Source: a bacterium (GTDB lineage: Bacteria; Armatimonadota; UBA5829). Taken from it: DNA of 64,000 nucleotides. The stretch is taken from assembly GCA_021371935.1 (NCBI GenBank), contig JAJFVF010000019.1:1-64000 (forward strand), written 5' to 3'. Under the pieces are notes generated by a model. It ran no database searches, was not told the DNA's origin, and saw only the letters and a program-made list of their open reading frames with translations. Position 1 is the stretch's first letter. Each line of letters opens with the position of its first letter. The position numbers were made by a program, and so were the translations under genes. This document shows, piece by piece, positions 1-64,000 of this stretch.

Positions 1-21
1 CGGCTGGATCACCTCCTTTCT
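1..21 (+). rRNA. rrs: 16S rRNA gene, 3' terminus (partial)
   Basis: The window opens with the universally conserved 3' end of 16S rRNA: GGATCACCTCC (positions 6-16) is helix-45-flanking sequence plus the anti-Shine-Dalgarno, followed by TTTCT. Only the last 21 or so bases are inside the window. CCTCC matches the GGAGG ribosome sites seen throughout. No tRNA or 23S sequence follows; a terminator comes about 120 bases later and then a protein gene. Confidence 0.93.
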
Positions 22-143
22 AAGGATAAGAGTTTGGTTTGAACGGTTGGCTTTGGCCAGAACAAGATTCAAAGCAACGGAGTATCCGATGGTCGATACT
101 CATAACCATACTAACGCTTGCACTGTTTAGTTTTTAGAGAAAC

Positions 144-173
144 AAGAGGTTGGAGGACTTCCAACCTCTTTTT
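144..173 (+). terminator. Rho-independent terminator after 16S rRNA
   Basis: An 11-bp perfect stem (AAGAGGTTGGA paired with TCCAACCTCTT) with a 5-nt loop runs into TTTTT. It closes the 16S transcript only about 120 nt after the mature rRNA end, so the 16S gene appears to be transcribed without 23S and 5S. Confidence 0.88.
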
Positions 174-188
174 GCATGGTGCAGACAC

Positions 189-1091
189 ATGGTTGCAGCC
201 CCTAACAAGTCAAATATCTGCGCTGTTGTTGTCACATATCACCCCGACAACAATTTCCCGAAAAGACTTCTTGCTGTGGCGTCTCAAATTGATGCTGTGG
301 TCATCGTAGACAATGCGTCTGGTGAGGATGCTGTAGAGACGCTCAGGAATGCGGTTTCGGATGTTGGTGCACATATCCTGCAGAACCCCAAAAACATAGG
401 TATTGCGTCAGCATTGAATCGAGGTGTGATCTGGGCAAAAGAGCACGGCTATGACTGGGTTCTGACGCTGGACCAGGACACGATATTGCTCGATGATGAT
501 GTTGTAGGTACATTTGCCGATGTCTATGACTCCTGCGGCATGAAGCTGAATATTGCATGCATAGGCTCAAATTATATAGATAAGCTCCAAGAGAAGCCTT
601 TTATAGATGAAAAGGGCGAGGATGATGAGCCTTGGGCGGACGCACCGACGGTCATAACCTCCGGCACCCTCTTATCCATTGCAGCAGCAGAGAAAATCGG
701 TCCTTTCAGGGATGAGTTTTTTATCGACCATGTGGACGATGAATACTGTCTACGAGCACGTCGATTCGACTTTGTCTGCATAATGACAAGACGTCCGTTG
801 ATGGTCCACACATCCGGTGCTCCCAGATATCACGAATTTCGCGGCAGGCGACTAATCACTTCCCATCTACCGGCAATACGGCGGTATTACAGGACCCGCA
901 ATTTGGTGACCCTTATCCGCGAATACAGACATACAAACCCGGACTGGATACGCTTTGCCGTCACTGTCCGCTACAAAGAGACTCTTCTGATGCTGCTGTT
1001 TGAGAGAGATAAGTTCCAAAAAACGTTGGCGGTGCTGCTGGGAATATTTCATGGTCTCATCGGCAGAACAGGACCACTGAACAAAAAATAA
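189..1091 (+). CDS. GT2-family glycosyltransferase (rhamnosyltransferase-like)
   Basis: A 300-residue family 2 glycosyltransferase of the RfbF/rhamnosyltransferase type, expected to transfer a sugar from a nucleotide-sugar donor to a surface glycan. The N-terminus shows the Rossmann-like nucleotide-binding strand VVVTYHPD, then VDNAS at about residue 40 and the metal-binding acidic motif DQD at about 95-97 (TLDQDT). No membrane segments are evident. The frame is open from position 150, but that TTG lies inside the rRNA terminator stem, so the ATG at 189 is preferred; no strong ribosome site precedes either. It stands alone between two terminators. The acceptor cannot be read from sequence. 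Confidence 0.85.
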   Translation: MVAAPNKSNICAVVVTYHPDNNFPKRLLAVASQIDAVVIVDNASGEDAVETLRNAVSDVGAHILQNPKNIGIASALNRGVIWAKEHGYDWVLTLDQDTILLDDDVVGTFADVYDSCGMKLNIACIGSNYIDKLQEKPFIDEKGEDDEPWADAPTVITSGTLLSIAAAEKIGPFRDEFFIDHVDDEYCLRARRFDFVCIMTRRPLMVHTSGAPRYHEFRGRRLITSHLPAIRRYYRTRNLVTLIREYRHTNPDWIRFAVTVRYKETLLMLLFERDKFQKTLAVLLGIFHGLIGRTGPLNKK

Positions 1092-1145
1092 TCCGATCAC
1101 AGCCCACGTGACAATTGCAATGCATAGTGCTAAACTATTGAAGTT

Positions 1146-1177
1146 CACCAGGTCTATGTAACCTGGTGTTTATTTTT
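1146..1177 (+). terminator. Terminator after the glycosyltransferase gene
   Basis: An 8-bp stem CACCAGGT / ACCTGGTG with a 7-nt loop is followed by TTTATTTTT. It lies 55 bases after the glycosyltransferase stop and upstream of the permease ribosome site. Confidence 0.8.
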
Positions 1178-1206
1178 GTTAATGCTGTGTGCTGTCACAA
1201 TATAAT
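1176..1206 (+). promoter_or_regulatory. Possible promoter of the permease-STAS operon
   Basis: A perfect -10 TATAAT lies at 1201-1206. The best -35 is TTGTTA at 1176-1181 with a long 19-nt spacer, so the call is weak. It sits just behind the preceding terminator, where the operon must start. Confidence 0.35.
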
Positions 1207-1273
1207 CGGCATGCTTGCACGAGGGTCTGTATACCGTGTAAACTGTGACAGTATAGTTTGGAGGTATTCATTC

Positions 1274-3151
1274 TTGTTATCCATAATCAGGCGGCTTCTT
1301 TTCGGCAGACCGCTGCCCACATCCAGGCAAAAACATGAGCGTTTGCCGAAGTTTTTAGCTTTGCCGGTGTTTGCTTCGGATGCGCTTTCATCAAATGCGT
1401 ATGCAACTGAAGAAATTTTGCTGGCTTTCGCTCTGTTGGGAGCCGGCGCCGTAGCCTGGCAGGCGGTTATCTGGATAACACTGGCGATTGTTGCCCTTTT
1501 ATGGATCGTCGTAATCTCATATAGGCTCACGATATTCTCGTATCCGCAGGGTGGCGGCAGCTATATAGTGACCAAGGAGAATCTGGGTCTGACGCCGGGA
1601 TTGTTTGCAGCCGCTTCACTGCTTACGGATTATGTTTTGACTGTTGCCGTAAGTATTTCGGCTGGTGTTGCTGCGATTGTGTCGGCATACCCTCAACTTG
1701 CGGAGGATCGTGTGCTGATCGGAGTGCTGGCAGTAGCGATTGTAGCGCTGGCGAACCTCAGGGGCTTGCGTGAGTCAGGAGCGCTTTTTGCTGTGCCGAC
1801 ATACTCGTTTGTGCTCACTGTGGGCACGATGATTATTGTGGGTCTTATAAAGGTGGCTACCGGTCATGCGCATCCTGTCCATGAGACATTTGGTGAAGTC
1901 ACCCGTCCCATTACAGGACTAGCGTTTTATCTTTTGATCATGCGGGCATTTGCAAGTGGGTGTGCGGCTATGACAGGGACCGAGGCTGTCGCAGATGGCA
2001 TTCCTGCATTCAAGCCGCCTGAGTCCAAAAATGCTGCTGCCACACTGGTGATTATGGCCACGATTTTGGGATTTCTTTTTATAGGGATCAGCATTCTGGC
2101 AAAAGCATATCAGGCTGTTCCTTATGAGAGCGGTCATCCGACTGTCGTGTCACAGATTGCGCAGGGTGTTTTCGGCAGGGGCTGGTTTTATTTGGCCATC
2201 CAGATAGCTACGGCTGCTATTTTGATACTGGCTGCAAACACGGCATATCAGGACTTTCCGAGGCTAAGCTCGATCCTGGCACGTGACAGGGTTGCTCCAA
2301 GACAGTTTGCCGGCATCGGCGACAGGTTGGTTTTTTCAAACGGAATACTTATGCTGAGTCTTCTTGCAGCTTTGTTGATCGTGATCTTCCATGCAGACAC
2401 ATCGTCTCTGATCCCGCTGTATGCTGTCGGGGTATTCATATCATTCACGCTGTCGCAGTTTAGTATGAGCAAGCGTCTGAGGTTACTCAAGCAGCCACAT
2501 TGGAGAATATATTCGAGCATCAGCCTGTTCGGTTCCATCGTAACCGGCATTGTGTCCGTGGTGATTGCAGTAATGAAGTTCACTGCCGGGCCGCGGATAC
2601 CGCTTGGTCCAATATACATACCGACCGGCGCATATATAGTTCTGCTGCTGATACCTGCAATCGTGTATGTTCTGCTGAGGATCCATCAGCATTACATTGA
2701 GCTCGGCGATCAGCTCAGGATAACCGAGTTTGTTGAGCCGGAGCCGGTGCGCACGACTGCGATTGTGTTGACATCAGGCATTCACAAGGGAATTTTGCAG
2801 GCGCTGGAATATGCGCGAACTCTTTCTCATGACTGCCGTGCGCTATATATAGAGATCGACCCAAATGACACTCCGCTCATACGTGACCGTTGGGAGCAAT
2901 TTGGTCTTGGGGTGCCGCTGGTCATTTTGGAATCTCCTTTCAGATCGGTTATAGGTCCGACTCTGGCTTATCTTGAGGAGGCGAAGAAGGAGCGTCCTGG
3001 GCATATTGTGACGGTTGTCGTGCCGGAGTTTGTGCCGCTCAAGTGGTGGCATAAAGCTTTGCATGGCCAGTCGGGATTTTTCCTTAAGGTTGCTTTAATG
3101 TTCAGACGCGATATCGTAGTGACCAACGTCAGGTATTATCTGGAGAGATAA
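1274..3151 (+). CDS. APC-superfamily permease, KimA/YdaO-like (potassium or amino-acid uptake)
   Basis: A 625-residue inner-membrane transporter with about 12 hydrophobic segments. The signature FASDALSSNAYATEE near the N-terminus and GGGSYIVTKENLG around residue 95 are typical of the KimA/YdaO branch of the APC superfamily, whose studied Bacillus member is a high-affinity K+ importer. After the last membrane segment a cytosolic domain of about 130 residues resembles the USP-like tail of that family. The TTG at 1274 is chosen as start because GGAGGT lies 8 bases upstream; an upstream ATG at 1211 has no ribosome site. The stop TAA overlaps the next ATG by one base (TAATG), implying translational coupling. 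Substrate is inferred from family only. Confidence 0.85.
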   Translation: MLSIIRRLLFGRPLPTSRQKHERLPKFLALPVFASDALSSNAYATEEILLAFALLGAGAVAWQAVIWITLAIVALLWIVVISYRLTIFSYPQGGGSYIVTKENLGLTPGLFAAASLLTDYVLTVAVSISAGVAAIVSAYPQLAEDRVLIGVLAVAIVALANLRGLRESGALFAVPTYSFVLTVGTMIIVGLIKVATGHAHPVHETFGEVTRPITGLAFYLLIMRAFASGCAAMTGTEAVADGIPAFKPPESKNAAATLVIMATILGFLFIGISILAKAYQAVPYESGHPTVVSQIAQGVFGRGWFYLAIQIATAAILILAANTAYQDFPRLSSILARDRVAPRQFAGIGDRLVFSNGILMLSLLAALLIVIFHADTSSLIPLYAVGVFISFTLSQFSMSKRLRLLKQPHWRIYSSISLFGSIVTGIVSVVIAVMKFTAGPRIPLGPIYIPTGAYIVLLLIPAIVYVLLRIHQHYIELGDQLRITEFVEPEPVRTTAIVLTSGIHKGILQALEYARTLSHDCRALYIEIDPNDTPLIRDRWEQFGLGVPLVILESPFRSVIGPTLAYLEEAKKERPGHIVTVVVPEFVPLKWWHKALHGQSGFFLKVALMFRRDIVVTNVRYYLER

Positions 3152-4344
3152 TGATTATTGAAGCAAGAGAAGACACAATAACCCTTCGTGGGAGCATAAA
3201 GAGCAACATATGGCCTGCCATCCAGGCTGCCGCTGCGCTTTTATTGGAGAATCATCCGACGGGGATAATAATCGACTGCTCTGCGCTGGTAAAGATTACT
3301 GCCAAAGGTGCGGAGACATTTGCTGATGCGTTCAAATACATCAGGGAGCGCAATGCACGCATAATTGTTGCGGCGCTTTCACCTGAGTCTATAGAGATAG
3401 GCAAGGAGGTGCCTGGTGTAAGGTCGCAGCTTCCCATAGCCGAGACGGTAGCAGAGGCACGCGCATCACTTGAGCTTGAGGAACTGACACCCGAGCGCGG
3501 CAAGGCAAGGCTGGCGGCTGTGGTGCCGATGCTGGGCTTATGGCAGAGCGCTGTCAGTCATGCATGCAGACTGGCTGTCGGGAAAAGCATTGAGGTGCAT
3601 CTTGTCGATCTAATAAAAGTTCCGAGGTCGATGCCTATAGGCACTCCACTGCCCGAACGTGAGTCCGAGGGTCAGGAAAGATTGGATCAGGCAAAGGCAA
3701 TGGTTTCGGAGTTGGGATTTAAGGTATTCGGACATGTTGAGCGTGTAAGAGCCAAGTCAACAGGCTTGATCGAGTTTGTTGGCCGACTCAACGCAGATTA
3801 CGCGGTAGTCAGCATTGACGATTCTGATCCGACAGTGCCGCGAATGGATGAGTCTGATGCGATGTCTCTTGTTGAGGCCGCGAGTTTTGAAGTGTCTTTG
3901 GTCAAAGGGGCTGTTGCCGAAAACTCAGCTCATTCCAAACATGCCGTTGTACCTGCGGTAGGTTCGTGGGTTCATGCTCTTGAGCATGCTTGCAGACTGG
4001 CCAAGGGTGAGGGTGCGTTGATAACTGTTGTCTCACTGATAGTTGTGCCCCGTACGGAGCCCATAGACGCTCCTCGTCCGGATGCCGAGGCTGCTGCGGC
4101 GGATGCTGCCAGGGAATCGAGCAGAATCGGTAAGCAGTATGGTGTCAAGGTCGAGCATGTCATCGAGCGTGTGCGCGATCCCATTATCGGTTTTATGAAG
4201 ATGTTCGATACGGGCAAGATAGACCTGACCGTTGTGGGGATTATGCGTGAGACAGTTGGGGACTATCATGTTGCCCATGCCATAGCACAGAGCTTGCTGC
4301 AGGAACCGCCGTGTGAAACAATTTTCCTTCGCACAGGCAAATAA
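3151..4344 (+). CDS. STAS domain plus tandem universal-stress-like domains
   Basis: A 397-residue soluble protein with three modules: an N-terminal STAS-like fold (about 1-105, including IIIDCSALVKITAKGAE) and two universal-stress-type repeats (about 120-245 and 265-397). The repeats align to each other: each begins AVVP-x3-x-W, has a conserved VPR(S/T)xPI segment, and then a VERVR or IERVR motif. The ATP-binding glycine/serine loop expected at the end of ATP-binding USPs is not recognisable, so they may not bind ATP. The start overlaps the stop of the permease, whose own C-terminal tail is of similar fold. This suggests a dedicated cytosolic regulator or partner of that transporter. I know of no named protein with this order. 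Confidence 0.75.
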   Translation: MIIEAREDTITLRGSIKSNIWPAIQAAAALLLENHPTGIIIDCSALVKITAKGAETFADAFKYIRERNARIIVAALSPESIEIGKEVPGVRSQLPIAETVAEARASLELEELTPERGKARLAAVVPMLGLWQSAVSHACRLAVGKSIEVHLVDLIKVPRSMPIGTPLPERESEGQERLDQAKAMVSELGFKVFGHVERVRAKSTGLIEFVGRLNADYAVVSIDDSDPTVPRMDESDAMSLVEAASFEVSLVKGAVAENSAHSKHAVVPAVGSWVHALEHACRLAKGEGALITVVSLIVVPRTEPIDAPRPDAEAAAADAARESSRIGKQYGVKVEHVIERVRDPIIGFMKMFDTGKIDLTVVGIMRETVGDYHVAHAIAQSLLQEPPCETIFLRTGK

Positions 4345-4393
4345 CCAAGACACTATGACGTTATGAGGGAAAGACAGTAGTCAAGAGGAAGTA

Positions 4394-5191
4394 ATGACGC
4401 AAGACAGAACATGTGAAGAGTGGACTAAACTGGTGGAGACGGTTGCAAAACTGCGCGGACCCGACGGCTGCCCTTGGGATCGCCAGCAGACCCATGAATC
4501 TCTCAGAAAGTATGCAATAGAGGAGACCTACGAGGTCGTCGAGGCAATTGAGACAGGTGACCCGGTCAAAATTGAGGATGAACTCGGCGATATGCTGCTG
4601 CAGGTGCTTTTGCATGCCCAGATAGCGAGCGAGTGTGGTCAGTTCGATATCGCCGGTGTTTGCAAGGGTATTCGCGAGAAGCTCCAGCGCAGGCATCCGC
4701 ATGTATTCGCCGATACGCAGATATCTGGTGTGGAAGATGTGCTCACAAACTGGGACAAGATCAAGCATACCGAACCGGGTTATGAAGACAGGAAATCGCT
4801 GCTTGATGGTGTTCCAAAGAGTCTTCCGGCTCTTATGCGTGCGGCCAAGATGAGTAAGAAAGCAGCCAAGACAGGTTTCGACTGGCCGGATGTACATTCC
4901 ATTTTCGGCAAGATCGAGGAAGAGACCGACGAACTCAAAGAAGCGATTGCCGGCAATGATAAAGCAAAAGTAAAGGAAGAGATAGGCGATCTGCTCTTTA
5001 CAATAGTAAATGTCGCCAGGCATGAGGAGATCGACCCGGAGGAGTCCCTTCGTGCAATGCTCGACAAGTTCAGGGAGCGCTTCACTCAAATAGAGGATCA
5101 TGCCAGGCAGGCTGGTCTGAGTGTCAGTGACCTATCCTTAGAAGAGATGGACTGCATCTGGAATAAGGCGAAGGCAGGAAACAGGCAATAG
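4394..5191 (+). CDS. mazG: Nucleoside triphosphate pyrophosphohydrolase MazG
   Basis: A 265-residue MazG, which hydrolyses (d)NTPs to the monophosphate and pyrophosphate as a house-cleaning enzyme. Both helical MazG repeats are complete. The N-terminal one has GCPWDRQQTHESL, then EExxE (EETYE) and ExxD (ELGD); the C-terminal one has EEETDE and EIGD, the metal-binding acidic residues. Length matches the E. coli protein (about 263). AGAGGAAG precedes the ATG by 5 bases. The gene follows the stress-domain gene by 49 bases. Confidence 0.96.
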   Translation: MTQDRTCEEWTKLVETVAKLRGPDGCPWDRQQTHESLRKYAIEETYEVVEAIETGDPVKIEDELGDMLLQVLLHAQIASECGQFDIAGVCKGIREKLQRRHPHVFADTQISGVEDVLTNWDKIKHTEPGYEDRKSLLDGVPKSLPALMRAAKMSKKAAKTGFDWPDVHSIFGKIEEETDELKEAIAGNDKAKVKEEIGDLLFTIVNVARHEEIDPEESLRAMLDKFRERFTQIEDHARQAGLSVSDLSLEEMDCIWNKAKAGNRQ

Positions 5192-5208
5192 GGGTTAGGA
5201 AATAGATT

Positions 5209-5234
5209 GGGATGGCAAGGCTCCTGCCGAGCCA
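5209..5234 (+). repeat. Dispersed repeat R (GGCTC-loop-GAGCC hairpin), copy 1
   Basis: Begins GGGATGGCAAGG and contains the small hairpin GGCTC-CTGCC-GAGCC. It is the most diverged of four co-oriented copies (others at 12919, 13036 and 19173), all in spacers. Confidence 0.7.
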
Positions 5235-5240
5235 CTGATC

Positions 5241-5262
5241 GGGTGCGATATCTGATCACACC
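5241..5262 (+). repeat. Palindromic spacer element GGGYGCGAT...GATC
   Basis: An imperfect palindrome around GCGATATCTGATC. Related sequences occur at 51047-51067 and 56769-56789, in each case between two genes, suggesting a small family of interspersed palindromes. No binding protein is implied. Confidence 0.45.
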
Positions 5263-5293
5263 GGAAGTAGAATCCAATCCAGGAGGTGTAATT

Positions 5294-6052
5294 ATGATTC
5301 CGCGGTTCCTGATTACAGCGTTTATTGTGCTGGGTTCGACTTCGATCCCTGCGCATGAGGCATATCCCAGTGGTTTGCTTCAGGGTGTCAAGACCTCTGC
5401 CGACAGCTATGCCGTGAGTGCGCCCGTTGAGTTCACATTTGTCGTACGCAACACCACCGACAAGCCGATCACATACACATTTCCAAGTAGTAAACAGTTT
5501 GATCTATGGATCACTCTATCAGACCGTGAAATATACACTCTGAGCAAGCACAGAGTATATCTTCAAATGTTAACGAGCCTTACTCTCCAACCCGACGAGG
5601 TTAAGACATTCACTGCCACCTGGGACCAGAAAGACGATAAGGGAAAAGCAGTTGGTCCAGGAACCTACGCTGTGAGCGTTCAGTTGACGCCTAATGGTGA
5701 CAAACCGCCTGCAGTAAGCGTAAAGTTCACAGTGGACGAGAAGACGCCGGCACTGGTTCCATTGACTGTGAAGGAAGTCGTCAAGCGTGTAAAAGAGTTT
5801 GAGGGCAGACGAGTTCGGATAGACGGAACTTACAGAGGTTTCCGGCCTGATCCGAATGATGCAAACACAAAGAATGGCCCTCCGGTAACCAGAAGTGACT
5901 GGGCGGTATGCGATTCCACCGGCTGTATATATGTTACTGGCCGGGCTGAGCTTGACCCTGAGAATGACATCGGCAAAAAGATCAGCGTGACAGGCAGAGT
6001 CAAAAAGACCGAAAAAGGACAGGTCTATCTGGTTCTCGATAGCATAACTTGA
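5294..6052 (+). CDS. Secreted BsuPI-like (proteinase-inhibitor family) protein with C-terminal OB-like domain
   Basis: A 252-residue exported protein. The ATG at 5294 follows AGGAGGTG by 5 bases. A signal peptide (MIPRFLITAFIVLGSTSIPA) is followed by an Ig-like beta domain (about 35-150) resembling the BsuPI intracellular proteinase inhibitor family (FTFVVRNTTDKPITYTF ... FDLWI). A second domain (about 155-252) has EFEGRRVRIDGTYRGF and VTGRVKKTEKGQVYLVL, a pattern of OB-fold nucleic-acid or ligand domains. Actual inhibition of a protease is not shown by the sequence; the family name is historical. Target unknown. Confidence 0.65.
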   Translation: MIPRFLITAFIVLGSTSIPAHEAYPSGLLQGVKTSADSYAVSAPVEFTFVVRNTTDKPITYTFPSSKQFDLWITLSDREIYTLSKHRVYLQMLTSLTLQPDEVKTFTATWDQKDDKGKAVGPGTYAVSVQLTPNGDKPPAVSVKFTVDEKTPALVPLTVKEVVKRVKEFEGRRVRIDGTYRGFRPDPNDANTKNGPPVTRSDWAVCDSTGCIYVTGRAELDPENDIGKKISVTGRVKKTEKGQVYLVLDSIT

Positions 6053-6086
6053 TTTAGTATTTGATATTGTATATTGATTATTGTTT
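6052..6086 (+). repeat. Heptamer array, ATTTAGT-type
   Basis: Five tandem 7-nt units (ATTTAGT, ATTTGAT, ATTGTAT, ATTGATT, ATTGTTT) start on the last base of the preceding stop codon and end 9 bases before the next ATG, filling the whole spacer. Confidence 0.75.
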
Positions 6087-6095
6087 TCATTTGAG

Positions 6096-7415
6096 ATGCA
6101 AAACGTACGTATTTCCCGTCTAGTATTGCTCAGTATTGCAGGTGCACTGGCCGGATTGATGGTCTTTTTGATCTTCAATCCGTCATACGTCCAGCAAGAG
6201 TCAAGCACTAATATGCCGATGCCCGGTGCGGCAAAAAATGTGTTTATTAGTGCTGTGCTGCTTGGCGCATCTTTTGCGGCGATGCTTGGTGGGGTGCTGC
6301 TTGTCGCGGATGAACTCACCTCGCCACCCAAACGGGTCATCATTAAAATGGCGACTGCGGCAGCGATAGGCGCTCTGGCGGGAACAATCGCAGGCATCAT
6401 CGGCCAGCTTGCATTTTCTGCTATGGCTCTCACTCTTCCTGTGCTGGGAGTCATAATCGGCAGGACAATCGGCTGGGCAGTGATCGGCGCGGGTGGGGGC
6501 ATGGGCGTCGGGTTTGCTATGGGTTCATGGCGGCGCGCCAGGATGAGCATGCTCGGTGGTCTGATTGGAGGCGCTGCGGGTGGATTTCTGTTTGATATGA
6601 TCGCTTCAGTGACCGACGGCGGCAGTGCAAGCAGGTTTATCGGGTTTATCCTTATGGGCGCTGCAACAGGCGCGGCAGTCGCACTTGTCGAGGATATAGC
6701 CAAGCAGAACTGGGTCACAGTCCTCAGCGGACCCAAGGAGGGCAAGAGCTTTATCCTTACCAAGCCGACCACCATTATCGGCCGCGACGAGCTTGCCGAC
6801 ATACCTCTCTTCGGCGACCCATCACTCGCCAAACAGCATGCATATTTGCTGCTTCAAAACAACGATGTGACCGTGCAGAGCGCGAATGGAGTGAGTGTGG
6901 GCGTAAATGGTTCTGTAACACAGTCGTCTCAACTCAGGGACGGCGATCTGCTCACACTCGGACGGTTCAATCTACGATTCCATCAAAAAGCGGGCGCATA
7001 TACGAGTTCGCTAAAATCGACCCCGCAGTCCCAACAGAGGTGGTTCGATAATCAGCCTCAATCGCAGTCAATCCCGACATATACGGCTCCGCAGCAGACG
7101 ATTGTCCAACCGACTGCGACAGGAAGCCTTTCCTTGACAGTGATCGGCGGTCCTCATATGGATCAACAGTTCAGGTTCGGACCCGGCTCGATCAAGATAG
7201 GCCGTGAGGCAGGATGTGATATACTGCTTATTCAGGACACTATGGTCAGCCGCAGTCATGCCGAGATCATCTGGGACGGAACAGCCTGGAATATCAAAGA
7301 CCTCGGCAGTAAAAACGGTCTATGGGTCGGAGGCCGGAGAGTGCGGGAACACAGGCTGCAAATCGGCGATCAAATAGGTGTCGGCCAGAGCATTTTGAGG
7401 GTCGATTCTATTTGA
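6096..7415 (+). CDS. Polytopic membrane protein with two C-terminal FHA domains
   Basis: A 439-residue protein. The first 190 residues are hydrophobic and Gly/Ala-rich with several predicted membrane helices. A cytosolic part carries a degenerate FHA domain (about 205-285; TIIGRDE kept, but SLAKQHA replaces the phospho-binding SRxHA), a Gln/Ser/Pro-rich linker, and a canonical FHA domain (about 345-439) with GREAGCDI, SRSHAEI and SKNGLWVGG. The second should bind phosphothreonine peptides, the first probably not. No Ser/Thr kinase gene is in the window. The ATG at 6096 is chosen over an upstream TTG at 6081 that lies inside the heptamer array. Role unknown; probably a membrane anchor in phosphosignalling. 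Confidence 0.8.
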   Translation: MQNVRISRLVLLSIAGALAGLMVFLIFNPSYVQQESSTNMPMPGAAKNVFISAVLLGASFAAMLGGVLLVADELTSPPKRVIIKMATAAAIGALAGTIAGIIGQLAFSAMALTLPVLGVIIGRTIGWAVIGAGGGMGVGFAMGSWRRARMSMLGGLIGGAAGGFLFDMIASVTDGGSASRFIGFILMGAATGAAVALVEDIAKQNWVTVLSGPKEGKSFILTKPTTIIGRDELADIPLFGDPSLAKQHAYLLLQNNDVTVQSANGVSVGVNGSVTQSSQLRDGDLLTLGRFNLRFHQKAGAYTSSLKSTPQSQQRWFDNQPQSQSIPTYTAPQQTIVQPTATGSLSLTVIGGPHMDQQFRFGPGSIKIGREAGCDILLIQDTMVSRSHAEIIWDGTAWNIKDLGSKNGLWVGGRRVREHRLQIGDQIGVGQSILRVDSI

Positions 7416-7441
7416 CGCTGTATCATTTCCAATGCTATCAT
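7412..7441 (+). promoter_or_regulatory. Predicted promoter of the hdr-flx array
   Basis: TTGACG (7412-7417), 18-nt spacer, TATCAT (7436-7441), lying 42 bases before the hdrC start. The -35 overlaps the stop codon of the FHA gene. Confidence 0.55.
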
Positions 7442-7482
7442 GTCTATGGTAAAATTGCTCCACAACTTTAAGGCAGGCGCAT

Positions 7483-8058
7483 ATGTTGACTTCCGAGACA
7501 AAACAGGATGTATCCTCTCTGGGTTCGCCAGGCTGCGAAATCGATCCCGCATTCAAGCAAAAGATCGCTGAGATATGCGGCGAGAACGTGATGAGCTGCT
7601 ATCAGTGCGGCGAGTGCACAGCGGGATGCCCGGCGGCATTTAGTATGGATATTGCTCCCAATCAAGTAATGCGTATGGCTCAGCTAGGCATGAAGGACGA
7701 AGTGCTTGAAAGCTCGACCATCTGGCTATGCGCCGGTTGCGAGACCTGTGCCACACGCTGTCCGCGTGGAGTTGCTCTTTCCAAGGTGATGGATGCCTGC
7801 CGCCAGATAGCCGTCAAAGAGGGCAAGCATATCAAGCAGCCGAATGTATTGAAGTTTCACAAAGAATTTTTGAGGCAGGTAACCTGGCATGGCCGTGCAC
7901 ATGAGATCGGCCTTATGGGAATCTACAAGGTCAGGACCCTCGACTTTTTTTCTGATGTTTTCTCTGGAATCATAATGTTTCTTAAAGGCAAGCTCGGCCT
8001 GATTCCCAGTAGAGTGAAAGGACTTACCGAGGTGCGAGGGCTGTTCAAGAAGAGCTGA
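7483..8058 (+). CDS. hdrC: Heterodisulfide reductase-like subunit C (HdrC)
   Basis: A 191-residue iron-sulfur protein of the HdrC family. Two classical 4Fe-4S motifs are present: CYQCGECTAGCP at about 40-51 and CAGCETCATRCP at about 83-94. In known HdrABC complexes HdrC relays electrons from the flavin of HdrA to the active-site clusters of HdrB. It is soluble here; no membrane segments are seen. It is the first gene of a co-directional run ending at 19056, with hdrB, hdrA and flxDCBA further down. Separation from hdrB by 613 bases of repeats and a nuclease gene is unusual, since hdrC and hdrB normally abut. Confidence 0.92.
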   Translation: MLTSETKQDVSSLGSPGCEIDPAFKQKIAEICGENVMSCYQCGECTAGCPAAFSMDIAPNQVMRMAQLGMKDEVLESSTIWLCAGCETCATRCPRGVALSKVMDACRQIAVKEGKHIKQPNVLKFHKEFLRQVTWHGRAHEIGLMGIYKVRTLDFFSDVFSGIIMFLKGKLGLIPSRVKGLTEVRGLFKKS

Positions 8059-8106
8059 GAGCCAAGAGCCCAGAGTGGAGAGTGGAAAGCTGAAAGTGGA
8101 AAGTCC
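8058..8106 (+). repeat. Heptamer array, AGAGTGG/AAAGTGG-type
   Basis: Seven consecutive heptamers (such as AGAGCCA, AGAGTGG, AAAGCTG, AAAGTCC) begin on the last base of the hdrC stop codon. The same units and the same end (AAAGTCC then GGAC or AGAC) recur at 12964 and, inverted, at 35069, so this version behaves like a copied element. Confidence 0.85.
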
Positions 8107-8157
8107 GGACTAGAATGCGAGACGTCTCAGTTTCAGTCATTCTAAAGCTGGAAAGCG

Positions 8158-8207
8158 AGACGTTCCAAATATGTCATTCTGAGCGCAGCGAAGAATCTGC
8201 TTTGACC
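8158..8207 (+). repeat. Repeat U, copy 1, left border of the GIY-YIG gene
   Basis: A 50-nt repeat whose core is TCATTCTGAGCGCAGCGAAG followed by AATCTGCTTTGACC. It is nearly identical to 8585-8635; both also share the leading ACGT-CCAAAT segment, so the nuclease gene lies between two direct repeats. Confidence 0.88.
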
Positions 8208-8214
8208 CAATGTG

Positions 8215-8538
8215 ATGACTAAAAAGCAGTTCTATATATACATACTGGCAAACAAGTCAAGAACGCTTTATGTGGGTGTCACGTCAGACCTGCTAAGGCG
8301 TGTATATGAGCACAAACACAAGCTGATTGATGGTTTCACGAGCAAATACAATGTTGACCGGCTTGTTTATTTTGAAGAATGCGGCGATGCGATCAGTGCA
8401 ATCGAACGCGAAAAGCAAATAAAATCTTGGATCAGGGCAAAGAAAATTTCTATGATAGAAAATGTCAATGCGACTTGGAACGACTTGAGTGATAGCTGGT
8501 ATGAACAGCAGATTCCTCGTCGTTCCTCCTCGGAATGA
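8215..8538 (+). CDS. Single-domain GIY-YIG endonuclease
   Basis: A 107-residue protein consisting only of the GIY-YIG nuclease fold of the small UvrC/YhbQ-like class. The motif appears as YIYILANK followed by YVGVTSDLLRRVYEHK, with the catalytic Arg/Tyr region and a downstream Glu (FEECGDA, AIEREKQIK). Start: ATG at 8215, or the GTG one codon before. The last ten residues (QQIPRRSSSE) are encoded by an inverted copy of repeat U, and the gene is bracketed by two direct copies. It splits hdrC from hdrB and has no obvious role in that pathway. A selfish or repeat-maintenance function is inferred, not shown. Confidence 0.87.
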   Translation: MTKKQFYIYILANKSRTLYVGVTSDLLRRVYEHKHKLIDGFTSKYNVDRLVYFEECGDAISAIEREKQIKSWIRAKKISMIENVNATWNDLSDSWYEQQIPRRSSSE

Positions 8539-8539
8539 C
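8507..8539 (-). repeat. Repeat U, copy 2, inverted, inside the GIY-YIG 3' end
   Basis: On the minus strand this reads TCATTCCGAGGAGGAACGAC then GAGGAATCTGCT, the repeat U consensus with a different central segment. It supplies the last codons of the nuclease gene. Confidence 0.8.
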
Positions 8540-8584
8540 AGAGGCAGGACGTCTAATTATACATTATTCGATTAGCAAATGATG

Positions 8585-8635
8585 AAACGTACCAAATAAG
8601 TCATTCTGAGCGCAGCGAAGAATCTGCTTTTGACC
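8585..8635 (+). repeat. Repeat U, copy 3, right border of the GIY-YIG gene
   Basis: Direct repeat of 8158-8207 with about four differences across 50 bases. It runs straight into the heptamer array before hdrB. Confidence 0.88.
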
Positions 8636-8666
8636 GACGACCGTCAACCGACAACTGAGGACTAAC
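8632..8666 (+). repeat. Heptamer array, GACCGAC-type
   Basis: Five units (GACCGAC, GACCGTC, AACCGAC, AACTGAG, GACTAAC) end 5 bases before the hdrB ATG. No Shine-Dalgarno is seen apart from the purine-rich last units. Confidence 0.78.
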
Positions 8667-8671
8667 AATCG

Positions 8672-9559
8672 ATGAAATACGCATATTTCCCAGGCTGCAG
8701 CCTGGAATCGACAGGAAAAGAGTTCAACGAGAGCACCAAAATTGTTGCGGAGGACCTTGGGATTGAGCTGATCGAGATACCCGACTGGAACTGCTGCGGT
8801 GCAACATCCGCTCACAGCCTCGACCACAGGCTCAGTATAGCTCTTCCGGCGCGAAACCTCGGAATAGCCGAGAGCATGGGTCTGGATGTGGTTGCACCAT
8901 GTGCAGCGTGCTATAATCGCATGCGCAGCGCCGAGGTCGAGATGAAAGCGAATTCCGACCTTCGCGACCAGATCAATTCAGAGTTGGCAAAGCCATATAC
9001 AGGCAAGATAGGCGTCAAGTCTGCTCTGGAAGTCTTTTCCTATCCAGAAGTGCTCGAAAAGGTTGCCGAAAAGACCAGCCGAAAGCTATCTGGACTTAAA
9101 CCTGCGTGCTATTACGGGTGTCTGTTAATCCGCCCACCCAAGGTGCTTGGTTTTGACGATCCTGAAAGCCCGAAGAGTCTGGATACGGCCATGGAGATGG
9201 TGGGCGCGGAGCCTGTGGAGTGGTATTTCAAAAACGAGTGCTGCGGCGCCAGTTTCGGTATTGCCAAGAGCGATATGGTAGTCAAGCTAGTTGGCGACAT
9301 TATTTCGAATGCCAAGAAGCACGGTGCGAACTGTATCGTGACTGCATGCCCATTGTGTATGACCAATCTCGAAATGCGTCAGGCAGCCGCAGGCAAACTT
9401 CGTGGAGAAGACCTGACCATGCCGGTTTTCTATTTCACCGAGCTTTTGGGTCTAGCGATGGAGTCGCAGGGCGTGAAGAAGTGCTTTGCGAGTCACTTAG
9501 TGGATGTGAACTCTGCGCTGGATGCTATAGGCAAGTCTGATAGTCTGATGGTTGGATAG
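8672..9559 (+). CDS. hdrB: Heterodisulfide reductase-like subunit B (HdrB)
   Basis: A 295-residue HdrB with two cysteine-rich CCG domains. The first has NCCGATSAHS at about residue 40 with CAACYNRM; the second has ECCGASFG at about 190 with ACPLCMTNLEMRQ. In characterised HdrB these cysteines hold two noncubane 4Fe-4S clusters that cleave a disulfide; all appear present, so the subunit is probably catalytic. The physiological disulfide is unknown because no methanogenesis genes are here. Coupled to hdrC upstream and hdrA downstream, but separated from hdrA by the hicBA block. The ATG at 8672 gives the usual N-terminus (YAYFPGCS). Confidence 0.93.
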   Translation: MKYAYFPGCSLESTGKEFNESTKIVAEDLGIELIEIPDWNCCGATSAHSLDHRLSIALPARNLGIAESMGLDVVAPCAACYNRMRSAEVEMKANSDLRDQINSELAKPYTGKIGVKSALEVFSYPEVLEKVAEKTSRKLSGLKPACYYGCLLIRPPKVLGFDDPESPKSLDTAMEMVGAEPVEWYFKNECCGASFGIAKSDMVVKLVGDIISNAKKHGANCIVTACPLCMTNLEMRQAAAGKLRGEDLTMPVFYFTELLGLAMESQGVKKCFASHLVDVNSALDAIGKSDSLMVG

Positions 9560-9572
9560 TTAGGAGGTAGCA

Positions 9573-9788
9573 ATGAAGTATACTGTTATTCTGGAACGCG
9601 AAGATGATGGCGGATTTCATGCATTTGTTCCTGCACTTCATGGCTGTCACAGTCAGGGCGATACATTGGAAGAGGCTGTCGAGAATATACATGAGGCCAT
9701 GGAAGCCTATGTGGAGAGCTTGAAAGCAGCTAACGAACCGCTGCCTGATGAGGATATATATGTCAAGCCTGTGGAGGTAGCTGCTTGA
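9573..9788 (+). CDS. hicB: HicB-like antitoxin
   Basis: A 71-residue protein with the partial RNase-H-like HicB fold: YTVILEREDDGGFHAFVPAL, GCHSQGDTLEEAVENI and a C-terminal acidic tail. It lacks an evident C-terminal DNA-binding domain. AGGAGG lies 7 bases before the ATG. The stop overlaps the TTG start of the following HicA, so antitoxin and toxin are coupled, with the antitoxin first. The pair sits between hdrB and hdrA, where it might stabilise the locus. Confidence 0.9.
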   Translation: MKYTVILEREDDGGFHAFVPALHGCHSQGDTLEEAVENIHEAMEAYVESLKAANEPLPDEDIYVKPVEVAA

Positions 9789-10015
9789 GTCCGGCGATAC
9801 CGGCTATTACCGGAAAACAAGCTTCGGGAGCTGCAGAACGGGCAGGCTTCAGGCTGGATCGTCAAAAAGGGAGCCACAAGGTTTATTTGCGGGATTCGGA
9901 TAAGAGGCGTGTGGTTATTCCCGACCACGCCGGCAAAATACTCAAGCGTAAGACTCTGACTGGTATTATTCAGGATATGGGCTTAACCGTTGATGACTTT
10001 ATCGCTCTGCTTTAG
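9785..10015 (+). CDS. hicA: HicA-like mRNA interferase toxin
   Basis: A 76-residue HicA/YcfA-type protein with a double-stranded-RNA-binding-like fold. The conserved GSHKVY segment carries the catalytic histidine, followed by VVIPDHAGKILKRKTLTGII as in active members. It starts at TTG 9785, overlapping the antitoxin stop by four bases. Family members cleave mRNA in translating ribosomes when freed from HicB. Nothing looks disrupted, so the module is probably functional. Confidence 0.9.
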   Translation: MSPAIPAITGKQASGAAERAGFRLDRQKGSHKVYLRDSDKRRVVIPDHAGKILKRKTLTGIIQDMGLTVDDFIALL

Positions 10016-10024
10016 CTTTGGCGA

Positions 10025-10046
10025 TTTCGGGACTGAAGTCCCGAAA
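10025..10046 (+). repeat. Palindrome S, copy 1 (TTTCGGGACT/AGTCCCGAAA)
   Basis: A perfect 10-bp inverted repeat with a 2-nt centre lies 10 bases after the hicA stop. There is no T-tract, so it is a poor terminator. Related palindromes occur at 13587 and 53051, and a half copy at 10352. Confidence 0.75.
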
Positions 10047-10117
10047 CACCTCAATATAGCCAGCATTATTAGGCAAGCCGGCAGCAAGCAAGAGTTTGAA
10101 AAGGCCAGGAGGGAAAA

Positions 10118-10345
10118 ATGAAGCGGTTTACGGTTGTGATTGAGCGAGACCCATCGGGCACGTTTACACTTACGGTTCCCGCCTTGCCGGGATATGTAGC
10201 CTGCGGATGTTCGGAAGAAGAAGTACTGGAGTTGGCACACGAGGGGATCCTATTCCATTTGGAGTGTCTGGCTGAGGAAGGTATTGAGCCTCCGTCTGCC
10301 GATAGTGCTGCTGCTAAGGTGATAAGTTTGGAGGTTGCGGCATAG
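10118..10345 (+). CDS. Orphan HicB-like protein
   Basis: A 75-residue HicB-fold protein (FTVVIERDPSGTFTLTVPALPGYVACG, then EEEVLELAHEGILFHLECL), clearly paralogous to the hicB at 9573. A strong CCAGGAGGGAAAA ribosome site precedes the ATG. No HicA-like frame follows; the next gene is unrelated. It is either a solitary antitoxin able to bind the neighbouring HicA or a remnant of a second module. Confidence 0.82.
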   Translation: MKRFTVVIERDPSGTFTLTVPALPGYVACGCSEEEVLELAHEGILFHLECLAEEGIEPPSADSAAAKVISLEVAA

Positions 10346-10383
10346 CTCGTTCAGTCCCGAAACGAAACAATTGGAGGTAAGAG

Positions 10384-10758
10384 ATGTCAAATGATCTTGA
10401 ATCACGTGTTGCCTCGCTAGAGAAAGAACTGGAAATGCTGCGCAAGGCTGTGACATCGTTATCGCTGGATAGCGTCAGCGGTAACCTCAATGTGAGCTAC
10501 AATATGCCGGCTGAGGAGTTTATTCTCCGAGTTAACGATGTCGGCGGTGACTCCAAAGTTGAGATATCTGGGAACGCGGAGCGTGTCAGTGTTGATTTAG
10601 ATGATGTGGGAGGCGACTTTGAACTTAACTGTTCTGCCTCCGTTGAATCGATACATGTTTCGACTGAAGATGTTGGTGGCGACCTTGTATGCCATTCGAG
10701 TGGTAAAGCATCAGTAACAGCCGGAAGTGTGGGCGGTAATGTAACACAAAATGAATAG
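10384..10758 (+). CDS. Coiled-coil plus VGGD-repeat protein
   Basis: A 124-residue protein not assigned to a named family. Residues 1-25 form a short heptad coiled coil (MSNDLESRVASLEKELEMLR). The rest is built of four or five imperfect repeats of about 22 residues, each ending in a DVGGD or SVGGN turn with alternating hydrophobic/polar strands, suggesting a small beta-solenoid like bactofilin or DUF4097-type adhesin folds. There is no signal peptide or membrane segment. TTGGAGGTAAGAG gives a strong ribosome site. It lies between orphan hicB and hdrA. The coiled coil could oligomerise the solenoid. Function unknown. Confidence 0.7.
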   Translation: MSNDLESRVASLEKELEMLRKAVTSLSLDSVSGNLNVSYNMPAEEFILRVNDVGGDSKVEISGNAERVSVDLDDVGGDFELNCSASVESIHVSTEDVGGDLVCHSSGKASVTAGSVGGNVTQNE

Positions 10759-10840
10759 ACTGCAGAAGCGTCTCGGCTGTTTCGGACTCACAGAATGTAG
10801 GGCTCGAGAGTAGAGTGTTTATCTGCGCTGGATATCCCTT

Positions 10841-10893
10841 GAACCAATTATCAACCTAGAACTAATAACCAAAAACTAAGAACTGAGAACTAA
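10841..10893 (+). repeat. Heptamer array, CTAAGAA-type
   Basis: Seven full units (GAACCAA, TTATCAA, CCTAGAA, CTAATAA, CCAAAAA, CTAAGAA, CTGAGAA) run up to the hdrA ATG at 10895 with no other leader; the GAGAA of the last unit would have to serve as ribosome site. Confidence 0.82.
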
Positions 10894-10894
10894 T

Positions 10895-12901
10895 ATGCGA
10901 ATTGGCGTTTTTGTTTGCTGGTGTGGATCGAATATAGCTAAGACTGTGGATGTGGAGGCCGTGGCTGAGGCTGCGAAGGAATTTCCTGGGGTAGTATACT
11001 CGACGAACTACAAGTATATGTGCTCCGAGCCTGGTCAGAACATGGTCAAGGACGCGGTCAAGGAGCACAAGCTCGACCGGATTGTTATAGCTTCCTGTTC
11101 GCCCAGACTCCATGAGCCTACTTTTCAGCGGTGCATTGGCGATGCGGGTCTGAATCCGTATATGGTCGAGATGGCGAATCTGCGCGAGCACTGCTCATGG
11201 GTTCACGAGAAGACTCCCGAAACCACTGAAAAGGCTATCGAGCTTGTGCGGATGGCCGTGGCTAAGGTTTCCAAGGATCAACCTCTCTTTAGGAATGATA
11301 TAGGCATTGAGAAGCGAGCACTGGTTATCGGCGGAGGAATTGCCGGTATTCAGGCTGCACTGGATATAGCCGATGCGGGTCATCCGGTGGTCTTGGTCGA
11401 GCGGACGCCATCTATTGGCGGGCACATGGCCCAGTATGATAAGACCTTCCCCACACTCGACTGCGCCGCATGCATTCTCACACCTAAGATGGTAGACTGT
11501 GCCAGCCACCCTCTGATCGATATATGGAGCTACTCCGAAGTCGAGAAGGTGGAAGGTTTCGTCGGCAACTTCGAGGTCACGATTCGCAAAAAGGCCAAGA
11601 GTGTGGACGAGAGCAAGTGCACAGGCTGCGGTCTATGTCTGGAGAAGTGCCCGATGAAGGGCATTCCGAGTGAATTCGACGAGAACGTGGGCACTCGCCG
11701 CGCGATATATAGGCCGTTTCCGCAGGCGGTTCCGAATAAGCCTGTGATCGACCGCGAGAATTGTCGTATGTTTCAAACCGGCAAGTGCGGGGTCTGCCAG
11801 AAGATGTGCCCGACCGGCGCCATTGACTACGAACAAGAGGATCAACTGCTCACTGAGAAGTTCGGCGCGATAGTGGTAGCGACCGGTTTCAAACTTTGGG
11901 ACCATGCCAAGCTGGGCGAATACGGCTACGGTAAGTATCCCGATGTGATTTCAGCGATCCAGTTCGAGAGGATCATGAATGCATCCGGTCCGACCGACGG
12001 CCATATAGTGCGCCCATCCGACGGAAAGACACCCAAGTCGATTGCGTTTATATCATGCGTCGGCAGCCGGGATGACGAGCATGGCCACGCATATTGTTCC
12101 AAGGTCTGCTGCATGTATAACGCCAAGCAGGCACTTCTGGTCAAGGACAAACTGCATGATGTCGAGACTTATGTCTTTTATATGGACATCCGAGCCAACG
12201 GCAAGGGTTATGAGGAGTTCGTGCGACGGACAATTGAAGACTTCGGCGCAAACTATATACGCGGCCGCGTGAGCAAGATATATCCTGACGACGGTCAGAT
12301 GGTGGTGCGTGGAGTCGATACCCTGCTCGGCAAGCCAGTTGAGGTTCGAGCCGATCTTGTCGTATTGGCGACGGCCATGGAGCCGCAGGTCGATGCCAAG
12401 GATCTTGCGCGAAAGCTGGGAATCTCTAACGACCAGTATAATTGGTTCAGTGAGGCTCATCCCAAGCTCAAGCCTGTAGAAGTATTGACAGACGGCATAT
12501 ATCTGGCTGGAGCATGCCAGTATCCGAAAGATATTCCCGATACTGTCGCTCAGGCATCCGGCGCTGCGAGCAAGGTTACAGGTCTATTCAGCAAGCCTGC
12601 CATCAAGAGCGAGCCTATGATCGCATATATTAACGAAGACACTTGCGCGGGCTGCGGTTTGTGCGTTGGAGTCTGTCCATTTGGAGCGATTGATCTTGTC
12701 GAGGTGATGGACAGAGCCAAGTCAACTCGCGAGAACAAGGTGATGAAGACAGTCGCGTCTGTCAACGAGGGCGTTTGCAAGGGCTGCGGAACATGTTCAG
12801 CGGCCTGCCGGTCTCTCTCAGCTCGCCTGCGAGGTTTCGAGGGCAGCCAGATACTTGCGGAAATAGATGCTCTTGCAGATATGGCGAAAGTGGAGAAGTA
12901 G
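10895..12901 (+). CDS. hdrA: Heterodisulfide reductase-like subunit A (HdrA), FAD and Fe-S electron-bifurcation hub
   Basis: A 668-residue HdrA. In order: an N-terminal domain (GVFVCWCGSNIA, then SCSPRLHEPTFQRC), the FAD-binding glycine loop GGGIAGIQAA at about 148, the HdrA-specific CAACILTPKMVDC segment, a ferredoxin domain with CTGCGLCLEKCP and CGVCQKMCP, and a C-terminal pair CAGCGLCVGVCP and CKGCGTCSAACR. Length and order match single-chain bacterial HdrA. It should receive electrons from the FlxABCD proteins through FlxD and split them between HdrB and a low-potential acceptor such as ferredoxin. No ferredoxin, hydrogenase or formate dehydrogenase gene is adjacent. Confidence 0.94.
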   Translation: MRIGVFVCWCGSNIAKTVDVEAVAEAAKEFPGVVYSTNYKYMCSEPGQNMVKDAVKEHKLDRIVIASCSPRLHEPTFQRCIGDAGLNPYMVEMANLREHCSWVHEKTPETTEKAIELVRMAVAKVSKDQPLFRNDIGIEKRALVIGGGIAGIQAALDIADAGHPVVLVERTPSIGGHMAQYDKTFPTLDCAACILTPKMVDCASHPLIDIWSYSEVEKVEGFVGNFEVTIRKKAKSVDESKCTGCGLCLEKCPMKGIPSEFDENVGTRRAIYRPFPQAVPNKPVIDRENCRMFQTGKCGVCQKMCPTGAIDYEQEDQLLTEKFGAIVVATGFKLWDHAKLGEYGYGKYPDVISAIQFERIMNASGPTDGHIVRPSDGKTPKSIAFISCVGSRDDEHGHAYCSKVCCMYNAKQALLVKDKLHDVETYVFYMDIRANGKGYEEFVRRTIEDFGANYIRGRVSKIYPDDGQMVVRGVDTLLGKPVEVRADLVVLATAMEPQVDAKDLARKLGISNDQYNWFSEAHPKLKPVEVLTDGIYLAGACQYPKDIPDTVAQASGAASKVTGLFSKPAIKSEPMIAYINEDTCAGCGLCVGVCPFGAIDLVEVMDRAKSTRENKVMKTVASVNEGVCKGCGTCSAACRSLSARLRGFEGSQILAEIDALADMAKVEK

Positions 12902-12918
12902 CCTTACAGGTCGAAACC

Positions 12919-12944
12919 GGAAGGGCGAGGCTCCCACCGAGCCG
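12919..12944 (+). repeat. Dispersed repeat R, copy 2
   Basis: GGAAGGGCGAGGCTC then CCACC then GAGCCG, 18 bases after the hdrA stop; the GGCTC/GAGCC hairpin is intact. Confidence 0.78.
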
Positions 12945-12963
12945 GTATAGCTGAGAGCATGAT

Positions 12964-12998
12964 AGTGGAAAGTGGAAAGCTGAGAGTGGAAAGTCCAG
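12964..12998 (+). repeat. Heptamer array, AGTGGAA-type
   Basis: Five units (AGTGGAA twice, AGCTGAG, AGTGGAA, AGTCCAG). Nearly the same as the array after hdrC, including its end. Confidence 0.8.
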
Positions 12999-13035
12999 AC
13001 CAGGAGACTCGCGTTTTATACTAAGTATCGTGGAT

Positions 13036-13062
13036 GGGAGGGCGAGGCTCCTGCCGAGCCGG
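13036..13062 (+). repeat. Dispersed repeat R, copy 3
   Basis: The best-preserved copy: GGGAGGGCGAGGCTC, CTGCC, GAGCCGG. Lies 92 bases after copy 2 in the same spacer. Confidence 0.8.
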
Positions 13063-13080
13063 TTCAGCGTTCTGCATATA

Positions 13081-13129
13081 GTCATTCCGAGCGGAGCGAA
13101 CGCGGAGCCTAGGGATCTGCGTTTTGATC
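13081..13129 (+). repeat. Repeat U, copy 4
   Basis: GTCATTCCGAGCGGAGCGAA, then a variant centre, then GGATCTGCGTTTTGATC. Ends keep the U consensus while the middle is longer than at 8158. Confidence 0.7.
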
Positions 13130-13190
13130 GTACGGCAGACAATTACCGGGCTACTTGGCGCGGCCAATTTTGCAATGGGAGAAAGTGCAA

Positions 13191-13574
13191 ATGAATACAG
13201 TTTTTCTGTTATTGGCATTTGCAGTTTTGATTCCGTTAATTGTGATACTGGTTGGTTTCTTGTTGGTGAACAACGCTAGTAAATTTGCTATGTGGACGCA
13301 AAAGTGGGAAGCGCGAAAGCGCGAGCGCAGAAGAATTGGTGGACTAGTCTATCGTATTTATTGTGATTTATTGGGTGTTGTAATATTTATGGTAGCTCTT
13401 TTAGGATTGTATGTTGTTCAACACCCACCCTTTTTGCCTGCAAGTTCCAGACTACACGCAGTGTGGATAGCGAGCACTTTGCTAGAGTTTGTGCTCATTG
13501 TTGGTTTATGGCTTATAAATATGGTTCTCGACTACATATCAGATCAGCAGAGATGCACAAGAGAAGACAGCTAA
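13191..13574 (+). CDS. Small multi-span membrane protein of unknown function
   Basis: A 127-residue protein with about three hydrophobic helices (residues 1-26, 53-75 and 85-108) separated by a strongly basic loop (WEARKRERRRIG) that should be cytosolic. GGGAGAAAGTGCAA precedes the ATG at 13191; an in-frame upstream ATG at 13155 is less likely. No cofactor motif is seen. It lies inside the hdr-flx run after hdrA, but nothing links it functionally. Local base composition is more AT-rich than hdrA, suggesting later arrival. Confidence 0.65.
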   Translation: MNTVFLLLAFAVLIPLIVILVGFLLVNNASKFAMWTQKWEARKRERRRIGGLVYRIYCDLLGVVIFMVALLGLYVVQHPPFLPASSRLHAVWIASTLLEFVLIVGLWLINMVLDYISDQQRCTREDS

Positions 13575-13586
13575 TATGTGTTAGGT

Positions 13587-13610
13587 GTTTCGGGACTTTA
13601 GTCCCAAAAC
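13587..13610 (+). repeat. Palindrome S, copy 2
   Basis: GTTTCGGGACT-TT-AGTCCCAAAAC, one mismatch in the stem, 12 bases after the preceding stop. Confidence 0.72.
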
Positions 13611-13757
13611 GGCTGATAGTTCATACACATTGAAGCAACTGCCATAACATCAAAAGCAGAAAAGGCTGACATTGTTTGTCGCTGTGTTGGTTGGAATCGT
13701 AAGGCTTTCTGCTTGCGGCAGGTCGGATGAATGGTAGCGATGAGTAATAGGAGCAAT

Positions 13758-14564
13758 ATGTTGTCCAATAAATCGTTCCGATACATATTAATCGGTCTGG
13801 TCATGTTTGCACTTGTGGTACCTGTATTCGCCACGCCTGTGCCGATTATCTGCACACCCGGCAATAAGTTGGAGTACGACCGCTGGAAGCTGCTAAACGC
13901 GAGTATCCAGATTGGCGGCAAGACAGTCGCCACTATGTATGATACAAGTTCAGGCTCATCCGTGTATGAGGTCATATCCCAGGACGAGGGTGCATCTACC
14001 GTGGTCTATAATTACCGTGAAACATTGGATATGAAGTCGACCAGCGGCAGCAATTCGACTGATAGATCTGATTTGAAGATAACCAGTGGTCCTGATGGGC
14101 TGCACATACTTTCGATAGTCGAGGATTCCGCTGGCGAATCTGAGCCGGATAATCAGACCTATGACCCGCCGCTCTTTTATTTCAACACAGTCGCGGCCAA
14201 TTCAGGCAAGTCATGGGATGTCGGCATGATGCGCACCGGTGATATAAAGGCATTTGTTTCAGCAAAGGGTGCGGGTAAAGAGGCTGTTACGGTTCCCGCT
14301 GGCACATTTAAGGATTGCTTAAAGCTGGTTTATACCAGTGACGATATATCCGGCACAGTGGATATGTGGGGCAAAACTTTTACGATAACCTCCGGCCACA
14401 GGCGTGGTACCTACTGGATCGCGGATGGAGTGGGGGTTGTAAAGGAGATGGAGGTTGTCACTTCAGGAGCCGAGGGAACGGGTCCTGACGGCAAGCCTGT
14501 CCAGCTCAACACTTCGCTGTGCAGCATAGGCGAACTCAAACCCGGATATGTTGTGAAGAAATAG
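13758..14564 (+). CDS. Secreted protein with a VPAGTFKDC motif (DUF3108-like)
   Basis: A 268-residue exported protein. The ATG at 13758 follows TAGGAG by 4 bases; two earlier in-frame ATGs lack ribosome sites. The signal peptide ends near VFATPV. The mature part is all-beta, with AVTVPAGTFKDCLKLVY and GTYWIADGVGVVKE, a pattern seen in periplasmic or lipoprotein-like DUF3108-type and lipocalin-like proteins. No enzyme motif. It sits between hdrA and flxD with no evident role in electron transfer. Its stop codon TAG is shared with a long heptamer array. Confidence 0.65.
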   Translation: MLSNKSFRYILIGLVMFALVVPVFATPVPIICTPGNKLEYDRWKLLNASIQIGGKTVATMYDTSSGSSVYEVISQDEGASTVVYNYRETLDMKSTSGSNSTDRSDLKITSGPDGLHILSIVEDSAGESEPDNQTYDPPLFYFNTVAANSGKSWDVGMMRTGDIKAFVSAKGAGKEAVTVPAGTFKDCLKLVYTSDDISGTVDMWGKTFTITSGHRRGTYWIADGVGVVKEMEVVTSGAEGTGPDGKPVQLNTSLCSIGELKPGYVVKK

Positions 14565-14653
14565 TCAGCAGTTAGTGGTTGGCAATTGGCGGCTAAACCG
14601 ATGTCGACAACCGATTTTGACTGCCAACAGCCGACACCCGACAGCCGACATAA
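14563..14653 (+). repeat. Heptamer array, 13 units, AGTTAGT to GACAGCC type
   Basis: Thirteen units in unbroken 7-nt register, starting inside the TAG stop and ending 12 bases before the flxD ATG. Unit sequence drifts from AGTCAGC/AGTTAGT to GACACCC/GACAGCC along the array. The longest array in the window. Confidence 0.85.
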
Positions 14654-14665
14654 CAGAGAGATAAT

Positions 14666-15130
14666 ATGACACAAGAAACAGCAGTTATTGAGAATGCGAC
14701 CCAAGATGCTGGCGCAAAGAGTGAGTGGCAGCCGAGAATACTCGGCATACTATGCAACTGGTGCAGCTATGCTGGTGCTGACCTTGCCGGGAGCGCGCGA
14801 TTGCATTATCCTGAGACTATAAGGATCGTGCGTGTGCCGTGCTCCGGCCGTGTCGACCCGATGTTCGTATTGAAGGGCTTTCAGAAGGGTTTCGATGCAG
14901 TGATGGTGCTCGGATGTCATCCGGGCGACTGCCATTACGCCAAGGGTAACTATTATGCCCGCCGCCGGATAGCGCTCGTCAAGGATTTGCTGAAGAGCCT
15001 GGGAATCCCGGAGGAGAGGTTCCATTTCGAGTGGGTATCGGCCTCCGAGGGAAATCGGTTTGCCGAGCTTGTGACCGAGATGACCGAAAAAATCAAAAAA
15101 TTAGGGCCATTTGAAGGTGTCACACCTTAG
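14666..15130 (+). CDS. flxD: MvhD/FlxD-like iron-sulfur electron-transfer subunit
   Basis: A 154-residue protein of the MvhD family, which carries a 2Fe-2S cluster and passes electrons to HdrA. Conserved elements: LCNWCSYAGADLAG, VRVPCSGRVDP, the VLGCHPGDCHY motif with paired cysteines, and ALVKDLLKSLGI. It follows the hdr genes and precedes the three flavin/Fe-S subunits, matching the FlxD (FloxD) position in FlxABCD-HdrABC systems of anaerobic bacteria. There is no MvhA or MvhG hydrogenase in the window, so NADH rather than H2 is the likely donor. Confidence 0.9.
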   Translation: MTQETAVIENATQDAGAKSEWQPRILGILCNWCSYAGADLAGSARLHYPETIRIVRVPCSGRVDPMFVLKGFQKGFDAVMVLGCHPGDCHYAKGNYYARRRIALVKDLLKSLGIPEERFHFEWVSASEGNRFAELVTEMTEKIKKLGPFEGVTP

Positions 15131-15196
15131 TTATCAGTTGACAGTTGACGGTTAGCCGATGGGCGACTGCCGACTGCTAACTGCCAATTGCCAACC
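15128..15196 (+). repeat. Heptamer array, CAGTTGA/CGACTGC-type
   Basis: About nine units (TAGTTAT, CAGTTGA twice, CGGTTAG, CCGATGG, then CGACTGC, TAACTGC, CAATTGC) with one 8-nt slip at 15163. Begins in the flxD stop codon and ends at the flxC ribosome site (AAGGAAAC). Confidence 0.83.
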
Positions 15197-15207
15197 AAGG
15201 AAACAAT

Positions 15208-16152
15208 ATGTCTGATATAGAGAACAAGATTCGAGAAGAAGCAAAAAAAGCGCTTGAAAGCAGTGATCTCAGCGTTGTCATAGGCTGGGGCGCGGGCAGC
15301 GTGCCGTTCAAGACTACGCCTGTGTTCATAGATAAGGCCGAGGATGTAGACAAACTCGTCTGGAATCCTGCATGCGTCAACAACCTGGCTATATATCTGC
15401 CTAAGTTGGCTGCAGACAAGAAAGTCGGTATAGTAGCCAAACCATGCGACATCAGGAGCATAATTGCTCTCATCCAGGAAAAGCAGATCAAGCGTGAGAA
15501 CGTGTATATAATTGGTTTGGGATGTGCAGGTGTTGTGGATGCATTCAATCTCGACAGCCAGGACTTCCATCTGCAGGATGTAACAGGTCTGGATTGGACG
15601 AATGAAGGCCTGAAAGTCAGCACGACGAGCTGCGACTATACGCTTTCCTGTTCAGACTGCCTGCGCGATATGTGTCTTGTGTGCACCAAGCGTGAGCCTG
15701 CAATGTTCGATGTCAAGCTGGGTGAAGCCGCCAAGCCATCGGAAATCCGTGAGAGCCTGATCCCGGAGCTTGCCGAGGAGCGCAAAGCGTATTGGAATGA
15801 ACAGTTCTCGAAATGCATTAGGTGCTATGCATGCCGCCAGGTCTGCCCTGCTTGTTACTGCAAGGTCTGCTTTGCCGACCGAGTCGAGCCTAAGTGGACC
15901 GCGAAGAAAGCAACTGCCGAAGAGGCATGGATGTTCCATGCCACCAGGATGATGCACTTAGTGGGACGATGCATAGGCTGCGGTGAATGCGAACGAGTGT
16001 GCCCGGTTGGCATACCCATAGCCGAGCTAGCTCGTGAGATGGCAGAGGCTGTCAAGAAGACATACGATTATGAGGCTGGCGACCCGAATCAGGAATCTCC
16101 CGTGCTGGGTCAGTATAATGAAAACGATTTTGACCCTGCGCATCATGGGTAG
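15208..16152 (+). CDS. flxC: FrhB-like/4Fe-4S dicluster subunit (FlxC candidate)
   Basis: A 314-residue iron-sulfur flavoprotein-type subunit. The N-terminal half resembles the coenzyme F420 hydrogenase/dehydrogenase beta-subunit family (VGIVAKPCDIRSIIALIQE, then IIGLGCAGV). A cysteine cluster CSDCLRDMCLVC follows, then a ferredoxin-like half with CIRCYACRQVCPACYC and CIGCGECERVCPVG. The order in the run (flxD, this gene, an AsrA-like gene, an AsrB-like gene) supports FlxC of the NADH dehydrogenase/heterodisulfide reductase complex. The family is certain; the Flx letter is tentative. Confidence 0.82.
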   Translation: MSDIENKIREEAKKALESSDLSVVIGWGAGSVPFKTTPVFIDKAEDVDKLVWNPACVNNLAIYLPKLAADKKVGIVAKPCDIRSIIALIQEKQIKRENVYIIGLGCAGVVDAFNLDSQDFHLQDVTGLDWTNEGLKVSTTSCDYTLSCSDCLRDMCLVCTKREPAMFDVKLGEAAKPSEIRESLIPELAEERKAYWNEQFSKCIRCYACRQVCPACYCKVCFADRVEPKWTAKKATAEEAWMFHATRMMHLVGRCIGCGECERVCPVGIPIAELAREMAEAVKKTYDYEAGDPNQESPVLGQYNENDFDPAHHG

Positions 16153-16194
16153 GTGTGAGGTTTCGGGTGCCGGGTGCTGGTAATGGGTGAGCGG
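16153..16194 (+). repeat. Heptamer array, GTGCCGG-type (left of four-helix gene)
   Basis: Six units (GTGTGAG, GTTTCGG, GTGCCGG, GTGCTGG, TAATGGG, TGAGCGG) immediately after the flxC stop. The reverse complement of these units recurs on the other side of the broken four-helix gene. Confidence 0.8.
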
Positions 16195-16206
16195 ATAATA
16201 AAATAG

Positions 16207-16580
16207 ATGGCTGAAAACATTAAAAGTTATCGAGACTTGAGGGTTTGGCAATCCGGCATTGACCTGGTGGAACTGATTTATAAGGTCACAAGTGACTTTC
16301 CAAAATCTGAGACGTATGGTCTGGCGAGTCAGATGCAGCGAGCGGCCGTTTCCGTTCCATCCAATATTGCCGAGGGGCAAGCTCGCGAGCATTTGAAAGA
16401 GTACCTACATCATAATCAATGGCTCAGGGTTCCATTGCCGAACTCGATACTCAGACAGAGATAGCACTCAGGCTTGGATATATTGCATTTGACATCTCAC
16501 AAGAGATTACAAAGCAATCAACAATGCTTGGAAAGCAGCTTTATGCTTTGCGTAATGCTTTATTAAGAAATGCAGGCTGA
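16207..16580 (+). pseudogene. Frameshifted four-helix-bundle (S23-like, TIGR02436) protein gene
   Basis: The first frame encodes KSYRDLRVWQSGIDLVELIY through PSNIAEGQAREHLKEYLHH, the hallmark of the 23S-IVS/four-helix-bundle family. Around 16413-16418 the frame is lost. Continuation in the next frame from ATG 16419 gives MAQGSIAELDTQTEIALRLG and a normal C-terminus ending at 16580. A single missing base explains it: the expected S-x-A-x-GS-x-AELxTQ motif is split across the break. The intact product would be about 124 residues. Family role is unknown. The gene is bracketed by heptamer arrays that are inverted copies of each other. Confidence 0.85.
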
Positions 16581-16596
16581 TTGGAACGGGAATTCT

Positions 16597-16624
16597 GACA
16601 CCCGGTACCCGACACCCGGCACCA
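16597..16624 (+). repeat. Heptamer array, GACACCC-type (right of four-helix gene)
   Basis: Four units GACACCC, GGTACCC, GACACCC, GGCACCA, ending at the AGAAGG ribosome site of the next gene. Reverse-complemented, they match the GGGTGCCGGGTG stretch at 16164-16177. Confidence 0.8.
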
Positions 16625-16635
16625 AGAAGGTACAT

Positions 16636-17682
16636 ATGAGCGAGAAAATCATCTCAAAAGATAAAACTCAGGATTGGATAGCTGCACTGATGCAGTCACA
16701 TATAATTGTGGCTCCTATGGAGCGTAAAGACGCACCTGCTGAGTTCAGGGAAATCAAGGCCGGTGACGAGCCGATTATCGACGGCAGCAAATCCATGATG
16801 CCGCCCAAAGACTGGTTCCTGCCGCGCTATGAGACTTTGTTCAAGGTCTGCAGAGGCGCTGAGGGACCGAAGGTCGAACCGGCAGTTCCAGAGTGTAAAT
16901 CTACGGTTGTGCTGGGTATGTGGCTGCCCGATGCTGCGGCAATTCGTGTGTTGGATCAGGTGTTTCTGGATGACAAATTCAAAGATCCGTATTATGCTGC
17001 TCGCCGCGAGAACACAGTGCTGGTGGCCGTAATGCCTGCCGAAAAGCGTTGGAGTTGGTTCTGCAATTCTGTGGATGATGTCGAGAAATGGAAAGACAGT
17101 GTCGATGTGCTTATGTATGACCTCGGCGACAAATTCTATGTCGAGGGCATCAGCGCAAAGGGTGAGGAAATTATCACGGGGGCATATTTTGGTGAGCCGA
17201 GTGAGGCTGATACGATAGCTCGCAATCAAGTTTGGGACCTCTTCGCCAAGTGCGAGAAGCTGCCGTTTGCAGGCAAGGCGTTGTATGACAATCTCGCTTG
17301 GGAAGACCCGGTCTGGGACGAAATTTCGCAGAAGTGCATTGCCTGTGGAATGTGCAGCTATATGTGTCCGAGCTGCTCGTGCTTCGATATACAGGATGAG
17401 ACCTGCGGCTCGTGCACCGAGCGCTATCGCTGCCGTGACACCTGCCAGTTTGAAGACTTTACACTTATGGGCGCCGGTCATAACCCGCGCAACAATCAGC
17501 TCCCGCGCTCACGCCAGAGGCTATTGCATAAGTTCAAGTATCAGCATGAGCAGTTCGGTGTAGTTGGCTGCACGGGCTGCGGTCGATGCGTGGAGTTGTG
17601 CCCGGTGAACGTGGACATCCGCGACGTGCTTACTCGTACATGCTCGAAAGAGCGTGCTGAGGAGCCGGTAAAAGCAGATTGA
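16636..17682 (+). CDS. flxB: 4Fe-4S dicluster subunit related to AsrA (FlxB candidate)
   Basis: A 348-residue protein related to anaerobic sulfite reductase subunit A and FlxB. The N-terminal 230 residues hold the AsrA-like domain (SHIIVAPMERKDAPAEF, DWFLPRYETLFK). The C-terminus has two 4Fe-4S motifs, CIACGMCSYMCPSCSC and CTGCGRCVELCPVNV, separated by an extra cysteine-rich insertion CGSCTERYRCRDTC. The ATG at 16636 has AGAAGG 8 bases upstream; upstream in-frame residues are encoded by the heptamer array and rejected. It should carry electrons between the NADH-oxidising subunit (18193) and the MvhD-like subunit. Confidence 0.82.
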   Translation: MSEKIISKDKTQDWIAALMQSHIIVAPMERKDAPAEFREIKAGDEPIIDGSKSMMPPKDWFLPRYETLFKVCRGAEGPKVEPAVPECKSTVVLGMWLPDAAAIRVLDQVFLDDKFKDPYYAARRENTVLVAVMPAEKRWSWFCNSVDDVEKWKDSVDVLMYDLGDKFYVEGISAKGEEIITGAYFGEPSEADTIARNQVWDLFAKCEKLPFAGKALYDNLAWEDPVWDEISQKCIACGMCSYMCPSCSCFDIQDETCGSCTERYRCRDTCQFEDFTLMGAGHNPRNNQLPRSRQRLLHKFKYQHEQFGVVGCTGCGRCVELCPVNVDIRDVLTRTCSKERAEEPVKAD

Positions 17683-17713
17683 AGCATTAATCCTAAAGTT
17701 TTTGTTCACACAT

Positions 17714-17800
17714 AGTAATTCCGAACTTATAATCCGAATTGCAGTATTGTATTGATTGAGATGTATCAGCAATTCGGATTAGTGAGGAATCTGCTTTGCG
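17714..17800 (+). repeat. Repeat U, copy 5, with 13-bp internal hairpin
   Basis: Ends match the U family (AATTCCGAAC ... GTGAGGAATCTGCTTTG). The centre is expanded to a perfect inverted repeat TAATCCGAATTGC (17730-17742) / GCAATTCGGATTA (17769-17781) with a 26-nt loop. The closest relative is at 34960. Confidence 0.85.
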
Positions 17801-17931
17801 CGTGGTGGACGTTCGCTTGGAACAGTTTGCGGAGATGCTTCAGAACATGTTAGTTTCATCAATTTGTATCGGGAACAAGTTTCTGCTACACCGAGCGTGG
17901 TAATCTGATTCATGGTGTATAGGAGCTACAA

Positions 17932-18177
17932 ATGAACAGAATCTTCACGTGGTTGCTGATTATTATGACAGTCGTTGTGGGCTTATATCTAGTATTGTTT
18001 CCTGTCGCTTTGGATTCGCATGCTAAGGATCCATCGAACTTCCATGCGAGGGAGAATCTGTTTCGTTTACTGCCAACAGACGCCAATATTTGGTTTATCC
18101 GGTGCCTTGGCATAATATTATTCACTTTTGGCGTTTTCTTAGCGCGATCAGAGATTGCGCAGGCAAGACGTCGTTAG
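17932..18177 (+). CDS. Small two-span membrane protein
   Basis: An 81-residue protein with hydrophobic helices at about 5-27 and 56-72 and a basic C-terminus (ARSEIAQARRR). AGGAGC lies 8 bases before the ATG. It sits between flxB and flxA and ends 15 bases before flxA, so it is cotranscribed and perhaps translationally linked to it. No known family is recognised; a link to the soluble Flx complex is not evident. Confidence 0.6.
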   Translation: MNRIFTWLLIIMTVVVGLYLVLFPVALDSHAKDPSNFHARENLFRLLPTDANIWFIRCLGIILFTFGVFLARSEIAQARRR

Positions 18178-18192
18178 ATTGGGTGTAATAAC

Positions 18193-19056
18193 ATGACACA
18201 AACAACAACTGAAAAATCAAGCACGCATGCGTGCACATGCAATCCGTACGAGCCGAAGCTGGCCGTAATCGAGAAGATAATCGAGGAGACTTGGGACACA
18301 AAGACTTTCAGGGTGGTCTTCCAAGACGAGCAGCTTTGCGAGAGCTTCCATTACGAGCCCGGTCAGTTTCAGGAGGTCTCGGTGTTTGGGGTAGGGGAGT
18401 CTACATTCTGCCTGACCTCCAGCGCCACCCGCAAGGGCTATATCGAGTTCTCTGTGAAGAAAGTGGGGTCTGTAACGGAGGCTCTTCATGAGATGAGCGA
18501 GGGCGATATAGTGGGAATCCGTGCGCCGCTTGGTAACTGGTTCCCATATAACGAGTGGAAGGGCAAGAACCTGCTCTTTATAGGAGGCGGCATCGGCATG
18601 GCTCCTATGCGCTCGCTGCTCAATTTCTGCCTGGACAACCGCGCAGACTATGCGGATATCATGACCATATACGGCGCTCGCACTCCCGGTGATCTTTGCT
18701 ACAAGTATGAGTATGACGAGTGGAATACCAAGGGCAAACTGTATTTGACGGTAGACCAGGGCGATGACGACTGGAAAGACCATGTCGGCCATGTTCCCGG
18801 TTATCTCAAGGAACTTGCTCCAAAACCGGAGAACACGATTGCTATCACGTGCGGTCCTCCCATTATGATAAAGTTCGCATTGGTGGAACTGGCCAATCTC
18901 GGGTTTACCAACGAGCAGATTTACACCACGCTCGAGATGAAGATGAAATGCGGCATAGGCAAGTGTGGGCGATGTAATATTGGCAGCAAATTTGTCTGCC
19001 TTGACGGTCCAGTCTTCTCATATGCCGAAATCAAGGAGCTTCCGCCTGAGTTCTAG
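18193..19056 (+). CDS. flxA: FAD/NAD(P)H oxidoreductase with 2Fe-2S tail (FlxA, AsrB-like)
   Basis: A 287-residue ferredoxin-NADP reductase-type protein of the AsrB/HydG-gamma/FlxA group. The N-terminal beta-barrel has the flavin-binding YEPGQFQEVSV, with FCLTSSATR behind it. The Rossmann half has LLFIGGGIGMAPMRSLL and ITCGPPIMIKFAL. The C-terminus binds an iron-sulfur cluster through CGIGKCGRCNIG and FVCLDGP. It is the probable NAD(P)H entry point of the complex formed with FlxBCD and HdrABC. Last gene of the co-directional run. Confidence 0.88.
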   Translation: MTQTTTEKSSTHACTCNPYEPKLAVIEKIIEETWDTKTFRVVFQDEQLCESFHYEPGQFQEVSVFGVGESTFCLTSSATRKGYIEFSVKKVGSVTEALHEMSEGDIVGIRAPLGNWFPYNEWKGKNLLFIGGGIGMAPMRSLLNFCLDNRADYADIMTIYGARTPGDLCYKYEYDEWNTKGKLYLTVDQGDDDWKDHVGHVPGYLKELAPKPENTIAITCGPPIMIKFALVELANLGFTNEQIYTTLEMKMKCGIGKCGRCNIGSKFVCLDGPVFSYAEIKELPPEF

Positions 19057-19172
19057 TTTACGAAAACGGTTTAATGGTCGGATAGTTCATAGTCTTACGA
19101 TCAAAAACACCTCGATTTTACGAGAGCAAATAGAGCTCAGAAGGAGTTTCCCTTCCCGGTAAGCTTATTACT

Positions 19173-19198
19173 GGGAGGGCGAAGCTCCTGCTGAGCCG
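19173..19198 (+). repeat. Dispersed repeat R, copy 4
   Basis: GGGAGGGCGAAGCTC, CTGCT, GAGCCG, between the convergent flxA and minus-strand 19236 genes; one stem mismatch. Confidence 0.72.
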
Positions 19199-19235
19199 AA
19201 CTGAAACCTATCAAACCGAAATCCGACGCAGTATT

Positions 19236-19790
19236 CTACAATACCTTATCACCTGAAATTGTTGGTCCCGCGCCCGATGTATTATTGGCCGATTGATAGT
19301 CGTGTATAAATTCGTCAACTACTTCACCCACGGTATCGCTCAGATGCCCGACATTCTCCGGACTGACTACAGCCACAATCCCGCTTGCCCAGGTTGTTGC
19401 AGGGCAGGGTTTGTCCGGGTTGCGGGCAAGTGTAGTGACCTGAATCAGCTCTGCGTCGATGCTGCAGGCGTGCACTCCGGTCTTGCTCTTGATCGAACTC
19501 AGTGCAATCAAAAGAATGCCGTCCTTTGACGAGAGTGAATCGCTCTTAGGCAGCATTTTTATTCCGGCAGTGTTAAGTTTTTTTGTAACCGCCGATTTCA
19601 GCATATCAACTGTAAGCCCATCTTTCATAATTTCTGGGCTGATAGTCTGGACGATCACATATACTCCGTTCAGTCCGCGTAGTGAATCGAGTTCAAAGTC
19701 AGTGCGTGCTCCCCAGGCCATTCCCGAAGCCATAAGCCCGAGGAAAACTATTATGATAACAGCCGTAAGGCTCGTCTTTGCCCCAGCCAT
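19236..19790 (-). CDS. Exported protein of unknown function
   Basis: A 184-residue protein. The start at 19790 follows GGAGGTGG by 3-4 bases on the minus strand; the frame stays open further upstream without a ribosome site. An N-terminal signal or anchor helix (SLTAVIIIVFLGLMASGMAWG) precedes an alpha/beta domain with GVYVIVQTISPEI, LKSAVTKKLNTAGIKML and a Cys-containing IDAELIQV strand region. The helix-strand pattern suggests periplasmic, perhaps lipoprotein-assembly-like, domains but no family is assigned. It is divergent from alanine dehydrogenase. Confidence 0.6.
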   Translation of the reverse strand: MAGAKTSLTAVIIIVFLGLMASGMAWGARTDFELDSLRGLNGVYVIVQTISPEIMKDGLTVDMLKSAVTKKLNTAGIKMLPKSDSLSSKDGILLIALSSIKSKTGVHACSIDAELIQVTTLARNPDKPCPATTWASGIVAVVSPENVGHLSDTVGEVVDEFIHDYQSANNTSGAGPTISGDKVL

Positions 19791-19900
19791 TTTCCACCTC
19801 CACGAGACGACTGTGGACACATCTCCAGTCGTCCTACAAAGATAGGTTACCCAATGGCGGGGCATGGTTTCTATGATATTTCACATTTTTTGCAATACGC

Positions 19901-19930
19901 TTGCCGGTTGATGCCGGACGGACGTATAAT
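19901..19930 (+). promoter_or_regulatory. Predicted promoter of alanine dehydrogenase
   Basis: TTGCCG (19901-19906), 18-nt spacer, perfect TATAAT (19925-19930). The leader to the ATG at 20050 would be about 115 nt. The region between is AT-rich and contains no further element I can name. Confidence 0.5.
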
Positions 19931-20049
19931 GCTACATAAAATATTATATAATATAGTTGCAGGCTATATGGGTAAAGCGTTATGCTTTATAGTATATTGC
20001 GCCGGGTTACAGCTTGAACCGGGCGGCAGGTTTTTCAGGGGGGATTGTA

Positions 20050-21174
20050 ATGATAGTAGGTGTTCCAAAAGAGACGAAAGAGGGTGAGTATCGCGTATCT
20101 ATGGTTCCTGCGATAGTGGAGTCACTGGTCAGTGGCGGCCATGATGTTGTGGTTGAGACCGATGCGGGTCGAGGGAGCGGTGTGGCGGATGATGCATACA
20201 CCGAGGCCGGTGCGCGTATGGTCAGTCGAGCTGAGGAAGTATTCGCGGCTGCGGATATGATCGTGAAGGTAAAGGAACCAATCCCGAGCGAATACCCTTT
20301 GATACGCAAGGGCCAGGTGATTTTCACATTCTTTCATTTTGCCGCAAGTGAAGAGCTGACACGCGCCATGGTCGATAGTGAGGCAGTATGCATTGCGTAT
20401 GAGACAATCGAGGAATCAGACGGTTCTCTGCCGATACTGACGCCGATGAGCGAGGTAGCGGGCCGTATGGCTGTTCAAGAAGGCGCAAAGTACCTTGAGA
20501 GGCCGATGGAGGGCAGGGGCATCCTGCTTGGCGGTGTGCCCGGTGTCGCTCCTGCAAATGTGGCGATAATAGGCGGAGGCATAGCCGGCTCCAACGCAGC
20601 CAAGATGGCCGCCGGGTTGGGTGCGAATGTGACAGTGCTTGATGTCAACCTGGACAGACTCAGATACCTGGACGATGTAATGCCTGCCAATGTCCGCACG
20701 ATCATGTCGGACAGCTATAACATTCGCATGGTTTTGCGTGAATCTGACCTGGTTATTGGAGCGGTGCTGCGCCATGGTGCGCGCACGCCGGTTCTTGTCA
20801 CTCGGGATATGCTCAGGCTGATGAAACCGAGGTCAGTGCTGGTCGATATTGCAGTCGACCAGGGTGGGATATTCGAGTCGAGCCGTCCGACGACGCATGC
20901 GAACCCAGTTTTTGTTGAGGAGGGTGTGGTGCACTACTGCGTCGCGAATATGCCTGGTGCGGTGGCAGGCACATCTACTTACGCGCTTACAAACAGCACT
21001 GGCCGATATATCATTGAGCTTGCGAACAAAGGCTGGCATCGTGCGATGCGAGAAAGCAGCCAGCTCAAGGGCGGTTTGAACATTGCGTGCGGCAGTGTTA
21101 TATTGTCCGAGGTGGCTGAGCTTTTTAGCTACGAGCGCGCTGAGTTGGGCAGTATATGCAAAAAAGTTGTATAG
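20050..21174 (+). CDS. ald: Alanine dehydrogenase
   Basis: A 374-residue NAD-dependent alanine dehydrogenase (alanine to pyruvate, ammonia and NADH). Hallmarks: MIVGVPKETKEGEYRVSMVP at the N-terminus, the substrate-region KVKEP, TPMSEVAGRMAVQEGAKYLE, the NAD glycine motif GGGIAGSNAAKMA, and VDIAVDQGGIFE with AVAGTSTYALTN near the end. Length equals the family norm. AGGGGGGA lies upstream of the ATG at 20050. Monocistronic between its own promoter and the pseudopilin promoter. Confidence 0.97.
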   Translation: MIVGVPKETKEGEYRVSMVPAIVESLVSGGHDVVVETDAGRGSGVADDAYTEAGARMVSRAEEVFAAADMIVKVKEPIPSEYPLIRKGQVIFTFFHFAASEELTRAMVDSEAVCIAYETIEESDGSLPILTPMSEVAGRMAVQEGAKYLERPMEGRGILLGGVPGVAPANVAIIGGGIAGSNAAKMAAGLGANVTVLDVNLDRLRYLDDVMPANVRTIMSDSYNIRMVLRESDLVIGAVLRHGARTPVLVTRDMLRLMKPRSVLVDIAVDQGGIFESSRPTTHANPVFVEEGVVHYCVANMPGAVAGTSTYALTNSTGRYIIELANKGWHRAMRESSQLKGGLNIACGSVILSEVAELFSYERAELGSICKKVV

Positions 21175-21178
21175 GTCA

Positions 21179-21207
21179 TTGACAAACAGCCGTATTGGAA
21201 CCATAAT
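21179..21207 (+). promoter_or_regulatory. Predicted promoter of the pseudopilin gene
   Basis: Perfect TTGACA (21179-21184), 17-nt spacer, CATAAT (21202-21207). Begins 4 bases after the ald stop and gives a leader of about 105 nt. Confidence 0.6.
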
Positions 21208-21319
21208 AAGATTACTGGGAAATGAGCATTGTTGTGTGATGTGAGTGCATTTGTAACACAAAATAACAATCCATATTACTATATATAGAGCATACTTTTG
21301 CACTCGGGAGGGTTTTGTT

Positions 21320-22015
21320 ATGAAAAAAGGGTTTACCTTAATCGAGTTGCTGGTTGTTATAGCGATAATTGCCATACTTGCGGCGATACTCTTTCCTGTG
21401 TTTACCAGCGCAAAACAGACTGCGAACCGTGCGTCATGTTTGAGCAACATAGGTCAGGTCGGCAAATCAATCCAGGCGTATGCCAGTGATAATAGTGGCA
21501 GGATACCCAAGTGGTATGATGGAACGCATACTTGGGACAAAGCTATCTGGGATTACCTGAAGAACAAGAAAGTGCTCACCTGTCCTGTCAACAAAAAGCC
21601 CGGCTACGAATATGTCCGTTCCTACGCGATGCCAAAAAACATCTCGGGTGAGGCCGTGGAGCAGGCGCCGAAAATCTCTGCGACAGTGCTGCTTTTTGAA
21701 AAAGGTTCTCGGGTAATATTCGAGATGGGAGACTCCTGCGGTGAGTGGTTCAGTCAAACGACCGGCGCCGATTTGGACCCATCGAACAAGTATTGGCATA
21801 ACGGTGGCAAGACATTTGCTTTTTGCGATGGGCATGCGGCGTTCTTCAAGTATCCGGGAGGGCCTTTCAGTTACAACTACGAGAATAATTTCACAGCCTG
21901 GTCAGGTAACTATGTTCACAATCCGGGCTATGGCAGTCCCGGTTACTGTGGCTTTGCAGACTCAACGGGCGCGGGTGACGTTGGATCAGTTACGGGTGCA
22001 AATTTGCCGAGGTAG
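21320..22015 (+). CDS. Type II-like pseudopilin with H-x9-DG motif (DUF1559-type)
   Basis: A 231-residue prepilin-like protein. The class III signal MKKGFTLIELLVVIAIIAIL has the prepilin peptidase site after Gly4 and Glu at +5, followed by a single membrane helix. The C-terminal domain carries the HNGGKTFAFCDGHA segment, the H-x9-DG signature abundant in Planctomycetes and Armatimonadota. GGGAGGG precedes the ATG. No secretion-system genes are nearby; such genes are scattered in many copies in those phyla. Assembly machinery must be elsewhere. Confidence 0.9.
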   Translation: MKKGFTLIELLVVIAIIAILAAILFPVFTSAKQTANRASCLSNIGQVGKSIQAYASDNSGRIPKWYDGTHTWDKAIWDYLKNKKVLTCPVNKKPGYEYVRSYAMPKNISGEAVEQAPKISATVLLFEKGSRVIFEMGDSCGEWFSQTTGADLDPSNKYWHNGGKTFAFCDGHAAFFKYPGGPFSYNYENNFTAWSGNYVHNPGYGSPGYCGFADSTGAGDVGSVTGANLPR

Positions 22016-22020
22016 CAATA

Positions 22021-23268
22021 TCATTCCGGTTCGATCAAGGTAACGCCATTGCCCGTCCTGGGCTTGACGAACAGCGCCAACATCACAGTCGCGATCAGTG
22101 AGGTAGCTGCGCCATAATAGAACGGCGCGCTGGGTCCGATTTTATCCCACAAGAAACCGGCTATGATGCTCGCCGGCAAAAGTGCGACTCCAGTGAAAGT
22201 ATAGTATGCTCCGACAGCGGTTCCTCGGAGATTAGCAGGTGCCAGGTCTATTGCATAGGCTCTCAGGATGCCTTCTGTCATACCGTAGTATATTCCGTAT
22301 ATAGTGAACCATATCCACACGCCCATAGTGGTGTTAATACGTGCCATTGCCGCATAGACGATTGAGAAGACCAGCCACCCTGCTATAATGACGGGACGCC
22401 TGCCGATCTTGTCCGATATTATCCCGCTCCTGAGTGAGACCAGCGCGGAGACAGCATTGAATACGACATACACCCAGAGAAACTCAAGAAACCCCATATT
22501 GATGGGTGCGCTTCTTGCACGCAGGACCAGAAATGCGTCGCTTGAGTTGCCGATAGCGAACAGGGTTACTATTACAAGAAACAGCTTAAATCGTCTGTCC
22601 AGAGATGAAAGGTTGATATCTGGCCTTGTTGTGCTGTCTTTATGAGCCTTTTCAGGCACGAAGATTACCAACACCAGCCATGCCAGCACTGCCGGGACAG
22701 TCGCTGCAAGAAATATGACGTGATATATGCTTCTATTGCGTGTGCCGAGTGCATGGGGAGTTGCCCTGCCTATCAGCATCCAGACAATAATGAGTATAAT
22801 CAGCGGACCCAATGCAGCTCCGGCAGTATCCATAGCTCTGTGCAATCCGAATGCTCTGCCCCGATTCGACTCATCGACCGCATCGGCGATAAGCACATCC
22901 CTGGGAGCGCTGCGGATTCCCTTGCCGAACCTGTCTGCAAACCTGATCCCCAGCACATCCGGCCATGATGCAGCCAGCAGGTAAAATGGTTTGGTCAGTG
23001 ACGAGAGTCCATAGCCAATTGCGGTAAGCAGTTTCGGCCTGCCGGACTTGTCGGCCAAATATCCTGCCCATACACGCAATATTGATGCCGTGCTTTCGGC
23101 AATTCCTTCAATTAGCCCGATGCTGAGCGTCGAGGCTCCTATAACGAATTTCAGGAACTGCGGCACAATCGGGATCAACATCTCGCTGGAGACATCGGTG
23201 AGGAAGCTGACGATCCCCAGTGTGAAAACAGTTTTGCCTACCCCTAAAATTTTGCGTCTTTCATTCAT
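22021..23268 (-). CDS. MFS transporter
   Basis: A 415-residue major facilitator with about 12 membrane helices. The loop between helices 2 and 3 reads GYLADKSGRPK and the equivalent in the second half SDKIGRRPV, the MFS signature. The N-terminus VSFLTDVSSEMLIPIVPQFL is typical of the family found beside sugar or drug exporters in anaerobes; the substrate cannot be told. A 9-bp inverted repeat lies 10 bases before the ATG. It is convergent with the pseudopilin gene (5-base gap). Confidence 0.88.
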   Translation of the reverse strand: MNERRKILGVGKTVFTLGIVSFLTDVSSEMLIPIVPQFLKFVIGASTLSIGLIEGIAESTASILRVWAGYLADKSGRPKLLTAIGYGLSSLTKPFYLLAASWPDVLGIRFADRFGKGIRSAPRDVLIADAVDESNRGRAFGLHRAMDTAGAALGPLIILIIVWMLIGRATPHALGTRNRSIYHVIFLAATVPAVLAWLVLVIFVPEKAHKDSTTRPDINLSSLDRRFKLFLVIVTLFAIGNSSDAFLVLRARSAPINMGFLEFLWVYVVFNAVSALVSLRSGIISDKIGRRPVIIAGWLVFSIVYAAMARINTTMGVWIWFTIYGIYYGMTEGILRAYAIDLAPANLRGTAVGAYYTFTGVALLPASIIAGFLWDKIGPSAPFYYGAATSLIATVMLALFVKPRTGNGVTLIEPE

Positions 23269-23277
23269 GGCATCAAA

Positions 23278-23300
23278 GCAATTTACGCTATGTAAATTGC
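23278..23300 (-). promoter_or_regulatory. Operator-like palindrome before the MFS gene
   Basis: A perfect 9-bp inverted repeat GCAATTTAC-GCTAT-GTAAATTGC ends 9 bases upstream of the MFS start codon, overlapping where a ribosome site would lie. It may be a repressor operator or a translation-controlling hairpin. No other copy of the full palindrome was noticed. Confidence 0.5.
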
Positions 23301-23352
23301 ACGTCTCGGTTTGGATTCCGTATTCAGAAACATGTCTCTGGCCGTAATTTAC

Positions 23353-23523
23353 TTAACACCATCCATATTCATATCCGGCTTCATACATGGCGACAACACC
23401 CCCGACAGGTCCCACAGATTTGATGTTGTGGCAAGGAGCAAGTATATAGCCTCCACCCTGCCCATGAAAGACCAGCTTGTCACCGAAGTCATTTTCGGTC
23501 ATTCGCGTTCCATGCCTGAGGTG
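23353..23523 (-). pseudogene. Remnant of a UroD-family (uroporphyrinogen decarboxylase-like) gene
   Basis: On the minus strand this reads DFGDKLVFHGQ joined directly to GGGYILAPCHNI, then VAMYEAGYEYG and a stop. Both pieces are hallmark segments of the C-terminal part of UroD/MtaA-family proteins, but the stretch that normally separates them (about 30 residues) is missing and nothing of the N-terminal 300 residues remains; an in-frame stop lies just upstream. It is therefore a decayed, internally deleted 3' end. An intact UroD-family gene of a different subfamily lies next to it on the opposite strand. Confidence 0.75.
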
Positions 23524-23651
23524 TTACCAAGACTTGATTAATCATCTTGAGGCATTCCACCTTCGCTCATGCGGAATAATCCTTCGCTTAGATGTGTGTT
23601 ATGGGAGTGCGTCCTTCCCGCCGAGCATTCTTCTGAACTGATTTGTTATTA

Positions 23652-23680
23652 TTGTATTGCCTCTGTTGCCGTGATACAAT
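23652..23680 (+). promoter_or_regulatory. Predicted promoter of the UroD-family gene
   Basis: TTGTAT (23652-23657), 17-nt spacer, TACAAT (23675-23680), ending 26 bases before the ATG at 23707. The transcript would have a leader of about 20 nt containing AGGAGG. Confidence 0.55.
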
Positions 23681-23706
23681 ATGCGGAACAGGAGGCAGCC
23701 TGCAAT

Positions 23707-24777
23707 ATGACACCTAGAGAACGCTTCACCGCAATCATGAACTTCAAACGGCCCGACAAACCGTTCATTTGGAACTTCCCGATCCGCCAGGCCACGATGG
23801 ACGAGTGGCTGAAACAGGGTCACCCTGAGGGTGTGAAAACGGAGGATCTCCTGGACTATGATTGGTTCGAAGGTATCCCTCTGTATGTTTCTCACTATCC
23901 TCTCTTCGAGAAGCAGGTCGTGGAGGAAAAGGACGGCCACGTGACCTATTATGACGAGGAGGGTGCGCTGCGCATGGACGGCATCGATGCGCAGGACAGC
24001 GGGTTCGTCACGCGCAAATGGCTGAAGTTTCCTGTCGAGAGCCGTGAAGACTTCATCAAGATGAAGGAACGCTACAACCCTGAAGACCCAGGCCGGAGGA
24101 TGGATGGTTTCGACGACGCGATCCATGCCACCCACACATCCGAGCGGCCGTATCTGCTTGCAATAAAAGGGTTTTATTGGACGATGAGGCAGTGGCTTGG
24201 CTTTGAGGGGCTGTCAGTTGCGTTCTATGATATGCCCGATCTGATCGATGATATGCTCGACTTCATCTTGGACTACAATATCCGTCTTCTTCGAGCGCAT
24301 GTCGCAGGTGCGAGGATAGACAATTTTATAATTGGTGAAGATATGGCGTATAAGACCGCATCGATGGTGTCACCGTCCGTGGTGCGTGAGAAGTTTGTTC
24401 CCAGGTACAAAGAGCTTATCCAGGAAGCCAGGAGACTGTGCGCGGAGACCGTCACCGTTGACTGTGACGGTCACATATCCGAGCTTATTCCTTTGTGGAT
24501 CGAGTCAGGCATCGATGGCACCAGTCCCGTGGAGATTGCTTCCGAGCAGGATCTTGTGTCATACGCGGAGCAATTCCCGGGATTTAGCTTTTTTTGTGGA
24601 ATCGACAAGCGTGTTTTGAGCCGTGGACGCAGTGAGGTCGAGGCGGAGATCGTGCCCAAGGCGAAGGCGCTATATTCGCGCGGCGGCTGGATTCCGGGAA
24701 TAGATCACGCCGTTCCTGCCGATGCCAAGTTTGAGAATTTCAGGTATATGATCGAGTTGCTGAAGGAGCTATGGTAA
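23707..24777 (+). CDS. UroD/MtaA-family protein (uroporphyrinogen decarboxylase-like)
   Basis: A 356-residue protein of the UroD superfamily, which includes corrinoid methyltransferases as well as haem enzymes. It starts MTPRERFTAIMNFKRPDK, the usual N-terminus of the non-haem subgroup, and ends without the GGGY(I/V)LAPxHNI segment of classical members, having SRGGWIPGIDHAVPADAKFENF instead. TVDCDGH and GIDKRVLSRG match the zinc- and phosphate-site regions of this branch. AGGAGG lies 11 bases upstream of the ATG. Substrate unknown; such genes are expanded in Armatimonadota and Planctomycetes. Confidence 0.85.
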   Translation: MTPRERFTAIMNFKRPDKPFIWNFPIRQATMDEWLKQGHPEGVKTEDLLDYDWFEGIPLYVSHYPLFEKQVVEEKDGHVTYYDEEGALRMDGIDAQDSGFVTRKWLKFPVESREDFIKMKERYNPEDPGRRMDGFDDAIHATHTSERPYLLAIKGFYWTMRQWLGFEGLSVAFYDMPDLIDDMLDFILDYNIRLLRAHVAGARIDNFIIGEDMAYKTASMVSPSVVREKFVPRYKELIQEARRLCAETVTVDCDGHISELIPLWIESGIDGTSPVEIASEQDLVSYAEQFPGFSFFCGIDKRVLSRGRSEVEAEIVPKAKALYSRGGWIPGIDHAVPADAKFENFRYMIELLKELW

Positions 24778-24811
24778 TCTGAGCTGAGATGGCTATGCGC
24801 AATAATTACAC

Positions 24812-24840
24812 TTGACAACCTCCAGCGTCATCCGTTAAGT
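24812..24840 (+). promoter_or_regulatory. Possible promoter of the GH172 gene
   Basis: Perfect TTGACA (24812-24817), 17-nt spacer, weak -10 TTAAGT (24835-24840). Position relative to the TTG start at 24894 is reasonable. Confidence 0.4.
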
Positions 24841-24893
24841 TATGCATGAGCTTTTATGTGAAGAATATGAGCAATACGCACAGGAGGAATCAC

Positions 24894-26477
24894 TTGAAGA
24901 ATTGGTTGGCAGTATTGATGTGCATCACTTTTGCTGTTCCGGCGTGCTCTGCTGAGTTCAGCTATGTCGATCTCGTAAAGAGATACACCGACCTTGAGGG
25001 GCTTGCGGCGCTTCCGGTTATGGGTGAGAAGTGTCAGCAGGCTTCCAGCTATGACCGTGCAAGTAAGTATGACGAGTCGACCGGCAAGTATGTGGCATGG
25101 GATGCAAATGGTGATGGCGGCGGCGTCATCCGAATGGAGGGTGATGAGTCGGTCTTTGCCGAGATGGAAGGTCCCGGCTGCATATGGCGCATATGGAGCG
25201 CATTGGCAGGCAGGGGGAAGCTAAAAATATATCTCGATGGGGCTCCCGAACCTGTAATCGACATGCCGTTCCACAGCTATTTTGACTACAGTGTTGATGC
25301 ATTTGATCTGCCTTCACTTATCAACATTGTTGCTCTGGGCAGAAACTGGTATGTTCCGATCCCTTACCAGAGGTCCTGTAAGATCATGGCCGAGAAGGAT
25401 TGGGGAGGCTATTTCCAGTTCACGTATACAACCTTTCCCAAGGACACAATCGTTCCGACATTCAAGAAAGATATGTCGCCCGAAGACAAGGCTGCTCTCA
25501 AGCAGACGGACAAGTTCATGACGTTCAGGCTCGGCCGTGACCCGGCTGGTGTCAGAAAAGGCGAGACATCGGAGACCAAGTCTCTGATCCTTGCGCCCGG
25601 GTCCAACAATGTCGTGACCAAACTCACCGGTCCCCGTGCAATAACAGCCATCAGACTGGCTATAGACCCTGCATGGGGCGAAAATGCAGAAAAGCAGCTT
25701 CGCGAGGTTGTATTGAAGATAAGTTGGGATGGCGAGAAGCTGCCCAGCGTATGGGTTCCGCTCGGCGATTTCTTTGGCGCGGCTCCCGGTATCCAGAAGT
25801 ATAAATCTCTGCCGATGGGTGTGACCGACAAGGAGATGTATTGTCTGTGGTATATGCCTTTTGCAAAGGATGCGGCGATCGAGCTTCAAAATGATGGCGC
25901 AAAGGCATTCCCGGTCAAGCTGAGTATAGCCAGCGCTCCCCTCACACGCGACATTAATGATCTGATGCGCTTCCATGCGAAATGGCACAGGGACGCATTT
26001 CTTCCGACGGAGCCTGAACGCGCAATAGACTGGACCATGCTCAAGACAAGCGGCCGGGGTCGTTTTGTTGGAGTGATGCTGGATGTGCGCAATCCCAAAG
26101 GCGGCTGGTGGGGCGAAGGCGACGAGAAGTTCTTCATCGACGGCGAAAAGTTCCCGTCCACATTCGGCACCGGTTCTGAGGATTATTTCGGTTACGCCTG
26201 GTGCTCACCGGACTATTTCCAGGATGCATTTCATAATCAGACTCGCCAGGCTCCAGATAACAGGTGGGCCAGTCTGAACCGCTGGCAGATAGCGGACAGT
26301 GTGCCGTTCCAGAGGAGCTTCGAGGGCGATATCGAGAAATACTGGCCGAATGATCGCCCGACGCTATATGCGTCCACTGCATACTGGTATCTTGCAGTCG
26401 GCGGCGAGGATCCGTATGAGCCAGTCGAACCTGTTTCGGAGCGTACGGACTATTGCTCGTTGGATGATACAAAGTAA
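24894..26477 (+). CDS. Exported GH172-family (DUF2961) glycoside hydrolase
   Basis: A 527-residue exported protein. The TTG at 24894 is chosen because AGGAGG lies 7 bases upstream and it makes a compact signal peptide (MKNWLAVLMCITFAVPACSA); the upstream ATG at 24846 has no ribosome site. The mature part has the DUF2961 landmarks: GCIWRIWSA, KIYLDGAPEPVIDMPF, the late GEGDEKFFIDGEKFPS segment and GTGSEDYFGYAWC. GH172 includes difructose-anhydride and arabinofuranan-type hydrolases acting on furanosides; acidic residues in GSEDY and GEGDEKF are consistent with the catalytic region. The exact substrate is not predictable. A terminator follows. Confidence 0.88.
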   Translation: MKNWLAVLMCITFAVPACSAEFSYVDLVKRYTDLEGLAALPVMGEKCQQASSYDRASKYDESTGKYVAWDANGDGGGVIRMEGDESVFAEMEGPGCIWRIWSALAGRGKLKIYLDGAPEPVIDMPFHSYFDYSVDAFDLPSLINIVALGRNWYVPIPYQRSCKIMAEKDWGGYFQFTYTTFPKDTIVPTFKKDMSPEDKAALKQTDKFMTFRLGRDPAGVRKGETSETKSLILAPGSNNVVTKLTGPRAITAIRLAIDPAWGENAEKQLREVVLKISWDGEKLPSVWVPLGDFFGAAPGIQKYKSLPMGVTDKEMYCLWYMPFAKDAAIELQNDGAKAFPVKLSIASAPLTRDINDLMRFHAKWHRDAFLPTEPERAIDWTMLKTSGRGRFVGVMLDVRNPKGGWWGEGDEKFFIDGEKFPSTFGTGSEDYFGYAWCSPDYFQDAFHNQTRQAPDNRWASLNRWQIADSVPFQRSFEGDIEKYWPNDRPTLYASTAYWYLAVGGEDPYEPVEPVSERTDYCSLDDTK

Positions 26478-26536
26478 CACAATCACCTATATAGAAATGC
26501 CGCTGGAATGGCAGAATAATATATAGAGAGTTCGGC

Positions 26537-26578
26537 ATCCCTCCAGATGTATGCTTGGAGGGATTGCATTTATTTTTA
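26537..26578 (+). terminator. Terminator after the GH172 gene
   Basis: A 9-bp stem ATCCCTCCA / TGGAGGGAT with a 10-nt loop is followed by a T-rich stretch ending TTTATTTTT. Confidence 0.75.
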
Positions 26579-26589
26579 TAGACAGGTTG

Positions 26590-26618
26590 TTGACAGTGTG
26601 CCCGGCTGGTGATATACT
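26590..26618 (+). promoter_or_regulatory. Strong predicted promoter of the phosphatase-sigma block
   Basis: Consensus TTGACA (26590-26595), 17-nt spacer, TATACT (26613-26618), 12 bases behind the preceding terminator and 53 bases before the ATG at 26671. The best housekeeping-type promoter in this part of the window. Confidence 0.75.
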
Positions 26619-26670
26619 CAGCCCAGGTATACTTCAAAATCCGCTTTATCCCGCCCGTGGGAGACACGAA

Positions 26671-28944
26671 ATGCTAAAAGGCATCACTAAGGCTGACGGC
26701 GGCAATTCGCCTGAGGACCGATATGGGATTGTAGTTGCTCTTTCCAATTTGTCCAAGACTCTTGATGCTGCCGATGGCAGTGTCGCGTTTCCTGCTGCTG
26801 CGGAGGCAGGCGCGACTCTGCTGCGTGTCTCCAAGACAGTAGTCTTCATAAAAGATCAAAATGGCAAGCTTGTAGCGGTAGGCAATAATGGCCTGAGTAA
26901 TAAACCTGGCTTACTTGCCACTGCAAAGTCTGTTGCCCGTGAATCGCTTGACTCGTCTGCCCCGGTGATCTACCCAAACTCTTACGGTAAGAACCAGAAT
27001 TTGACGCTGAACCTGAAGAAGCTAGGGATATCCGCTGTTTTGAGCGTGCCTATGAGGGTTGGTGAGACAAATTTAGGCGCTTTCGTTGCCCTGTCGGAGG
27101 ACTCGAGGACATTTGCTCCCGGTGACATTGAGCTTGCCCATGTTGTAGCCAGCCAAGCGGCTCTTGCGGCGTGGAAAAACATTGGCCCGAGCGCAGAAAT
27201 GTCTGGTGCGGAGCCGAGCGATTTGATCAGTCTGGCAAATCGCAAGATTCAAGAGCTTTCGCTGGTCAATCAGGTCAGCCATGCAGTAAGTTCAACTCTG
27301 GACCTCGACAAGCTGCTGGATATCGCTCTTGAGCAGTCAATGGCGGCTGTTGGGGCGGATGCCGGTTCATTGATGCTCATAAGTGAGGAAACCGGCAGGC
27401 TGGAGATTGTGGCTTCTCGCGGCATTGCCCGAAAGTGGGTCGAGAATACCAAACAGCCTGTTGGATACAGTATAGCTGGGTGGGTTGCAGAACACGGTGA
27501 GAGTGTTCTGGTCAGTGATGCGCACAGCGATCTTCGTTTCCATATGCCTTTCTTTCGAGATAATATCACCTCGGCTGCGTCCGTTCCGCTCAAAGCCAAG
27601 GGTGTGATAATAGGTGTGCTCAATGTCAACACGACCGACCCGGAGAGAGTTTTTGATGAGCGCGACCTTGAACTGCTCAGCACTGTCGCCAACCAGATGG
27701 CGGTCGCAATAGTAAATGCCCGATTGTATGCCCGTGTCAATCGCCGCACCAAACAGCTCGACAGCCTTTTGCAGATATCGCGCACTGTGACATCCACTCT
27801 CAATCTGGACGAGGTAATGCACAGGGTATCGGAGGTTATCTGCCGTGTCTTCCAGCTTGAGGTATGTTCCATACTGCTCATGGACGAACTCAGCGGTCGT
27901 TTCCGGCTCGGGCATGGCCTTGGATTAAAGAGCAGGCGCAAATTTGTATATTATGATGTTGCTGCTCCATTTGCTCATCGAGTCAAAAAGACCAATATGA
28001 AGTTCACCGTACGTGATGTCAACAAGTCTGATCTTTTGCGTACGGACATCTCACGTGCTGAAAAGTTCAAGACTGCCGTCGCAATCCCTCTCAAGCATCA
28101 TGGAAAAATTGTCGGGGTTGCGGTCGGTTTTTCCCGGGAGACCCGCACATTTGTAAAGTCACAGCAGGACCTCATGCGTCCTGTCGGTGAGCTTGCGGGC
28201 ATTGCGATACGTCATGCCCGCATCTACAGGCAGAAGTATAAGATTGCGGAAATCCTTCAGCAGCGTCTGGTGCCTGCCGAGGCGCCAAAGATAAAAGGGC
28301 TGGATATAGGCCACAAATTCCTGCCAGCTCAGGAAGTAGGCGGTGATTATTATGACTTTATCAAAGTCGGACCGGATATGCTTGGGATCGCACTTGGGGA
28401 TGTAGCCGGCAGCGACGTTGAAGCCGCCGAGTATACAACGATGGGTAAGCACGTGCTTCGCGCATATGCTCACGAATACGCGTATCCGGCAGATGTATTG
28501 GTGAAGACGAACAACATTGTCTGTGAGGATACTCGTTCGGACATGTTCATCAGTCTCTTCTATGGCATAATTGATCTCAAGTCGATGAAGCTGCATTATG
28601 CCAATGCGGGCTGCGAACCGGCTATTCACTACAGCGTCCGTACAGGCGAGTGTAAAGTGTTGCTCTCGGACGGCATTCTGCTTGGGATCAGGAAAGGCAC
28701 GCAGTATGCCCAGCAAGAGATCGATCTTGAGCCGGGCGATGTGCTGATGGTCTATACTGACGGCTTGACCGAAGCCGGCGAAGAGGGTGAGAGATTCGGG
28801 ACCCAGCGCGTAATGGACCTGCTTGCAGACTTTGCCCCCCTGAGCGCCCAGGAGATTGTGAACGGCGTGTATGATGCGCTCCTCGAGTTTGGCCATGGCC
28901 GCATCACAGACGATGTCGCGATGGTCGTCACCAAGATTGTCTGA
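26671..28944 (+). CDS. GAF-GAF-GAF-PP2C (SpoIIE-type) serine phosphatase
   Basis: A 757-residue cytosolic signalling protein. A degenerate GAF domain lies at about 15-175, a canonical one at about 190-350 (LVNQVSHAVSSTLDLDKLLD, then YSIAGWVAEHGE), and a third at about 365-530 (ISRTVTSTLNLDEVMHRV). The C-terminal 200 residues are a SpoIIE/RsbU-type PP2C phosphatase: GGDYYDF, IALGDVAGSDVEAA, YTDGLTEA and DDVAMVV provide the metal-binding aspartates. Such enzymes dephosphorylate STAS anti-anti-sigma factors in partner-switching circuits; a STAS protein with the target serine is at 43446. The ATG at 26671 has a GGGAGA site. Next downstream, 118 bases away, is an ECF sigma factor. Confidence 0.9.
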   Translation: MLKGITKADGGNSPEDRYGIVVALSNLSKTLDAADGSVAFPAAAEAGATLLRVSKTVVFIKDQNGKLVAVGNNGLSNKPGLLATAKSVARESLDSSAPVIYPNSYGKNQNLTLNLKKLGISAVLSVPMRVGETNLGAFVALSEDSRTFAPGDIELAHVVASQAALAAWKNIGPSAEMSGAEPSDLISLANRKIQELSLVNQVSHAVSSTLDLDKLLDIALEQSMAAVGADAGSLMLISEETGRLEIVASRGIARKWVENTKQPVGYSIAGWVAEHGESVLVSDAHSDLRFHMPFFRDNITSAASVPLKAKGVIIGVLNVNTTDPERVFDERDLELLSTVANQMAVAIVNARLYARVNRRTKQLDSLLQISRTVTSTLNLDEVMHRVSEVICRVFQLEVCSILLMDELSGRFRLGHGLGLKSRRKFVYYDVAAPFAHRVKKTNMKFTVRDVNKSDLLRTDISRAEKFKTAVAIPLKHHGKIVGVAVGFSRETRTFVKSQQDLMRPVGELAGIAIRHARIYRQKYKIAEILQQRLVPAEAPKIKGLDIGHKFLPAQEVGGDYYDFIKVGPDMLGIALGDVAGSDVEAAEYTTMGKHVLRAYAHEYAYPADVLVKTNNIVCEDTRSDMFISLFYGIIDLKSMKLHYANAGCEPAIHYSVRTGECKVLLSDGILLGIRKGTQYAQQEIDLEPGDVLMVYTDGLTEAGEEGERFGTQRVMDLLADFAPLSAQEIVNGVYDALLEFGHGRITDDVAMVVTKIV

Positions 28945-29062
28945 AACCCCGAGTCGTGTTATGAAACGGCTAATCCAGTAAAAAACTATCAAAGCCCAAC
29001 GATCCACACCAACCAATCGGTAAAATATTGGGGCTTATCAATTGGAGGACTGGACTTAACGG

Positions 29063-30751
29063 GTGATAGACTGGAAAAATAGTTTGGTACGGGCGCAGCA
29101 GGGCGATCTAGCAGCTTTCGATGCGGTGGTGAAACAATTCCAGGGCATGGCTGTAGGATATGCCTATTCCATTCTCCATGATTTTCAGCTTGCTGAAGAT
29201 GCTGCACAGGAAGCTTTTATACAGGCTTATATGGATCGCGAAATGCTGCGTGAACCGCAGGCTTTTCCGGCTTGGCTGCGAAAGCTGGTGTTCAAGCAAT
29301 GTGACCGCATCACGCGCAAGAAAAGGGTTTCCACTACACCGCTTGATGATAACGTCGATCTTCATATAGCAAGCCCTACACTTCTTGAGACTGTTGAGCG
29401 GCAAGAGACTCAGAAAGTGGTGCTGTCCGCTGTTGATACTCTCCCTGAGGATCAGCGAATAGCCACTATGCTCTACTATATCGATGGGTATTCACTTTCC
29501 GAGGTAGGCGAATTCCTCGATGTTCCTGCTCATACCATCAAAAGCCGCCTTCACTGTGCAAGAGCCAAACTGCGCAATAAGATGATCGGCCTGGTAGAAG
29601 AAACACTGAAACAAAATGCTCCGGGTGAAAACTTCCATAACAGGATACGTAAGATTCTGGAAGGCATTGCGCAGTTTCCCTGGGAGAGCACATGGTTTTG
29701 TTTTGAGGGTTCACTCTATGGCTGTCTAAAGTACATCGACAAGGAGATCAATCTGGCATACTTGATGGGAGTATCCGGTGGAGCATTCAAGTTCTTTTGG
29801 CATCCTGATAGTTCACCGGCGATGTGCGATCTTTCATTGTTGGGCGAGGAACCGATCAAGCGAATCTGCAAGGCTCTGGGATACAGTTACACTTATGATG
29901 AGGACAGATATACAATTTGCCATAAGAATGGGGATCTCGGCGGCCTGCAAAAAGACCCCAGCCACACAGAGGAGTACTACACACAGAGAATAGTAAAAAG
30001 TATTGATGCCGGTCGACCGGTCCTGGCGAGGGGGATATTGCCTGTTCCTATTTTCGATGACAAGGTGTTTTTAGAATACTGTGTTATAACCGGATATAAC
30101 GAAGGCGGTAAGGTCCTTTATGGTGCAAGTTATTTCCAGGCAATGTTACAACAAAGCGGCTACTTCCGTGTGGAAGACTGGTATGACAAGTGTTTTGGTG
30201 TCATAACTCTTGGACAAAGGTGCAAGCCACAGACCCCGCTGGAAATCGTCACTGACGCAGTAGCCTGGGCTATCGATCTTGCCCGCACACCAAAACGCAA
30301 TACAACCATGCCGACCAGAGTCGGAACGCATACATGGCATTATTCCGGTCTGGCAGCCTATGACGTTCTGGCCAACGAACTGCTTAATGACAAGAGATTT
30401 CCCAATGACGATAAGGTTTTGTCCGCAGCAATTGAGTTGTTCATGTTCGATGGCATCTTCCTCCTGCTGGAAGAAAGGCAGAATGCCGCTGCCTTTCTGA
30501 GTCAGATGGCTTCAGGCGGACTGCCCGGAACAGGGCTGATACAGCATGCGGCGGATCTATACTCAGAAGAGGCAGCTATCTTGCGCAGTTCCACTGAGTA
30601 TATTTCCTTCCAACCTCATACTCAGTTGGATGTGATTGCAGACAGGTCTGTGCGTCGGGAACTGTGTAATATTGTCCGGGAGGCGAAGATCAAGGAGGAA
30701 TGCGCGATATCACAGCTTGAACTAGTTTATAAAGTGCTGACGAACTGCTAA
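29063..30751 (+). CDS. ECF sigma factor fused to a C39/BtrH-like domain
   Basis: A 562-residue fusion. Residues 1-75 are sigma region 2 (AAFDAVVKQF, LAEDAAQEAFIQAYMD, AFPAWLRKLVFKQCDR) and about 115-170 region 4 (TLPEDQRIATMLYYIDGYSL, then VPAHTIKSRLHCARAKLR). From about 195 to the end is a domain homologous to the two following genes, resembling the BtrH N-terminal/peptidase C39-like fold: YLMGVSGGAFK, ALGYSYTY, IDAGRPVLARG, YCVITGYNEGGKVLYG. The position of the C39 catalytic cysteine is Ser here, so protease activity is unlikely. The start is GTG, with GGAGG about 14 bases upstream. No anti-sigma gene is adjacent; the fused domain may replace it. Confidence 0.85.
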   Translation: MIDWKNSLVRAQQGDLAAFDAVVKQFQGMAVGYAYSILHDFQLAEDAAQEAFIQAYMDREMLREPQAFPAWLRKLVFKQCDRITRKKRVSTTPLDDNVDLHIASPTLLETVERQETQKVVLSAVDTLPEDQRIATMLYYIDGYSLSEVGEFLDVPAHTIKSRLHCARAKLRNKMIGLVEETLKQNAPGENFHNRIRKILEGIAQFPWESTWFCFEGSLYGCLKYIDKEINLAYLMGVSGGAFKFFWHPDSSPAMCDLSLLGEEPIKRICKALGYSYTYDEDRYTICHKNGDLGGLQKDPSHTEEYYTQRIVKSIDAGRPVLARGILPVPIFDDKVFLEYCVITGYNEGGKVLYGASYFQAMLQQSGYFRVEDWYDKCFGVITLGQRCKPQTPLEIVTDAVAWAIDLARTPKRNTTMPTRVGTHTWHYSGLAAYDVLANELLNDKRFPNDDKVLSAAIELFMFDGIFLLLEERQNAAAFLSQMASGGLPGTGLIQHAADLYSEEAAILRSSTEYISFQPHTQLDVIADRSVRRELCNIVREAKIKEECAISQLELVYKVLTNC

Positions 30752-30774
30752 TGGATTTTTAGGGAGAAAATGGG

Positions 30775-31851
30775 ATGAAAACAATTTTGCTCGTGGCAAG
30801 TGTAATGATTTTTGGATTGAGCCTGTCATCTTATGGAGCAGAGGAGAAACCGGTGCATCAGAAAAAGAACGTAATACTCGGGTTGAGTAAAGTTGACTGG
30901 AGTGATGTCACAAAACAAAATGAATTTATAAGCTGTGTGATATCGGCCATGGAGCACCTCGGCAAAAAATACACTTATGACGATTTGGCATGTGTATCGG
31001 GCTGCGCGTTCCGCGCCTGCTGCACTTCAAAGCAGAACATAAATCCGAGTTCATATCATGTGACCAGCGATATTGCGATAATACCGCACACTTTCAAGAT
31101 GCTGGGGTACAGTTTCACATTGCACAAGAGAAGTGATTATGAGACGGATAAAAAGCTCATTATGGACAGCATAGATAAAGGCATCCCGGTACTAACCTTT
31201 CACGGCGTAGCTAATTGGTCGGAATGCTGCATAATCTCCGGCTATGATGATGATGGCGCTGTATTGCTTGGTTATAGCTCTTTTTGCGACTATACCAACG
31301 GGGCGCGCGACAGCGAATACTTCCGCTTTTGCGATTGGCATGATGGCTGGTTTGAACAGGGAAACGGCAAGATACTGATCATTGGCGAACCAACGAAGCT
31401 GCCTTGTAAGGAAGAGATCACTAAGGAATCGCTGAAAATAGCGGTGAAGCTGATCAGAGGAACTGCCTCAGAAAGCAAGGATTGGGTGACTGGATATGCA
31501 GGTCATACTAGGTATGCAGAGTTGCTATGCAAAGACACTGATGATTGGGATATGCACTACACTGCGATCGCAACCAATCTCGGTACCCTATATCGAGACA
31601 AGCTCTACGTGGCGCCATTCCTGCGTGAGGCCAAGGCGGTTCTAAAGGACAAGGATGACACGCTGGAGCAGTGCGCGAAACTCTATGACCAGATATCGGA
31701 TCTGGTGCGTGAGATGCTTAAGCTCATTCCGGATGATCTATCTCTGGGCAAAGGTGTCCTGGACAAAGAGCTGCGCAAGCAGTATGCGCAGCGCGTATAC
31801 AAGATAAGAGATTTGGAAAAGCAGGCTGCAGATTTGCTTGAGAAGATATAG
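30775..31851 (+). CDS. Exported C39/BtrH-like domain protein, paralog of the sigma-fused domain
   Basis: A 358-residue protein with a clear signal peptide (MKTILLVASVMIFGLSLSSYG) and the domain of the preceding gene. Landmarks: GLSKVDWSDVTKQNEFISCV, DDLACVSGCAFR, HTFKMLGYSF, RSDYETDKKLIMDSIDKGIP, CCIISGYDDDGAVLLGYSSF and YFRFCDWHDGWF. Here the catalytic-like position is Cys (ISCVISAM). The C-terminal third is helical and charged, possibly a coiled coil. It starts 23 bases after the sigma-fusion stop behind AGGGAG. Export makes it a candidate periplasmic partner or ligand binder for the system. No enzymatic activity can be asserted. Confidence 0.8.
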   Translation: MKTILLVASVMIFGLSLSSYGAEEKPVHQKKNVILGLSKVDWSDVTKQNEFISCVISAMEHLGKKYTYDDLACVSGCAFRACCTSKQNINPSSYHVTSDIAIIPHTFKMLGYSFTLHKRSDYETDKKLIMDSIDKGIPVLTFHGVANWSECCIISGYDDDGAVLLGYSSFCDYTNGARDSEYFRFCDWHDGWFEQGNGKILIIGEPTKLPCKEEITKESLKIAVKLIRGTASESKDWVTGYAGHTRYAELLCKDTDDWDMHYTAIATNLGTLYRDKLYVAPFLREAKAVLKDKDDTLEQCAKLYDQISDLVREMLKLIPDDLSLGKGVLDKELRKQYAQRVYKIRDLEKQAADLLEKI

Positions 31852-31949
31852 GAATCGTGGCATGAACACTTTCGCGACTGCTCCGCGGTGTTGTTGTGTT
31901 CGCCACGAAGGGAACGAAAATGCTCCGCATTTTCGAAGGAGGATTCACT

Positions 31950-32915
31950 ATGAAGAGGAACGTAATATCGGGCCTGCGCAAAGTCGACTGGAGTGACGTC
32001 ACAAGACAGAGTGAGTATATAAACAGCGTCATCTCTGCGCTGTGCGGCCTTGGCGAGAGCCTGGATTATGATTATGTCTGTGCTGTTTCGGGAAGTGCAT
32101 TCCGCACCTCGTTTTCAGCAGAGGGATGGAACCATGGCAATTATCATGTTATCAATACGCCGGTTATCCTTGAGCATACTTTCAAAATGCTGGGGTACAA
32201 CGTTTCACAGCACACCCGGAGTGATTATGAGACCGACAGCAGGCTTATAATGGACAGCATAGACAAGGGTGTTCCAGTCATAACCGTTGAGGGTGTAGTC
32301 TGTTGTGCTGATGCATGCGTGATATCCGGCTACGACGATGACGGCCGAGTGCTGCTGGGCTGGAACCCGTTTATGTATATTAAGGACGATCATCCTGAAG
32401 CGCCGGATGAGACAGGTTATTTCAGAAAGACGGATTGGCACAACGGTTTCTTCGCGGACGGTAAAGGGAAAATACTCATCATTGAAGGCAAGTGTGAGAA
32501 GCCTGACAAACAAACCGTTTTATCGGAGACTCTGAAGCTGATCTCACGGCTTATTCGGGAAGAGAGCCTGGTGCCGGGTCAACATAACGGTCTCGCCGCA
32601 CATAAGGCTTTTGCCGATGCGCTGCTTACGTATACATGGGATGACAACGACTTGGTGTATCTTAATGTGATGTGCAACTACAAACAGTATCTCGACCGGC
32701 AGTATGCAGTCAAGTTCTTCCGCGACAACGACAGAGACGATCTGGCAGATAGCTATGAAGAGATAGCAGCGCTTTGCGCAAAGCTCGGGCAGATTATCCC
32801 GCAGGACTTCACTGCGGGTGATATGTTCAGCGACAAGGAGAATCTGAGACCATACTGCGACGTTCTGCTGCAGATACGCGATCTTGAAGAGGGAGTCCTA
32901 CCTCTATTTGGCTAA
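31950..32915 (+). CDS. Cytosolic C39/BtrH-like domain protein, second paralog
   Basis: A 321-residue paralog of the previous protein without a signal peptide: VISGLRKVDWSDVTRQSEYI, VCAVSGSAFR, HTFKMLGYNV, RSDYETDSRLIMDSIDKGVP, ACVISGYDDDGRVLLGWNPF, GYFRKTDWHNGFF. The C39-type cysteine is replaced by Ser (INSVISAL). The middle segment GLAAHKAFADALL also occurs in the sigma fusion (GLAAYDVLANELL) but is altered in the exported protein. The ATG at 31950 follows AAGGAGG by 8 bases. About half the residues of the core match the exported paralog, implying a local duplication that later diverged in location. Confidence 0.8.
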   Translation: MKRNVISGLRKVDWSDVTRQSEYINSVISALCGLGESLDYDYVCAVSGSAFRTSFSAEGWNHGNYHVINTPVILEHTFKMLGYNVSQHTRSDYETDSRLIMDSIDKGVPVITVEGVVCCADACVISGYDDDGRVLLGWNPFMYIKDDHPEAPDETGYFRKTDWHNGFFADGKGKILIIEGKCEKPDKQTVLSETLKLISRLIREESLVPGQHNGLAAHKAFADALLTYTWDDNDLVYLNVMCNYKQYLDRQYAVKFFRDNDRDDLADSYEEIAALCAKLGQIIPQDFTAGDMFSDKENLRPYCDVLLQIRDLEEGVLPLFG

Positions 32916-33026
32916 CCTGTTGTCATTCATCCTGTATATTTATGCGATGGTTTCACTACGATAGCAGGATCAGCAGGAAATACGTAGAATTATGGTTTGA
33001 CAAGTAAGTGTATTACGGAGGACATT

Positions 33027-33632
33027 ATGGGGATTCTTCAATCTATTTTCGGCCCATCAAAGGATGAGATATGGAGTCAACTTGCAAATGATATGGGAGG
33101 TCTATACAAGAAAGGCGGATTCTTTGGTACCGATGTTCTTCGGTATCGCTCCGGTGAATGGGAAGTCACGCTCGATACATATACAACTGGTAAGAACAAT
33201 ACAGTATACACACGAATGAGAGCACCTTTCGTAAACAAGGACGGCCTCTACTTTAGGATTTACCGACAAGGTTTTTTTGCCACAATCGGAAAGGCTTTTG
33301 GTATGCAAGATATCGAGATCGGTGACCCGTATTTCGATGATGAGTTTATTATAAAAGGAAACAGTGAACAGAAAATTCAGATGCTTCTTGCAGACCCGGA
33401 ACTCAAGGATAGAATCCGCAGGCAGCCCGACATATGTCTTCAAGTAAAGAATGACGAAGGCTGGTTTGGAGCTAAGTTTCCCAGCGGTGTAGATGAATTG
33501 TATTTTCAGTGTTATGGAGTTCTTAAGGACAAGGAACTTCTTAAGAATTTGTTTGAGATGTTTTGCATAACACTTCAGAGGCTTGTGCAGATCGATTCCG
33601 CATATGAGAATGATCCCAATGTCAGGCTATAA
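33027..33632 (+). CDS. Hypothetical soluble protein
   Basis: A 201-residue protein starting at ATG 33027 behind ACGGAGGACATT. It has no signal peptide. A beta-rich core contains YRSGEWEVTLDTYTTG, then the segment GDPYFDDEFIIKGNSEQKI and LLADPELKDRI, a pattern (small-molecule or membrane-associated DUF3137-like) met in many uncharacterised proteins. It lies 111 bases after the BtrH-like paralogs in the same direction, so it may belong to that block. Function unknown. Confidence 0.6.
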   Translation: MGILQSIFGPSKDEIWSQLANDMGGLYKKGGFFGTDVLRYRSGEWEVTLDTYTTGKNNTVYTRMRAPFVNKDGLYFRIYRQGFFATIGKAFGMQDIEIGDPYFDDEFIIKGNSEQKIQMLLADPELKDRIRRQPDICLQVKNDEGWFGAKFPSGVDELYFQCYGVLKDKELLKNLFEMFCITLQRLVQIDSAYENDPNVRL

Positions 33633-33745
33633 AGCTCTTTATTGTGCCAAGACAGTGTCACATTGAAAAGAACCCTCAAACCATCAAACCAGGTTGACAG
33701 ACAGCCCGCGAAAGTGGTAAAAATGAGCGAGGCATTAGGAGCGAG

Positions 33746-33766
33746 TTTCTAACCTCTAACCTCTAA
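33746..33766 (+). repeat. Heptamer array, CCTCTAA-type
   Basis: Three units (TTTCTAA, CCTCTAA twice), 19 bases before the oxidoreductase ATG. Confidence 0.65.
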
Positions 33767-33785
33767 ACGGCAAGGAGCGGAATCA

Positions 33786-34811
33786 ATGATTAAAGTAGGT
33801 CTGGTGGGTTTTGGCTTTATGGGCCATATGCACACCCAGTGCCATGTAGCCGCCGGCGAGAGCAAGATAGCGGCAGTAGCCGATGTCGATCCGGCAAAGA
33901 GAGACGAAGCCAAGGAAAAGTTCGGCTGTGAGGTCTACGCGAGCATCGAAGATATGCTGGCTTCGGCAGACATCGATATGGTCGATATCTGCACTCCGAC
34001 ATATCAGCATGCCGGCCAGGTAATTGCAGCGGCCAACGCGGGCAAGCATATACTTTGTGAGAAGCCCATGGCGATGACGGTCGAAGAGTGCGACAAGATG
34101 ATTGATGCTGTGGCTAAAGCAGGCGTCACATTCATGATCGCCCAGGTCATTCGGTTCTGGCCTGAGTATCAGGTTGTCAAAGAGATCGTCGATTCCGGCA
34201 AATATGGCAAGGTTCAGTGGGTAAGCGCCAGCAGGCTCAGCCCTCCGGCCAACTGGGCATGGGAAAAGTGGCTGTGGGACCCGAGCAGGAGCGGCGGCGG
34301 CGTCATGGATTTGCATGTGCACGACCAGGACTATATAGCCTATCTCATCGGCATGCCCAAGAAAATCCAGGCGCAGGGCACAAAGGGTCCCGGCGGCGGA
34401 CTGGATGCCGTCCAGGCTCTGGGATGGGGTCATGCATCCGGCGCAAACAGCTATGCCGAGGGTTCGCTTATCATGTCCGAGACCTATCCATTCAACATGT
34501 CTTTGAAAGTAGTCTGCGAGAAAGCCTCAATCAAGCTCGACAGCGGCAGTGACCCATCACTGATGGTCTACCCCAATGAGGGTGAGGCATATGCTCCCGA
34601 ACTTCCGAAGCAGGAAGTCGGCGAGTCCACCGAGACATCCGGCAATCTCTCATCACTTGGCGGCTATTATAATGAGATCAAATACTTCATCGGCTGTCTG
34701 AATGCAGGCAAAAAGCCTGATGTCGTTACGCCGGAGCAGGCGCGCGATGCGGTCAAGATATGCCTTGCAATCACAAAATCTGCCGAGACCGGACAACCCG
34801 TCGAATTGTAG
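33786..34811 (+). CDS. Gfo/Idh/MocA-family NAD(P)-dependent oxidoreductase
   Basis: A 341-residue sugar or inositol dehydrogenase-like enzyme. The N-terminal Rossmann motif GLVGFGFMGHMH is at residues 5-16, followed by the family-typical ICTPTYQHA and the conserved CEKPMAM lysine motif; the C-terminal domain has GGGVMDLHVHDQDYIAYL, with the catalytic His/Asp region. AAGGAGCGG precedes the ATG. A sugar phosphate isomerase/epimerase gene follows after a repeat-rich gap, a common pairing in inositol or rare-sugar catabolism. Substrate not predictable. Confidence 0.92.
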   Translation: MIKVGLVGFGFMGHMHTQCHVAAGESKIAAVADVDPAKRDEAKEKFGCEVYASIEDMLASADIDMVDICTPTYQHAGQVIAAANAGKHILCEKPMAMTVEECDKMIDAVAKAGVTFMIAQVIRFWPEYQVVKEIVDSGKYGKVQWVSASRLSPPANWAWEKWLWDPSRSGGGVMDLHVHDQDYIAYLIGMPKKIQAQGTKGPGGGLDAVQALGWGHASGANSYAEGSLIMSETYPFNMSLKVVCEKASIKLDSGSDPSLMVYPNEGEAYAPELPKQEVGESTETSGNLSSLGGYYNEIKYFIGCLNAGKKPDVVTPEQARDAVKICLAITKSAETGQPVEL

Positions 34812-34828
34812 ATTTGGTATTTGAGATG

Positions 34829-34877
34829 TTGTATTGATTATTTGTCTATGTGTGCGGTAATGTTGGCCTAATTCCCT
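34829..34877 (+). repeat. 49-nt spacer repeat (GGTAATGYTGGCCTAATTCCCT), copy 1
   Basis: Nearly identical to 48584-48632: both begin TTGTATTGATTATTTG and end CTAATTCCCT with about five differences. Here it leads directly into repeat T. Confidence 0.8.
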
Positions 34878-34910
34878 CTCCTGGGGGAGAGGGTTAGGGT
34901 GAGGGCGCAA
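34874..34910 (+). repeat. Repeat T, copy 1 (CCCTCTCC-TGG-GGGAGAGGG)
   Basis: An 8-bp hairpin followed by TTAGGGTGAGGGCGC. Two further copies are at 43274 and 48527. Short repeats of this sequence type are common in spacers of many bacteria. Confidence 0.8.
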
Positions 34911-34959
34911 TATATCGCTGAACGACATCGTAAATAATCAGAACAGCGTCTCAATTCCA

Positions 34960-35050
34960 GTCATTCCGAGCTTGAAATCCGAATTGCAGAATTTTATTTG
35001 TAAGAATGTAGCTGCAATTCGGATTTGCGAGGAATCTGCTTTGCATTGAC
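34960..35050 (+). repeat. Repeat U, copy 6, with 15-bp internal hairpin
   Basis: U-family ends (GTCATTCCGAGC ... GCGAGGAATCTGCTTTG) enclose a perfect inverted repeat AAATCCGAATTGCAG (34975-34989) / CTGCAATTCGGATTT (35012-35026). The stem is shared with the copy at 17714, but the 22-nt loop differs. Confidence 0.88.
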
Positions 35051-35068
35051 TGTTGGACAGCGGGTCTG

Positions 35069-35096
35069 GACTTTCCACTCTCCGCTTTCCACTCTC
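35069..35096 (-). repeat. Heptamer array, inverted AGAGTGG/GAAAGTC-type
   Basis: GACTTTC, CACTCTC, CGCTTTC, CACTCTC: the reverse complement of the arrays at 8058 and 12964, with the same GTCTGGACTTTCC end. It ends 22 bases before the next start. Confidence 0.8.
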
Positions 35097-35118
35097 ATCT
35101 TTTTAAGGAGGGGCTACG

Positions 35119-35970
35119 TTGATTAAAGGAATCAGTTATTGGTCGTTCGCGGGCGGGCTGGAAGGCACAAAGCCCATCGCGGATGCTTTTGTTGAAGCCA
35201 AGAAGGCGGGGTATGAGTCTGTTGAGCCTTGCCTTTCGGATACGGGCGATGTGAGCCTGCAGACCACCGAAGCCAAGGCTAAAGAGATTGTAAAGGCCGC
35301 ATCGGATGCAGGTGTGAAGATATCATCTGTCGCCACCGGTCTTTTCTGGGGCAAGTCGCTTACGGCCGGCGACCCCAAGGTTCGCGCCGAGGCTCTTGAG
35401 ATCGGCAAGAAGCTCATCGATGTGGCTGCATGGCTTAATGCAGGTGCCGTGCTGATAGTACCGGGAGCGGTCGATGTATTCTTCGATCCGACTTCAGAAG
35501 TAGTCGAGTTCAATGATGTCTGGGATCGCGCGACTGAGGCTATCGGCAAGCTCGAGTCTCATGCCAAGGCTGCAAAGATCACCATCGGTCTGGAGAACGT
35601 ATGGAACAAGTTCCTCACGGGACCCTACGAGTATAAGGCATTCATCGACCACTTCAACTCAGAGTGGGTAGGTTCGTATTTCGATGTAGGCAACTGCCTG
35701 CTCTATGGCTATCCCGAGCACTGGATCAAAGCCCTGGGCAAGCGGATCAAGAGGGTCCACTTCAAGGACTTCCGCCGTGCAGTCGGCACAGGAGCCGGTT
35801 TTGTCGATCTGCTTTCAGGCGATGTAAACTGGCCTGCGGTGATGAAGGCGTTCAAGGAAATCGGTTATGACGGTTTCGTCACAGCCGAGATGGTCCCTGC
35901 CTACACGCATTATCCTGAAGCCTTGATAGACAACACCTCCCGCGCGATGGACGCGATTTTGGGAAGATAA
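35119..35970 (+). CDS. Sugar phosphate isomerase/epimerase (AP endonuclease 2-like TIM barrel)
   Basis: A 283-residue TIM-barrel enzyme of the xylose-isomerase-like family. Metal ligands are visible in GLENVWNKF (Glu), YFDVGNC (Asp), RVHFKDF (His/Asp) and VTAEM (Glu). The start is TTG at 35119 with AAGGAGG 9 bases upstream. Members act as hydroxypyruvate isomerases, inosose dehydratases or sugar epimerases; paired here with a Gfo/Idh/MocA dehydrogenase. Exact reaction unknown. Confidence 0.88.
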   Translation: MIKGISYWSFAGGLEGTKPIADAFVEAKKAGYESVEPCLSDTGDVSLQTTEAKAKEIVKAASDAGVKISSVATGLFWGKSLTAGDPKVRAEALEIGKKLIDVAAWLNAGAVLIVPGAVDVFFDPTSEVVEFNDVWDRATEAIGKLESHAKAAKITIGLENVWNKFLTGPYEYKAFIDHFNSEWVGSYFDVGNCLLYGYPEHWIKALGKRIKRVHFKDFRRAVGTGAGFVDLLSGDVNWPAVMKAFKEIGYDGFVTAEMVPAYTHYPEALIDNTSRAMDAILGR

Positions 35971-35999
35971 AAACAAACCACAAATCTTAATATCTATAT

Positions 36000-36030
36000 C
36001 CCTCCAGGTAGGATACCTGGAGGGATTTGA
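36000..36030 (+). terminator. Hairpin after the epimerase gene
   Basis: A 12-bp perfect stem TCCCTCCAGGTA / TACCTGGAGGGA with a 3-nt loop, then TTT only, so termination may be partial. A similar CCTCCAGGTA hairpin occurs at 60623 before ftsW. Confidence 0.55.
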
Positions 36031-36094
36031 GTAAGTCTGGAACCTTAGTTTGCCGTGTAAGCGTAAACATTTATATACGCTGCGGAGATATAAC

Positions 36095-36604
36095 ATGGGG
36101 ATCGGACTAAACATCAAGCATGTAGTTTCTACTCCAGTCAAGTTGCTGCTGATTGCAATCACGATTCTTCTTGTTGGATGCTCCTCAGGTACGCCACACG
36201 TTCCGTTTACAGGGTTGCGAGAGAAATCCGTGCTCTATGATGGGTGGACTGAGTGTCCGAACGGCGATGGCTCTTATATGAGGGCTTATCAGCTTTACCC
36301 GTTTGCTGTTAAGCGGTGGGTCGAAAGATGCAATAAGTTAGGTGAAAAATGGATATGTGGTCCAATATACGGTCCTACGTATATCAAGGCTTTTTGCTGG
36401 AGCAAAACATACAAGTTTGATCATGGCGGGCCTGTTCCTCAATGGCCGTATAAGCAATGGCTCAAGTCGGATCAGTATTATTTTTACCTGGAATACTACA
36501 AAGAATTTAGCTACGGTGGACTGGGTAGGAATGTGCACTATTCTTCAATATGGGTGCTTGATTCCAAATCATATCGTCTCTACCACGTTGCGGGCAGCAT
36601 GTAG
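36095..36604 (+). CDS. Putative lipoprotein of unknown function
   Basis: A 169-residue protein with a lipoprotein signal (LLLIAITILLVGC, lipobox LVGC, mature Cys at about 30). The mature part is aromatic-rich (YYFYLEYYKEF, SYRLYHV) with two cysteines, suggesting a small extracytoplasmic beta domain. The ATG at 36095 is selected over 36050 for the compact signal peptide. No family recognised. Confidence 0.6.
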   Translation: MGIGLNIKHVVSTPVKLLLIAITILLVGCSSGTPHVPFTGLREKSVLYDGWTECPNGDGSYMRAYQLYPFAVKRWVERCNKLGEKWICGPIYGPTYIKAFCWSKTYKFDHGGPVPQWPYKQWLKSDQYYFYLEYYKEFSYGGLGRNVHYSSIWVLDSKSYRLYHVAGSM

Positions 36605-36672
36605 ACTGACTGGTTCACCCCTCCTCAAACCGGGTAATAGACAGCCGAGAACTTCTATTCCTGGAGACCTCA

Positions 36673-37383
36673 ATGAGACTGCTCCTCGGTATCATATTTT
36701 GTCTGATCTTACCGACGACGGCATCAGCATCGCTCACCAGCCAGCTCTACACAGGCGATGCGTTCACTGTTTCTCCCGGCAAAGTCCAGCTTAGGTCATA
36801 CTATAATTCCAGCTTCGGTGGACCTCAGCGTGTAGTGGGAGGCTCTTTCACATTCGGCGCCACAAAGAGCGTTGACGCAAAGCTGAGTTACGGATATCTG
36901 TGGAACAATGCCGGCCAGGATGTGCGCATCGGTCCCAATATCGGTGTGAAATGGCGCTTTATAGGAGATGGGGTCCGCAAGCCTTCTGCGGCAGTCTCCA
37001 CGCTTTATGCGATCAATGAGGGTATAGGCGGCGAGTCGCACAAGAACGATTTCGGCTCCTTGCTGATCGTGCAGTATCCGGTGGCGCCCATGGTCTATCT
37101 TGCCAATTTTGGGCATGTATGGGTCGGAGATGAAGATGCTTTCGACCTAAGATACGTCTCATTTGCTGCGGGCAGATTTTTTTCCGGTCGCAGACTCGGT
37201 GCTCTGGAATATTCACAGTTATCCCGACTCGGAAGACCGTATGGCCGGCATACGAACCAGGTAACCGCCGCATTTGCATATTCTTCAAATGAGTCTCTGA
37301 CCTATACCGGCCAACTCGGCTATCTATGGTCCGGCCTGAACAGTAACTACAACCTGACTCTGGGCATCAGTTTGTATCTATAA
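36673..37383 (+). CDS. Predicted outer-membrane beta-barrel protein
   Basis: A 236-residue protein with a signal peptide (MRLLLGIIFCLILPTTASAS) and alternating amphipathic beta strands throughout (VQLRSYYNSSF, VDAKLSYGYLW, VTAAFAYSSN, LTLGISLYL). It ends in an aromatic/hydrophobic strand (LGISLYL) as expected for Bam substrates, which supports a diderm envelope. About 10-12 strands. CTGGAGACC precedes the ATG. It overlaps nothing and lies 68 bases after the lipoprotein gene. Cargo unknown. Confidence 0.65.
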   Translation: MRLLLGIIFCLILPTTASASLTSQLYTGDAFTVSPGKVQLRSYYNSSFGGPQRVVGGSFTFGATKSVDAKLSYGYLWNNAGQDVRIGPNIGVKWRFIGDGVRKPSAAVSTLYAINEGIGGESHKNDFGSLLIVQYPVAPMVYLANFGHVWVGDEDAFDLRYVSFAAGRFFSGRRLGALEYSQLSRLGRPYGRHTNQVTAAFAYSSNESLTYTGQLGYLWSGLNSNYNLTLGISLYL

Positions 37384-37408
37384 GACCCGGTTTGAGTCGG
37401 AAGCGCAT

Positions 37409-38842
37409 TCAGCCCTTGATCCCAAGAGACGAATACTCTTGCGCCGTCTCATATTCGATCTCGCTGTCCGGGTCGATATCCGCCAGCTGCGTAAACTTCT
37501 CGACAGGGTAGGGGAATGGCCCGTCAAATGGGATTTTGTCTATCCATTTCGATCGGAAATCAGGGTCTTGCATCCGGCAGCTATTCTTGTGATTGCAGTA
37601 ACCATCATGACTGATCATCCGCTTCCATATTGTCTCGATGCTTTCATCTCTGGCGTTGCCGAAAGCAAGAGGCGTAAAGTCGCACGGTGTCACCTCACCA
37701 TAGGCGGTCATATAGAACTGACACCACCCCGCATAACACCCTATGCCGGTCGGTCCATTCACATGAGCCTGCGTAATCACCTGCGGCAGCGGATGTCCCT
37801 CATTATATTTGTTTTCTATCCTGCATAGTTCGGCTTTGTCTTCGTCTGTAAGCAAATGTTTTCTGTCTTCGTGGAGAAGCCTGCCTGTCGGGACGACATC
37901 GAAGATGGTGATCTCATCGAACCCATATTTCTTTGTCATTTCGATCAGCTCGACCACCTGCCCGTTTCTTAGGCGCTCAGGCGTTGCATATGTGGAGATT
38001 CCAGTAAGGATTCCGGCTTCTTTAGCGCGAGTCAGCCCTTCGATTGCTTTGTCGAAACATCCCGGCACACGTCTCATCTCATCGTGCTGGCTCGCATTTG
38101 GTGAATCGATCGAGACATGGATGAACCATAACCCTGCATCCACAAGTCTCTTGATGTTTTCCTCGCTGAGCAACAGCCCATTAGAGAAAATTCCGACCAC
38201 GGCCTCGCTCTTGTCGACCCAGTCGATCAGCTCGAATATGTCGGGTCTAAGCAGCGGCTCTCCACCGGTGAATATGATGGTGACTGCTCCCAGCTGTTCG
38301 GATTCGCGCACAATCCTTTTCCAGTCCTGAGTCGTCATCTCAGGCTCATGCTGGCGTTTGAATCGAGCGGCACTGCAGTGGATGCAGTTGGCCTGGCATC
38401 TGGTAGTGACCTGAAGAGTGCATACGGTTGGCTGGGGGTGCCCGTCCATTTCGAGTGAGAGCCTGCTGCCCAGCAATTTCATGGACGCATTTGTCGGCAC
38501 AGGCGGCTGATATGAGGTATATACGAGAGTCCCATTACGCATCATCAACGGCTTGCCGCGGTTTCTGATAGCGTTCTGAACACCTTCAACGGCTTCTTTA
38601 GCTTGAGGAAGTTTGCCCATTGGACCGGTCGGTGACGCTGAAAACATTCCATCTTCAGCGATCACGGTCTTCATGCCCAGCAGTTCAATTTCTCTGCCTC
38701 CCTTAAGGGTGCCTGCCGCCGCGATTGCTTTAACCAGTTTGTTGTCTTTGAGGTGTGATCCAAAAACTCGTGCAATAGGACCTGAGAAATGCAATGGACT
38801 GCCCGGCTTGACTTTGAGGAGTGAAAAATGTTCTGTGCGCAA
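37409..38842 (-). CDS. Radical SAM/SPASM-like enzyme
   Basis: A 477-residue radical SAM protein. A unique N-terminal region of about 135 residues precedes the barrel, which opens with TTRCQANCIHCSAARF (CxxxCxxC, the SAM-cluster motif) and has IIFTGGEPLLRPDIFELIDW. The C-terminal region has GIGCYAGWCQFYM and GEVTPCDFTPLAFGN, SPASM-type auxiliary cluster cysteines as in PqqE and haem-pathway enzymes. No RiPP precursor or chaperone gene is adjacent. It is convergent with the beta-barrel gene and divergent from none. Substrate unknown. Confidence 0.88.
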   Translation of the reverse strand: MRTEHFSLLKVKPGSPLHFSGPIARVFGSHLKDNKLVKAIAAAGTLKGGREIELLGMKTVIAEDGMFSASPTGPMGKLPQAKEAVEGVQNAIRNRGKPLMMRNGTLVYTSYQPPVPTNASMKLLGSRLSLEMDGHPQPTVCTLQVTTRCQANCIHCSAARFKRQHEPEMTTQDWKRIVRESEQLGAVTIIFTGGEPLLRPDIFELIDWVDKSEAVVGIFSNGLLLSEENIKRLVDAGLWFIHVSIDSPNASQHDEMRRVPGCFDKAIEGLTRAKEAGILTGISTYATPERLRNGQVVELIEMTKKYGFDEITIFDVVPTGRLLHEDRKHLLTDEDKAELCRIENKYNEGHPLPQVITQAHVNGPTGIGCYAGWCQFYMTAYGEVTPCDFTPLAFGNARDESIETIWKRMISHDGYCNHKNSCRMQDPDFRSKWIDKIPFDGPFPYPVEKFTQLADIDPDSEIEYETAQEYSSLGIKG

Positions 38843-39011
38843 TGGTCTTTCTCCCTCTACAAGTGGTATATGTAGTCACCCGGCTCTTACCCGGATCAAG
38901 GCTCACCCAAACGGCCAGAACACAATTAACTGTTATTTCTACGCCAGCTAGCTTGAATCCTCCTTTTTATGACAATATTGCCTCTGTTGGATCATATTGC
39001 ACTGTTTGTTG

Positions 39012-41075
39012 TCAGATTCCTTTCGCCCAGTTTTCCCATTGCTCACGTATTTTGATCGCAGCTTGGCCTTCCGCGACCAGAGTCAGCCTGTCTCCAGCTT
39101 GCAAGATAGTATCGCCGCGTGGGAGTATAGCCTTGCCTCCTCGCTCGACTGATACAATCAACGCATCTTTTGATACTCCAAGATCAGCCACACATCTACC
39201 CTGCCATGGCGAATTATGGTCCAGTGTGAGAGTAAGTGGCGTAATACCCGGTGATTCCACATCCACAGAGAATGCTGCTGACTGAGTTGCTTTCTCACGT
39301 CTGCGCAGATTCGCCGCATATGCTTCGATAATATCGCTTCGGCGCAGTATTCCGATCAGCTTGTCCGGGTCTGAACGATCCACAACCGGCAGTCTGCCGA
39401 CGTTGCCGACGCCGAACTGCTTTATGGCCTCATGCAGGCTCTGATCTGGTCGAACGGTTCTAGCCGGACAGGTCGCGATGTCGCGCACTGTGAGTCCATC
39501 GATCTGATCCTCGGATACCGATTCAATATCTTTGAGAGTCACGATTCCCCAGAGTCTGTCGTTATTAATAGTGACCGGGTAACCATGATGGCCGCTATCG
39601 GTAAATTTCTGAATAAGCTCACCCAGCGGCATATCGACGTCGACGGTCTCGAAATCTCTTGTCATAGCCCTGCCGACGGTTATATTGTCCAGCCGGTCGA
39701 TTGCGCGTGACTTGGTGAGGTCAATACCTCGCTTGAGGAGTTTGAGGGTATATATATCTGCCCTATGCATATGATCGCATATAAGTGCGCTGATAACGAC
39801 CGCGGCCATAAGCGGCAGCATTACGTTATAATCCTTAGTCATCTCGAATATGATTAGGATCGCTGTCATTGGTGCTCGAACCGCTCCCGCAAAGAATGCA
39901 CCCATTGCCACGAGCGCATATGCTCCAGGTCCCGCGGTTATGTGCGGAAAGAAAACATTTGCGATATGGCCGAACGTGTATCCCAGCGCGCAGCCGATAT
40001 ATAGCGCTGGTGCGAACGTCCCGCCTGATCCACCCGATCCCAATGTCAGCGATGTCGCCACCATCTTTCCAAGGATCAAAAATGCCATCATAACCACTGC
40101 GGCTTTTCCAGCGAGCGCCCAGGTCATAGTATCGTATCCGCCTGCCAGGACTCTCGGCATCCATAGTGCCATAATTCCGACCATCGCGCCACCGATGACT
40201 GGTTTTATTGGCCACCATATGCGAATTTTCTGGAAGAGAGCCTCAGTGCCATGGAACATTTTGATGAAGAGTATGGCTGCAAATGCGCAGAATACTCCCA
40301 TCAGTATGTAGAGTGGCAGTTCCCATGCGCTCTTGAGTGAATACTTAGGGACCACGAACGCGGGGTTGTTGCCGAGGAATGCATGCGATACTGTCGCCGA
40401 GGCCACTGTAGCCAGCACGACCCCACCGAACGAGCGTGAGTTAAACGTCCGCAGCACGACTTCCAGTGCAAAGAGTGCGCCACCTATTGGAGCATTGAAT
40501 GCCGAAGCGATTGCTCCTGCCGATCCGCATGCAACCAGCAGCCTGATCTTCTCGTCACCGAGCCTGAGTATTTGTCCGACTGATGAGCCGATACATGCGC
40601 CCACCTGCACCATTGGTCCTTCTCTGCCTGCGGACCCGCCCGAGCCTATTGTAATAGCTGATGTGACGATCTTTGTGGCTATGAAGCTTGCGCGTATTTT
40701 CCCGCCATTTTCAGCGACTGCCGCCATAATCTCCGGCACACCATCGCCACCTTTACCTCCTGCCAGGTAATATACCAGCAGTCCGCACACGAGTCCGCCG
40801 AGTGAGGTTGACACAATTACCCACAGAGACCCGATTGTGGGCATCAGATTGTGTGTTCCTCCCATAAACAGCCACTTTGCCCATGCGATCATATGGACAT
40901 AAAGCACTGCTCCCAGTCCTGCGCCTGCCCCGACAAGCAGTGACAGGGCTATCAGGCCGGTGGTTTCTGATGTCTGGAAGTAATCGCGTATTTTTGCGGC
41001 GGTGGGGAACAGATTTTCCGAATTGGTAACTTTAGGGTGCGTAGTTTTTTCATTAGGGCGCTGCTGCAGCGACAT
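39012..41075 (-). CDS. ClC-type chloride channel/antiporter with CBS and TrkA-C-like domains
   Basis: A 687-residue membrane protein. The ClC core (about 35-440) has the selectivity motifs GSGGSAGREGPMVQ, with the gating glutamate, and GSGGSGGTFAPAL. It is followed by a CBS pair (about 465-585; VGRAMTRDFETVD and VRDIATCPARTV) and a C-terminal TrkA-C/RCK-like domain (LVAEGQAAIKIREQWENWA). The gating Glu is typical of transporters, so Cl-/H+ exchange is likely. CBS and RCK parts suggest nucleotide regulation. A promoter is seen upstream at 41190. Confidence 0.93.
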   Translation of the reverse strand: MSLQQRPNEKTTHPKVTNSENLFPTAAKIRDYFQTSETTGLIALSLLVGAGAGLGAVLYVHMIAWAKWLFMGGTHNLMPTIGSLWVIVSTSLGGLVCGLLVYYLAGGKGGDGVPEIMAAVAENGGKIRASFIATKIVTSAITIGSGGSAGREGPMVQVGACIGSSVGQILRLGDEKIRLLVACGSAGAIASAFNAPIGGALFALEVVLRTFNSRSFGGVVLATVASATVSHAFLGNNPAFVVPKYSLKSAWELPLYILMGVFCAFAAILFIKMFHGTEALFQKIRIWWPIKPVIGGAMVGIMALWMPRVLAGGYDTMTWALAGKAAVVMMAFLILGKMVATSLTLGSGGSGGTFAPALYIGCALGYTFGHIANVFFPHITAGPGAYALVAMGAFFAGAVRAPMTAILIIFEMTKDYNVMLPLMAAVVISALICDHMHRADIYTLKLLKRGIDLTKSRAIDRLDNITVGRAMTRDFETVDVDMPLGELIQKFTDSGHHGYPVTINNDRLWGIVTLKDIESVSEDQIDGLTVRDIATCPARTVRPDQSLHEAIKQFGVGNVGRLPVVDRSDPDKLIGILRRSDIIEAYAANLRRREKATQSAAFSVDVESPGITPLTLTLDHNSPWQGRCVADLGVSKDALIVSVERGGKAILPRGDTILQAGDRLTLVAEGQAAIKIREQWENWAKGI

Positions 41076-41189
41076 AGCAAAACATACTTTCCGAATGTAT
41101 TTTAGGTGCAGATACGATCCACAATGCCCGGACGCACTTGATCCCGTGGAGAAATAATCGGGAATTCAACACGTGGTTTGGACACTTTT

Positions 41190-41218
41190 AGTATACGCTT
41201 TCGAGCCTGAGTGGTCAA
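41190..41218 (-). promoter_or_regulatory. Predicted promoter of the ClC gene
   Basis: On the minus strand, TTGACC (41213-41218), 17-nt spacer, TATACT (41190-41195), about 115 bases before the ClC start. Confidence 0.6.
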
Positions 41219-41322
41219 GCAGACCATTTATATATAGTGTTTTGTATTTACTATTGACTATTAGTTATTGTCGTTCGGCAACCCAATTTGTGACGAGCAT
41301 GCCGGGAGGGCAAGGCATATTA

Positions 41323-42270
41323 TCAGCTTTTCTTGGTGAACCGCCCCATCTGTTCACTATACGTCTGCTTCATTTTGCCCATCAGGTCTTCGACGGTTAC
41401 TTTGCCCTTTGCCATGGCGGCTTCAAATCGCTGTTTTATTTCTTCATTGGTGAGTTTGCGGCCTGTTCGGTAGTAATATGCTGCTGCATCGCCCACGGCC
41501 CATGTTCCTGCAAAAGCGATAGCGGCCTTAGGAACGATCCCTCCACCCAGCGGTATCATTCCCATGAGTTCCCGTGCGATGGACCTCCATCCGAATGCTG
41601 CACCAAGCACACTCATCAATTCCGGCATCTGTTCTTTATATCCCAATCTTCTATCATATGCGGCTGCGAGCTTGAAGACCATACGGAACTGATTTGCTGT
41701 CAGCACAACCATATCCCCGACCGATTCTGCGACGGAAGCCAGAGGCTGAAGCGGGTTTGGGATCACATTTCCCAGTGAAGTGGATATGACGAAGACGGTG
41801 TTTTCTACACTCACATTTTGTATCACCTGCACGCCCACTTCCGGTCTAAATGCGGGGAATGCTTTTGCAAGAGGCAGGTGAGCGTATTTGAGTGACGGCT
41901 CATGCAGTATATCCATTATTATGGATTCGATATCGCCTCCTGTGGCGAACTCAAATATCCTTTCGGGTGCGAGTGCCGTAATTTTCACTTTACAGTCCGT
42001 CCATTTCAGGATAATATCGCACTTTTTCAGCAGATCATTTGCCGCCGGGTCGATCGGTTCAGGTAGCAATAGCAACACATCTCCGGCTTTGTCATATGCT
42101 GCTGCATCGTCTTTGAGCAGATATGCCACTGCATCCTGGACCACGTTTTGCGAGCCGACGATCCCCAGCTTTACTTCACGCCCGGCTTCCCTTCCCACAT
42201 TTGCCGGGTTAAGCTGCTTAAATGCTTTCCATATCTGCGATACCAGCTTCGTGCTGATTCTGCCCGCCAT
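41323..42270 (-). CDS. DUF697-containing membrane-associated protein
   Basis: A 315-residue protein. The N-terminal half is an alpha/beta domain with LGIVGSQNVVQDAVAYLL, IILKWTDCKVKITAL, resembling a degenerate GTPase-like fold without P-loop. The C-terminal half is DUF697 (SVAESVGDMVVLTANQFRM, then GAAFGWRSIARELMGMIPLG), which contains hydrophobic helices and usually accompanies Era-like GTPases. ATG 42270 is chosen (GGGGTGAACAG site); a TTG five codons upstream is possible. No partner GTPase is adjacent. Role probably at the membrane; unknown. Confidence 0.75.
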   Translation of the reverse strand: MAGRISTKLVSQIWKAFKQLNPANVGREAGREVKLGIVGSQNVVQDAVAYLLKDDAAAYDKAGDVLLLLPEPIDPAANDLLKKCDIILKWTDCKVKITALAPERIFEFATGGDIESIIMDILHEPSLKYAHLPLAKAFPAFRPEVGVQVIQNVSVENTVFVISTSLGNVIPNPLQPLASVAESVGDMVVLTANQFRMVFKLAAAYDRRLGYKEQMPELMSVLGAAFGWRSIARELMGMIPLGGGIVPKAAIAFAGTWAVGDAAAYYYRTGRKLTNEEIKQRFEAAMAKGKVTVEDLMGKMKQTYSEQMGRFTKKS

Positions 42271-42448
42271 CTGTTCACCCCACAATCCGTCTTGTCAAAC
42301 CAGACCGGCTCTGTGTTGAGCCATCAACTCAGCAGGAAATGCTCGACTGCCTGTGCATGAGCATTCTTGAGTGTGTTGAAAATATCCTCCAGCCCATGAC
42401 AGCCGGTCCGAATTAGCGTACCCTGATATTTCGAGATACGAAACTGGA

Positions 42449-43204
42449 TCAGAGATAGGGGAACACTGCTTCTACGATTACAGCAGCAGGGACACGGTTG
42501 TAGATTTCAAGGTGAGGTCTTATTGCCAGAGTTTCGGGAGTCGGTCTGGGTTCAATTATTCTGCGTACAGTAAACCCACGTGCTCCGAGGGCATTTACGT
42601 AGCGTGACAGGGTGCGATGCTTGACTTTCTTCTGTCCGCTCCTGATACTGGATGCGAGTTCGGATGGCCACCAAGTCTCAGTGTAGTAATTGTCGACCGC
42701 TTCATATGATTGCCTGCCTTCGGAGTCTTTGATCCAGCAGGCGTCGGGCATACAAAAGCAGGGGTGGAGCACTGAGAATATGAACCTGCCGCCGAGTTTG
42801 ACCAGTCTGGCAAGTTCTGCGATTGTTCCCGCAAGGTCGTGAGTCATCATCAGTCCCATGTTGCAGACCACATCGTCAAACGTGCTGTCTTCAATCACGG
42901 AAAGGTCTGTCGGCTCGGCCACTGCGTATTTGATTTCTTCTTCTTCTCGCTCATTGATCTCACCGGCGATTCCGATAAGTCTTTCAGAGCTGTCCACGGC
43001 AGTGACATCCGCTCCAAGTGATGCGAGTCTTCTTGAGAGGTAGCCTGCTCCACAAAACAGGTCCAATATCTGCTTACCGTTTGCAGGTCCAATTACGTCG
43101 AGCATCGCGGGTGCGATAATATAGCGCTGAACATCGCCCCCCTGTTCACCGGCGTATGAGGCGATATCTTTTGCAATCTCTTCGTATGTAGCTTCTTGAC
43201 TCAT
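42449..43204 (-). CDS. Class I SAM-dependent methyltransferase
   Basis: A 251-residue methyltransferase with the SAM motif ILDLFCGAGYLSRRL at about 42, the acidic loop TAVDSSERLI, and motif IV-like FDDVVCNMGLMM, followed by FIFSVLHPCF. The C-terminal part has AVDNYYTETWW as in bacterial small-molecule or ubiquinone-type methyltransferases. Substrate unknown. Monocistronic. Confidence 0.9.
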   Translation of the reverse strand: MSQEATYEEIAKDIASYAGEQGGDVQRYIIAPAMLDVIGPANGKQILDLFCGAGYLSRRLASLGADVTAVDSSERLIGIAGEINEREEEEIKYAVAEPTDLSVIEDSTFDDVVCNMGLMMTHDLAGTIAELARLVKLGGRFIFSVLHPCFCMPDACWIKDSEGRQSYEAVDNYYTETWWPSELASSIRSGQKKVKHRTLSRYVNALGARGFTVRRIIEPRPTPETLAIRPHLEIYNRVPAAVIVEAVFPYL

Positions 43205-43273
43205 CTAGAGGATAAACCCATTTCCTCAGATTATAGGAGTTGCGAGTAAGCGGCTAATTTCAGCCAACATACA

Positions 43274-43313
43274 CTTTCTCTCCGTGGGGGAGAGGTTCGA
43301 GGTAAGGGCGCAA
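43274..43313 (+). repeat. Repeat T, copy 2
   Basis: CTCTCC-GTGG-GGGAGAG followed by GTTCGAGGTAAGGGCGCAA; the most diverged T copy, between two minus-strand genes. Confidence 0.72.
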
Positions 43314-43445
43314 CTTCCCATTTATATGCCCCTCCTGATACTGACGTAATTATATTCCATTTTGTTCCGCCAATATCCTCTCATAATAAACGAATTGAGA
43401 AATGAGAAATGGAAAATTGGTAATGAAGTAGTTGGGATGGCAAAA

Positions 43446-43781
43446 TCAGGCTTCGGCTGGTTCACTGATAATTAGCTGATCGCTCAGTCCAAGCAGATCA
43501 AGTATTCTCTTGACCTGTGGGCTGCATTTACGGAACCATAGTCTTCTACCGCATTGCGCGAAGTCTTTTCTGAGGCCAAGTACATACTTGAGAGTTTCAC
43601 TGTCAATAAACGTCACTTCTTCACAATCGATTACATATTTATCGACATTCTCATCCTTTATATTCCTGATGGTCTTTATCAGGTGTGGGGTAGTGGCGAA
43701 ATCCAGTTCCCCTCGCACATAAATGACGACCTGGTCATCCTCGTGCACATCCCACAATGTAAGTCCGTTTATGGCTTCCAT
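43446..43781 (-). CDS. STAS-domain anti-sigma-factor antagonist
   Basis: A 111-residue single STAS domain. The start at 43781 gives MEAINGLTLWDVHEDDQVVIY; upstream in-frame codons lack a ribosome site. The phosphorylation site region VTFIDSETLKYVLGLRK contains the Asp-Ser pair in which the Ser is the usual kinase target. Such proteins sequester an RsbW/SpoIIAB-type anti-sigma kinase when unphosphorylated. No such kinase is in the window; the PP2C phosphatase at 26671 is a candidate partner, but linkage is distant. Confidence 0.85.
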   Translation of the reverse strand: MEAINGLTLWDVHEDDQVVIYVRGELDFATTPHLIKTIRNIKDENVDKYVIDCEEVTFIDSETLKYVLGLRKDFAQCGRRLWFRKCSPQVKRILDLLGLSDQLIISEPAEA

Positions 43782-43929
43782 GCTCACGACCCTTCGCTGA
43801 TTCGTTGAGTATAATGCCGACTTACGATTGCAATACAGCTTATGGCTAAGTGCGTCCGGGAGATCACACCCCGGACGCAAAATGCCGAGATTTAGATATC
43901 AAGTGACCTTGAAACGCAAGGTGCTTACT

Positions 43930-43958
43930 ATAATATCCCAATAATTGTTATTTGTCAA
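43930..43958 (-). promoter_or_regulatory. Strong predicted promoter of the STAS gene
   Basis: On the minus strand, consensus TTGACA (43953-43958), 17-nt spacer, TATTAT (43930-43935). It gives a leader of about 140 nt before the start at 43781. Confidence 0.7.
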
Positions 43959-44018
43959 CCCTGAATGTAATATTTTTTGTTAATGATGTATAATTTAGCG
44001 CATGTGGATAGCCAAATA

Positions 44019-45503
44019 CTACTCATCGCTGTCTATGAAAGCCTGCGCCACAATTTCTTTTGGTAAAGGTTTGGTAATTGCGCTTACAATCGGAACAACT
44101 ATAAACGGAAGTATAATCGCAAGCGCTCCAGCGATAGGCACGAAGTCCTTGCCTTTAATAATAAACAATCCGACCGATATGACCAGCCCCACAATCAATC
44201 CTGCAAATGCTCCGGCGCGTGTGGTCTTTTTCCAATACAGTCCATAGAGATAAGGAGCCGCGAACGAACCTGCCAGTGCTCCCCACGAGATCACCATCAA
44301 ATTGACAATAGTGGCCGGCTTCTTGAGCGCTATAAAGAGTGAAGCGGCCACAAACACTCCGCACAGAACTCTCATCCACGTCATGACTGCCCGTTTCGAT
44401 GCATTGGGGTTGATAATGCCATTATAGAGGTCCATTGCAATCGCTGAGCTTGATACCAGGACCAATGACGACAATGACGACATCGACGCCGAGAATACCA
44501 GGATCAGTATTACCAGGAATATTGATGGGGGGGTATGGTTGGTTATAAACGCCGGTATCAATTGGTCAAGGTGCTTGCTTGCAACAATCTGTGCCATCTC
44601 AGTGCCCGGCGTTGCGAACAGGTGGGTCAGCGCGCCGGTATAGTATGCGCCGAACGACATCAGTATCGAGAAGATAGTACATACGATCATCGCGCTTTTG
44701 ATATAGTCCTTGCTTTTGATCGAGTAGAACTTCTGCACCATCTGAGGCATACCCCATGGCCCGAAGCTGGTCACTATCACCAGCGCCAACAGAGTCACCC
44801 ATCCCGGAAAACCTGCTTTCATTCCCAGCAGTGCCGGTGAATGTTCAGGTTTCAGGAGTTCGTGTGTTGCGCTTCCGAACCCACCCACCTGCGATGCCAG
44901 GAAGTAGACCATTATCACGACTCCGAAGAGTTCGACGATACCTCTGATGAGGTCGGTGATTGTGAGTGCGAAGTATCCGCCCATAATCAGGTAGATTCCG
45001 GTGAGCGCCGCCAGGAACCCCAGCGCATATTCATATGGTATATTCAGGACCTTCTCAAAAAGGTAACTCAGCCCTGTGTAGACCGATGCCGAGTACGGCA
45101 CCAGGAACACGAATATAATAAGGGCAGCGGCGATTTTCATCGGCTTGCATGCAAATCTTGCCGCCAGGAAGTCAGGCATCGTCATGGAGTTGAGCCTTGC
45201 AGTCATAGTTCTCGTCTTCGAGGCCAGTATCCACCATGCCAACAGGCTTCCGACTATGGAGTTTCCCAAGACGATCCACATTGTATGGATGCCAAAGCCC
45301 CATCCCAGGCTGCCTGCATATCCGATGAAGAGTACTGCGGAGAAATACGTTGTTCCGTAGGCGAACGCCGACATCCAAGGTCCGATTGACCTGCCGCCCA
45401 GGAAGAAGTCTCCAACGCTTTTGGTCTTGCGCATCGCCCACAGTCCAACTCCCAGCATAGCGAGCACATAGACAACAACAATAATAATACCAACAGAACC
45501 CAC
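44019..45503 (-). CDS. Sodium/solute symporter (SSS family)
   Basis: A 494-residue membrane transporter with about 13 helices. Characteristic segments: DFFLGGRSIGPWMSAFAYG near the N-terminus, GIYLIMGGYFALTITDLIRG and LVLVSSSAIAMDLYN, the last being the region of Na+-binding serines. A GTG at 45501-45503 with GGAGG 8 bases upstream is the best start; an upstream ATG at 45545 would add a cysteine-rich 14-residue head with no ribosome site. Substrate could be proline, pantothenate, acetate or sugars; not decided. It is divergent from the UPF0182 gene. Confidence 0.9.
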   Translation of the reverse strand: MGSVGIIIVVVYVLAMLGVGLWAMRKTKSVGDFFLGGRSIGPWMSAFAYGTTYFSAVLFIGYAGSLGWGFGIHTMWIVLGNSIVGSLLAWWILASKTRTMTARLNSMTMPDFLAARFACKPMKIAAALIIFVFLVPYSASVYTGLSYLFEKVLNIPYEYALGFLAALTGIYLIMGGYFALTITDLIRGIVELFGVVIMVYFLASQVGGFGSATHELLKPEHSPALLGMKAGFPGWVTLLALVIVTSFGPWGMPQMVQKFYSIKSKDYIKSAMIVCTIFSILMSFGAYYTGALTHLFATPGTEMAQIVASKHLDQLIPAFITNHTPPSIFLVILILVFSASMSSLSSLVLVSSSAIAMDLYNGIINPNASKRAVMTWMRVLCGVFVAASLFIALKKPATIVNLMVISWGALAGSFAAPYLYGLYWKKTTRAGAFAGLIVGLVISVGLFIIKGKDFVPIAGALAIILPFIVVPIVSAITKPLPKEIVAQAFIDSDE

Positions 45504-45604
45504 TCTCTTGCCTCCTCGCAATTTTCTGCATTTGCTGCAATGCATTGCTTAATATTCACTCAGAATATCATAACTGCAGGGCTTACGCAACATTCTGCTT
45601 CCTT

Positions 45605-45633
45605 GCTCTATGTTTGGGTAAATGGTATAATCC
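45605..45633 (+). promoter_or_regulatory. Predicted promoter of the UPF0182 gene
   Basis: TTGCTC (45605-45610), 17-nt spacer, perfect TATAAT (45628-45633), 43 bases before the ATG. Confidence 0.6.
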
Positions 45634-45676
45634 CGGCGTGGCTTCGGCTGATTGATTTTTCGGAGGATTTACGACT

Positions 45677-48478
45677 ATGAGCAGACTGAAAACATATTTC
45701 TGGCCTATAGTGATTGCAATAATAGCGCTACTGCTTATATTTGGTGGTGCGCTGGTCGGCATGTATACCGATTGGCTCTGGTTCAAGGACTTGGGCTATG
45801 GCGATGTTTTCACCAAGATACTTGGCATAAAAGTCTTGCTTGGTGCCGTGATGGGTCTGCTTTTCTTTACCATTATATACGGCAACCTCTGGTATGCCCG
45901 TCGGATTGCTCCGCCTCCGTCACCGATGGGCATCGAGCAGCAGCTTCTTGAGCGACTCGGCAGGCTTGCCCGGCGCGGCATAGGTCTGGTGATATTTCTG
46001 GGCAGCATAGTCATATCTATCCTTGTCGGTCTTGAGGCTGCCACACACTGGGAGCAGTGGCTCAAATATATCCACTCTAGCCCGTTTGGTGTCAATGATC
46101 CCCGATTCGGCCTGGACATAGGCTTTTATGTCTTCAAGCTGCCTTTCCTTAATTATATATACAACTGGCTCTTTGTCGCTCTTGCTATATCTACAATCGC
46201 TGCCATAGCGCTGCATTATGCTGATGAAGCGATAGGGATCGTCGGCGACGGCGTCCAGTTCTCGCCTGGAGTCAAGGCGCACGTTGGGGTATTAATCGCT
46301 CTGATGTTTTTCCTAAAGGCCTGGGGCTATCGTCTTGGCATGTATCAACTCGTTTTGGGCAGGGGGAGCCTGTTCGATGGAGCCGGCTACACCGACATCC
46401 ATGCCAGGATACCGGCGTTTTGGATACTGCTGGTCACCGCGATAATAGGCGGGCTGCTGGTCTTGTATAATATACGCAAGCGCGGCCTTGGATTTGCCGC
46501 GGTCGGGTTGGGGCTGGTAATCGGTGTATCCATACTTGTGGGCACAGTATATCCCGAGGTTCTGGAACGGCTTGTCGTCAAGCCGAACCAGCTCGAGAAA
46601 GAGATGCCGTATATCAAGCGCGCAATCAAAGCGACACAGGTCGCCTATGGCCTCGATCAGATAGCCGCAAGGCCGTTTGCAGCCGACACATCTCTGACTG
46701 CGGCGCAGATCGAGGCGAACGATACCACCATACAAAACGTCCGTCTCTGGGACCAGGACCATCTGCAGAGCGCATACAATCAGATTCAGACCCTTCAGCA
46801 GTATTACCACTTCAAGGATGTCGATGTAGACCGCTACTGGCTGACGGACAAGAGCACCGGCCAGAGGAGCTACAGACAGGTATGGCTTTCCGCGCGGGAA
46901 CTTGATCAGGACACCCTGCCGGTCAACTCTCAGACCTGGATCAATCTGCATCTGCAATATACTCACGGCTATGGCTTTTGTATGAGCCCGGTAAACGAGG
47001 TCAGCAACGAGGGTCTGCCGGACTTTTTCGTATATGACATACCGCCCAAGACCACTGTCGATCTTTCTTTGCAAAGGATGGGTGTCTATTTCGGCGAGAT
47101 GACCCAGGACTACGTCTTTGTCGATACCAGCGCGAAAGAGTTCGATTATCCCACAGGAGCCGGGACAAAAGAGGCTTCCTATCAAGGCAAGGGTGGGGTA
47201 GGCATAGGAGGGTTCTGGAGAAAGATTCTCTTTGCCCTGCGCTTCCAAGATTTGAATATTCTGCTCAACGAGAACTTAAAGTCCAAGAGCAGCATACTCT
47301 ACAATAGAGATGTAAAGGACCGTGTCAGGACGATATATTCGTTCCTGCAGTTCGATCAGGATCCATATCTGGTGACTGTAAACGGCAGACTCTACTGGAT
47401 GTGGGACGGCTACACAACCACCGACGCCTATCCGTATTCTCAGCATACGCCGTTGGATATGTCGGATTTCAATTACATCAGGAATTCGGTAAAGGTTGTT
47501 GTGGATGCATATACGGGCAGAGTCGACGCTTATGTCATCGACAAGCCTCTCGACGACCCGATAATCAAAACCTATCGGGCGATGTTCCCATCCGCATTCA
47601 AGCCGATATCGAAGATGCCTGCCGACCTGCGCGATCATATCCGATATCCCGAGGATTTCTTCCGCATCCAGACGGATATCTACGAGCGCTATCATCAGAC
47701 CGACCCGACAGTTTTCTATAACAACAGCGATTCCTGGGAGGTTGCAAGCCAGGCCGACCTCACCGGCGGCACCGATGGCGAGTCGAGTCCGATGGAGCCA
47801 TATTATGTAATAATGAAGCTCCCGAACGGCAAGAGTGAGGAGTTCATATTGATGACTCCATTTATTCGCGCGGGCAAGTTCAACATGGTTGCATGGATGT
47901 GCGCCAAGTGTGATGCTGCGGATTATGGTCGATTGGTGCTCTATCAGTTCCCGAGGGACAAGAATGTCTACGGCCCACAGCAGGTGGCGGCGCGAGCGCG
48001 TCAGGACACGGTAATCTCGCAGCAGATCACTCTCTGGAGCCAACAGGGCTCACAAGTGAGCAGTGGGAATCTGCTTGTAGTGCCCATCGATACTTCGCTG
48101 ATGTATGTAATGCCTGTGTATCTAGAGTCAACCAGCACCAAGATACCTGAGCTTAAGCGGGTAATAGTGGCCCTTGGCAACAGAGTCTCGATGCAACCGA
48201 CACTAGCTGAGGCACTATCCGATGTTGTCGGCGAGCAGGTTTCTCAGCCCACTCCCACCGCAAAACCTGTCCCGACAGGTAAGCCTGCAGCGGGCAAGCC
48301 ATCGCCTGCAGTTTCCGGAGCAGCGGCAAATGAAGAAGTAAAGCGTCTGATAGACCAGGCCGTCACGCAATATAAAGCTGCCCAGGAAGCCCAAAAGCGC
48401 GGTGACTGGAGTGAGTATGGTGTCCAGGTCAAGGCTCTGGAGAAGACTCTCAGCGAGCTAAAGGCTAAATCGAAATAA
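45677..48478 (+). CDS. UPF0182-family large membrane protein
   Basis: A 933-residue protein of the UPF0182 (COG1615) family. Seven or so N-terminal membrane helices (about 1-310) include the family hallmark YTDWLWFKDLGYGDVF and SSPFGVNDPRFGLDIGFYVF. A large extracytoplasmic domain (about 310-850) has GYGFCMSPVNEVSNEGLPDFF and LYWMWDGYTTTDAYPYS, also family-typical. A Pro/Lys-rich linker and a helical tail with QAVTQYKAAQEAQKRGDW finish it. GGAGGATTTACGACT precedes the ATG. Function is unknown in any organism I can name. Confidence 0.95.
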   Translation: MSRLKTYFWPIVIAIIALLLIFGGALVGMYTDWLWFKDLGYGDVFTKILGIKVLLGAVMGLLFFTIIYGNLWYARRIAPPPSPMGIEQQLLERLGRLARRGIGLVIFLGSIVISILVGLEAATHWEQWLKYIHSSPFGVNDPRFGLDIGFYVFKLPFLNYIYNWLFVALAISTIAAIALHYADEAIGIVGDGVQFSPGVKAHVGVLIALMFFLKAWGYRLGMYQLVLGRGSLFDGAGYTDIHARIPAFWILLVTAIIGGLLVLYNIRKRGLGFAAVGLGLVIGVSILVGTVYPEVLERLVVKPNQLEKEMPYIKRAIKATQVAYGLDQIAARPFAADTSLTAAQIEANDTTIQNVRLWDQDHLQSAYNQIQTLQQYYHFKDVDVDRYWLTDKSTGQRSYRQVWLSARELDQDTLPVNSQTWINLHLQYTHGYGFCMSPVNEVSNEGLPDFFVYDIPPKTTVDLSLQRMGVYFGEMTQDYVFVDTSAKEFDYPTGAGTKEASYQGKGGVGIGGFWRKILFALRFQDLNILLNENLKSKSSILYNRDVKDRVRTIYSFLQFDQDPYLVTVNGRLYWMWDGYTTTDAYPYSQHTPLDMSDFNYIRNSVKVVVDAYTGRVDAYVIDKPLDDPIIKTYRAMFPSAFKPISKMPADLRDHIRYPEDFFRIQTDIYERYHQTDPTVFYNNSDSWEVASQADLTGGTDGESSPMEPYYVIMKLPNGKSEEFILMTPFIRAGKFNMVAWMCAKCDAADYGRLVLYQFPRDKNVYGPQQVAARARQDTVISQQITLWSQQGSQVSSGNLLVVPIDTSLMYVMPVYLESTSTKIPELKRVIVALGNRVSMQPTLAEALSDVVGEQVSQPTPTAKPVPTGKPAAGKPSPAVSGAAANEEVKRLIDQAVTQYKAAQEAQKRGDWSEYGVQVKALEKTLSELKAKSK

Positions 48479-48481
48479 TAG

Positions 48482-48517
48482 TTGTGAGTCTATGAGTTTT
48501 GGGTTGTGAGTTGAGAC
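48482..48517 (+). repeat. Heptamer array, TTGTGAG-type
   Basis: TTGTGAG, TCTATGAG (one 8-nt slip), TTTTGGG, TTGTGAG, TTGAGAC; begins 3 bases after the UPF0182 stop. Confidence 0.7.
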
Positions 48518-48526
48518 ATGCCTGTT

Positions 48527-48562
48527 CCCTCTCCTGGGGGAGAGGGCTAGGGTGAGGGCGCC
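48527..48562 (+). repeat. Repeat T, copy 3
   Basis: CCCTCTCC-TGG-GGGAGAGGG followed by CTAGGGTGAGGGCGC; nearly identical to 34874-34910. Confidence 0.82.
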
Positions 48563-48583
48563 CATGATTTAGTATTGAGTATA

Positions 48584-48632
48584 TTGTATTGATTATTTGC
48601 CTATGTGCACGGTAATGCTGGCCTAATTCCCT
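48584..48632 (+). repeat. 49-nt spacer repeat, copy 2
   Basis: Matches 34829-34877. At 34829 the repeat precedes T; here it follows T, so the two elements moved as separate units. Confidence 0.8.
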
Positions 48633-48646
48633 GGGTGTCCAACTAT

Positions 48647-48730
48647 GTCATTCCCGACCTGATCGGGAATCCAGAAAGTTGCACTGCAATATAGCTTAGG
48701 CGTCTGGATTTCCGCTTTCGCGGAAATGAC
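48647..48730 (+). mobile_element. 84-bp MITE-like element with long terminal inverted repeats
   Basis: The left end GTCATTCCCGACCTGATCGG (48647 on) and the right end, ending GCGGAAATGAC at 48730, are imperfect inverted repeats of about 27 bp, each itself a small palindrome (TCCCGA/TCGGGA; TTTCCGC/GCGGAAA). No coding capacity and no transposase in the window. Elements of this sequence type are widespread in bacterial spacers. Confidence 0.7.
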
Positions 48731-49009
48731 AAGACATAGCACATTGGTTGCTGATCGTCCGAGGTATTCTTGCCTCGGACGTACTTTTGGGCAGCTTTCC
48801 TGTCCTGTAATTCTCCTGCTCGTTCACGATTCCAACGTATCTCTCTGCACTTCCAACCATGGTCTCTGCAGCAATTTTTCACAATCCACACTCATTTTCC
48901 AAGCTCGAATCCGTCATGCGAACAGATGTTCGTCACAAACTCGGTGCGCCTAGTGCACGCTCAAACCGCTAGTTAACGAAAAAATGTCCAGAAATTTTCT
49001 TACAAGGTC

Positions 49010-49038
49010 TTGACAAACACCATGTCTGCTGGTAAACT
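49010..49038 (+). promoter_or_regulatory. Strong predicted promoter of the dcw cluster
   Basis: Perfect TTGACA (49010-49015), 17-nt spacer, TAAACT (49033-49038). The leader to mraZ is about 120 nt and contains TGGGG at 49069 and TTGGGG-n4-GGTGGAG near 49120, reminiscent of MraZ-binding repeats, but spacing is irregular so autoregulation is only a suggestion. Confidence 0.75.
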
Positions 49039-49165
49039 CTCTACTATCTGATCGGTTGGTGACTTCATGGAATATTGATGGGGTAAACAACCAGTATAAT
49101 GGCGATATCTGATTGTTGATTGGGGTTTTGGTGGAGACAAGTCAGAGTCGCGCTGGAGACTACGC

Positions 49166-49666
49166 ATGTTCGGTGGGTCATATACACACTCTCTGGACTC
49201 GGCGGGCAGGTTTGTAATGCCCAAAAAGTTTCGTTATGAACTCGGTGAAGAGTTCATCATAACGAAGGGTTTGGGCTGCCTGTGCGTGTTTCCGGTTGAG
49301 TGGAAAACCCAGCTCGAGGAGCAGCTCAACAGCTTCGGCGGGCCGCTCGAATTGCTTTTGAACCCGCATGTCACGCGGCTCCATCGTCATTTCTTTGGCG
49401 AGATGGTCACCACGGGTGCAGACAGTCAGTTCAGGGTCCAGCTCACACCCGAGCATCGCCGATATGCCGGCATCACCGATGATGTGGTTGTGTATGGGCG
49501 CGGGAAATGCGTAGAGCTTTGGTCTCCGCAGGAACTAGAGAAATATCAAAACGAAAACGACAGCGTAGCTGAATTAATATCCTCCGGCGCGGCGCTTTTG
49601 GGAGCGTTCGGCGATACCGGAGCGGGGGCGCAGGATGCCGGAGTATCACAAACCGGTCCTGGTTAA
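49166..49666 (+). CDS. mraZ: Transcriptional regulator MraZ
   Basis: A 166-residue MraZ, a ring-forming DNA-binding protein that regulates the dcw operon in other bacteria. Both AbrB-like halves are present: FGGSYTHSLDSAGRFVMPKKF with GLGCLCVFP, and RFFGEMVTT-type sequence (HRHFFGEMV) with VQLTPEHRRYAGI. It is about 20 residues longer than usual because of a Ser/Gly/Ala-rich tail that overlaps rsmH by 32 bases. First gene of the cluster. The ATG is the only sensible start. Confidence 0.95.
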   Translation: MFGGSYTHSLDSAGRFVMPKKFRYELGEEFIITKGLGCLCVFPVEWKTQLEEQLNSFGGPLELLLNPHVTRLHRHFFGEMVTTGADSQFRVQLTPEHRRYAGITDDVVVYGRGKCVELWSPQELEKYQNENDSVAELISSGAALLGAFGDTGAGAQDAGVSQTGPG

Positions 49667-50579
49667 CGAGATCATAACGCTGCTCGACCCACGGGAGGGC
49701 GGCGTTTTTCTTGATGCGACTCTGGGTGGGGGCGGCCACTCGGCGGCGATCCTTGAGAAAATCGGCAGGACAGGCATTTTAGTAGGGATCGACCGCGATC
49801 CGGAAGCGCTTGAATATTCCGGTGAACGCCTCACAAGCTATGGCGAAAGCGTCAAGCTGGTGCGCGGCAATTTCCGCGATATCAGCTCCATTCTCGAGTC
49901 ATTGGGCATTCGAGAGCTGGACGGCGCACTTTTCGACCTTGGGGTCTCCTCGCATCAGCTTGATGCTCAGAGGGGCTTCAGCTTTTCCAGAGATGAGCAG
50001 TTGGACATGCGCATGTCGCGCCTGGAGGACACTCCGACCGCTGCGGACATTGTCAACTCATACAGTGAGATCAATCTAGCCGATCTTATATGGCGATATG
50101 GTGAGGAACGGTATTCAAGACGAATAGCCAGGGCGATAGTTGCCCGGCGTCAGAAGGAGCCGATCACACGGACAGCCGAGCTTGCGGAGATTGTAGCGGC
50201 GGCCATACCGGCCAAAAACAGGTGGCAGCAGGACATACATCCGGCGACTCGCACTTTTCAGGCTATCAGAATAGTCGTGAACCATGAGTTGGAAGCGGTG
50301 GAGCAGGGCGTTCCCGCCGCAATAGAGGCTTTGAAAATCTGTGGGCGCGTGGGCGTGATATCGTTCCACAGCCTGGAAGACAGGATTGTAAAGGACACAT
50401 TTCGGCGCTATTCGGGGCACTGCACTTGCCCGCCGAGGCTTCCGGGATGTGTATGCGGAGCCAGGGAGATTATCAAAGTAATAACAAGGAAGCCGATAAC
50501 TCCCGGCGCCGACGAAGTAAAGGAGAATCCACGCAGCCGCAGCGCGAGACTGCGGGTGGGAGAGCGGATTGCGGTATGA
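49635..50579 (+). CDS. rsmH: 16S rRNA (cytosine1402-N4)-methyltransferase RsmH
   Basis: A 314-residue RsmH (MraW). The SAM motif DATLGGGGHSAAILE lies at about 29, then the hallmark FDLGVSSHQLD at about 97, the inserted helical domain, and the C-terminal CRVGVISFHSLEDRIVK-type segment (GRVGVISFHSLEDRIVK) with NPRSRSARLRVGER at the end. It starts inside the mraZ tail, which couples the two genes. Confidence 0.96.
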   Translation: MPEYHKPVLVNEIITLLDPREGGVFLDATLGGGGHSAAILEKIGRTGILVGIDRDPEALEYSGERLTSYGESVKLVRGNFRDISSILESLGIRELDGALFDLGVSSHQLDAQRGFSFSRDEQLDMRMSRLEDTPTAADIVNSYSEINLADLIWRYGEERYSRRIARAIVARRQKEPITRTAELAEIVAAAIPAKNRWQQDIHPATRTFQAIRIVVNHELEAVEQGVPAAIEALKICGRVGVISFHSLEDRIVKDTFRRYSGHCTCPPRLPGCVCGAREIIKVITRKPITPGADEVKENPRSRSARLRVGERIAV

Positions 50580-50594
50580 AGCAAGAGGTTATCC

Positions 50595-50622
50595 GACCTC
50601 TTACTTCTTACCTCTAATTTCT
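50595..50622 (+). repeat. Heptamer array, TACCTCT-type
   Basis: GACCTCT, TACTTCT, TACCTCT, AATTTCT. With the upstream AAGAGGTT it could also form a weak hairpin. Fills the rsmH-ftsL spacer. Confidence 0.72.
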
Positions 50623-50638
50623 AGAACGAGGGACTGGG

Positions 50639-51028
50639 ATGGCAGTTGCGCCTAGACAAAAAGTAAATACCGGAAGCGTTGTTCGCCGCAGCCCGAGGAC
50701 GATGCGTGCTCGAACCAGGCGGCTTCGTTATGCGCGTTTCAAGCGGGTAATGAAGATTCTTATGCCTGTGGTTTGTGTTGCCATGCTCTTTGGATGGGTT
50801 GCTATTTATGCCAACGTGACCGTCACCGGCTACAATCGTAGCAAGCTCACTGCGCAGCTTCGTGCGGAAAGACTTCAGAACGAAAGGCTCAAGGTGGAGT
50901 GCTCTCGTTTGTCGAGTCCGCATATTGTCACAGTTGCTGCTGAAAAAGCCGGTATGGTCTATGCGACCCAGTATGATTACATTCACCAGCCGCAGACTGT
51001 GGCCAGTGCCGATGCATCCGGTGACTAA
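50639..51028 (+). CDS. ftsL: FtsL-like septum protein
   Basis: A 129-residue bitopic protein: a basic cytoplasmic head (RSPRTMRARTRRLRYARFKR), one membrane helix (about 37-58), and an extracytoplasmic coiled coil (KLTAQLRAERLQNERLKVEC) with a HIVTVAAEKAGM segment resembling the FtsL end. Identity rests on topology, size and position between rsmH and ftsI. It is expected to act with FtsB/FtsQ in activating FtsWI. Confidence 0.8.
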   Translation: MAVAPRQKVNTGSVVRRSPRTMRARTRRLRYARFKRVMKILMPVVCVAMLFGWVAIYANVTVTGYNRSKLTAQLRAERLQNERLKVECSRLSSPHIVTVAAEKAGMVYATQYDYIHQPQTVASADASGD

Positions 51029-51046
51029 CCGGTTGGCACTATGTTT

Positions 51047-51096
51047 GGGCGCGATCTGATCGCATCCGTAAAGAAATATGGCGATTTCAGATCGCC
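51047..51096 (+). repeat. Two GCGATC-type palindromes between ftsL and ftsI
   Basis: GGGCGCGATCTGATCGCATCC (written GGGCGCGAT-CTG-ATCGCATCC, 51047-51067) and GGCGAT-TTCAG-ATCGCC (51080-51096). Relatives at 5241 and 56769. Confidence 0.55.
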
Positions 51097-51130
51097 TGAT
51101 GCAAACTGACATATGAGAGCGTGAGAACTG

Positions 51131-52936
51131 ATGGCTCCGAAGCATCGAGGGCTTGTAAGAAAACGAACCACCTGGCTGTTCCTCGTGTTTTCGCTGCTAT
51201 ATGTAGCGATAGCGGGGAGGCTGTTTTTTCTGCAGGTCATGCGTCAGGATCACTTTATGGCTAAGGCCGAAGCCATACGCTTTCGAGAGATATCAATTCC
51301 TGCGTCAAGAGGATCGATTTGTGACCGCAACGGCAATCCTCTAGCGGTCAATATCGAGACAGCCTCTGTCTATGCAAATCTCAGAGAGATGTCTGATCCA
51401 TCAAAGACGGCGGTTCAAGTAGCGGCGCTGCTAGACACAGATCCGTGCAGCATCGAAGCCAAGCTCGACGGATCACACAGATTTGTCTGGCTTGGCCGTC
51501 AGATCGACGCCAGGATAGGCGATGCAGTCTGGAAGAACCGCACGAAACTGCCGGGCATAGGTGTCCAGCGTGATGTGAAGCGTGTATATCCGAACGGCCC
51601 TCTGGCGGCGCAGATAATAGGCTTCACGAACATTGACAACACTGGTGTCGAGGGCATCGAACACCTCAATAACAGTATATTAAGGGGGATGGACGGTAAG
51701 TATCGTGCGGAACTCGATGGTGAGCGCAGGGTGATCCCCGAGACCCGCCATATCGAGCGTCAGCCCGAAGACGGAAAGAATGTATACCTTACCATAGATA
51801 TGACGATACAGCACATAGCCGAGCAGGCACTTGCGAACATGGCGGAAAAATATCATCCGCAGAGTGCCTGTGCGATAGTAATGGATCCGTCTACAGGCGA
51901 GGTTCTGGCGCTTGCCAACTATCCGACGTATGATCCGAACCATGCTCGCAAGTCCGGCCCTTCGCTGTGGCGCAATCGAGCGGTTGCCGATCTATACGAG
52001 CCTGGCAGCACTCTCAAGACCGTCACAGCTTCTGCCGCGATAAACGAGGGTCTCAATCCGAACACTGTCATAGCGCACTGCACCGGCTGTGACAAAATGG
52101 CCGGCGGACGGATCAGATGCGTGCTTCACAGACCATATTTAAACGGTCATGGCGGAGTGAGCATGTTCAGGATGATCGAGCAGTCGTGCAACATTGCTGC
52201 GGCGCATCTAGCATTGAGATTGGGGTCAGAGAAGCTTTATAAATATGAAAAGGCTTTCGGGCTTCTGAACAGGACCAAAGCAGGGTTCGGCTGTGAGGCA
52301 GTGGGTTACATCAATCCTCCAGATGAATGGCGGCCTATCAGACTTGCAAATATCGGTTTTGGCCAGGGTTTGGCAGTCACTCCGCTCCAGATGGCGAGTG
52401 TATATGGGACAATTGCAAACGGCGGCGTGCGAGTTGAGCCGAGAATAGTCCGCGAGATTCGCAATCAGGACGGCTCGATATACAAGTCGTTCAAGTCGGG
52501 CAATAAGACCCGAGTAATATCCAAAGATGCAGCGCTTATGGTCACCAAGCTGCTCAGAAGCTGTGTAGAAAACGGCACTGGCAAGACTGCGCGTATTGCC
52601 GGGCGAACGGTGGCGGGCAAGACCGGCAGCGCACAGGTCGCCAGAGCGGATGGGCGAGGATATGAGCCAGGGTCGTTTATTGCATCGTTTATGGGTTTTG
52701 CACCGGCGACACATCCGAGACTGGTGATCGCAGTTGTCGCAAAATCGCCTAAGGGTTCACATTGGGGCGCGACAGTAGCCAGTCCGGTCTTTCAGGAGAT
52801 AGGTGAGAAATCGCTTTGGTATTTGAAGGTCCCATCCGATGCTCCTGGCGGCGGCGAGACTAAGCCAAAGCGCTATGACGATCCTAAGCGCGTAGCATCC
52901 GTGCGCACTCATTTGTCATTTGTTTCAGCTTTCTAA
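51131..52936 (+). CDS. ftsI: Peptidoglycan transpeptidase FtsI (class B PBP3)
   Basis: A 601-residue division transpeptidase. One N-terminal membrane helix (about 15-35), a pedestal domain with SRGSICDRNGNPLAVN and GVEGIEHLNNSILRG, then the catalytic domain with S293-x-x-K (GSTLK), S352-C-N (EQSCN) and K497-T-G (KTGSAQ). All active-site motifs are intact. The C-terminus is encoded by an octamer repeat (see 52929). A terminator follows after 220 bases, so the S9 peptidase and murE probably need their own promoter. Confidence 0.95.
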   Translation: MAPKHRGLVRKRTTWLFLVFSLLYVAIAGRLFFLQVMRQDHFMAKAEAIRFREISIPASRGSICDRNGNPLAVNIETASVYANLREMSDPSKTAVQVAALLDTDPCSIEAKLDGSHRFVWLGRQIDARIGDAVWKNRTKLPGIGVQRDVKRVYPNGPLAAQIIGFTNIDNTGVEGIEHLNNSILRGMDGKYRAELDGERRVIPETRHIERQPEDGKNVYLTIDMTIQHIAEQALANMAEKYHPQSACAIVMDPSTGEVLALANYPTYDPNHARKSGPSLWRNRAVADLYEPGSTLKTVTASAAINEGLNPNTVIAHCTGCDKMAGGRIRCVLHRPYLNGHGGVSMFRMIEQSCNIAAAHLALRLGSEKLYKYEKAFGLLNRTKAGFGCEAVGYINPPDEWRPIRLANIGFGQGLAVTPLQMASVYGTIANGGVRVEPRIVREIRNQDGSIYKSFKSGNKTRVISKDAALMVTKLLRSCVENGTGKTARIAGRTVAGKTGSAQVARADGRGYEPGSFIASFMGFAPATHPRLVIAVVAKSPKGSHWGATVASPVFQEIGEKSLWYLKVPSDAPGGGETKPKRYDDPKRVASVRTHLSFVSAF

Positions 52937-52952
52937 CTTTTTGACTTATCAG
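52929..52952 (-). repeat. Octamer array at the ftsI stop, inverted murD-type
   Basis: On the minus strand CTGATAAG, TCAAAAAG, TTAGAAAG: the same units as the array at the murD stop (60557), opposite orientation. It contains the ftsI stop codon. Confidence 0.65.
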
Positions 52953-53050
52953 TTTGGGACAGCGGAATCCAGGGAGCGGAAGGGATCTTGGGCGAGCCCA
53001 ACTCTTCCTCCGCGGTCCCATAAAGTGGTGGTGTTGGCAATATTTGACGG

Positions 53051-53074
53051 TGTTTCGGGAATTTACTCCCGAAA
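53051..53074 (+). repeat. Palindrome S, copy 3
   Basis: GTTTCGGGA-ATTTAC-TCCCGAAAC, perfect 9-bp arms; the third full member of the S family, in the ftsI-peptidase gap. Confidence 0.75.
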
Positions 53075-53155
53075 CCAAGATTTAGACTCCTCGTGTCTGG
53101 GCGATTTGCGAGGAGCAGGCGGCTGGTCAAGCCGAATCTGACCATTCGCTCGTGA

Positions 53156-53222
53156 GGGGTTGTGTAAGGCCGGACAAGATGAATACGATTCTTGTGGGAC
53201 CTCACAACCCCATTTTTTATTT
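53156..53222 (+). terminator. Probable terminator between ftsI and the S9 peptidase
   Basis: GGGGTTGTG (53156-53164) pairs with CACAACCCC (53203-53211), followed by ATTTTTTATTT. The loop is long (38 nt), so folding is less certain. Confidence 0.5.
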
Positions 53223-53270
53223 AGTAATTTATATTTGGGATTTTATATTTTACTTGAGAGGTGCTGAATA

Positions 53271-55169
53271 TTGGACAGGTTACAAACACCGACAATCCGT
53301 GATGTAATAAGCGTACGCATGCCGCGGCAGACGCGGCTGTCTCCTGATGGCCGTTTGCTGGCCTACACGGAAGTGTTTGCTGACTGGGAGCACAATATCT
53401 ATAAGCATAAGATACTCATCACCGATTTGCATCAAATGAAAGAGATATTGACTATAGATGAGGATGCCTTTGCTTCCGGAGTCAAGTGGGCACATGATTC
53501 CATGTCTATTGGATACATAGTTACCCGGCAAGAGGAGATGGTGCTTCGCAAGCTAGATTGCACAGACGGTTCCGTTGTGAATATTGCAAGCAGTACAAAC
53601 GGGTTTACCGATTTTGCATGGCATCCCTATTCTTCAAAAATAGCAATTGCCGAGAATGCGGCGGTGCCGGAAAATTTTGACAACGAACTTTTTTGTGTTC
53701 AAGGAGAATTTCCGCCTGGCGCTGGTCTGTTGCTCATTGACGAGAATGGCAAAATACGGCGCTTCGAGGGATGGGATAGAGTCTATGGTATATCGAGCCT
53801 GAGTTGGTCACCATCGGGTGAAAATCTTATATTTACTGCTATCCCTGAGCCTGACATTCGGGTACAAAGCCAGCACTTGTTGATGTTCGATGTGCGGACA
53901 GGCAGGCTCATGCCACTGATCGAAGGCAAACGTGCTATCTTCTATCCTGTGTGGAATGATGATGGGACTCAAATTGCATTTTCTGAGAGAAAGCAGTGCT
54001 GGGATGACATCCGGGGGGCAGCCATAAAGACAATAAGGCTCTCCGATCTTTCCGAGAGAGTCATTTTTGCCAATGTCGAACACCACTGCCTAGTCCAACA
54101 CTGGAACAGTGATCGTATGCTTGTTTCCGGACAACTGAAGGATAAGTCACTTGATGTCTATGCAGTATCAATGGATTCAGGCGAGTACGTTAGAGCAACC
54201 ATCGGTGATATGCCCCTAAGAACATCTGTATCGACCTCGAAATCGGGCAGCACCATTGCATACATCGCGCAGGAAAAAGATAGATTTCATGAGGTGACAG
54301 TTGAATCCGAAGCTGCGCAGGCTCCGATCCGAATCACTAACTACCACTCCCAGGTGCAAAGCTGGCCAAAACTGATCCAACAGACCGTAATCTGGAAGAC
54401 GCCGGACGGCCACAATGCCGAAGGCATGCTGATCGATGCCAGGGGTAATGCCGAAACCGATCAACATCCTCTGATAGTTCTTATTCACGGTGGCCCTTCA
54501 TCTTCCACAAACGCTCACGACCACTTTTTTCACTGGTATTTCGAGTTCCTGACTGCCAATCCGATCCGGCAATGGAACGAACAGGGAATTTCTGTCTTTA
54601 TGCCTGATTACCGCGGTAGTTCTGGCTATGGATATGAGTTCAGGGCAGCGATAGCCGGCAAGCTGGGGGAGTATGAATCGGGTGACATCCTCAGTGGCGT
54701 AGACTACTTGCTTGCTGAGTATGACTTTGATCCCAGTAGAGTAGGTGTAGCAGGCATGAGCTACGGTGGTTATCTAACCATGCTTCTTGCGGCAAAGTAT
54801 CCTTCGCGCTTTGCGGCGGCATCGGCGTTCTGCGGCTTTTCAGACCTACGACTGATGCTTTATTCATCTGCTGGAAACCAAGATGCTTATTTCAATGAAA
54901 ATGACTGGAATCCTAATATTCCGTTGAACTCGCAGTCACCGCTCTCTTACATCAACAGTGATTGTCCACCAACACTGCTGCAGACGGGCGATGTTGACAA
55001 GCAAGTTATTCCCGCTCACTCTCAGGCGTTCTACAGGTTGCTCAAGAAACGTGAGGGCAAGGTGAAGTTGGTTACTTACAAGAACTGTGGCCACACAATC
55101 AATCACCCTAGGCAGCTCGCTACTGCTCAAGAACACAACCTAGAATGGTTCAGCAAATGGCTTCTATAG
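53271..55169 (+). CDS. S9-family serine peptidase (acylaminoacyl/prolyl oligopeptidase type)
   Basis: A 632-residue two-domain peptidase. Residues 1 to about 370 form a beta-propeller with repeated Leu-Ser-Trp-type blades (GISSLSWSPSGENLIFTA, YPVWNDDGTQIAFSE). The C-terminal alpha/beta-hydrolase has HGGPSSS (oxyanion region), the nucleophile in GMSYGGYL (S497), Asp in TGDVDKQVI and His in CGHTINH. No signal peptide, so it is cytosolic. The start is TTG at 53271 with GAGAGG 8-9 bases upstream. It is inserted in the dcw cluster between ftsI and murE, an unusual place; no known role in wall synthesis. Confidence 0.92.
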   Translation: MDRLQTPTIRDVISVRMPRQTRLSPDGRLLAYTEVFADWEHNIYKHKILITDLHQMKEILTIDEDAFASGVKWAHDSMSIGYIVTRQEEMVLRKLDCTDGSVVNIASSTNGFTDFAWHPYSSKIAIAENAAVPENFDNELFCVQGEFPPGAGLLLIDENGKIRRFEGWDRVYGISSLSWSPSGENLIFTAIPEPDIRVQSQHLLMFDVRTGRLMPLIEGKRAIFYPVWNDDGTQIAFSERKQCWDDIRGAAIKTIRLSDLSERVIFANVEHHCLVQHWNSDRMLVSGQLKDKSLDVYAVSMDSGEYVRATIGDMPLRTSVSTSKSGSTIAYIAQEKDRFHEVTVESEAAQAPIRITNYHSQVQSWPKLIQQTVIWKTPDGHNAEGMLIDARGNAETDQHPLIVLIHGGPSSSTNAHDHFFHWYFEFLTANPIRQWNEQGISVFMPDYRGSSGYGYEFRAAIAGKLGEYESGDILSGVDYLLAEYDFDPSRVGVAGMSYGGYLTMLLAAKYPSRFAAASAFCGFSDLRLMLYSSAGNQDAYFNENDWNPNIPLNSQSPLSYINSDCPPTLLQTGDVDKQVIPAHSQAFYRLLKKREGKVKLVTYKNCGHTINHPRQLATAQEHNLEWFSKWLL

Positions 55170-55174
55170 ATGAT

Positions 55175-55230
55175 GGTATTGAATCCAAATCTAAAATCCA
55201 AATACTCAATCCAAAATACTCAATACTAAA
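55175..55230 (+). repeat. Heptamer array, TACTCAA/ATCCAAA-type
   Basis: Eight units (such as AATCCAA, ATCTAAA, ATCCAAA, TACTCAA, TACTAAA) starting 5 bases after the peptidase stop and ending 28 bases before murE. Confidence 0.82.
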
Positions 55231-55258
55231 TCGTGTCGGGGGCGTTATAATATAAGGT

Positions 55259-56752
55259 ATGAGATTTTCAGAGCTTACAAAATCAATAACAGGCTGCAAA
55301 GTGATCAACGCAAATGATGTCGACGTGACAGGCATCGCGTATGACAGCCGCAAAGTAAAGCCCGGATATATATTCGTCGCTATGCAGGGCGGCTCGTTCG
55401 ACGGTCACCAGTTCATCATGAGCGCGCTGGACTCCGGTGCCGTTGCTATAGTTGCCGAGCGCGAGGTTCCAGAGGTCGTGGATCGAGGCGTGCCGTGTGT
55501 GCTTGCCGATAATGGCAGGGTCGCAATGGGCGAAATTGCCGCTCCGTTTTATGGTTATCCTTCCAGAAAGATCAAGCTGATAGGAGTCACTGGTACAAGC
55601 GGCAAGACCACAGTCACCCACTTAATCCAGTCTATTTTCCAGACTGCAGGCATGAAATCCGGTCTGATCGGCACACTCGGCGCCAAGATCGACAGTGAGT
55701 TCATCGAGACCGAACACACGACTCCAGAGAGTCTCGATGTCCAACGGATACTTGCGCAAATGGTGGGTATGGGCGCTCAGGTGGTGGCGATGGAGGTCAG
55801 TTCACATGGCCTGTATGAAGGCCGCACTATAGGCTGCGAGTTCGACTGCGGTGTCTTCACAAACATTGCCCGTGACCATCTCGATTTTCATATTACTGAA
55901 GAAGCCTATCTTGATGCCAAGATCATTCTCTTCCGTGACTTACCGAAGACTTCGAGCAAGAGCTTTCATGCCGTAATCAATCTGGACGATTTCCAGGCTG
56001 ATAAAGTGATAGCAGCATCCGAAGGCAGTGTGATCACATTCGGGATGGATCCCAAGTCGGATGTAGTTGCCGGCGAAGCGAAGGTCACCGAAAAGTCCGT
56101 TTCGTTTAATATGACCAGTAAAGGCAAGTCTGTCCCGATCAGAATGTCTATCGGCGGGGCATTCAATGTATATAATGCGCTTTCTGCCGCATCTGTCGGA
56201 GTTGCATTGGGTCTTGATTTGGATACAATCAGTAAGGGTTTGGCTAAGGCGGCAAGCGTACCCGGAAGGTTTGAGTCAATTGAATGCGGGCAGGATTTTG
56301 GAGTGATCGTGGACTATGCCCATACGCCGGATGAAATCGAAAACGTCCTTCAGACCGCAAGGACCCTTACAAGTAAGCGCCTCATCGCAGTATTCGGCTG
56401 CGGCGGCAACAGGGACAAGGGCAAGCGTCCGATCATGGGCAAGCTTGGTGTGGATTTGGCGGATCTGGTCGTAATCACGTCAGACAATCCCCGCAAAGAG
56501 GACCCGGACGCGATAATACGAGATATTCTGGCCGGCATTCCCGAGGACAAGAAGTCAAATGTCACAGTGGAGGCGGACCGTGCCCAGGCAATTTTAGAGG
56601 CTGTCAATATGGCCGAGAAGGGCGACCTGGTAGTGGTTGCCGGTAAGGGTCACGAGGACTATCAAATATTCGCCGACCGCACGATCCATTTTGACGACAG
56701 GGAACAAGCATCCCATGCCCTTGAGTTACGAGCTAAGAGTTGTGGGTTATAA
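55259..56752 (+). CDS. murE: UDP-MurNAc-tripeptide synthetase MurE
   Basis: A 497-residue Mur ligase. The ATP loop is GVTGTSGKTTVTH (about 112-124), followed by TTPESLDVQRIL, and the third-residue specificity motif is DNPR (TSDNPRKEDP), which in known enzymes selects meso-diaminopimelate. VVVAGKGHEDYQ closes the C-terminal domain. The last nine residues (ELRAKSCGL) are encoded by a heptamer array that runs on past the stop, so the original C-terminus was replaced. The ATG at 55259 has only a weak AAGG site. Confidence 0.96.
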   Translation: MRFSELTKSITGCKVINANDVDVTGIAYDSRKVKPGYIFVAMQGGSFDGHQFIMSALDSGAVAIVAEREVPEVVDRGVPCVLADNGRVAMGEIAAPFYGYPSRKIKLIGVTGTSGKTTVTHLIQSIFQTAGMKSGLIGTLGAKIDSEFIETEHTTPESLDVQRILAQMVGMGAQVVAMEVSSHGLYEGRTIGCEFDCGVFTNIARDHLDFHITEEAYLDAKIILFRDLPKTSSKSFHAVINLDDFQADKVIAASEGSVITFGMDPKSDVVAGEAKVTEKSVSFNMTSKGKSVPIRMSIGGAFNVYNALSAASVGVALGLDLDTISKGLAKAASVPGRFESIECGQDFGVIVDYAHTPDEIENVLQTARTLTSKRLIAVFGCGGNRDKGKRPIMGKLGVDLADLVVITSDNPRKEDPDAIIRDILAGIPEDKKSNVTVEADRAQAILEAVNMAEKGDLVVVAGKGHEDYQIFADRTIHFDDREQASHALELRAKSCGL

Positions 56753-56757
56753 GTTAT
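56723..56757 (+). repeat. Heptamer array overlapping the murE 3' end
   Basis: GAGTTAC, GAGCTAA, GAGTTGT, GGGTTAT, AAGTTAT: five units, four of them inside the coding sequence and supplying the stop codon. Confidence 0.8.
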
Positions 56758-56768
56758 GGGCTTTGTCC

Positions 56769-56789
56769 GGGCGCGATATCCGATCGTGG
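56769..56789 (+). repeat. GCGATATC-type palindrome before murF
   Basis: GGGCGCGATATCCGATCGTGG-like sequence (GGGCGCGAT-ATC-CGATCG), related to 5241 and 51047. Confidence 0.45.
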
Positions 56790-56834
56790 TTTATCTCTTT
56801 CGTGTTTTCGTGATTAAAATGCAGGCAGGCAAAT

Positions 56835-58205
56835 ATGCAGACAATAAAAGCTGAAGAAGTTGTGCAGGCGGTGAATGGCGAACTGCTTTCGGGCGATCCG
56901 AATACCAAGATCACCGGAGTCAGCACCGACACCCGCACCATCAAACCCGGCGATCTATTTTTTGCCCTCACGGGTGAAAGCTCCGAGGGGCACAAGTTCC
57001 TCGCGGATGCTCTGAGTAAGGGCGCATCGGGAGTTGTCGTCTCGCGCAAAGTCGAGGCGCGGTGCCTGGCTATCCGGGTGGATGATACACTGACTGCTCT
57101 CGGCGATCTGGCTGCGTATTATCGCGCAAAGTTTTCTCCGACCATGATCGGCGTCACAGGCAGCGTTGGAAAGACAACTACAAAAGAGATGATAGCCGCG
57201 GTAATGGCAGCCAACGGCACTGTCCTCAAGAGCGCAGGCAATTTTAATAACGAGATCGGCCTGCCACTCACACTTTTCGAGCTTTCGCCCAAGCACAGAA
57301 CTGCCGTGGTCGAGATGGCCATGCGCGGCGCGGGTCAAATCACATATCTTGCCAGGATTGCGAAACCGTCAATCGGTGTGATTACCAATATACATATGTC
57401 TCACATTGAGCTTTTAGGCAGCATGGATGCCATCGCCAATGCAAAGGGCGAGATACTGGATTATTTGCCGACCGACGGCGCAGCGATCCTCAACGCGGAC
57501 GATGACTATTATGAATATCTGGCAAAACGCGCCAAGTGCAGGGTCATATCGTTCGGTGAGAACCCCAAGGCCGATATAAGCGCCGCCTCAGCAGGTCTCG
57601 ATTCCAAAGGCTGCTGTGCATTCGAGGTGCGCACTCCCAGCGGTTCATTTGATGTGCGGATTCCGGTTCCGGGTGAACACAACATCAAGGACGCGCTTGC
57701 TGCGATAGCGGTCGGCGAGGTAATGCAGATTCCGCACGATTATATGCAAAATGCGCTTGGAAGCTATAAGGCTCCCGAAAAGAGATCGAACGTGATCCCG
57801 ACTCGCCGCGGCGTGGTAGTGATAGACGATACATATAATGCCAGTCCTGCATCTGTAAACAGCGCTTTGAAGACCCTTGCGATGATGGAGGGCGGACGAA
57901 AGATAGCTGTGCTCGGCGATATGCTCGAACTCGGCGACCATGCCATTGATGCTCACATGGAGATCGGAAGAGCGGTGAAAGAGACTGGTGTGGACATGCT
58001 CGTGGTTGTCGGTCAGCTTGCAAAACTCATCGCGAGAGGTGCGATAGACACCGGTATGCCGGTAAGTGCTGTCAGCGAGTTCGATGAGAGTTCGCTTGCC
58101 GCGCGCGAGCTTCCATCCAAGGTCAAGGACGGCGACGTGGTGCTTGTCAAAGGTTCGCGTGCAATGAGGATGGAACGGGTTGTGGAGGGTCTGACAGGTG
58201 CCTGA
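56835..58205 (+). CDS. murF: UDP-MurNAc-pentapeptide synthetase MurF
   Basis: A 456-residue Mur ligase adding D-Ala-D-Ala. The N-terminal domain has GVSTDTRTIKPGDLFFAL, the ATP loop GVTGSVGKTTTKE, the central TNIHMSHIELLGSMDAIANA and the C-terminal VVIDDTYNASPASVNSAL. The ATG at 56835 is preceded by GCAGGCAAAT, a weak site. The stop overlaps the GTG start of mraY. Confidence 0.96.
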   Translation: MQTIKAEEVVQAVNGELLSGDPNTKITGVSTDTRTIKPGDLFFALTGESSEGHKFLADALSKGASGVVVSRKVEARCLAIRVDDTLTALGDLAAYYRAKFSPTMIGVTGSVGKTTTKEMIAAVMAANGTVLKSAGNFNNEIGLPLTLFELSPKHRTAVVEMAMRGAGQITYLARIAKPSIGVITNIHMSHIELLGSMDAIANAKGEILDYLPTDGAAILNADDDYYEYLAKRAKCRVISFGENPKADISAASAGLDSKGCCAFEVRTPSGSFDVRIPVPGEHNIKDALAAIAVGEVMQIPHDYMQNALGSYKAPEKRSNVIPTRRGVVVIDDTYNASPASVNSALKTLAMMEGGRKIAVLGDMLELGDHAIDAHMEIGRAVKETGVDMLVVVGQLAKLIARGAIDTGMPVSAVSEFDESSLAARELPSKVKDGDVVLVKGSRAMRMERVVEGLTGA

Positions 58206-59184
58206 GTTGTATGCTTTCCCATTGGCGTTTGCAGTATCCATTGTCATCGGGCCATTTATTATAAAAATACTGGCACGCGTAAAGATGGGTCAGAAGATCA
58301 GCGAAGACGGTCCTCAGTCTCATCAGGCTAAAGCGGGCACACCCACCATGGGCGGTCTGATAATATTGCTTGGTGTGCTGGTCGGACTTGTTCCATATCT
58401 GTCCACAACTCGAAAGGATAACCCTGACCTGACAGTAGTGCTCGCTTTGATGTTCGCATATTGCTTTTTGGGCTTTGTCGACGACTACCTCACAGTTCGT
58501 CCGATAAAGGGTGTGCGCGGAATTTCAAGCAAGCCCAAAGCGGCTCTGCAGATACTCTTTGCAGCCGGGTTTGTGTATTGGATGTCTGTAACTGGCCATG
58601 ACATGACTCTTTCGGCGTTTGGCTACACAATTCTCTCCGGCATCTGGTATCAGGTATTTGCAGTCATCTTTATTGCGGGCATGGCGAATTTCGTGAATAT
58701 CACTGATGGCTTGGACGGCTTGGTCAGCGGTCTTGCCGTGGCGGCATGTTTCCCTATGGTGGCTTTCCTTGCGGGGTGGGATGGCTTTACTGCCATTTTA
58801 CTCGGGTTGATGGGAGCCTGCATCGGCTTTCTATGGTATAACGCAAACCCGGCCAAGGTTTTTATGGGAGACACCGGTTCTCTCGCCATCGGTTCAGTAT
58901 TGCCAGCTATAGCCATTATAACTCACTTCGAGATGGTGCTGATTATTGCTGGTCTGGTCTTTATATTGGACGGTTTGTCCTCAGCACTGCAGTGGGCTGT
59001 TTTCAAATTTACGCGGATTACGACAGGCACGGGCAAGCGTGTATTTCTGAAAAGCCCTGTGCATCACCACTTTGAGATGGCTGGTTGGCCTGAGCAGAAA
59101 ATAGTTATACGGTTCTGGATAGTCGGCATAATGTGCGCATCCATGGCCATTCTATATACTATAAGCTACAGACCTATGCAATGA
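58198..59184 (+). CDS. mraY: Phospho-MurNAc-pentapeptide transferase MraY
   Basis: A 328-residue polytopic enzyme that makes lipid I. Signatures: QSHQAKAGTPTMGGLI, the catalytic aspartates in GFVDDYL and ITDGLDGL, NPAKVFMGDTGSLAIG, and HHHFEMAGWPEQKIVIRFW near the end. Ten hydrophobic helices. GTG start overlapping the murF stop by eight bases; the stop overlaps murD (ATGA). Confidence 0.96.
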   Translation: MPELYAFPLAFAVSIVIGPFIIKILARVKMGQKISEDGPQSHQAKAGTPTMGGLIILLGVLVGLVPYLSTTRKDNPDLTVVLALMFAYCFLGFVDDYLTVRPIKGVRGISSKPKAALQILFAAGFVYWMSVTGHDMTLSAFGYTILSGIWYQVFAVIFIAGMANFVNITDGLDGLVSGLAVAACFPMVAFLAGWDGFTAILLGLMGACIGFLWYNANPAKVFMGDTGSLAIGSVLPAIAIITHFEMVLIIAGLVFILDGLSSALQWAVFKFTRITTGTGKRVFLKSPVHHHFEMAGWPEQKIVIRFWIVGIMCASMAILYTISYRPMQ

Positions 59185-60593
59185 TTATGAGAGCTGATAT
59201 TTTGGACTACAAAGGTAAATCGATAGCAATAATAGGTATGGCGCGGACGGGCTTGGCTGCCGCCGAAGCAATGCGGCAGTTGGGCGCGCGTGTCGTGATA
59301 TATGATAAAAAGGACCCGTCCGAGCTTTCGGACGCGATTGGTTTTGCGTCAAAGATAGGTGCTGAGGTGAGGGCAGGAACCGATAATGTCGATCTCGACG
59401 GCATCGACCTGCTTATCCCAAGTCCAGGCGTGCCGAAGAGCATGCAGGTTTTTGCCGAGGCCGAAAGGCGCGGCGTAGAGGTCATAGCAGAGATAGAGCT
59501 GGCATACAGGCTTTCAAAGGCTCCGATTATTGCAATTACCGGCACAAACGGCAAGACGACAACCACAGTCCTCACCGGCAAAATCATGATGGCCGACGGT
59601 CGGGATACATACATTGCGGGCAACGTAGTTGCGGGAGATATCAGGCTACCACTGGTCACAGCAGCCTACCAGGCGAGCGCAGAGAGCGTAATTGCGGCAG
59701 AGATCAGCACGTTTCAACTGGAGTGGATAAGTTCGTTCAAGCCAAAGGTAGCAATGCTGCTCAATGTGTCTGCGGACCATCTTGACCGCCATTCAAGTGT
59801 GGAGGAATACGCATCTCTAAAGGCGCGAATATTCGAGAACCAGTCGGAAAGTGACTATGCGGTCATAAATGCGGAGAATGAGTTTACTGCATCACTTTCG
59901 CCGAACCTCAAAGGTCATGTGCTCAGGTTCGCCCGCAAATCGGAGGTGGCTGAGGGTGGTTTTGTGCGCGGTGACGACCTTATTGTAAAACTAGGCGGCA
60001 TGGAGCATTTTGTCTGCAAACGTTCGGATATACCGCTTCACGGCGAGCACAATGTTGAGAACGTCCTTGCGGCGTCATGCGCAGCGATTGCTATGGGTGT
60101 AAAGCCTGACAGTATTCTTAAGGCAATTAGGGAATTCAAACCTGTCGAGCACCGTCTAGAGCCCGTCGCGGTGATAGACGGCGTGGAGTATATCAACAAC
60201 TCGATGTGCACGAATGTAGACGCGGCAGTCCGTTCTGTCGAGGCTATAGACGAGCCTCAGATAGTTATCGCCGGAGGCAAAGACAAAGGTTTCGATTATA
60301 CTCCACTGGCTGAAGCGTTTAAACGCAAGGCGAAGCACATAGTATTGATAGGTGCTGATGCGGGTCTGATTGAGTCTGCTGCCAATAAAGTGGGTTACAC
60401 TGCGGTCTCACGAGCGGAATCCATGCAGGACGCTGTAGATAAAGCGCAAGCTCTGGCCGAGCCGGGGGATGTTGTCGTGCTGACTCCTGCGTGTGCCAGT
60501 TTCGATATGTTCGACTCATTCGAGCATCGAGGTCAGGTGTTCAAAGAGCTAGTCGAGTCAAAAAGTCAAAAAGTCAAAAAGTCAAAAAGTTAG
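59181..60593 (+). CDS. murD: UDP-MurNAc-L-alanine:D-glutamate ligase MurD
   Basis: A 470-residue Mur ligase. The start at 59181 overlaps the mraY stop (ATGA). N-terminal IAIIGMARTGLAAAEAM binds the uridine nucleotide; the ATP loop is AITGTNGKTTTTV; EISTFQLEWI, NVSADHLDRH and CASFDMFDSFEHRGQVFKEL are typical MurD segments. The final residues KSQKVKKSKS are encoded by an octamer repeat, giving a lysine/serine-rich tail not found in the family. Confidence 0.96.
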   Translation: MIMRADILDYKGKSIAIIGMARTGLAAAEAMRQLGARVVIYDKKDPSELSDAIGFASKIGAEVRAGTDNVDLDGIDLLIPSPGVPKSMQVFAEAERRGVEVIAEIELAYRLSKAPIIAITGTNGKTTTTVLTGKIMMADGRDTYIAGNVVAGDIRLPLVTAAYQASAESVIAAEISTFQLEWISSFKPKVAMLLNVSADHLDRHSSVEEYASLKARIFENQSESDYAVINAENEFTASLSPNLKGHVLRFARKSEVAEGGFVRGDDLIVKLGGMEHFVCKRSDIPLHGEHNVENVLAASCAAIAMGVKPDSILKAIREFKPVEHRLEPVAVIDGVEYINNSMCTNVDAAVRSVEAIDEPQIVIAGGKDKGFDYTPLAEAFKRKAKHIVLIGADAGLIESAANKVGYTAVSRAESMQDAVDKAQALAEPGDVVVLTPACASFDMFDSFEHRGQVFKELVESKSQKVKKSKS

Positions 60594-60612
60594 AAAGTTA
60601 GAAAGTTAGAAA
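60557..60612 (+). repeat. Octamer array at the murD stop
   Basis: GTCAAAAA four times then GTTAGAAA three times, perfect 8-nt units. The stop codon TAG is in the first GTTAGAAA unit. The most homogeneous array in the window, thus the most recently expanded; the period is 8 rather than 7. Confidence 0.92.
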
Positions 60613-60621
60613 GTTTTGATA

Positions 60622-60646
60622 TGCCTCCAGGTATCTTACCTGGAGG
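60622..60646 (+). terminator. Hairpin between murD and ftsW
   Basis: A 10-bp perfect stem CCTCCAGGTA / TACCTGGAGG with a 3-nt loop. There is no T-tract, so it is probably not a full terminator; the stem matches the one at 36000. Confidence 0.45.
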
Positions 60647-60701
60647 CCTGAGCACAGGGATAATTATTCCCAAGCTGATCTGTGGAGAAGGGAGAAGCAG
60701 G

Positions 60702-61946
60702 ATGCGAAAGGAAGCTAGGCTTGCAGTGCCGGATATAGGCGTGTTGGCGGCGGTGATTGTGTTGCTTATCGCCGGAATGCTGCTTGTTTTCGACGCCAGT
60801 TACGGCAAGATGGGCGATGCCAAGTGGGCAAACTACGACATCTGGTACATGCTCAAGCGCCAATTCATGTTTGCCGCAATAGGTATTGCTCTGATGTGTC
60901 TGGTCATGCAGGTGAGGTTTCAAAGCCTCATCAAATGGACGGCGCCGCTTCTTTTGGTTTCCATCGCGCTGCTGATAGCGGTGCTGATTCCTGGGGTCGG
61001 GCACAAGGTCAACGGTGCATACCGTTGGATACCCATTGGTCCATTCAATCTGCAGCCCTCTGAGATTGCAAAAGTGGCGCTAGTGATGTATCTCGGCGGC
61101 ATATTTGCCAGGCGAAAGCTGCTCGTCAGGCGAATAAACGGCGATTGGACAGCACCAGTATTTGTTGTTGCGACAATAACCGGGCTGATTTTTATCGAGC
61201 CTGATTTGGGCACAGCGATCACAATCGTTTTCGCATGTTTTATAATGTTATATGCATCTGGTGCAAAGAAGCGCCATCTGTTTGGTATAGCTGCTGGCGG
61301 CTGTGGACTTGCGGGTCTGGCGGTGCTGTTTGAGCCGTACAGACTACAAAGGATATGGGTCTGGCTCAATCCTTGGAGAGACCCATACGGCGACGGCTAT
61401 CAGGTGATTCATTCGCTGCTTGCATTGGGCACTGGCGGCCTGACGGGTGTCGGGCTGTGTGAAGGACGCGAAAAGCTTTATATACCTGCGGCTTCGACAG
61501 ACTTCATCATGGCCACCCTTGGCGAGGAGGCCGGTCTGATCGGATGCGTGCTGCTGCTGGGTGCATTTTTGTTTTTGACCTATCGCGGCTTGGACGTAGC
61601 GCGCAGGTCCAAGAGCACATACGGCAATCTGCTGGCCGTGGGAATCAGCTCTATAATCGGGATGCAGGCGCTCATCAACGTTGCTGTTGTGAGCGCGTCG
61701 ATCCCGGCGACGGGTGTGCCGATGCCGTTTATCAGCTATGGCGGTTCATCACTTATATCAATGCTGATTGCTGCCGGGCTGCTGCTGTCTGTTTCACGGC
61801 AGGTAAACGTAGAACTGGAAGAACGAGAACTGTATGAAAATAGTATTGACGGGCGGGGGCACGGGCGGTCACATATATCCCGCAATAAGCGTGGGTCAAG
61901 CTCTTCGCGATCTCGATCCGGCAGTAGAGCTGCTGTTCGTCGGTAG
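60702..61946 (+). CDS. ftsW: Septal peptidoglycan polymerase FtsW
   Basis: A 414-residue SEDS protein with about 10 helices. Motifs: NGAYRWIPIGPFNLQPSE, EPDLGTAITI, GDGYQVIHSLLALG, DFIMATLGEEAGLIG and PFISYGGSSLI. The ATG at 60702 follows GGAGAAGCAG. The last 37 residues form an Arg/Ser-rich tail (GRGHGRSHISRNKRGSSSSR and on) encoded in a different frame over the first 113 bases of murG. Confidence 0.95.
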   Translation: MRKEARLAVPDIGVLAAVIVLLIAGMLLVFDASYGKMGDAKWANYDIWYMLKRQFMFAAIGIALMCLVMQVRFQSLIKWTAPLLLVSIALLIAVLIPGVGHKVNGAYRWIPIGPFNLQPSEIAKVALVMYLGGIFARRKLLVRRINGDWTAPVFVVATITGLIFIEPDLGTAITIVFACFIMLYASGAKKRHLFGIAAGGCGLAGLAVLFEPYRLQRIWVWLNPWRDPYGDGYQVIHSLLALGTGGLTGVGLCEGREKLYIPAASTDFIMATLGEEAGLIGCVLLLGAFLFLTYRGLDVARRSKSTYGNLLAVGISSIIGMQALINVAVVSASIPATGVPMPFISYGGSSLISMLIAAGLLLSVSRQVNVELEERELYENSIDGRGHGRSHISRNKRGSSSSRSRSGSRAAVRR

Positions 61947-62910
61947 CTCGCATGGTCCTGAGGGGTCTATTGCCGGGCAGTCAGGAATACCGTTTATGGC
62001 TGTGCCGAGCGCGCCTCTGACCAGGTCTATCTCGCTCAAAAACATGGCTTCGTTCGGTAAATTGCTTGCCGGTGTAATCAGGGCAAGACGAATACTCAAA
62101 GACTTTGGGCCGGACGTTGTGATCGGTACTGGCGGATATACGACTGCTGCGGTGCTTCTGGCGGCGAAGTCTATTGGCTGCAAGTTCATAATCCATGAGC
62201 AGAACGCGGTTCCAGGGCGAACAAACGTCTGGCTATCCCGTCTGGCAAGCAAAGTATGCGTAACATTTGATGGTTCTGCTGCGTATTTACCTAAGGATAA
62301 GGTCGTCATGACCGGCATGCCGATCAGAAGTGAATTCGCATCGCTCAAGGACAAACAGACTGCCCGTCGTGAACTCGGTCTGAAAGAGAATTTGTATACG
62401 ATTCTTGTTGTCGGCGGGAGTCAGGGAGCCAAAAAGCTCAATGAGCTTGTGATGGACATGTGGCCAGCAATCGATAACGGCAATACACAGATCATTCACC
62501 AGGTCGGCAGGCGTAATTACGACCAGTGTGCGTCTGCAGGTTCGGACTTATATAAGATAGAGGCCTATCTTGATATGCCCACGGCATTAGCCGCATCCGA
62601 TCTCGTAATATCGCGCAGCGGCGCATCGACGATTGCAGAGATAACTGCCGCTGCTCTGCCGTCCATTCTGGTGCCTTATCCATATGCATTTGCCGATCAC
62701 CAGAAGCGCAATGCCCAGTGCATCGCCTCGAGTGGCGCTGCAATTATGTGCGAAGAGGGGTCGATTACAAAAGACGGACTGGCGAGTATAGTGTCCGATC
62801 TGAGGTCATCACCTGACAAGTTGAAAAAGATGGCCGATGCCAGCGCATCATTGGCGAAGATAGACGCGGCAAAAAGCGTAGCGCAGACAGCAATCGAAAT
62901 CGCCGACTAA
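61834..62910 (+). CDS. murG: Lipid II synthase MurG (GlcNAc transferase)
   Basis: A 358-residue GT28 transferase. GGGTGGHIYPAISV at the N-terminus is the lipid I-binding G-loop; GGYTTAAVLLAA, HEQNAVPGRTN and VVGGSQGAKKLNELV follow, and SRSGASTIAEITA with PYPYAFADHQKRNA forms the UDP-GlcNAc site. It starts within ftsW, 113 bases before the ftsW stop. The ribosome site (GGAAGAACGAGAACTGT) lies in ftsW coding sequence. Confidence 0.96.
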   Translation: MKIVLTGGGTGGHIYPAISVGQALRDLDPAVELLFVGSSHGPEGSIAGQSGIPFMAVPSAPLTRSISLKNMASFGKLLAGVIRARRILKDFGPDVVIGTGGYTTAAVLLAAKSIGCKFIIHEQNAVPGRTNVWLSRLASKVCVTFDGSAAYLPKDKVVMTGMPIRSEFASLKDKQTARRELGLKENLYTILVVGGSQGAKKLNELVMDMWPAIDNGNTQIIHQVGRRNYDQCASAGSDLYKIEAYLDMPTALAASDLVISRSGASTIAEITAAALPSILVPYPYAFADHQKRNAQCIASSGAAIMCEEGSITKDGLASIVSDLRSSPDKLKKMADASASLAKIDAAKSVAQTAIEIAD

Positions 62911-62913
62911 AAT

Positions 62914-62942
62914 GAACTCGTAACTCAATAACACACAACTCA
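62914..62942 (+). repeat. Heptamer array, TAACTCA-type
   Basis: GAACTCG, TAACTCA, ATAACACA (8 nt), CAACTCA. It fills the murG-murC spacer up to the murC ribosome site. Confidence 0.72.
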
Positions 62943-62957
62943 TAATGGAGTCTCACT

Positions 62958-64000
62958 TTGCACTATCATTTCATAGCAATCGGCGGTGTAAGCATGAGCG
63001 CCATCGCCAAGATCCTGCACGAGCAGGGTCATACTGTCACCGGTTCAGACCGTCAGGAGAGCACCAACACACTGCGACTGCGCGAGTCTGGGATCAAGGT
63101 CAGTATCGGTCACTCACCGAAGAATGTGGATGGCGCGGATATTGTGGTCTACAATGCCGCGATCAAACCGGATAACCCCGAGCTTGCCGAGGCGATCAAA
63201 CGTGGAATTCCGACGATGGAGCGCCCGGTTGCCCTGGGCCATATAATGGAACCATATAAACACCGCGTCGGCGTTGCGGGCACACATGGCAAAACCACCA
63301 CGACGTCAATGATCGGTTCGATCCTGGACTATGCCGCGATAGACGCCACAGTCCTCTTCGGCAGCGATATGAAGTCTGCGGGCGGCAACGTCCGCATAGG
63401 CGACGGATCGGTCATAGTGACCGAGGCCTGCGAGGCATTTGGTTCATTTCTGCATCTGAAGCCGTCAATTTCTGTGATAACTAATATCGAGGCAGATCAT
63501 CTCGATTATTACAAGACAATTGATGCGGTCGAAAGGGCTTTTTGCCAGTTTGTAGACGACTCGGACGAAGTGGTCGCATGTTCGGATGAGCCTCGTGTGC
63601 GCAAAATCTTGGACGGCTGCAAGAAGAAAGTGATCTGGTACGGCACCACTGGTTCGCCCGATCTGCTTGCGACCGATATTGAAATAAATAAACCGAAGCC
63701 GACTTATACGCTTGTTCGCGGCGGCAATACTCTCGGCAGCGTGACAATAGGCGTTCCGGGCATTCAAAATGTGCTGGATTCACTTGCCGCTGCAGGCGTA
63801 GCTTTTGAGATAAGTGTGAGCTTTGACGCGATCCAGGGCGGGCTTGCCGAGTTCAGTGGGACAGGCCGCCGGTTCGAGGTCCTTTATAACGACGGCAATA
63901 TAATGGTGGTCGATGACTATGCCCACCACCCGACTGAGATAAAGGCGACTCTCTCAGGGGCACGCAAAGCATATCCCGGCAGACGGATTATTGCAGTCTT
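62958..64000 (+). CDS. murC: UDP-MurNAc:L-alanine ligase MurC (cut by window end)
   Basis: The first 347 residues of MurC; the gene continues beyond the window. The start is TTG at 62958 with TGGAG 8 bases upstream, giving the usual N-terminus HYHFIAIGGVSMSAIAKIL. The ATP loop is GVAGTHGKTTTTS at about 112; TEACEAFGSFLHL and TNIEADHLDYY follow, and VVDDYAHHPTEIKATL is near the visible end. murB, ftsQ, ftsA and ftsZ would be expected downstream. Confidence 0.95.
   Translation, partial: MHYHFIAIGGVSMSAIAKILHEQGHTVTGSDRQESTNTLRLRESGIKVSIGHSPKNVDGADIVVYNAAIKPDNPELAEAIKRGIPTMERPVALGHIMEPYKHRVGVAGTHGKTTTTSMIGSILDYAAIDATVLFGSDMKSAGGNVRIGDGSVIVTEACEAFGSFLHLKPSISVITNIEADHLDYYKTIDAVERAFCQFVDDSDEVVACSDEPRVRKILDGCKKKVIWYGTTGSPDLLATDIEINKPKPTYTLVRGGNTLGSVTIGVPGIQNVLDSLAAAGVAFEISVSFDAIQGGLAEFSGTGRRFEVLYNDGNIMVVDDYAHHPTEIKATLSGARKAYPGRRIIAV

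Follow-up and report, generated by a model that had tools for sequence, protein, structure and literature searches.

P0001, a gene in the window (the whole stretch of 64,000 nucleotides of Armatimonadota DNA that was analysed), encodes a complete ECF (group 4) sigma factor joined to a domain of about 370 residues, and the reading that we prefer, with a probability of roughly 0.6, is that its product acts as a one-component ECF sigma factor whose activity depends on a ligand bound in this pseudo-acyltransferase domain. The domain itself is probably a little-known plug-in sensor of small molecules. The fusion, its recurrence in other genomes, the loss of the catalytic histidine and the presence of the domain in other kinds of regulator can be read from the sequences, and the fold of the paralogue P0003 is predicted from a model.

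Gene Organization and the P0001 Fusion

The five genes from the PP2C phosphatase gene to P0004 all lie on the plus strand (Table 1). The whole fusion is a single open reading frame (29063-30751, plus strand), and P0002 starts 23 bp downstream of it. The start of P0003 is placed at the ATG supported by its orthologues, which begin at MKRNV, and not at 31896. The signal-peptide-like start of P0002 is also present in its orthologues in genomes G241 and G244, in keeping with the first-pass annotation, which had described one of the two downstream paralogues as carrying a signal peptide. The same annotation had placed a PP2C phosphatase with three GAF domains just upstream, and the Pfam scan returned SpoIIE and three GAF_2 matches there.

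Table 1. Features of the region, with their positions in the window, strand and the basis of each assignment.
Feature	Position	Strand	Basis
PP2C/SpoIIE-type phosphatase	26671..28944	+	Pfam SpoIIE, E 8e-47; GAF_2 in three stretches
ECF sigma part (regions 2 and 4), P0001 residues 1-180	29063..29602	+	Pfam Sigma70_r2 and Sigma70_r4_2; NCBIfam TIGR02937
P0001 fused pseudo-acyltransferase domain, residues about 190-556	29630..30730	+	alignment to P0002/P0003, family profile, residue table, fold via the P0003 model
P0002, exported solo copy	30775..31851	+	signal-peptide-like N-terminal segment; alignment to family; N49 at nucleophile position
P0003, cytosolic solo copy	31950..32915	+	likely start ATG 31950 by orthologues (MKRNV)
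P0004, hypothetical protein	32997..33632	+	sub-threshold DUF3137 match alone

The sigma part of P0001 matches Sigma70_r2 (residues 23-87) and Sigma70_r4_2 (residues 120-170) above the Pfam cut-offs, as well as TIGR02937 (sigma70-ECF) above the NCBIfam cut-off. The Pfam scan of P0001 gave no match to Sigma70_r3 or r1, none to TPR and none to SnoaL at E 1, and among the neighbouring proteins (P0002, P0003, P0004 and the PP2C protein) it gave none to an anti-sigma family. Residues 186-562 of P0001 align with P0002 (E 3e-11) and with P0003 (E 3e-12). These scores and the domain alignment agree with the earlier description of complete sigma regions 2 and 4 and a fused domain in the gene at 29063; the first-pass annotation had also staked the kinship of the next two genes with the fused domain on such an alignment, and that kinship is borne out. 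P0002 and P0003 are 43% identical to each other, and the P0001 domain is a distant paralogue of both (about 23-27% identity), its closest counterparts being the sigma-fused domains of other genomes (38%). As for the sigma part, the most similar ones in the same genome belong to a sigma factor fused to a PheS-like domain and to the second fusion (48-49%), the next one being at 39%. The first-pass annotation had called for a check that no misassembly or frameshift had joined two genes near residue 190; such an artefact has practically no chance of being the explanation, and is ruled out by intact fusions of the same architecture, with continuous frames, on independent contigs from other genomes, and by another such fusion within the genome of the window.

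Predicted Fold of the Fused Domain

No member of the domain family passes a Pfam cut-off, and BtrH_N, Peptidase_C39_2 and DUF4872 are weakly matched. P0003 scores 13.7 bits against BtrH_N (PF14399), whose cut-off is 29.7, and the best values among 34 members are E 0.0018 for BtrH_N and 0.024 for DUF4872 (PF16169). A sequence search of solved structures returned helical by-catch only, so that the fold assignment rests on structure comparison. An AlphaFold2 model of P0003, built from eight input sequences, has a mean pLDDT of 80. In a Foldseek search with this model, the top-ranking structures were AziU3/U2 and CtaG (E 2e-7 to 2e-3). VIA-align matched CtaG, AziU3 and CcbD along 267-286 residues with Z scores of 15-16, ahead of phytochelatin synthase, which reached 14 with just the N-terminal part matched, and of peptidase-type entries (about 12). 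The entire 320-residue P0003 unit is thus predicted to adopt a BtrH/CcbD/CtaG/AziU3-type fold, and the same fold is assigned to the fused domain of P0001 because of its homology to the modelled P0003. In the model of full-length P0001, the sigma part is poor (pLDDT mostly 50 or less), and hence no interface between sigma part and domain can be read from it. The label "C39/BtrH-like" of the first-pass annotation therefore holds at the level of the fold, given the Foldseek and VIA-align results, and fails at the level of curated families, given the Pfam cut-offs.

Catalytic Positions

In an alignment of 57 members, none has His in the column of the catalytic histidine, where 45 have Asp or Glu. 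The nucleophile column holds Cys in 18 of the 57, Asn in 14 and various residues in the rest, and the column of the catalytic Asp is mostly Ser or Asn. A profile alignment with C39-type proteins of the same genome places their His on the Asp/Glu column of the family. At the Cys, His and Asp positions P0001 has F212 (with C213 adjacent), E338 and S356; P0002 has N49 as its nucleophile-position residue and a Glu at the His position, and P0003 has S39, which lies just before helix 40-50 in the model, and an Asp. The catalytic Ser, Cys and Ser that had been proposed for the three proteins are about five residues too far along, since the family alignment gives F212, N49 and S39 instead. In type-A fused domains, a Cys (C213 in P0001) immediately follows the nucleophile column, and the assignment of the nucleophile in them is uncertain by one residue, the loss of His being independent of that.

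An active C39 peptidase is ruled out by the residues at the catalytic positions, and with the family-wide loss of the catalytic His, the earlier view that proteolysis is unlikely is sustained. More generally, the absence of the defining residues places the domain outside the enzyme families BtrH and C39. Loss of the Cys-His pair leaves other chemistry possible in a BtrH-type fold. The proteins of the same genome that match PF14399, on C11 and C13, were considered as relatives and set aside as not close: they look exported and carry the C39-type motifs CGPxSL and GHY.

Distribution and Fusion Partners

Among 291 Armatimonadota genomes, a profile of three sequences found the domain in 59 and a subsequent profile of 34 sequences in 89, often in several copies per genome. 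It was also found in 24 of 299 genomes of a Bacillota-group sample, the phylum around Clostridiales bacterium UBA4959. Firm fusions to a sigma part number 11 in nine Armatimonadota genomes, counting one in G197 that is cut by a contig end; they occur in the window's own genome, G000 (two, P0001 and one on C13), in G196 (two), and in G191, G192, G195, G197, G198, G223 and G236. The Bacillota-group sample holds one more. A twelfth, unconfirmed fusion may be marked by a type-B domain on G198:C129: the tree places it among the type-B domains that are fused to sigma parts, but the adjacent sequence showed no sigma part.

The Bacillota-group proteins join the domain to several kinds of regulator. 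An AraC-type helix-turn-helix part precedes it in L094, L095, L097, L104, L105 and L046/L068 (three of them by Pfam, the others by inspection), and the single AraC-type partner that was scanned with NCBIfam has a Rob/RamA/SoxS-like HTH. A WYL regulator is N-terminal to the domain in L106/L118, and an ECF sigma factor in L109/L113. On the Armatimonadota side, the domain is followed in L047 by a Cass2/GyrI-like ligand domain; elsewhere the segments ahead of it are lipoprotein-like and contain, as judged by eye, TPR-like sequence, and in some genomes it is repeated two or three times per protein. Such partners and repeats form the pattern of a sensory module. The sensory role that the first-pass annotation had ascribed to the fused domain is accordingly strengthened by at least three types of regulator partner, by the Cass2/GyrI-like neighbour domain and by the loss of the catalytic His. 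A scan of the sigma part against viral sequences gave one weak locus.

Phylogeny of the Domain and Kinship of the Sigma Parts

The sigma-fused rows are scattered over several places in a domain tree of 95 rows. A 90-row tree needs five label changes, at least four of them forced by well-supported branches, and rejects a single clade of sigma fusions with an AU p-value of 1.6e-7, which is indicative since the fusion labels were named after the first tree had been seen. A spread over several clades is what would be expected of a plug-in module. The P0001 domain groups with the fusions of G198 and G196, apart from P0002 and P0003.

In their sigma parts, two type-B BtrH-like fusions share about 60% identity with the PheS-like fusion, although the C-terminal domains are unrelated. 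The genome of the window also has ECF sigma factors with PheS-like, radical-SAM-like, DnaN-like and BNR-like domains. From this one might generalize that in Armatimonadota, ECF sigma factors with interchangeable, enzyme-derived C-terminal domains would read metabolite levels without an anti-sigma factor, a proposal to which we give somewhat less than even odds. The set of enzyme-derived domains under it would comprise the BtrH-like and PheS-like ones, and perhaps also the radical-SAM-like, DnaN-like and sialidase-like ones.

All six type-B fusion genes in the alignment have [GT]CAAC together with TC at a fixed spacing, 65-81 bp upstream of the start. None of 300 dinucleotide shuffles reached the same count; as the motif was seen by eye and then tested, and as the loci are partly related, this result is indicative only. 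The ECF-like promoter of type B is consistent with possible autoregulation. The motif is absent upstream of P0001. A promoter search of the window's own genome found the type-B gene itself and two further matches, one of them inside a coding sequence, and the reversed control pattern gave one.

Solo Copies and Their Neighbourhood

The locus of G244 that is syntenic with the window holds the PP2C gene, a gene for a small cysteine-rich protein (putatively DUF3795-like), the orthologues of P0002 and P0003 and a downstream oxidoreductase gene, with no sigma gene. The P0004 stretch is missing from it, as a gap in the synteny alignment. In G241, the small cysteine-rich gene and the solo pair lie at another place, again with no sigma gene beside them. 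In both sister genomes the small gene comes before the pair. P0003 is 90% identical to its G244 counterpart, and P0002 is 62% identical to that of G244 and 88% to that of G241; the stretch from the sigma gene to P0002 may have been exchanged locally relative to G244. Because the PP2C gene is present at the sigma-less G244 locus too, it is unlikely to be a specific partner of the sigma gene.

Adjacency of fusions and solo copies is nevertheless seen elsewhere. In G195 and G196, a sigma fusion overlaps by 8 bp an exported solo with a twin-arginine-like start. The fusion of G358, a Bacillota-group genome, lies 37 bp downstream of a related protein with the motifs CYANS, GCDHY and LHDP, whose kinship rests on a weak profile score and these triad motifs (C, H, D), and a WYL gene followed by two solos is found there too. 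Most other sigma-fusion loci have no adjoining family member. The link between sigma fusions and solos is thus recurrent and not constant: as to whether fusions always neighbour solos, the check suggested by the first-pass annotation, they do so in the window, in G195 and G196, and with a relative in G358, and not at most other loci. Its proposal that the exported copy acts as a co-receptor and the cytosolic one as a competitor is weakened by the pair without a sigma gene in G244 and G241, and retains in its favour the adjacency in G195, G196 and G358. P0002 and P0003 are probably binding proteins in their own right that belong to this family and keep a conserved association of their own, and a functional link to P0001 is possible.

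Proposed Mechanism and Alternative Explanations

The C-terminal part of P0001 would belong to the BtrH/CcbD/CtaG/AziU3 fold class, with its catalytic site degenerate and its role changed to ligand binding. A ligand in the former active-site cleft might make the domain pack differently on or near the sigma regions, and the changed packing could switch binding to RNA polymerase or to the promoter on or off, as is thought for the SnoaL-type extension of ECF41. What we infer in this one-component reading is that a ligand binds, which compound it is, in which direction it throws the switch and which genes make up the regulon. Given the acidic residue in place of the His, the ligand is perhaps an amine or a cationic compound.

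The fused domain might instead be a protein-interaction module that docks the sigma factor to the cytosolic solo or to another enzyme, its activity then being set by this partner in place of a small molecule, as has been proposed for the TPR extension of ECF42. Such docking would fit the solos directly downstream of P0001, the overlaps with an exported solo in G195 and G196, and the G358 locus, with its triad-motif relative 37 bp upstream and its WYL gene and two solos. We consider it unlikely, however, as most other sigma-fusion loci lack an adjacent family member, the solo pair is kept without a sigma gene in sister genomes, an exported copy should not encounter a cytosolic sigma factor, and the AraC and WYL fusions favour effector binding. 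It has also to be asked whether the domain does chemistry of a non-triad kind, which would make P0001 a bifunctional enzyme and regulator that senses its own substrate. In about a third of the aligned members, most type-B sigma fusions among them, the nucleophile column still holds Cys, and the fold class comprises, besides acyl-transfer enzymes, the AziU2/U3 complex of azinomycin biosynthesis. Against this, His is found in none of the 57 members, P0001 has Phe at the nucleophile column and Ser at the Asp position, and inspection by eye found no carrier-protein or biosynthetic genes beside the trio of the window, all of which makes a catalytic role quite improbable.

A further alternative concerns the trio and not the fusion, and is compatible with the ligand-sensor reading: a sigma fusion may have been inserted beside members of a common paralogue family, the neighbourhood arising by chance and no function being shared. 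The family is indeed frequent and often multi-copy (89 of the 291 phylum genomes), and the sigma-P0002 stretch resembles a local replacement relative to G244. We nonetheless find chance rather doubtful, since members or relatives of the family adjoin fusions at four loci (the window, G195, G196 and G358), which exceeds the expectation for a handful of genes among several thousand, and the pairs of G195 and G196 overlap by 8 bp.

Comparison with Known Systems

If P0001 is a ligand-gated sigma factor, it represents a new kind of built-in input for ECF sigma factors, taken from an enzyme fold known in antibiotic biosynthesis, and its sensor domain, which reaches none of the Pfam cut-offs tested, serves in at least three classes of regulator. 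As these regulators look self-contained, single proteins should suffice in a search for ligand and promoter, and the genome of the window offers parallel test cases in its sister fusions to PheS-like and other enzyme-like domains. In the literature searched, from which the main ECF reclassification paper lay apart, no paper joining BtrH and an ECF sigma factor was found; a fusion of the P0001 type may already have been described in that reclassification.

With the acyltransferases of the BtrH type (PF14399 with PF16169) and with CcbD, CtaG and AziU3, P0003 shares a papain-like N-terminal and a helical C-terminal part. Unlike these proteins, the family lacks the catalytic His, has its nucleophile and Asp mostly replaced and remains below the Pfam cut-offs. 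Rob-type AraC regulators carry a GyrI-like effector domain. In the Bacillota-group genomes, the pseudo-acyltransferase domain stands in the corresponding place, C-terminal to a Rob/RamA/SoxS-like HTH, the two domains being unrelated.

Among ECF sigma factors, at least 26 groups have N- or C-terminal regulatory extensions, of SnoaL, TPR, WD40, Cys-rich or anti-sigma-like type, and the sections of the ECF review drawn on here name none of BtrH/CcbD/CtaG type (PMC8999054). ECF42 resembles P0001 in having a long C-terminal regulatory extension and no anti-sigma factor; its TPR part is proposed to act by protein interaction, whereas P0001 has no TPR match (PMC8999054). SnoaL-like C-terminal extensions occur in ECF41, ECF56, ECF205, ECF294 and ECF295, and that of ECF41, which has no separate anti-sigma factor, is thought to change conformation on binding of a small molecule (PMC8999054). 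Proteins of the ECF41 type and P0001 are alike in being cytosolic ECF sigma factors with a fused C-terminal domain, and differ in that the SnoaL domain has 120-150 residues, whereas the extension of P0001 has about 370 and a predicted BtrH/CcbD/CtaG-type fold.

ECF sigma factors with C-terminal extensions

Beyond the sigma factor of the window, its genome encodes an ECF sigma factor whose C-terminal part resembles the phenylalanyl-tRNA synthetase alpha core (see table), and equal-length open frames that strongly match this fusion are found in the sister genomes G241 and G244 and in another Armatimonadota genome, G236. By eye, the motif-2 HQ.E and a motif-3-like segment of the PheS-like domain appear to be retained, which suggests that the fusion might sense an aromatic amino acid. 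In another ECF gene, the sigma part precedes a segment that resembles DnaN, the beta clamp. Among the C-terminal parts of the long ECF sigma factors L140, L141, L136, L135 and L137, radical-SAM-like, BNR-like, HEAT-repeat, transmembrane-looking and winged-helix-like segments were noted.

Features outside the window (C, contigs of its own genome; L, fetched loci, with coordinates within the locus)
Feature	Location	Strand	Profile match
ECF sigma-PheS-like fusion	C12, L139:1502-2764	-	Pfam tRNA-synt_2d, E 4e-21
ECF sigma, then DnaN-like segment	C9, L138:1478-2857	+	TIGR00663, E 3e-7, score far under curated cut-off
Long ECF sigma	C12, L140:2434-4053	+	
Long ECF sigma	C6, L141:1124-2875	-	
Long ECF sigma	C6, L136:985-3144	-	
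Long ECF sigma	C10, L135:792-2573	-	
Long ECF sigma	C22, L137:1619-3289	+	
Second sigma-pseudo-acyltransferase fusion	C13, L013:1194-2756	-	
LKRQAKSLL-type N-terminus fused to pseudo-acyltransferase domain	C13, L013:5635-6966	+	
WYL regulator gene, then two tandem solo copies of the domain	G358 (Bacillota-group genome), L121:4902-7958	-	
C39-like tandem array, four copies	C11, L007:5307-9985		
C39-like tandem array, three copies	C13, L008:9818-14643		

Pseudo-acyltransferase and C39-like domains in other contexts

The second sigma-pseudo-acyltransferase fusion lies about 2.9 kb from the LKRQAKSLL-type protein, in divergent orientation. In several Armatimonadota genomes (L077-L081), the pseudo-acyltransferase domain is joined to an N-terminal segment that, by inspection, looks lipoprotein-like and TPR-like. 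In the window, the stretch 32918-33672 (about 750 bp), which contains the gene of the hypothetical protein P0004, is missing from the syntenic position in G244. Exported-looking C39-like proteins of both tandem arrays carry CGPxSL/GHY motifs.
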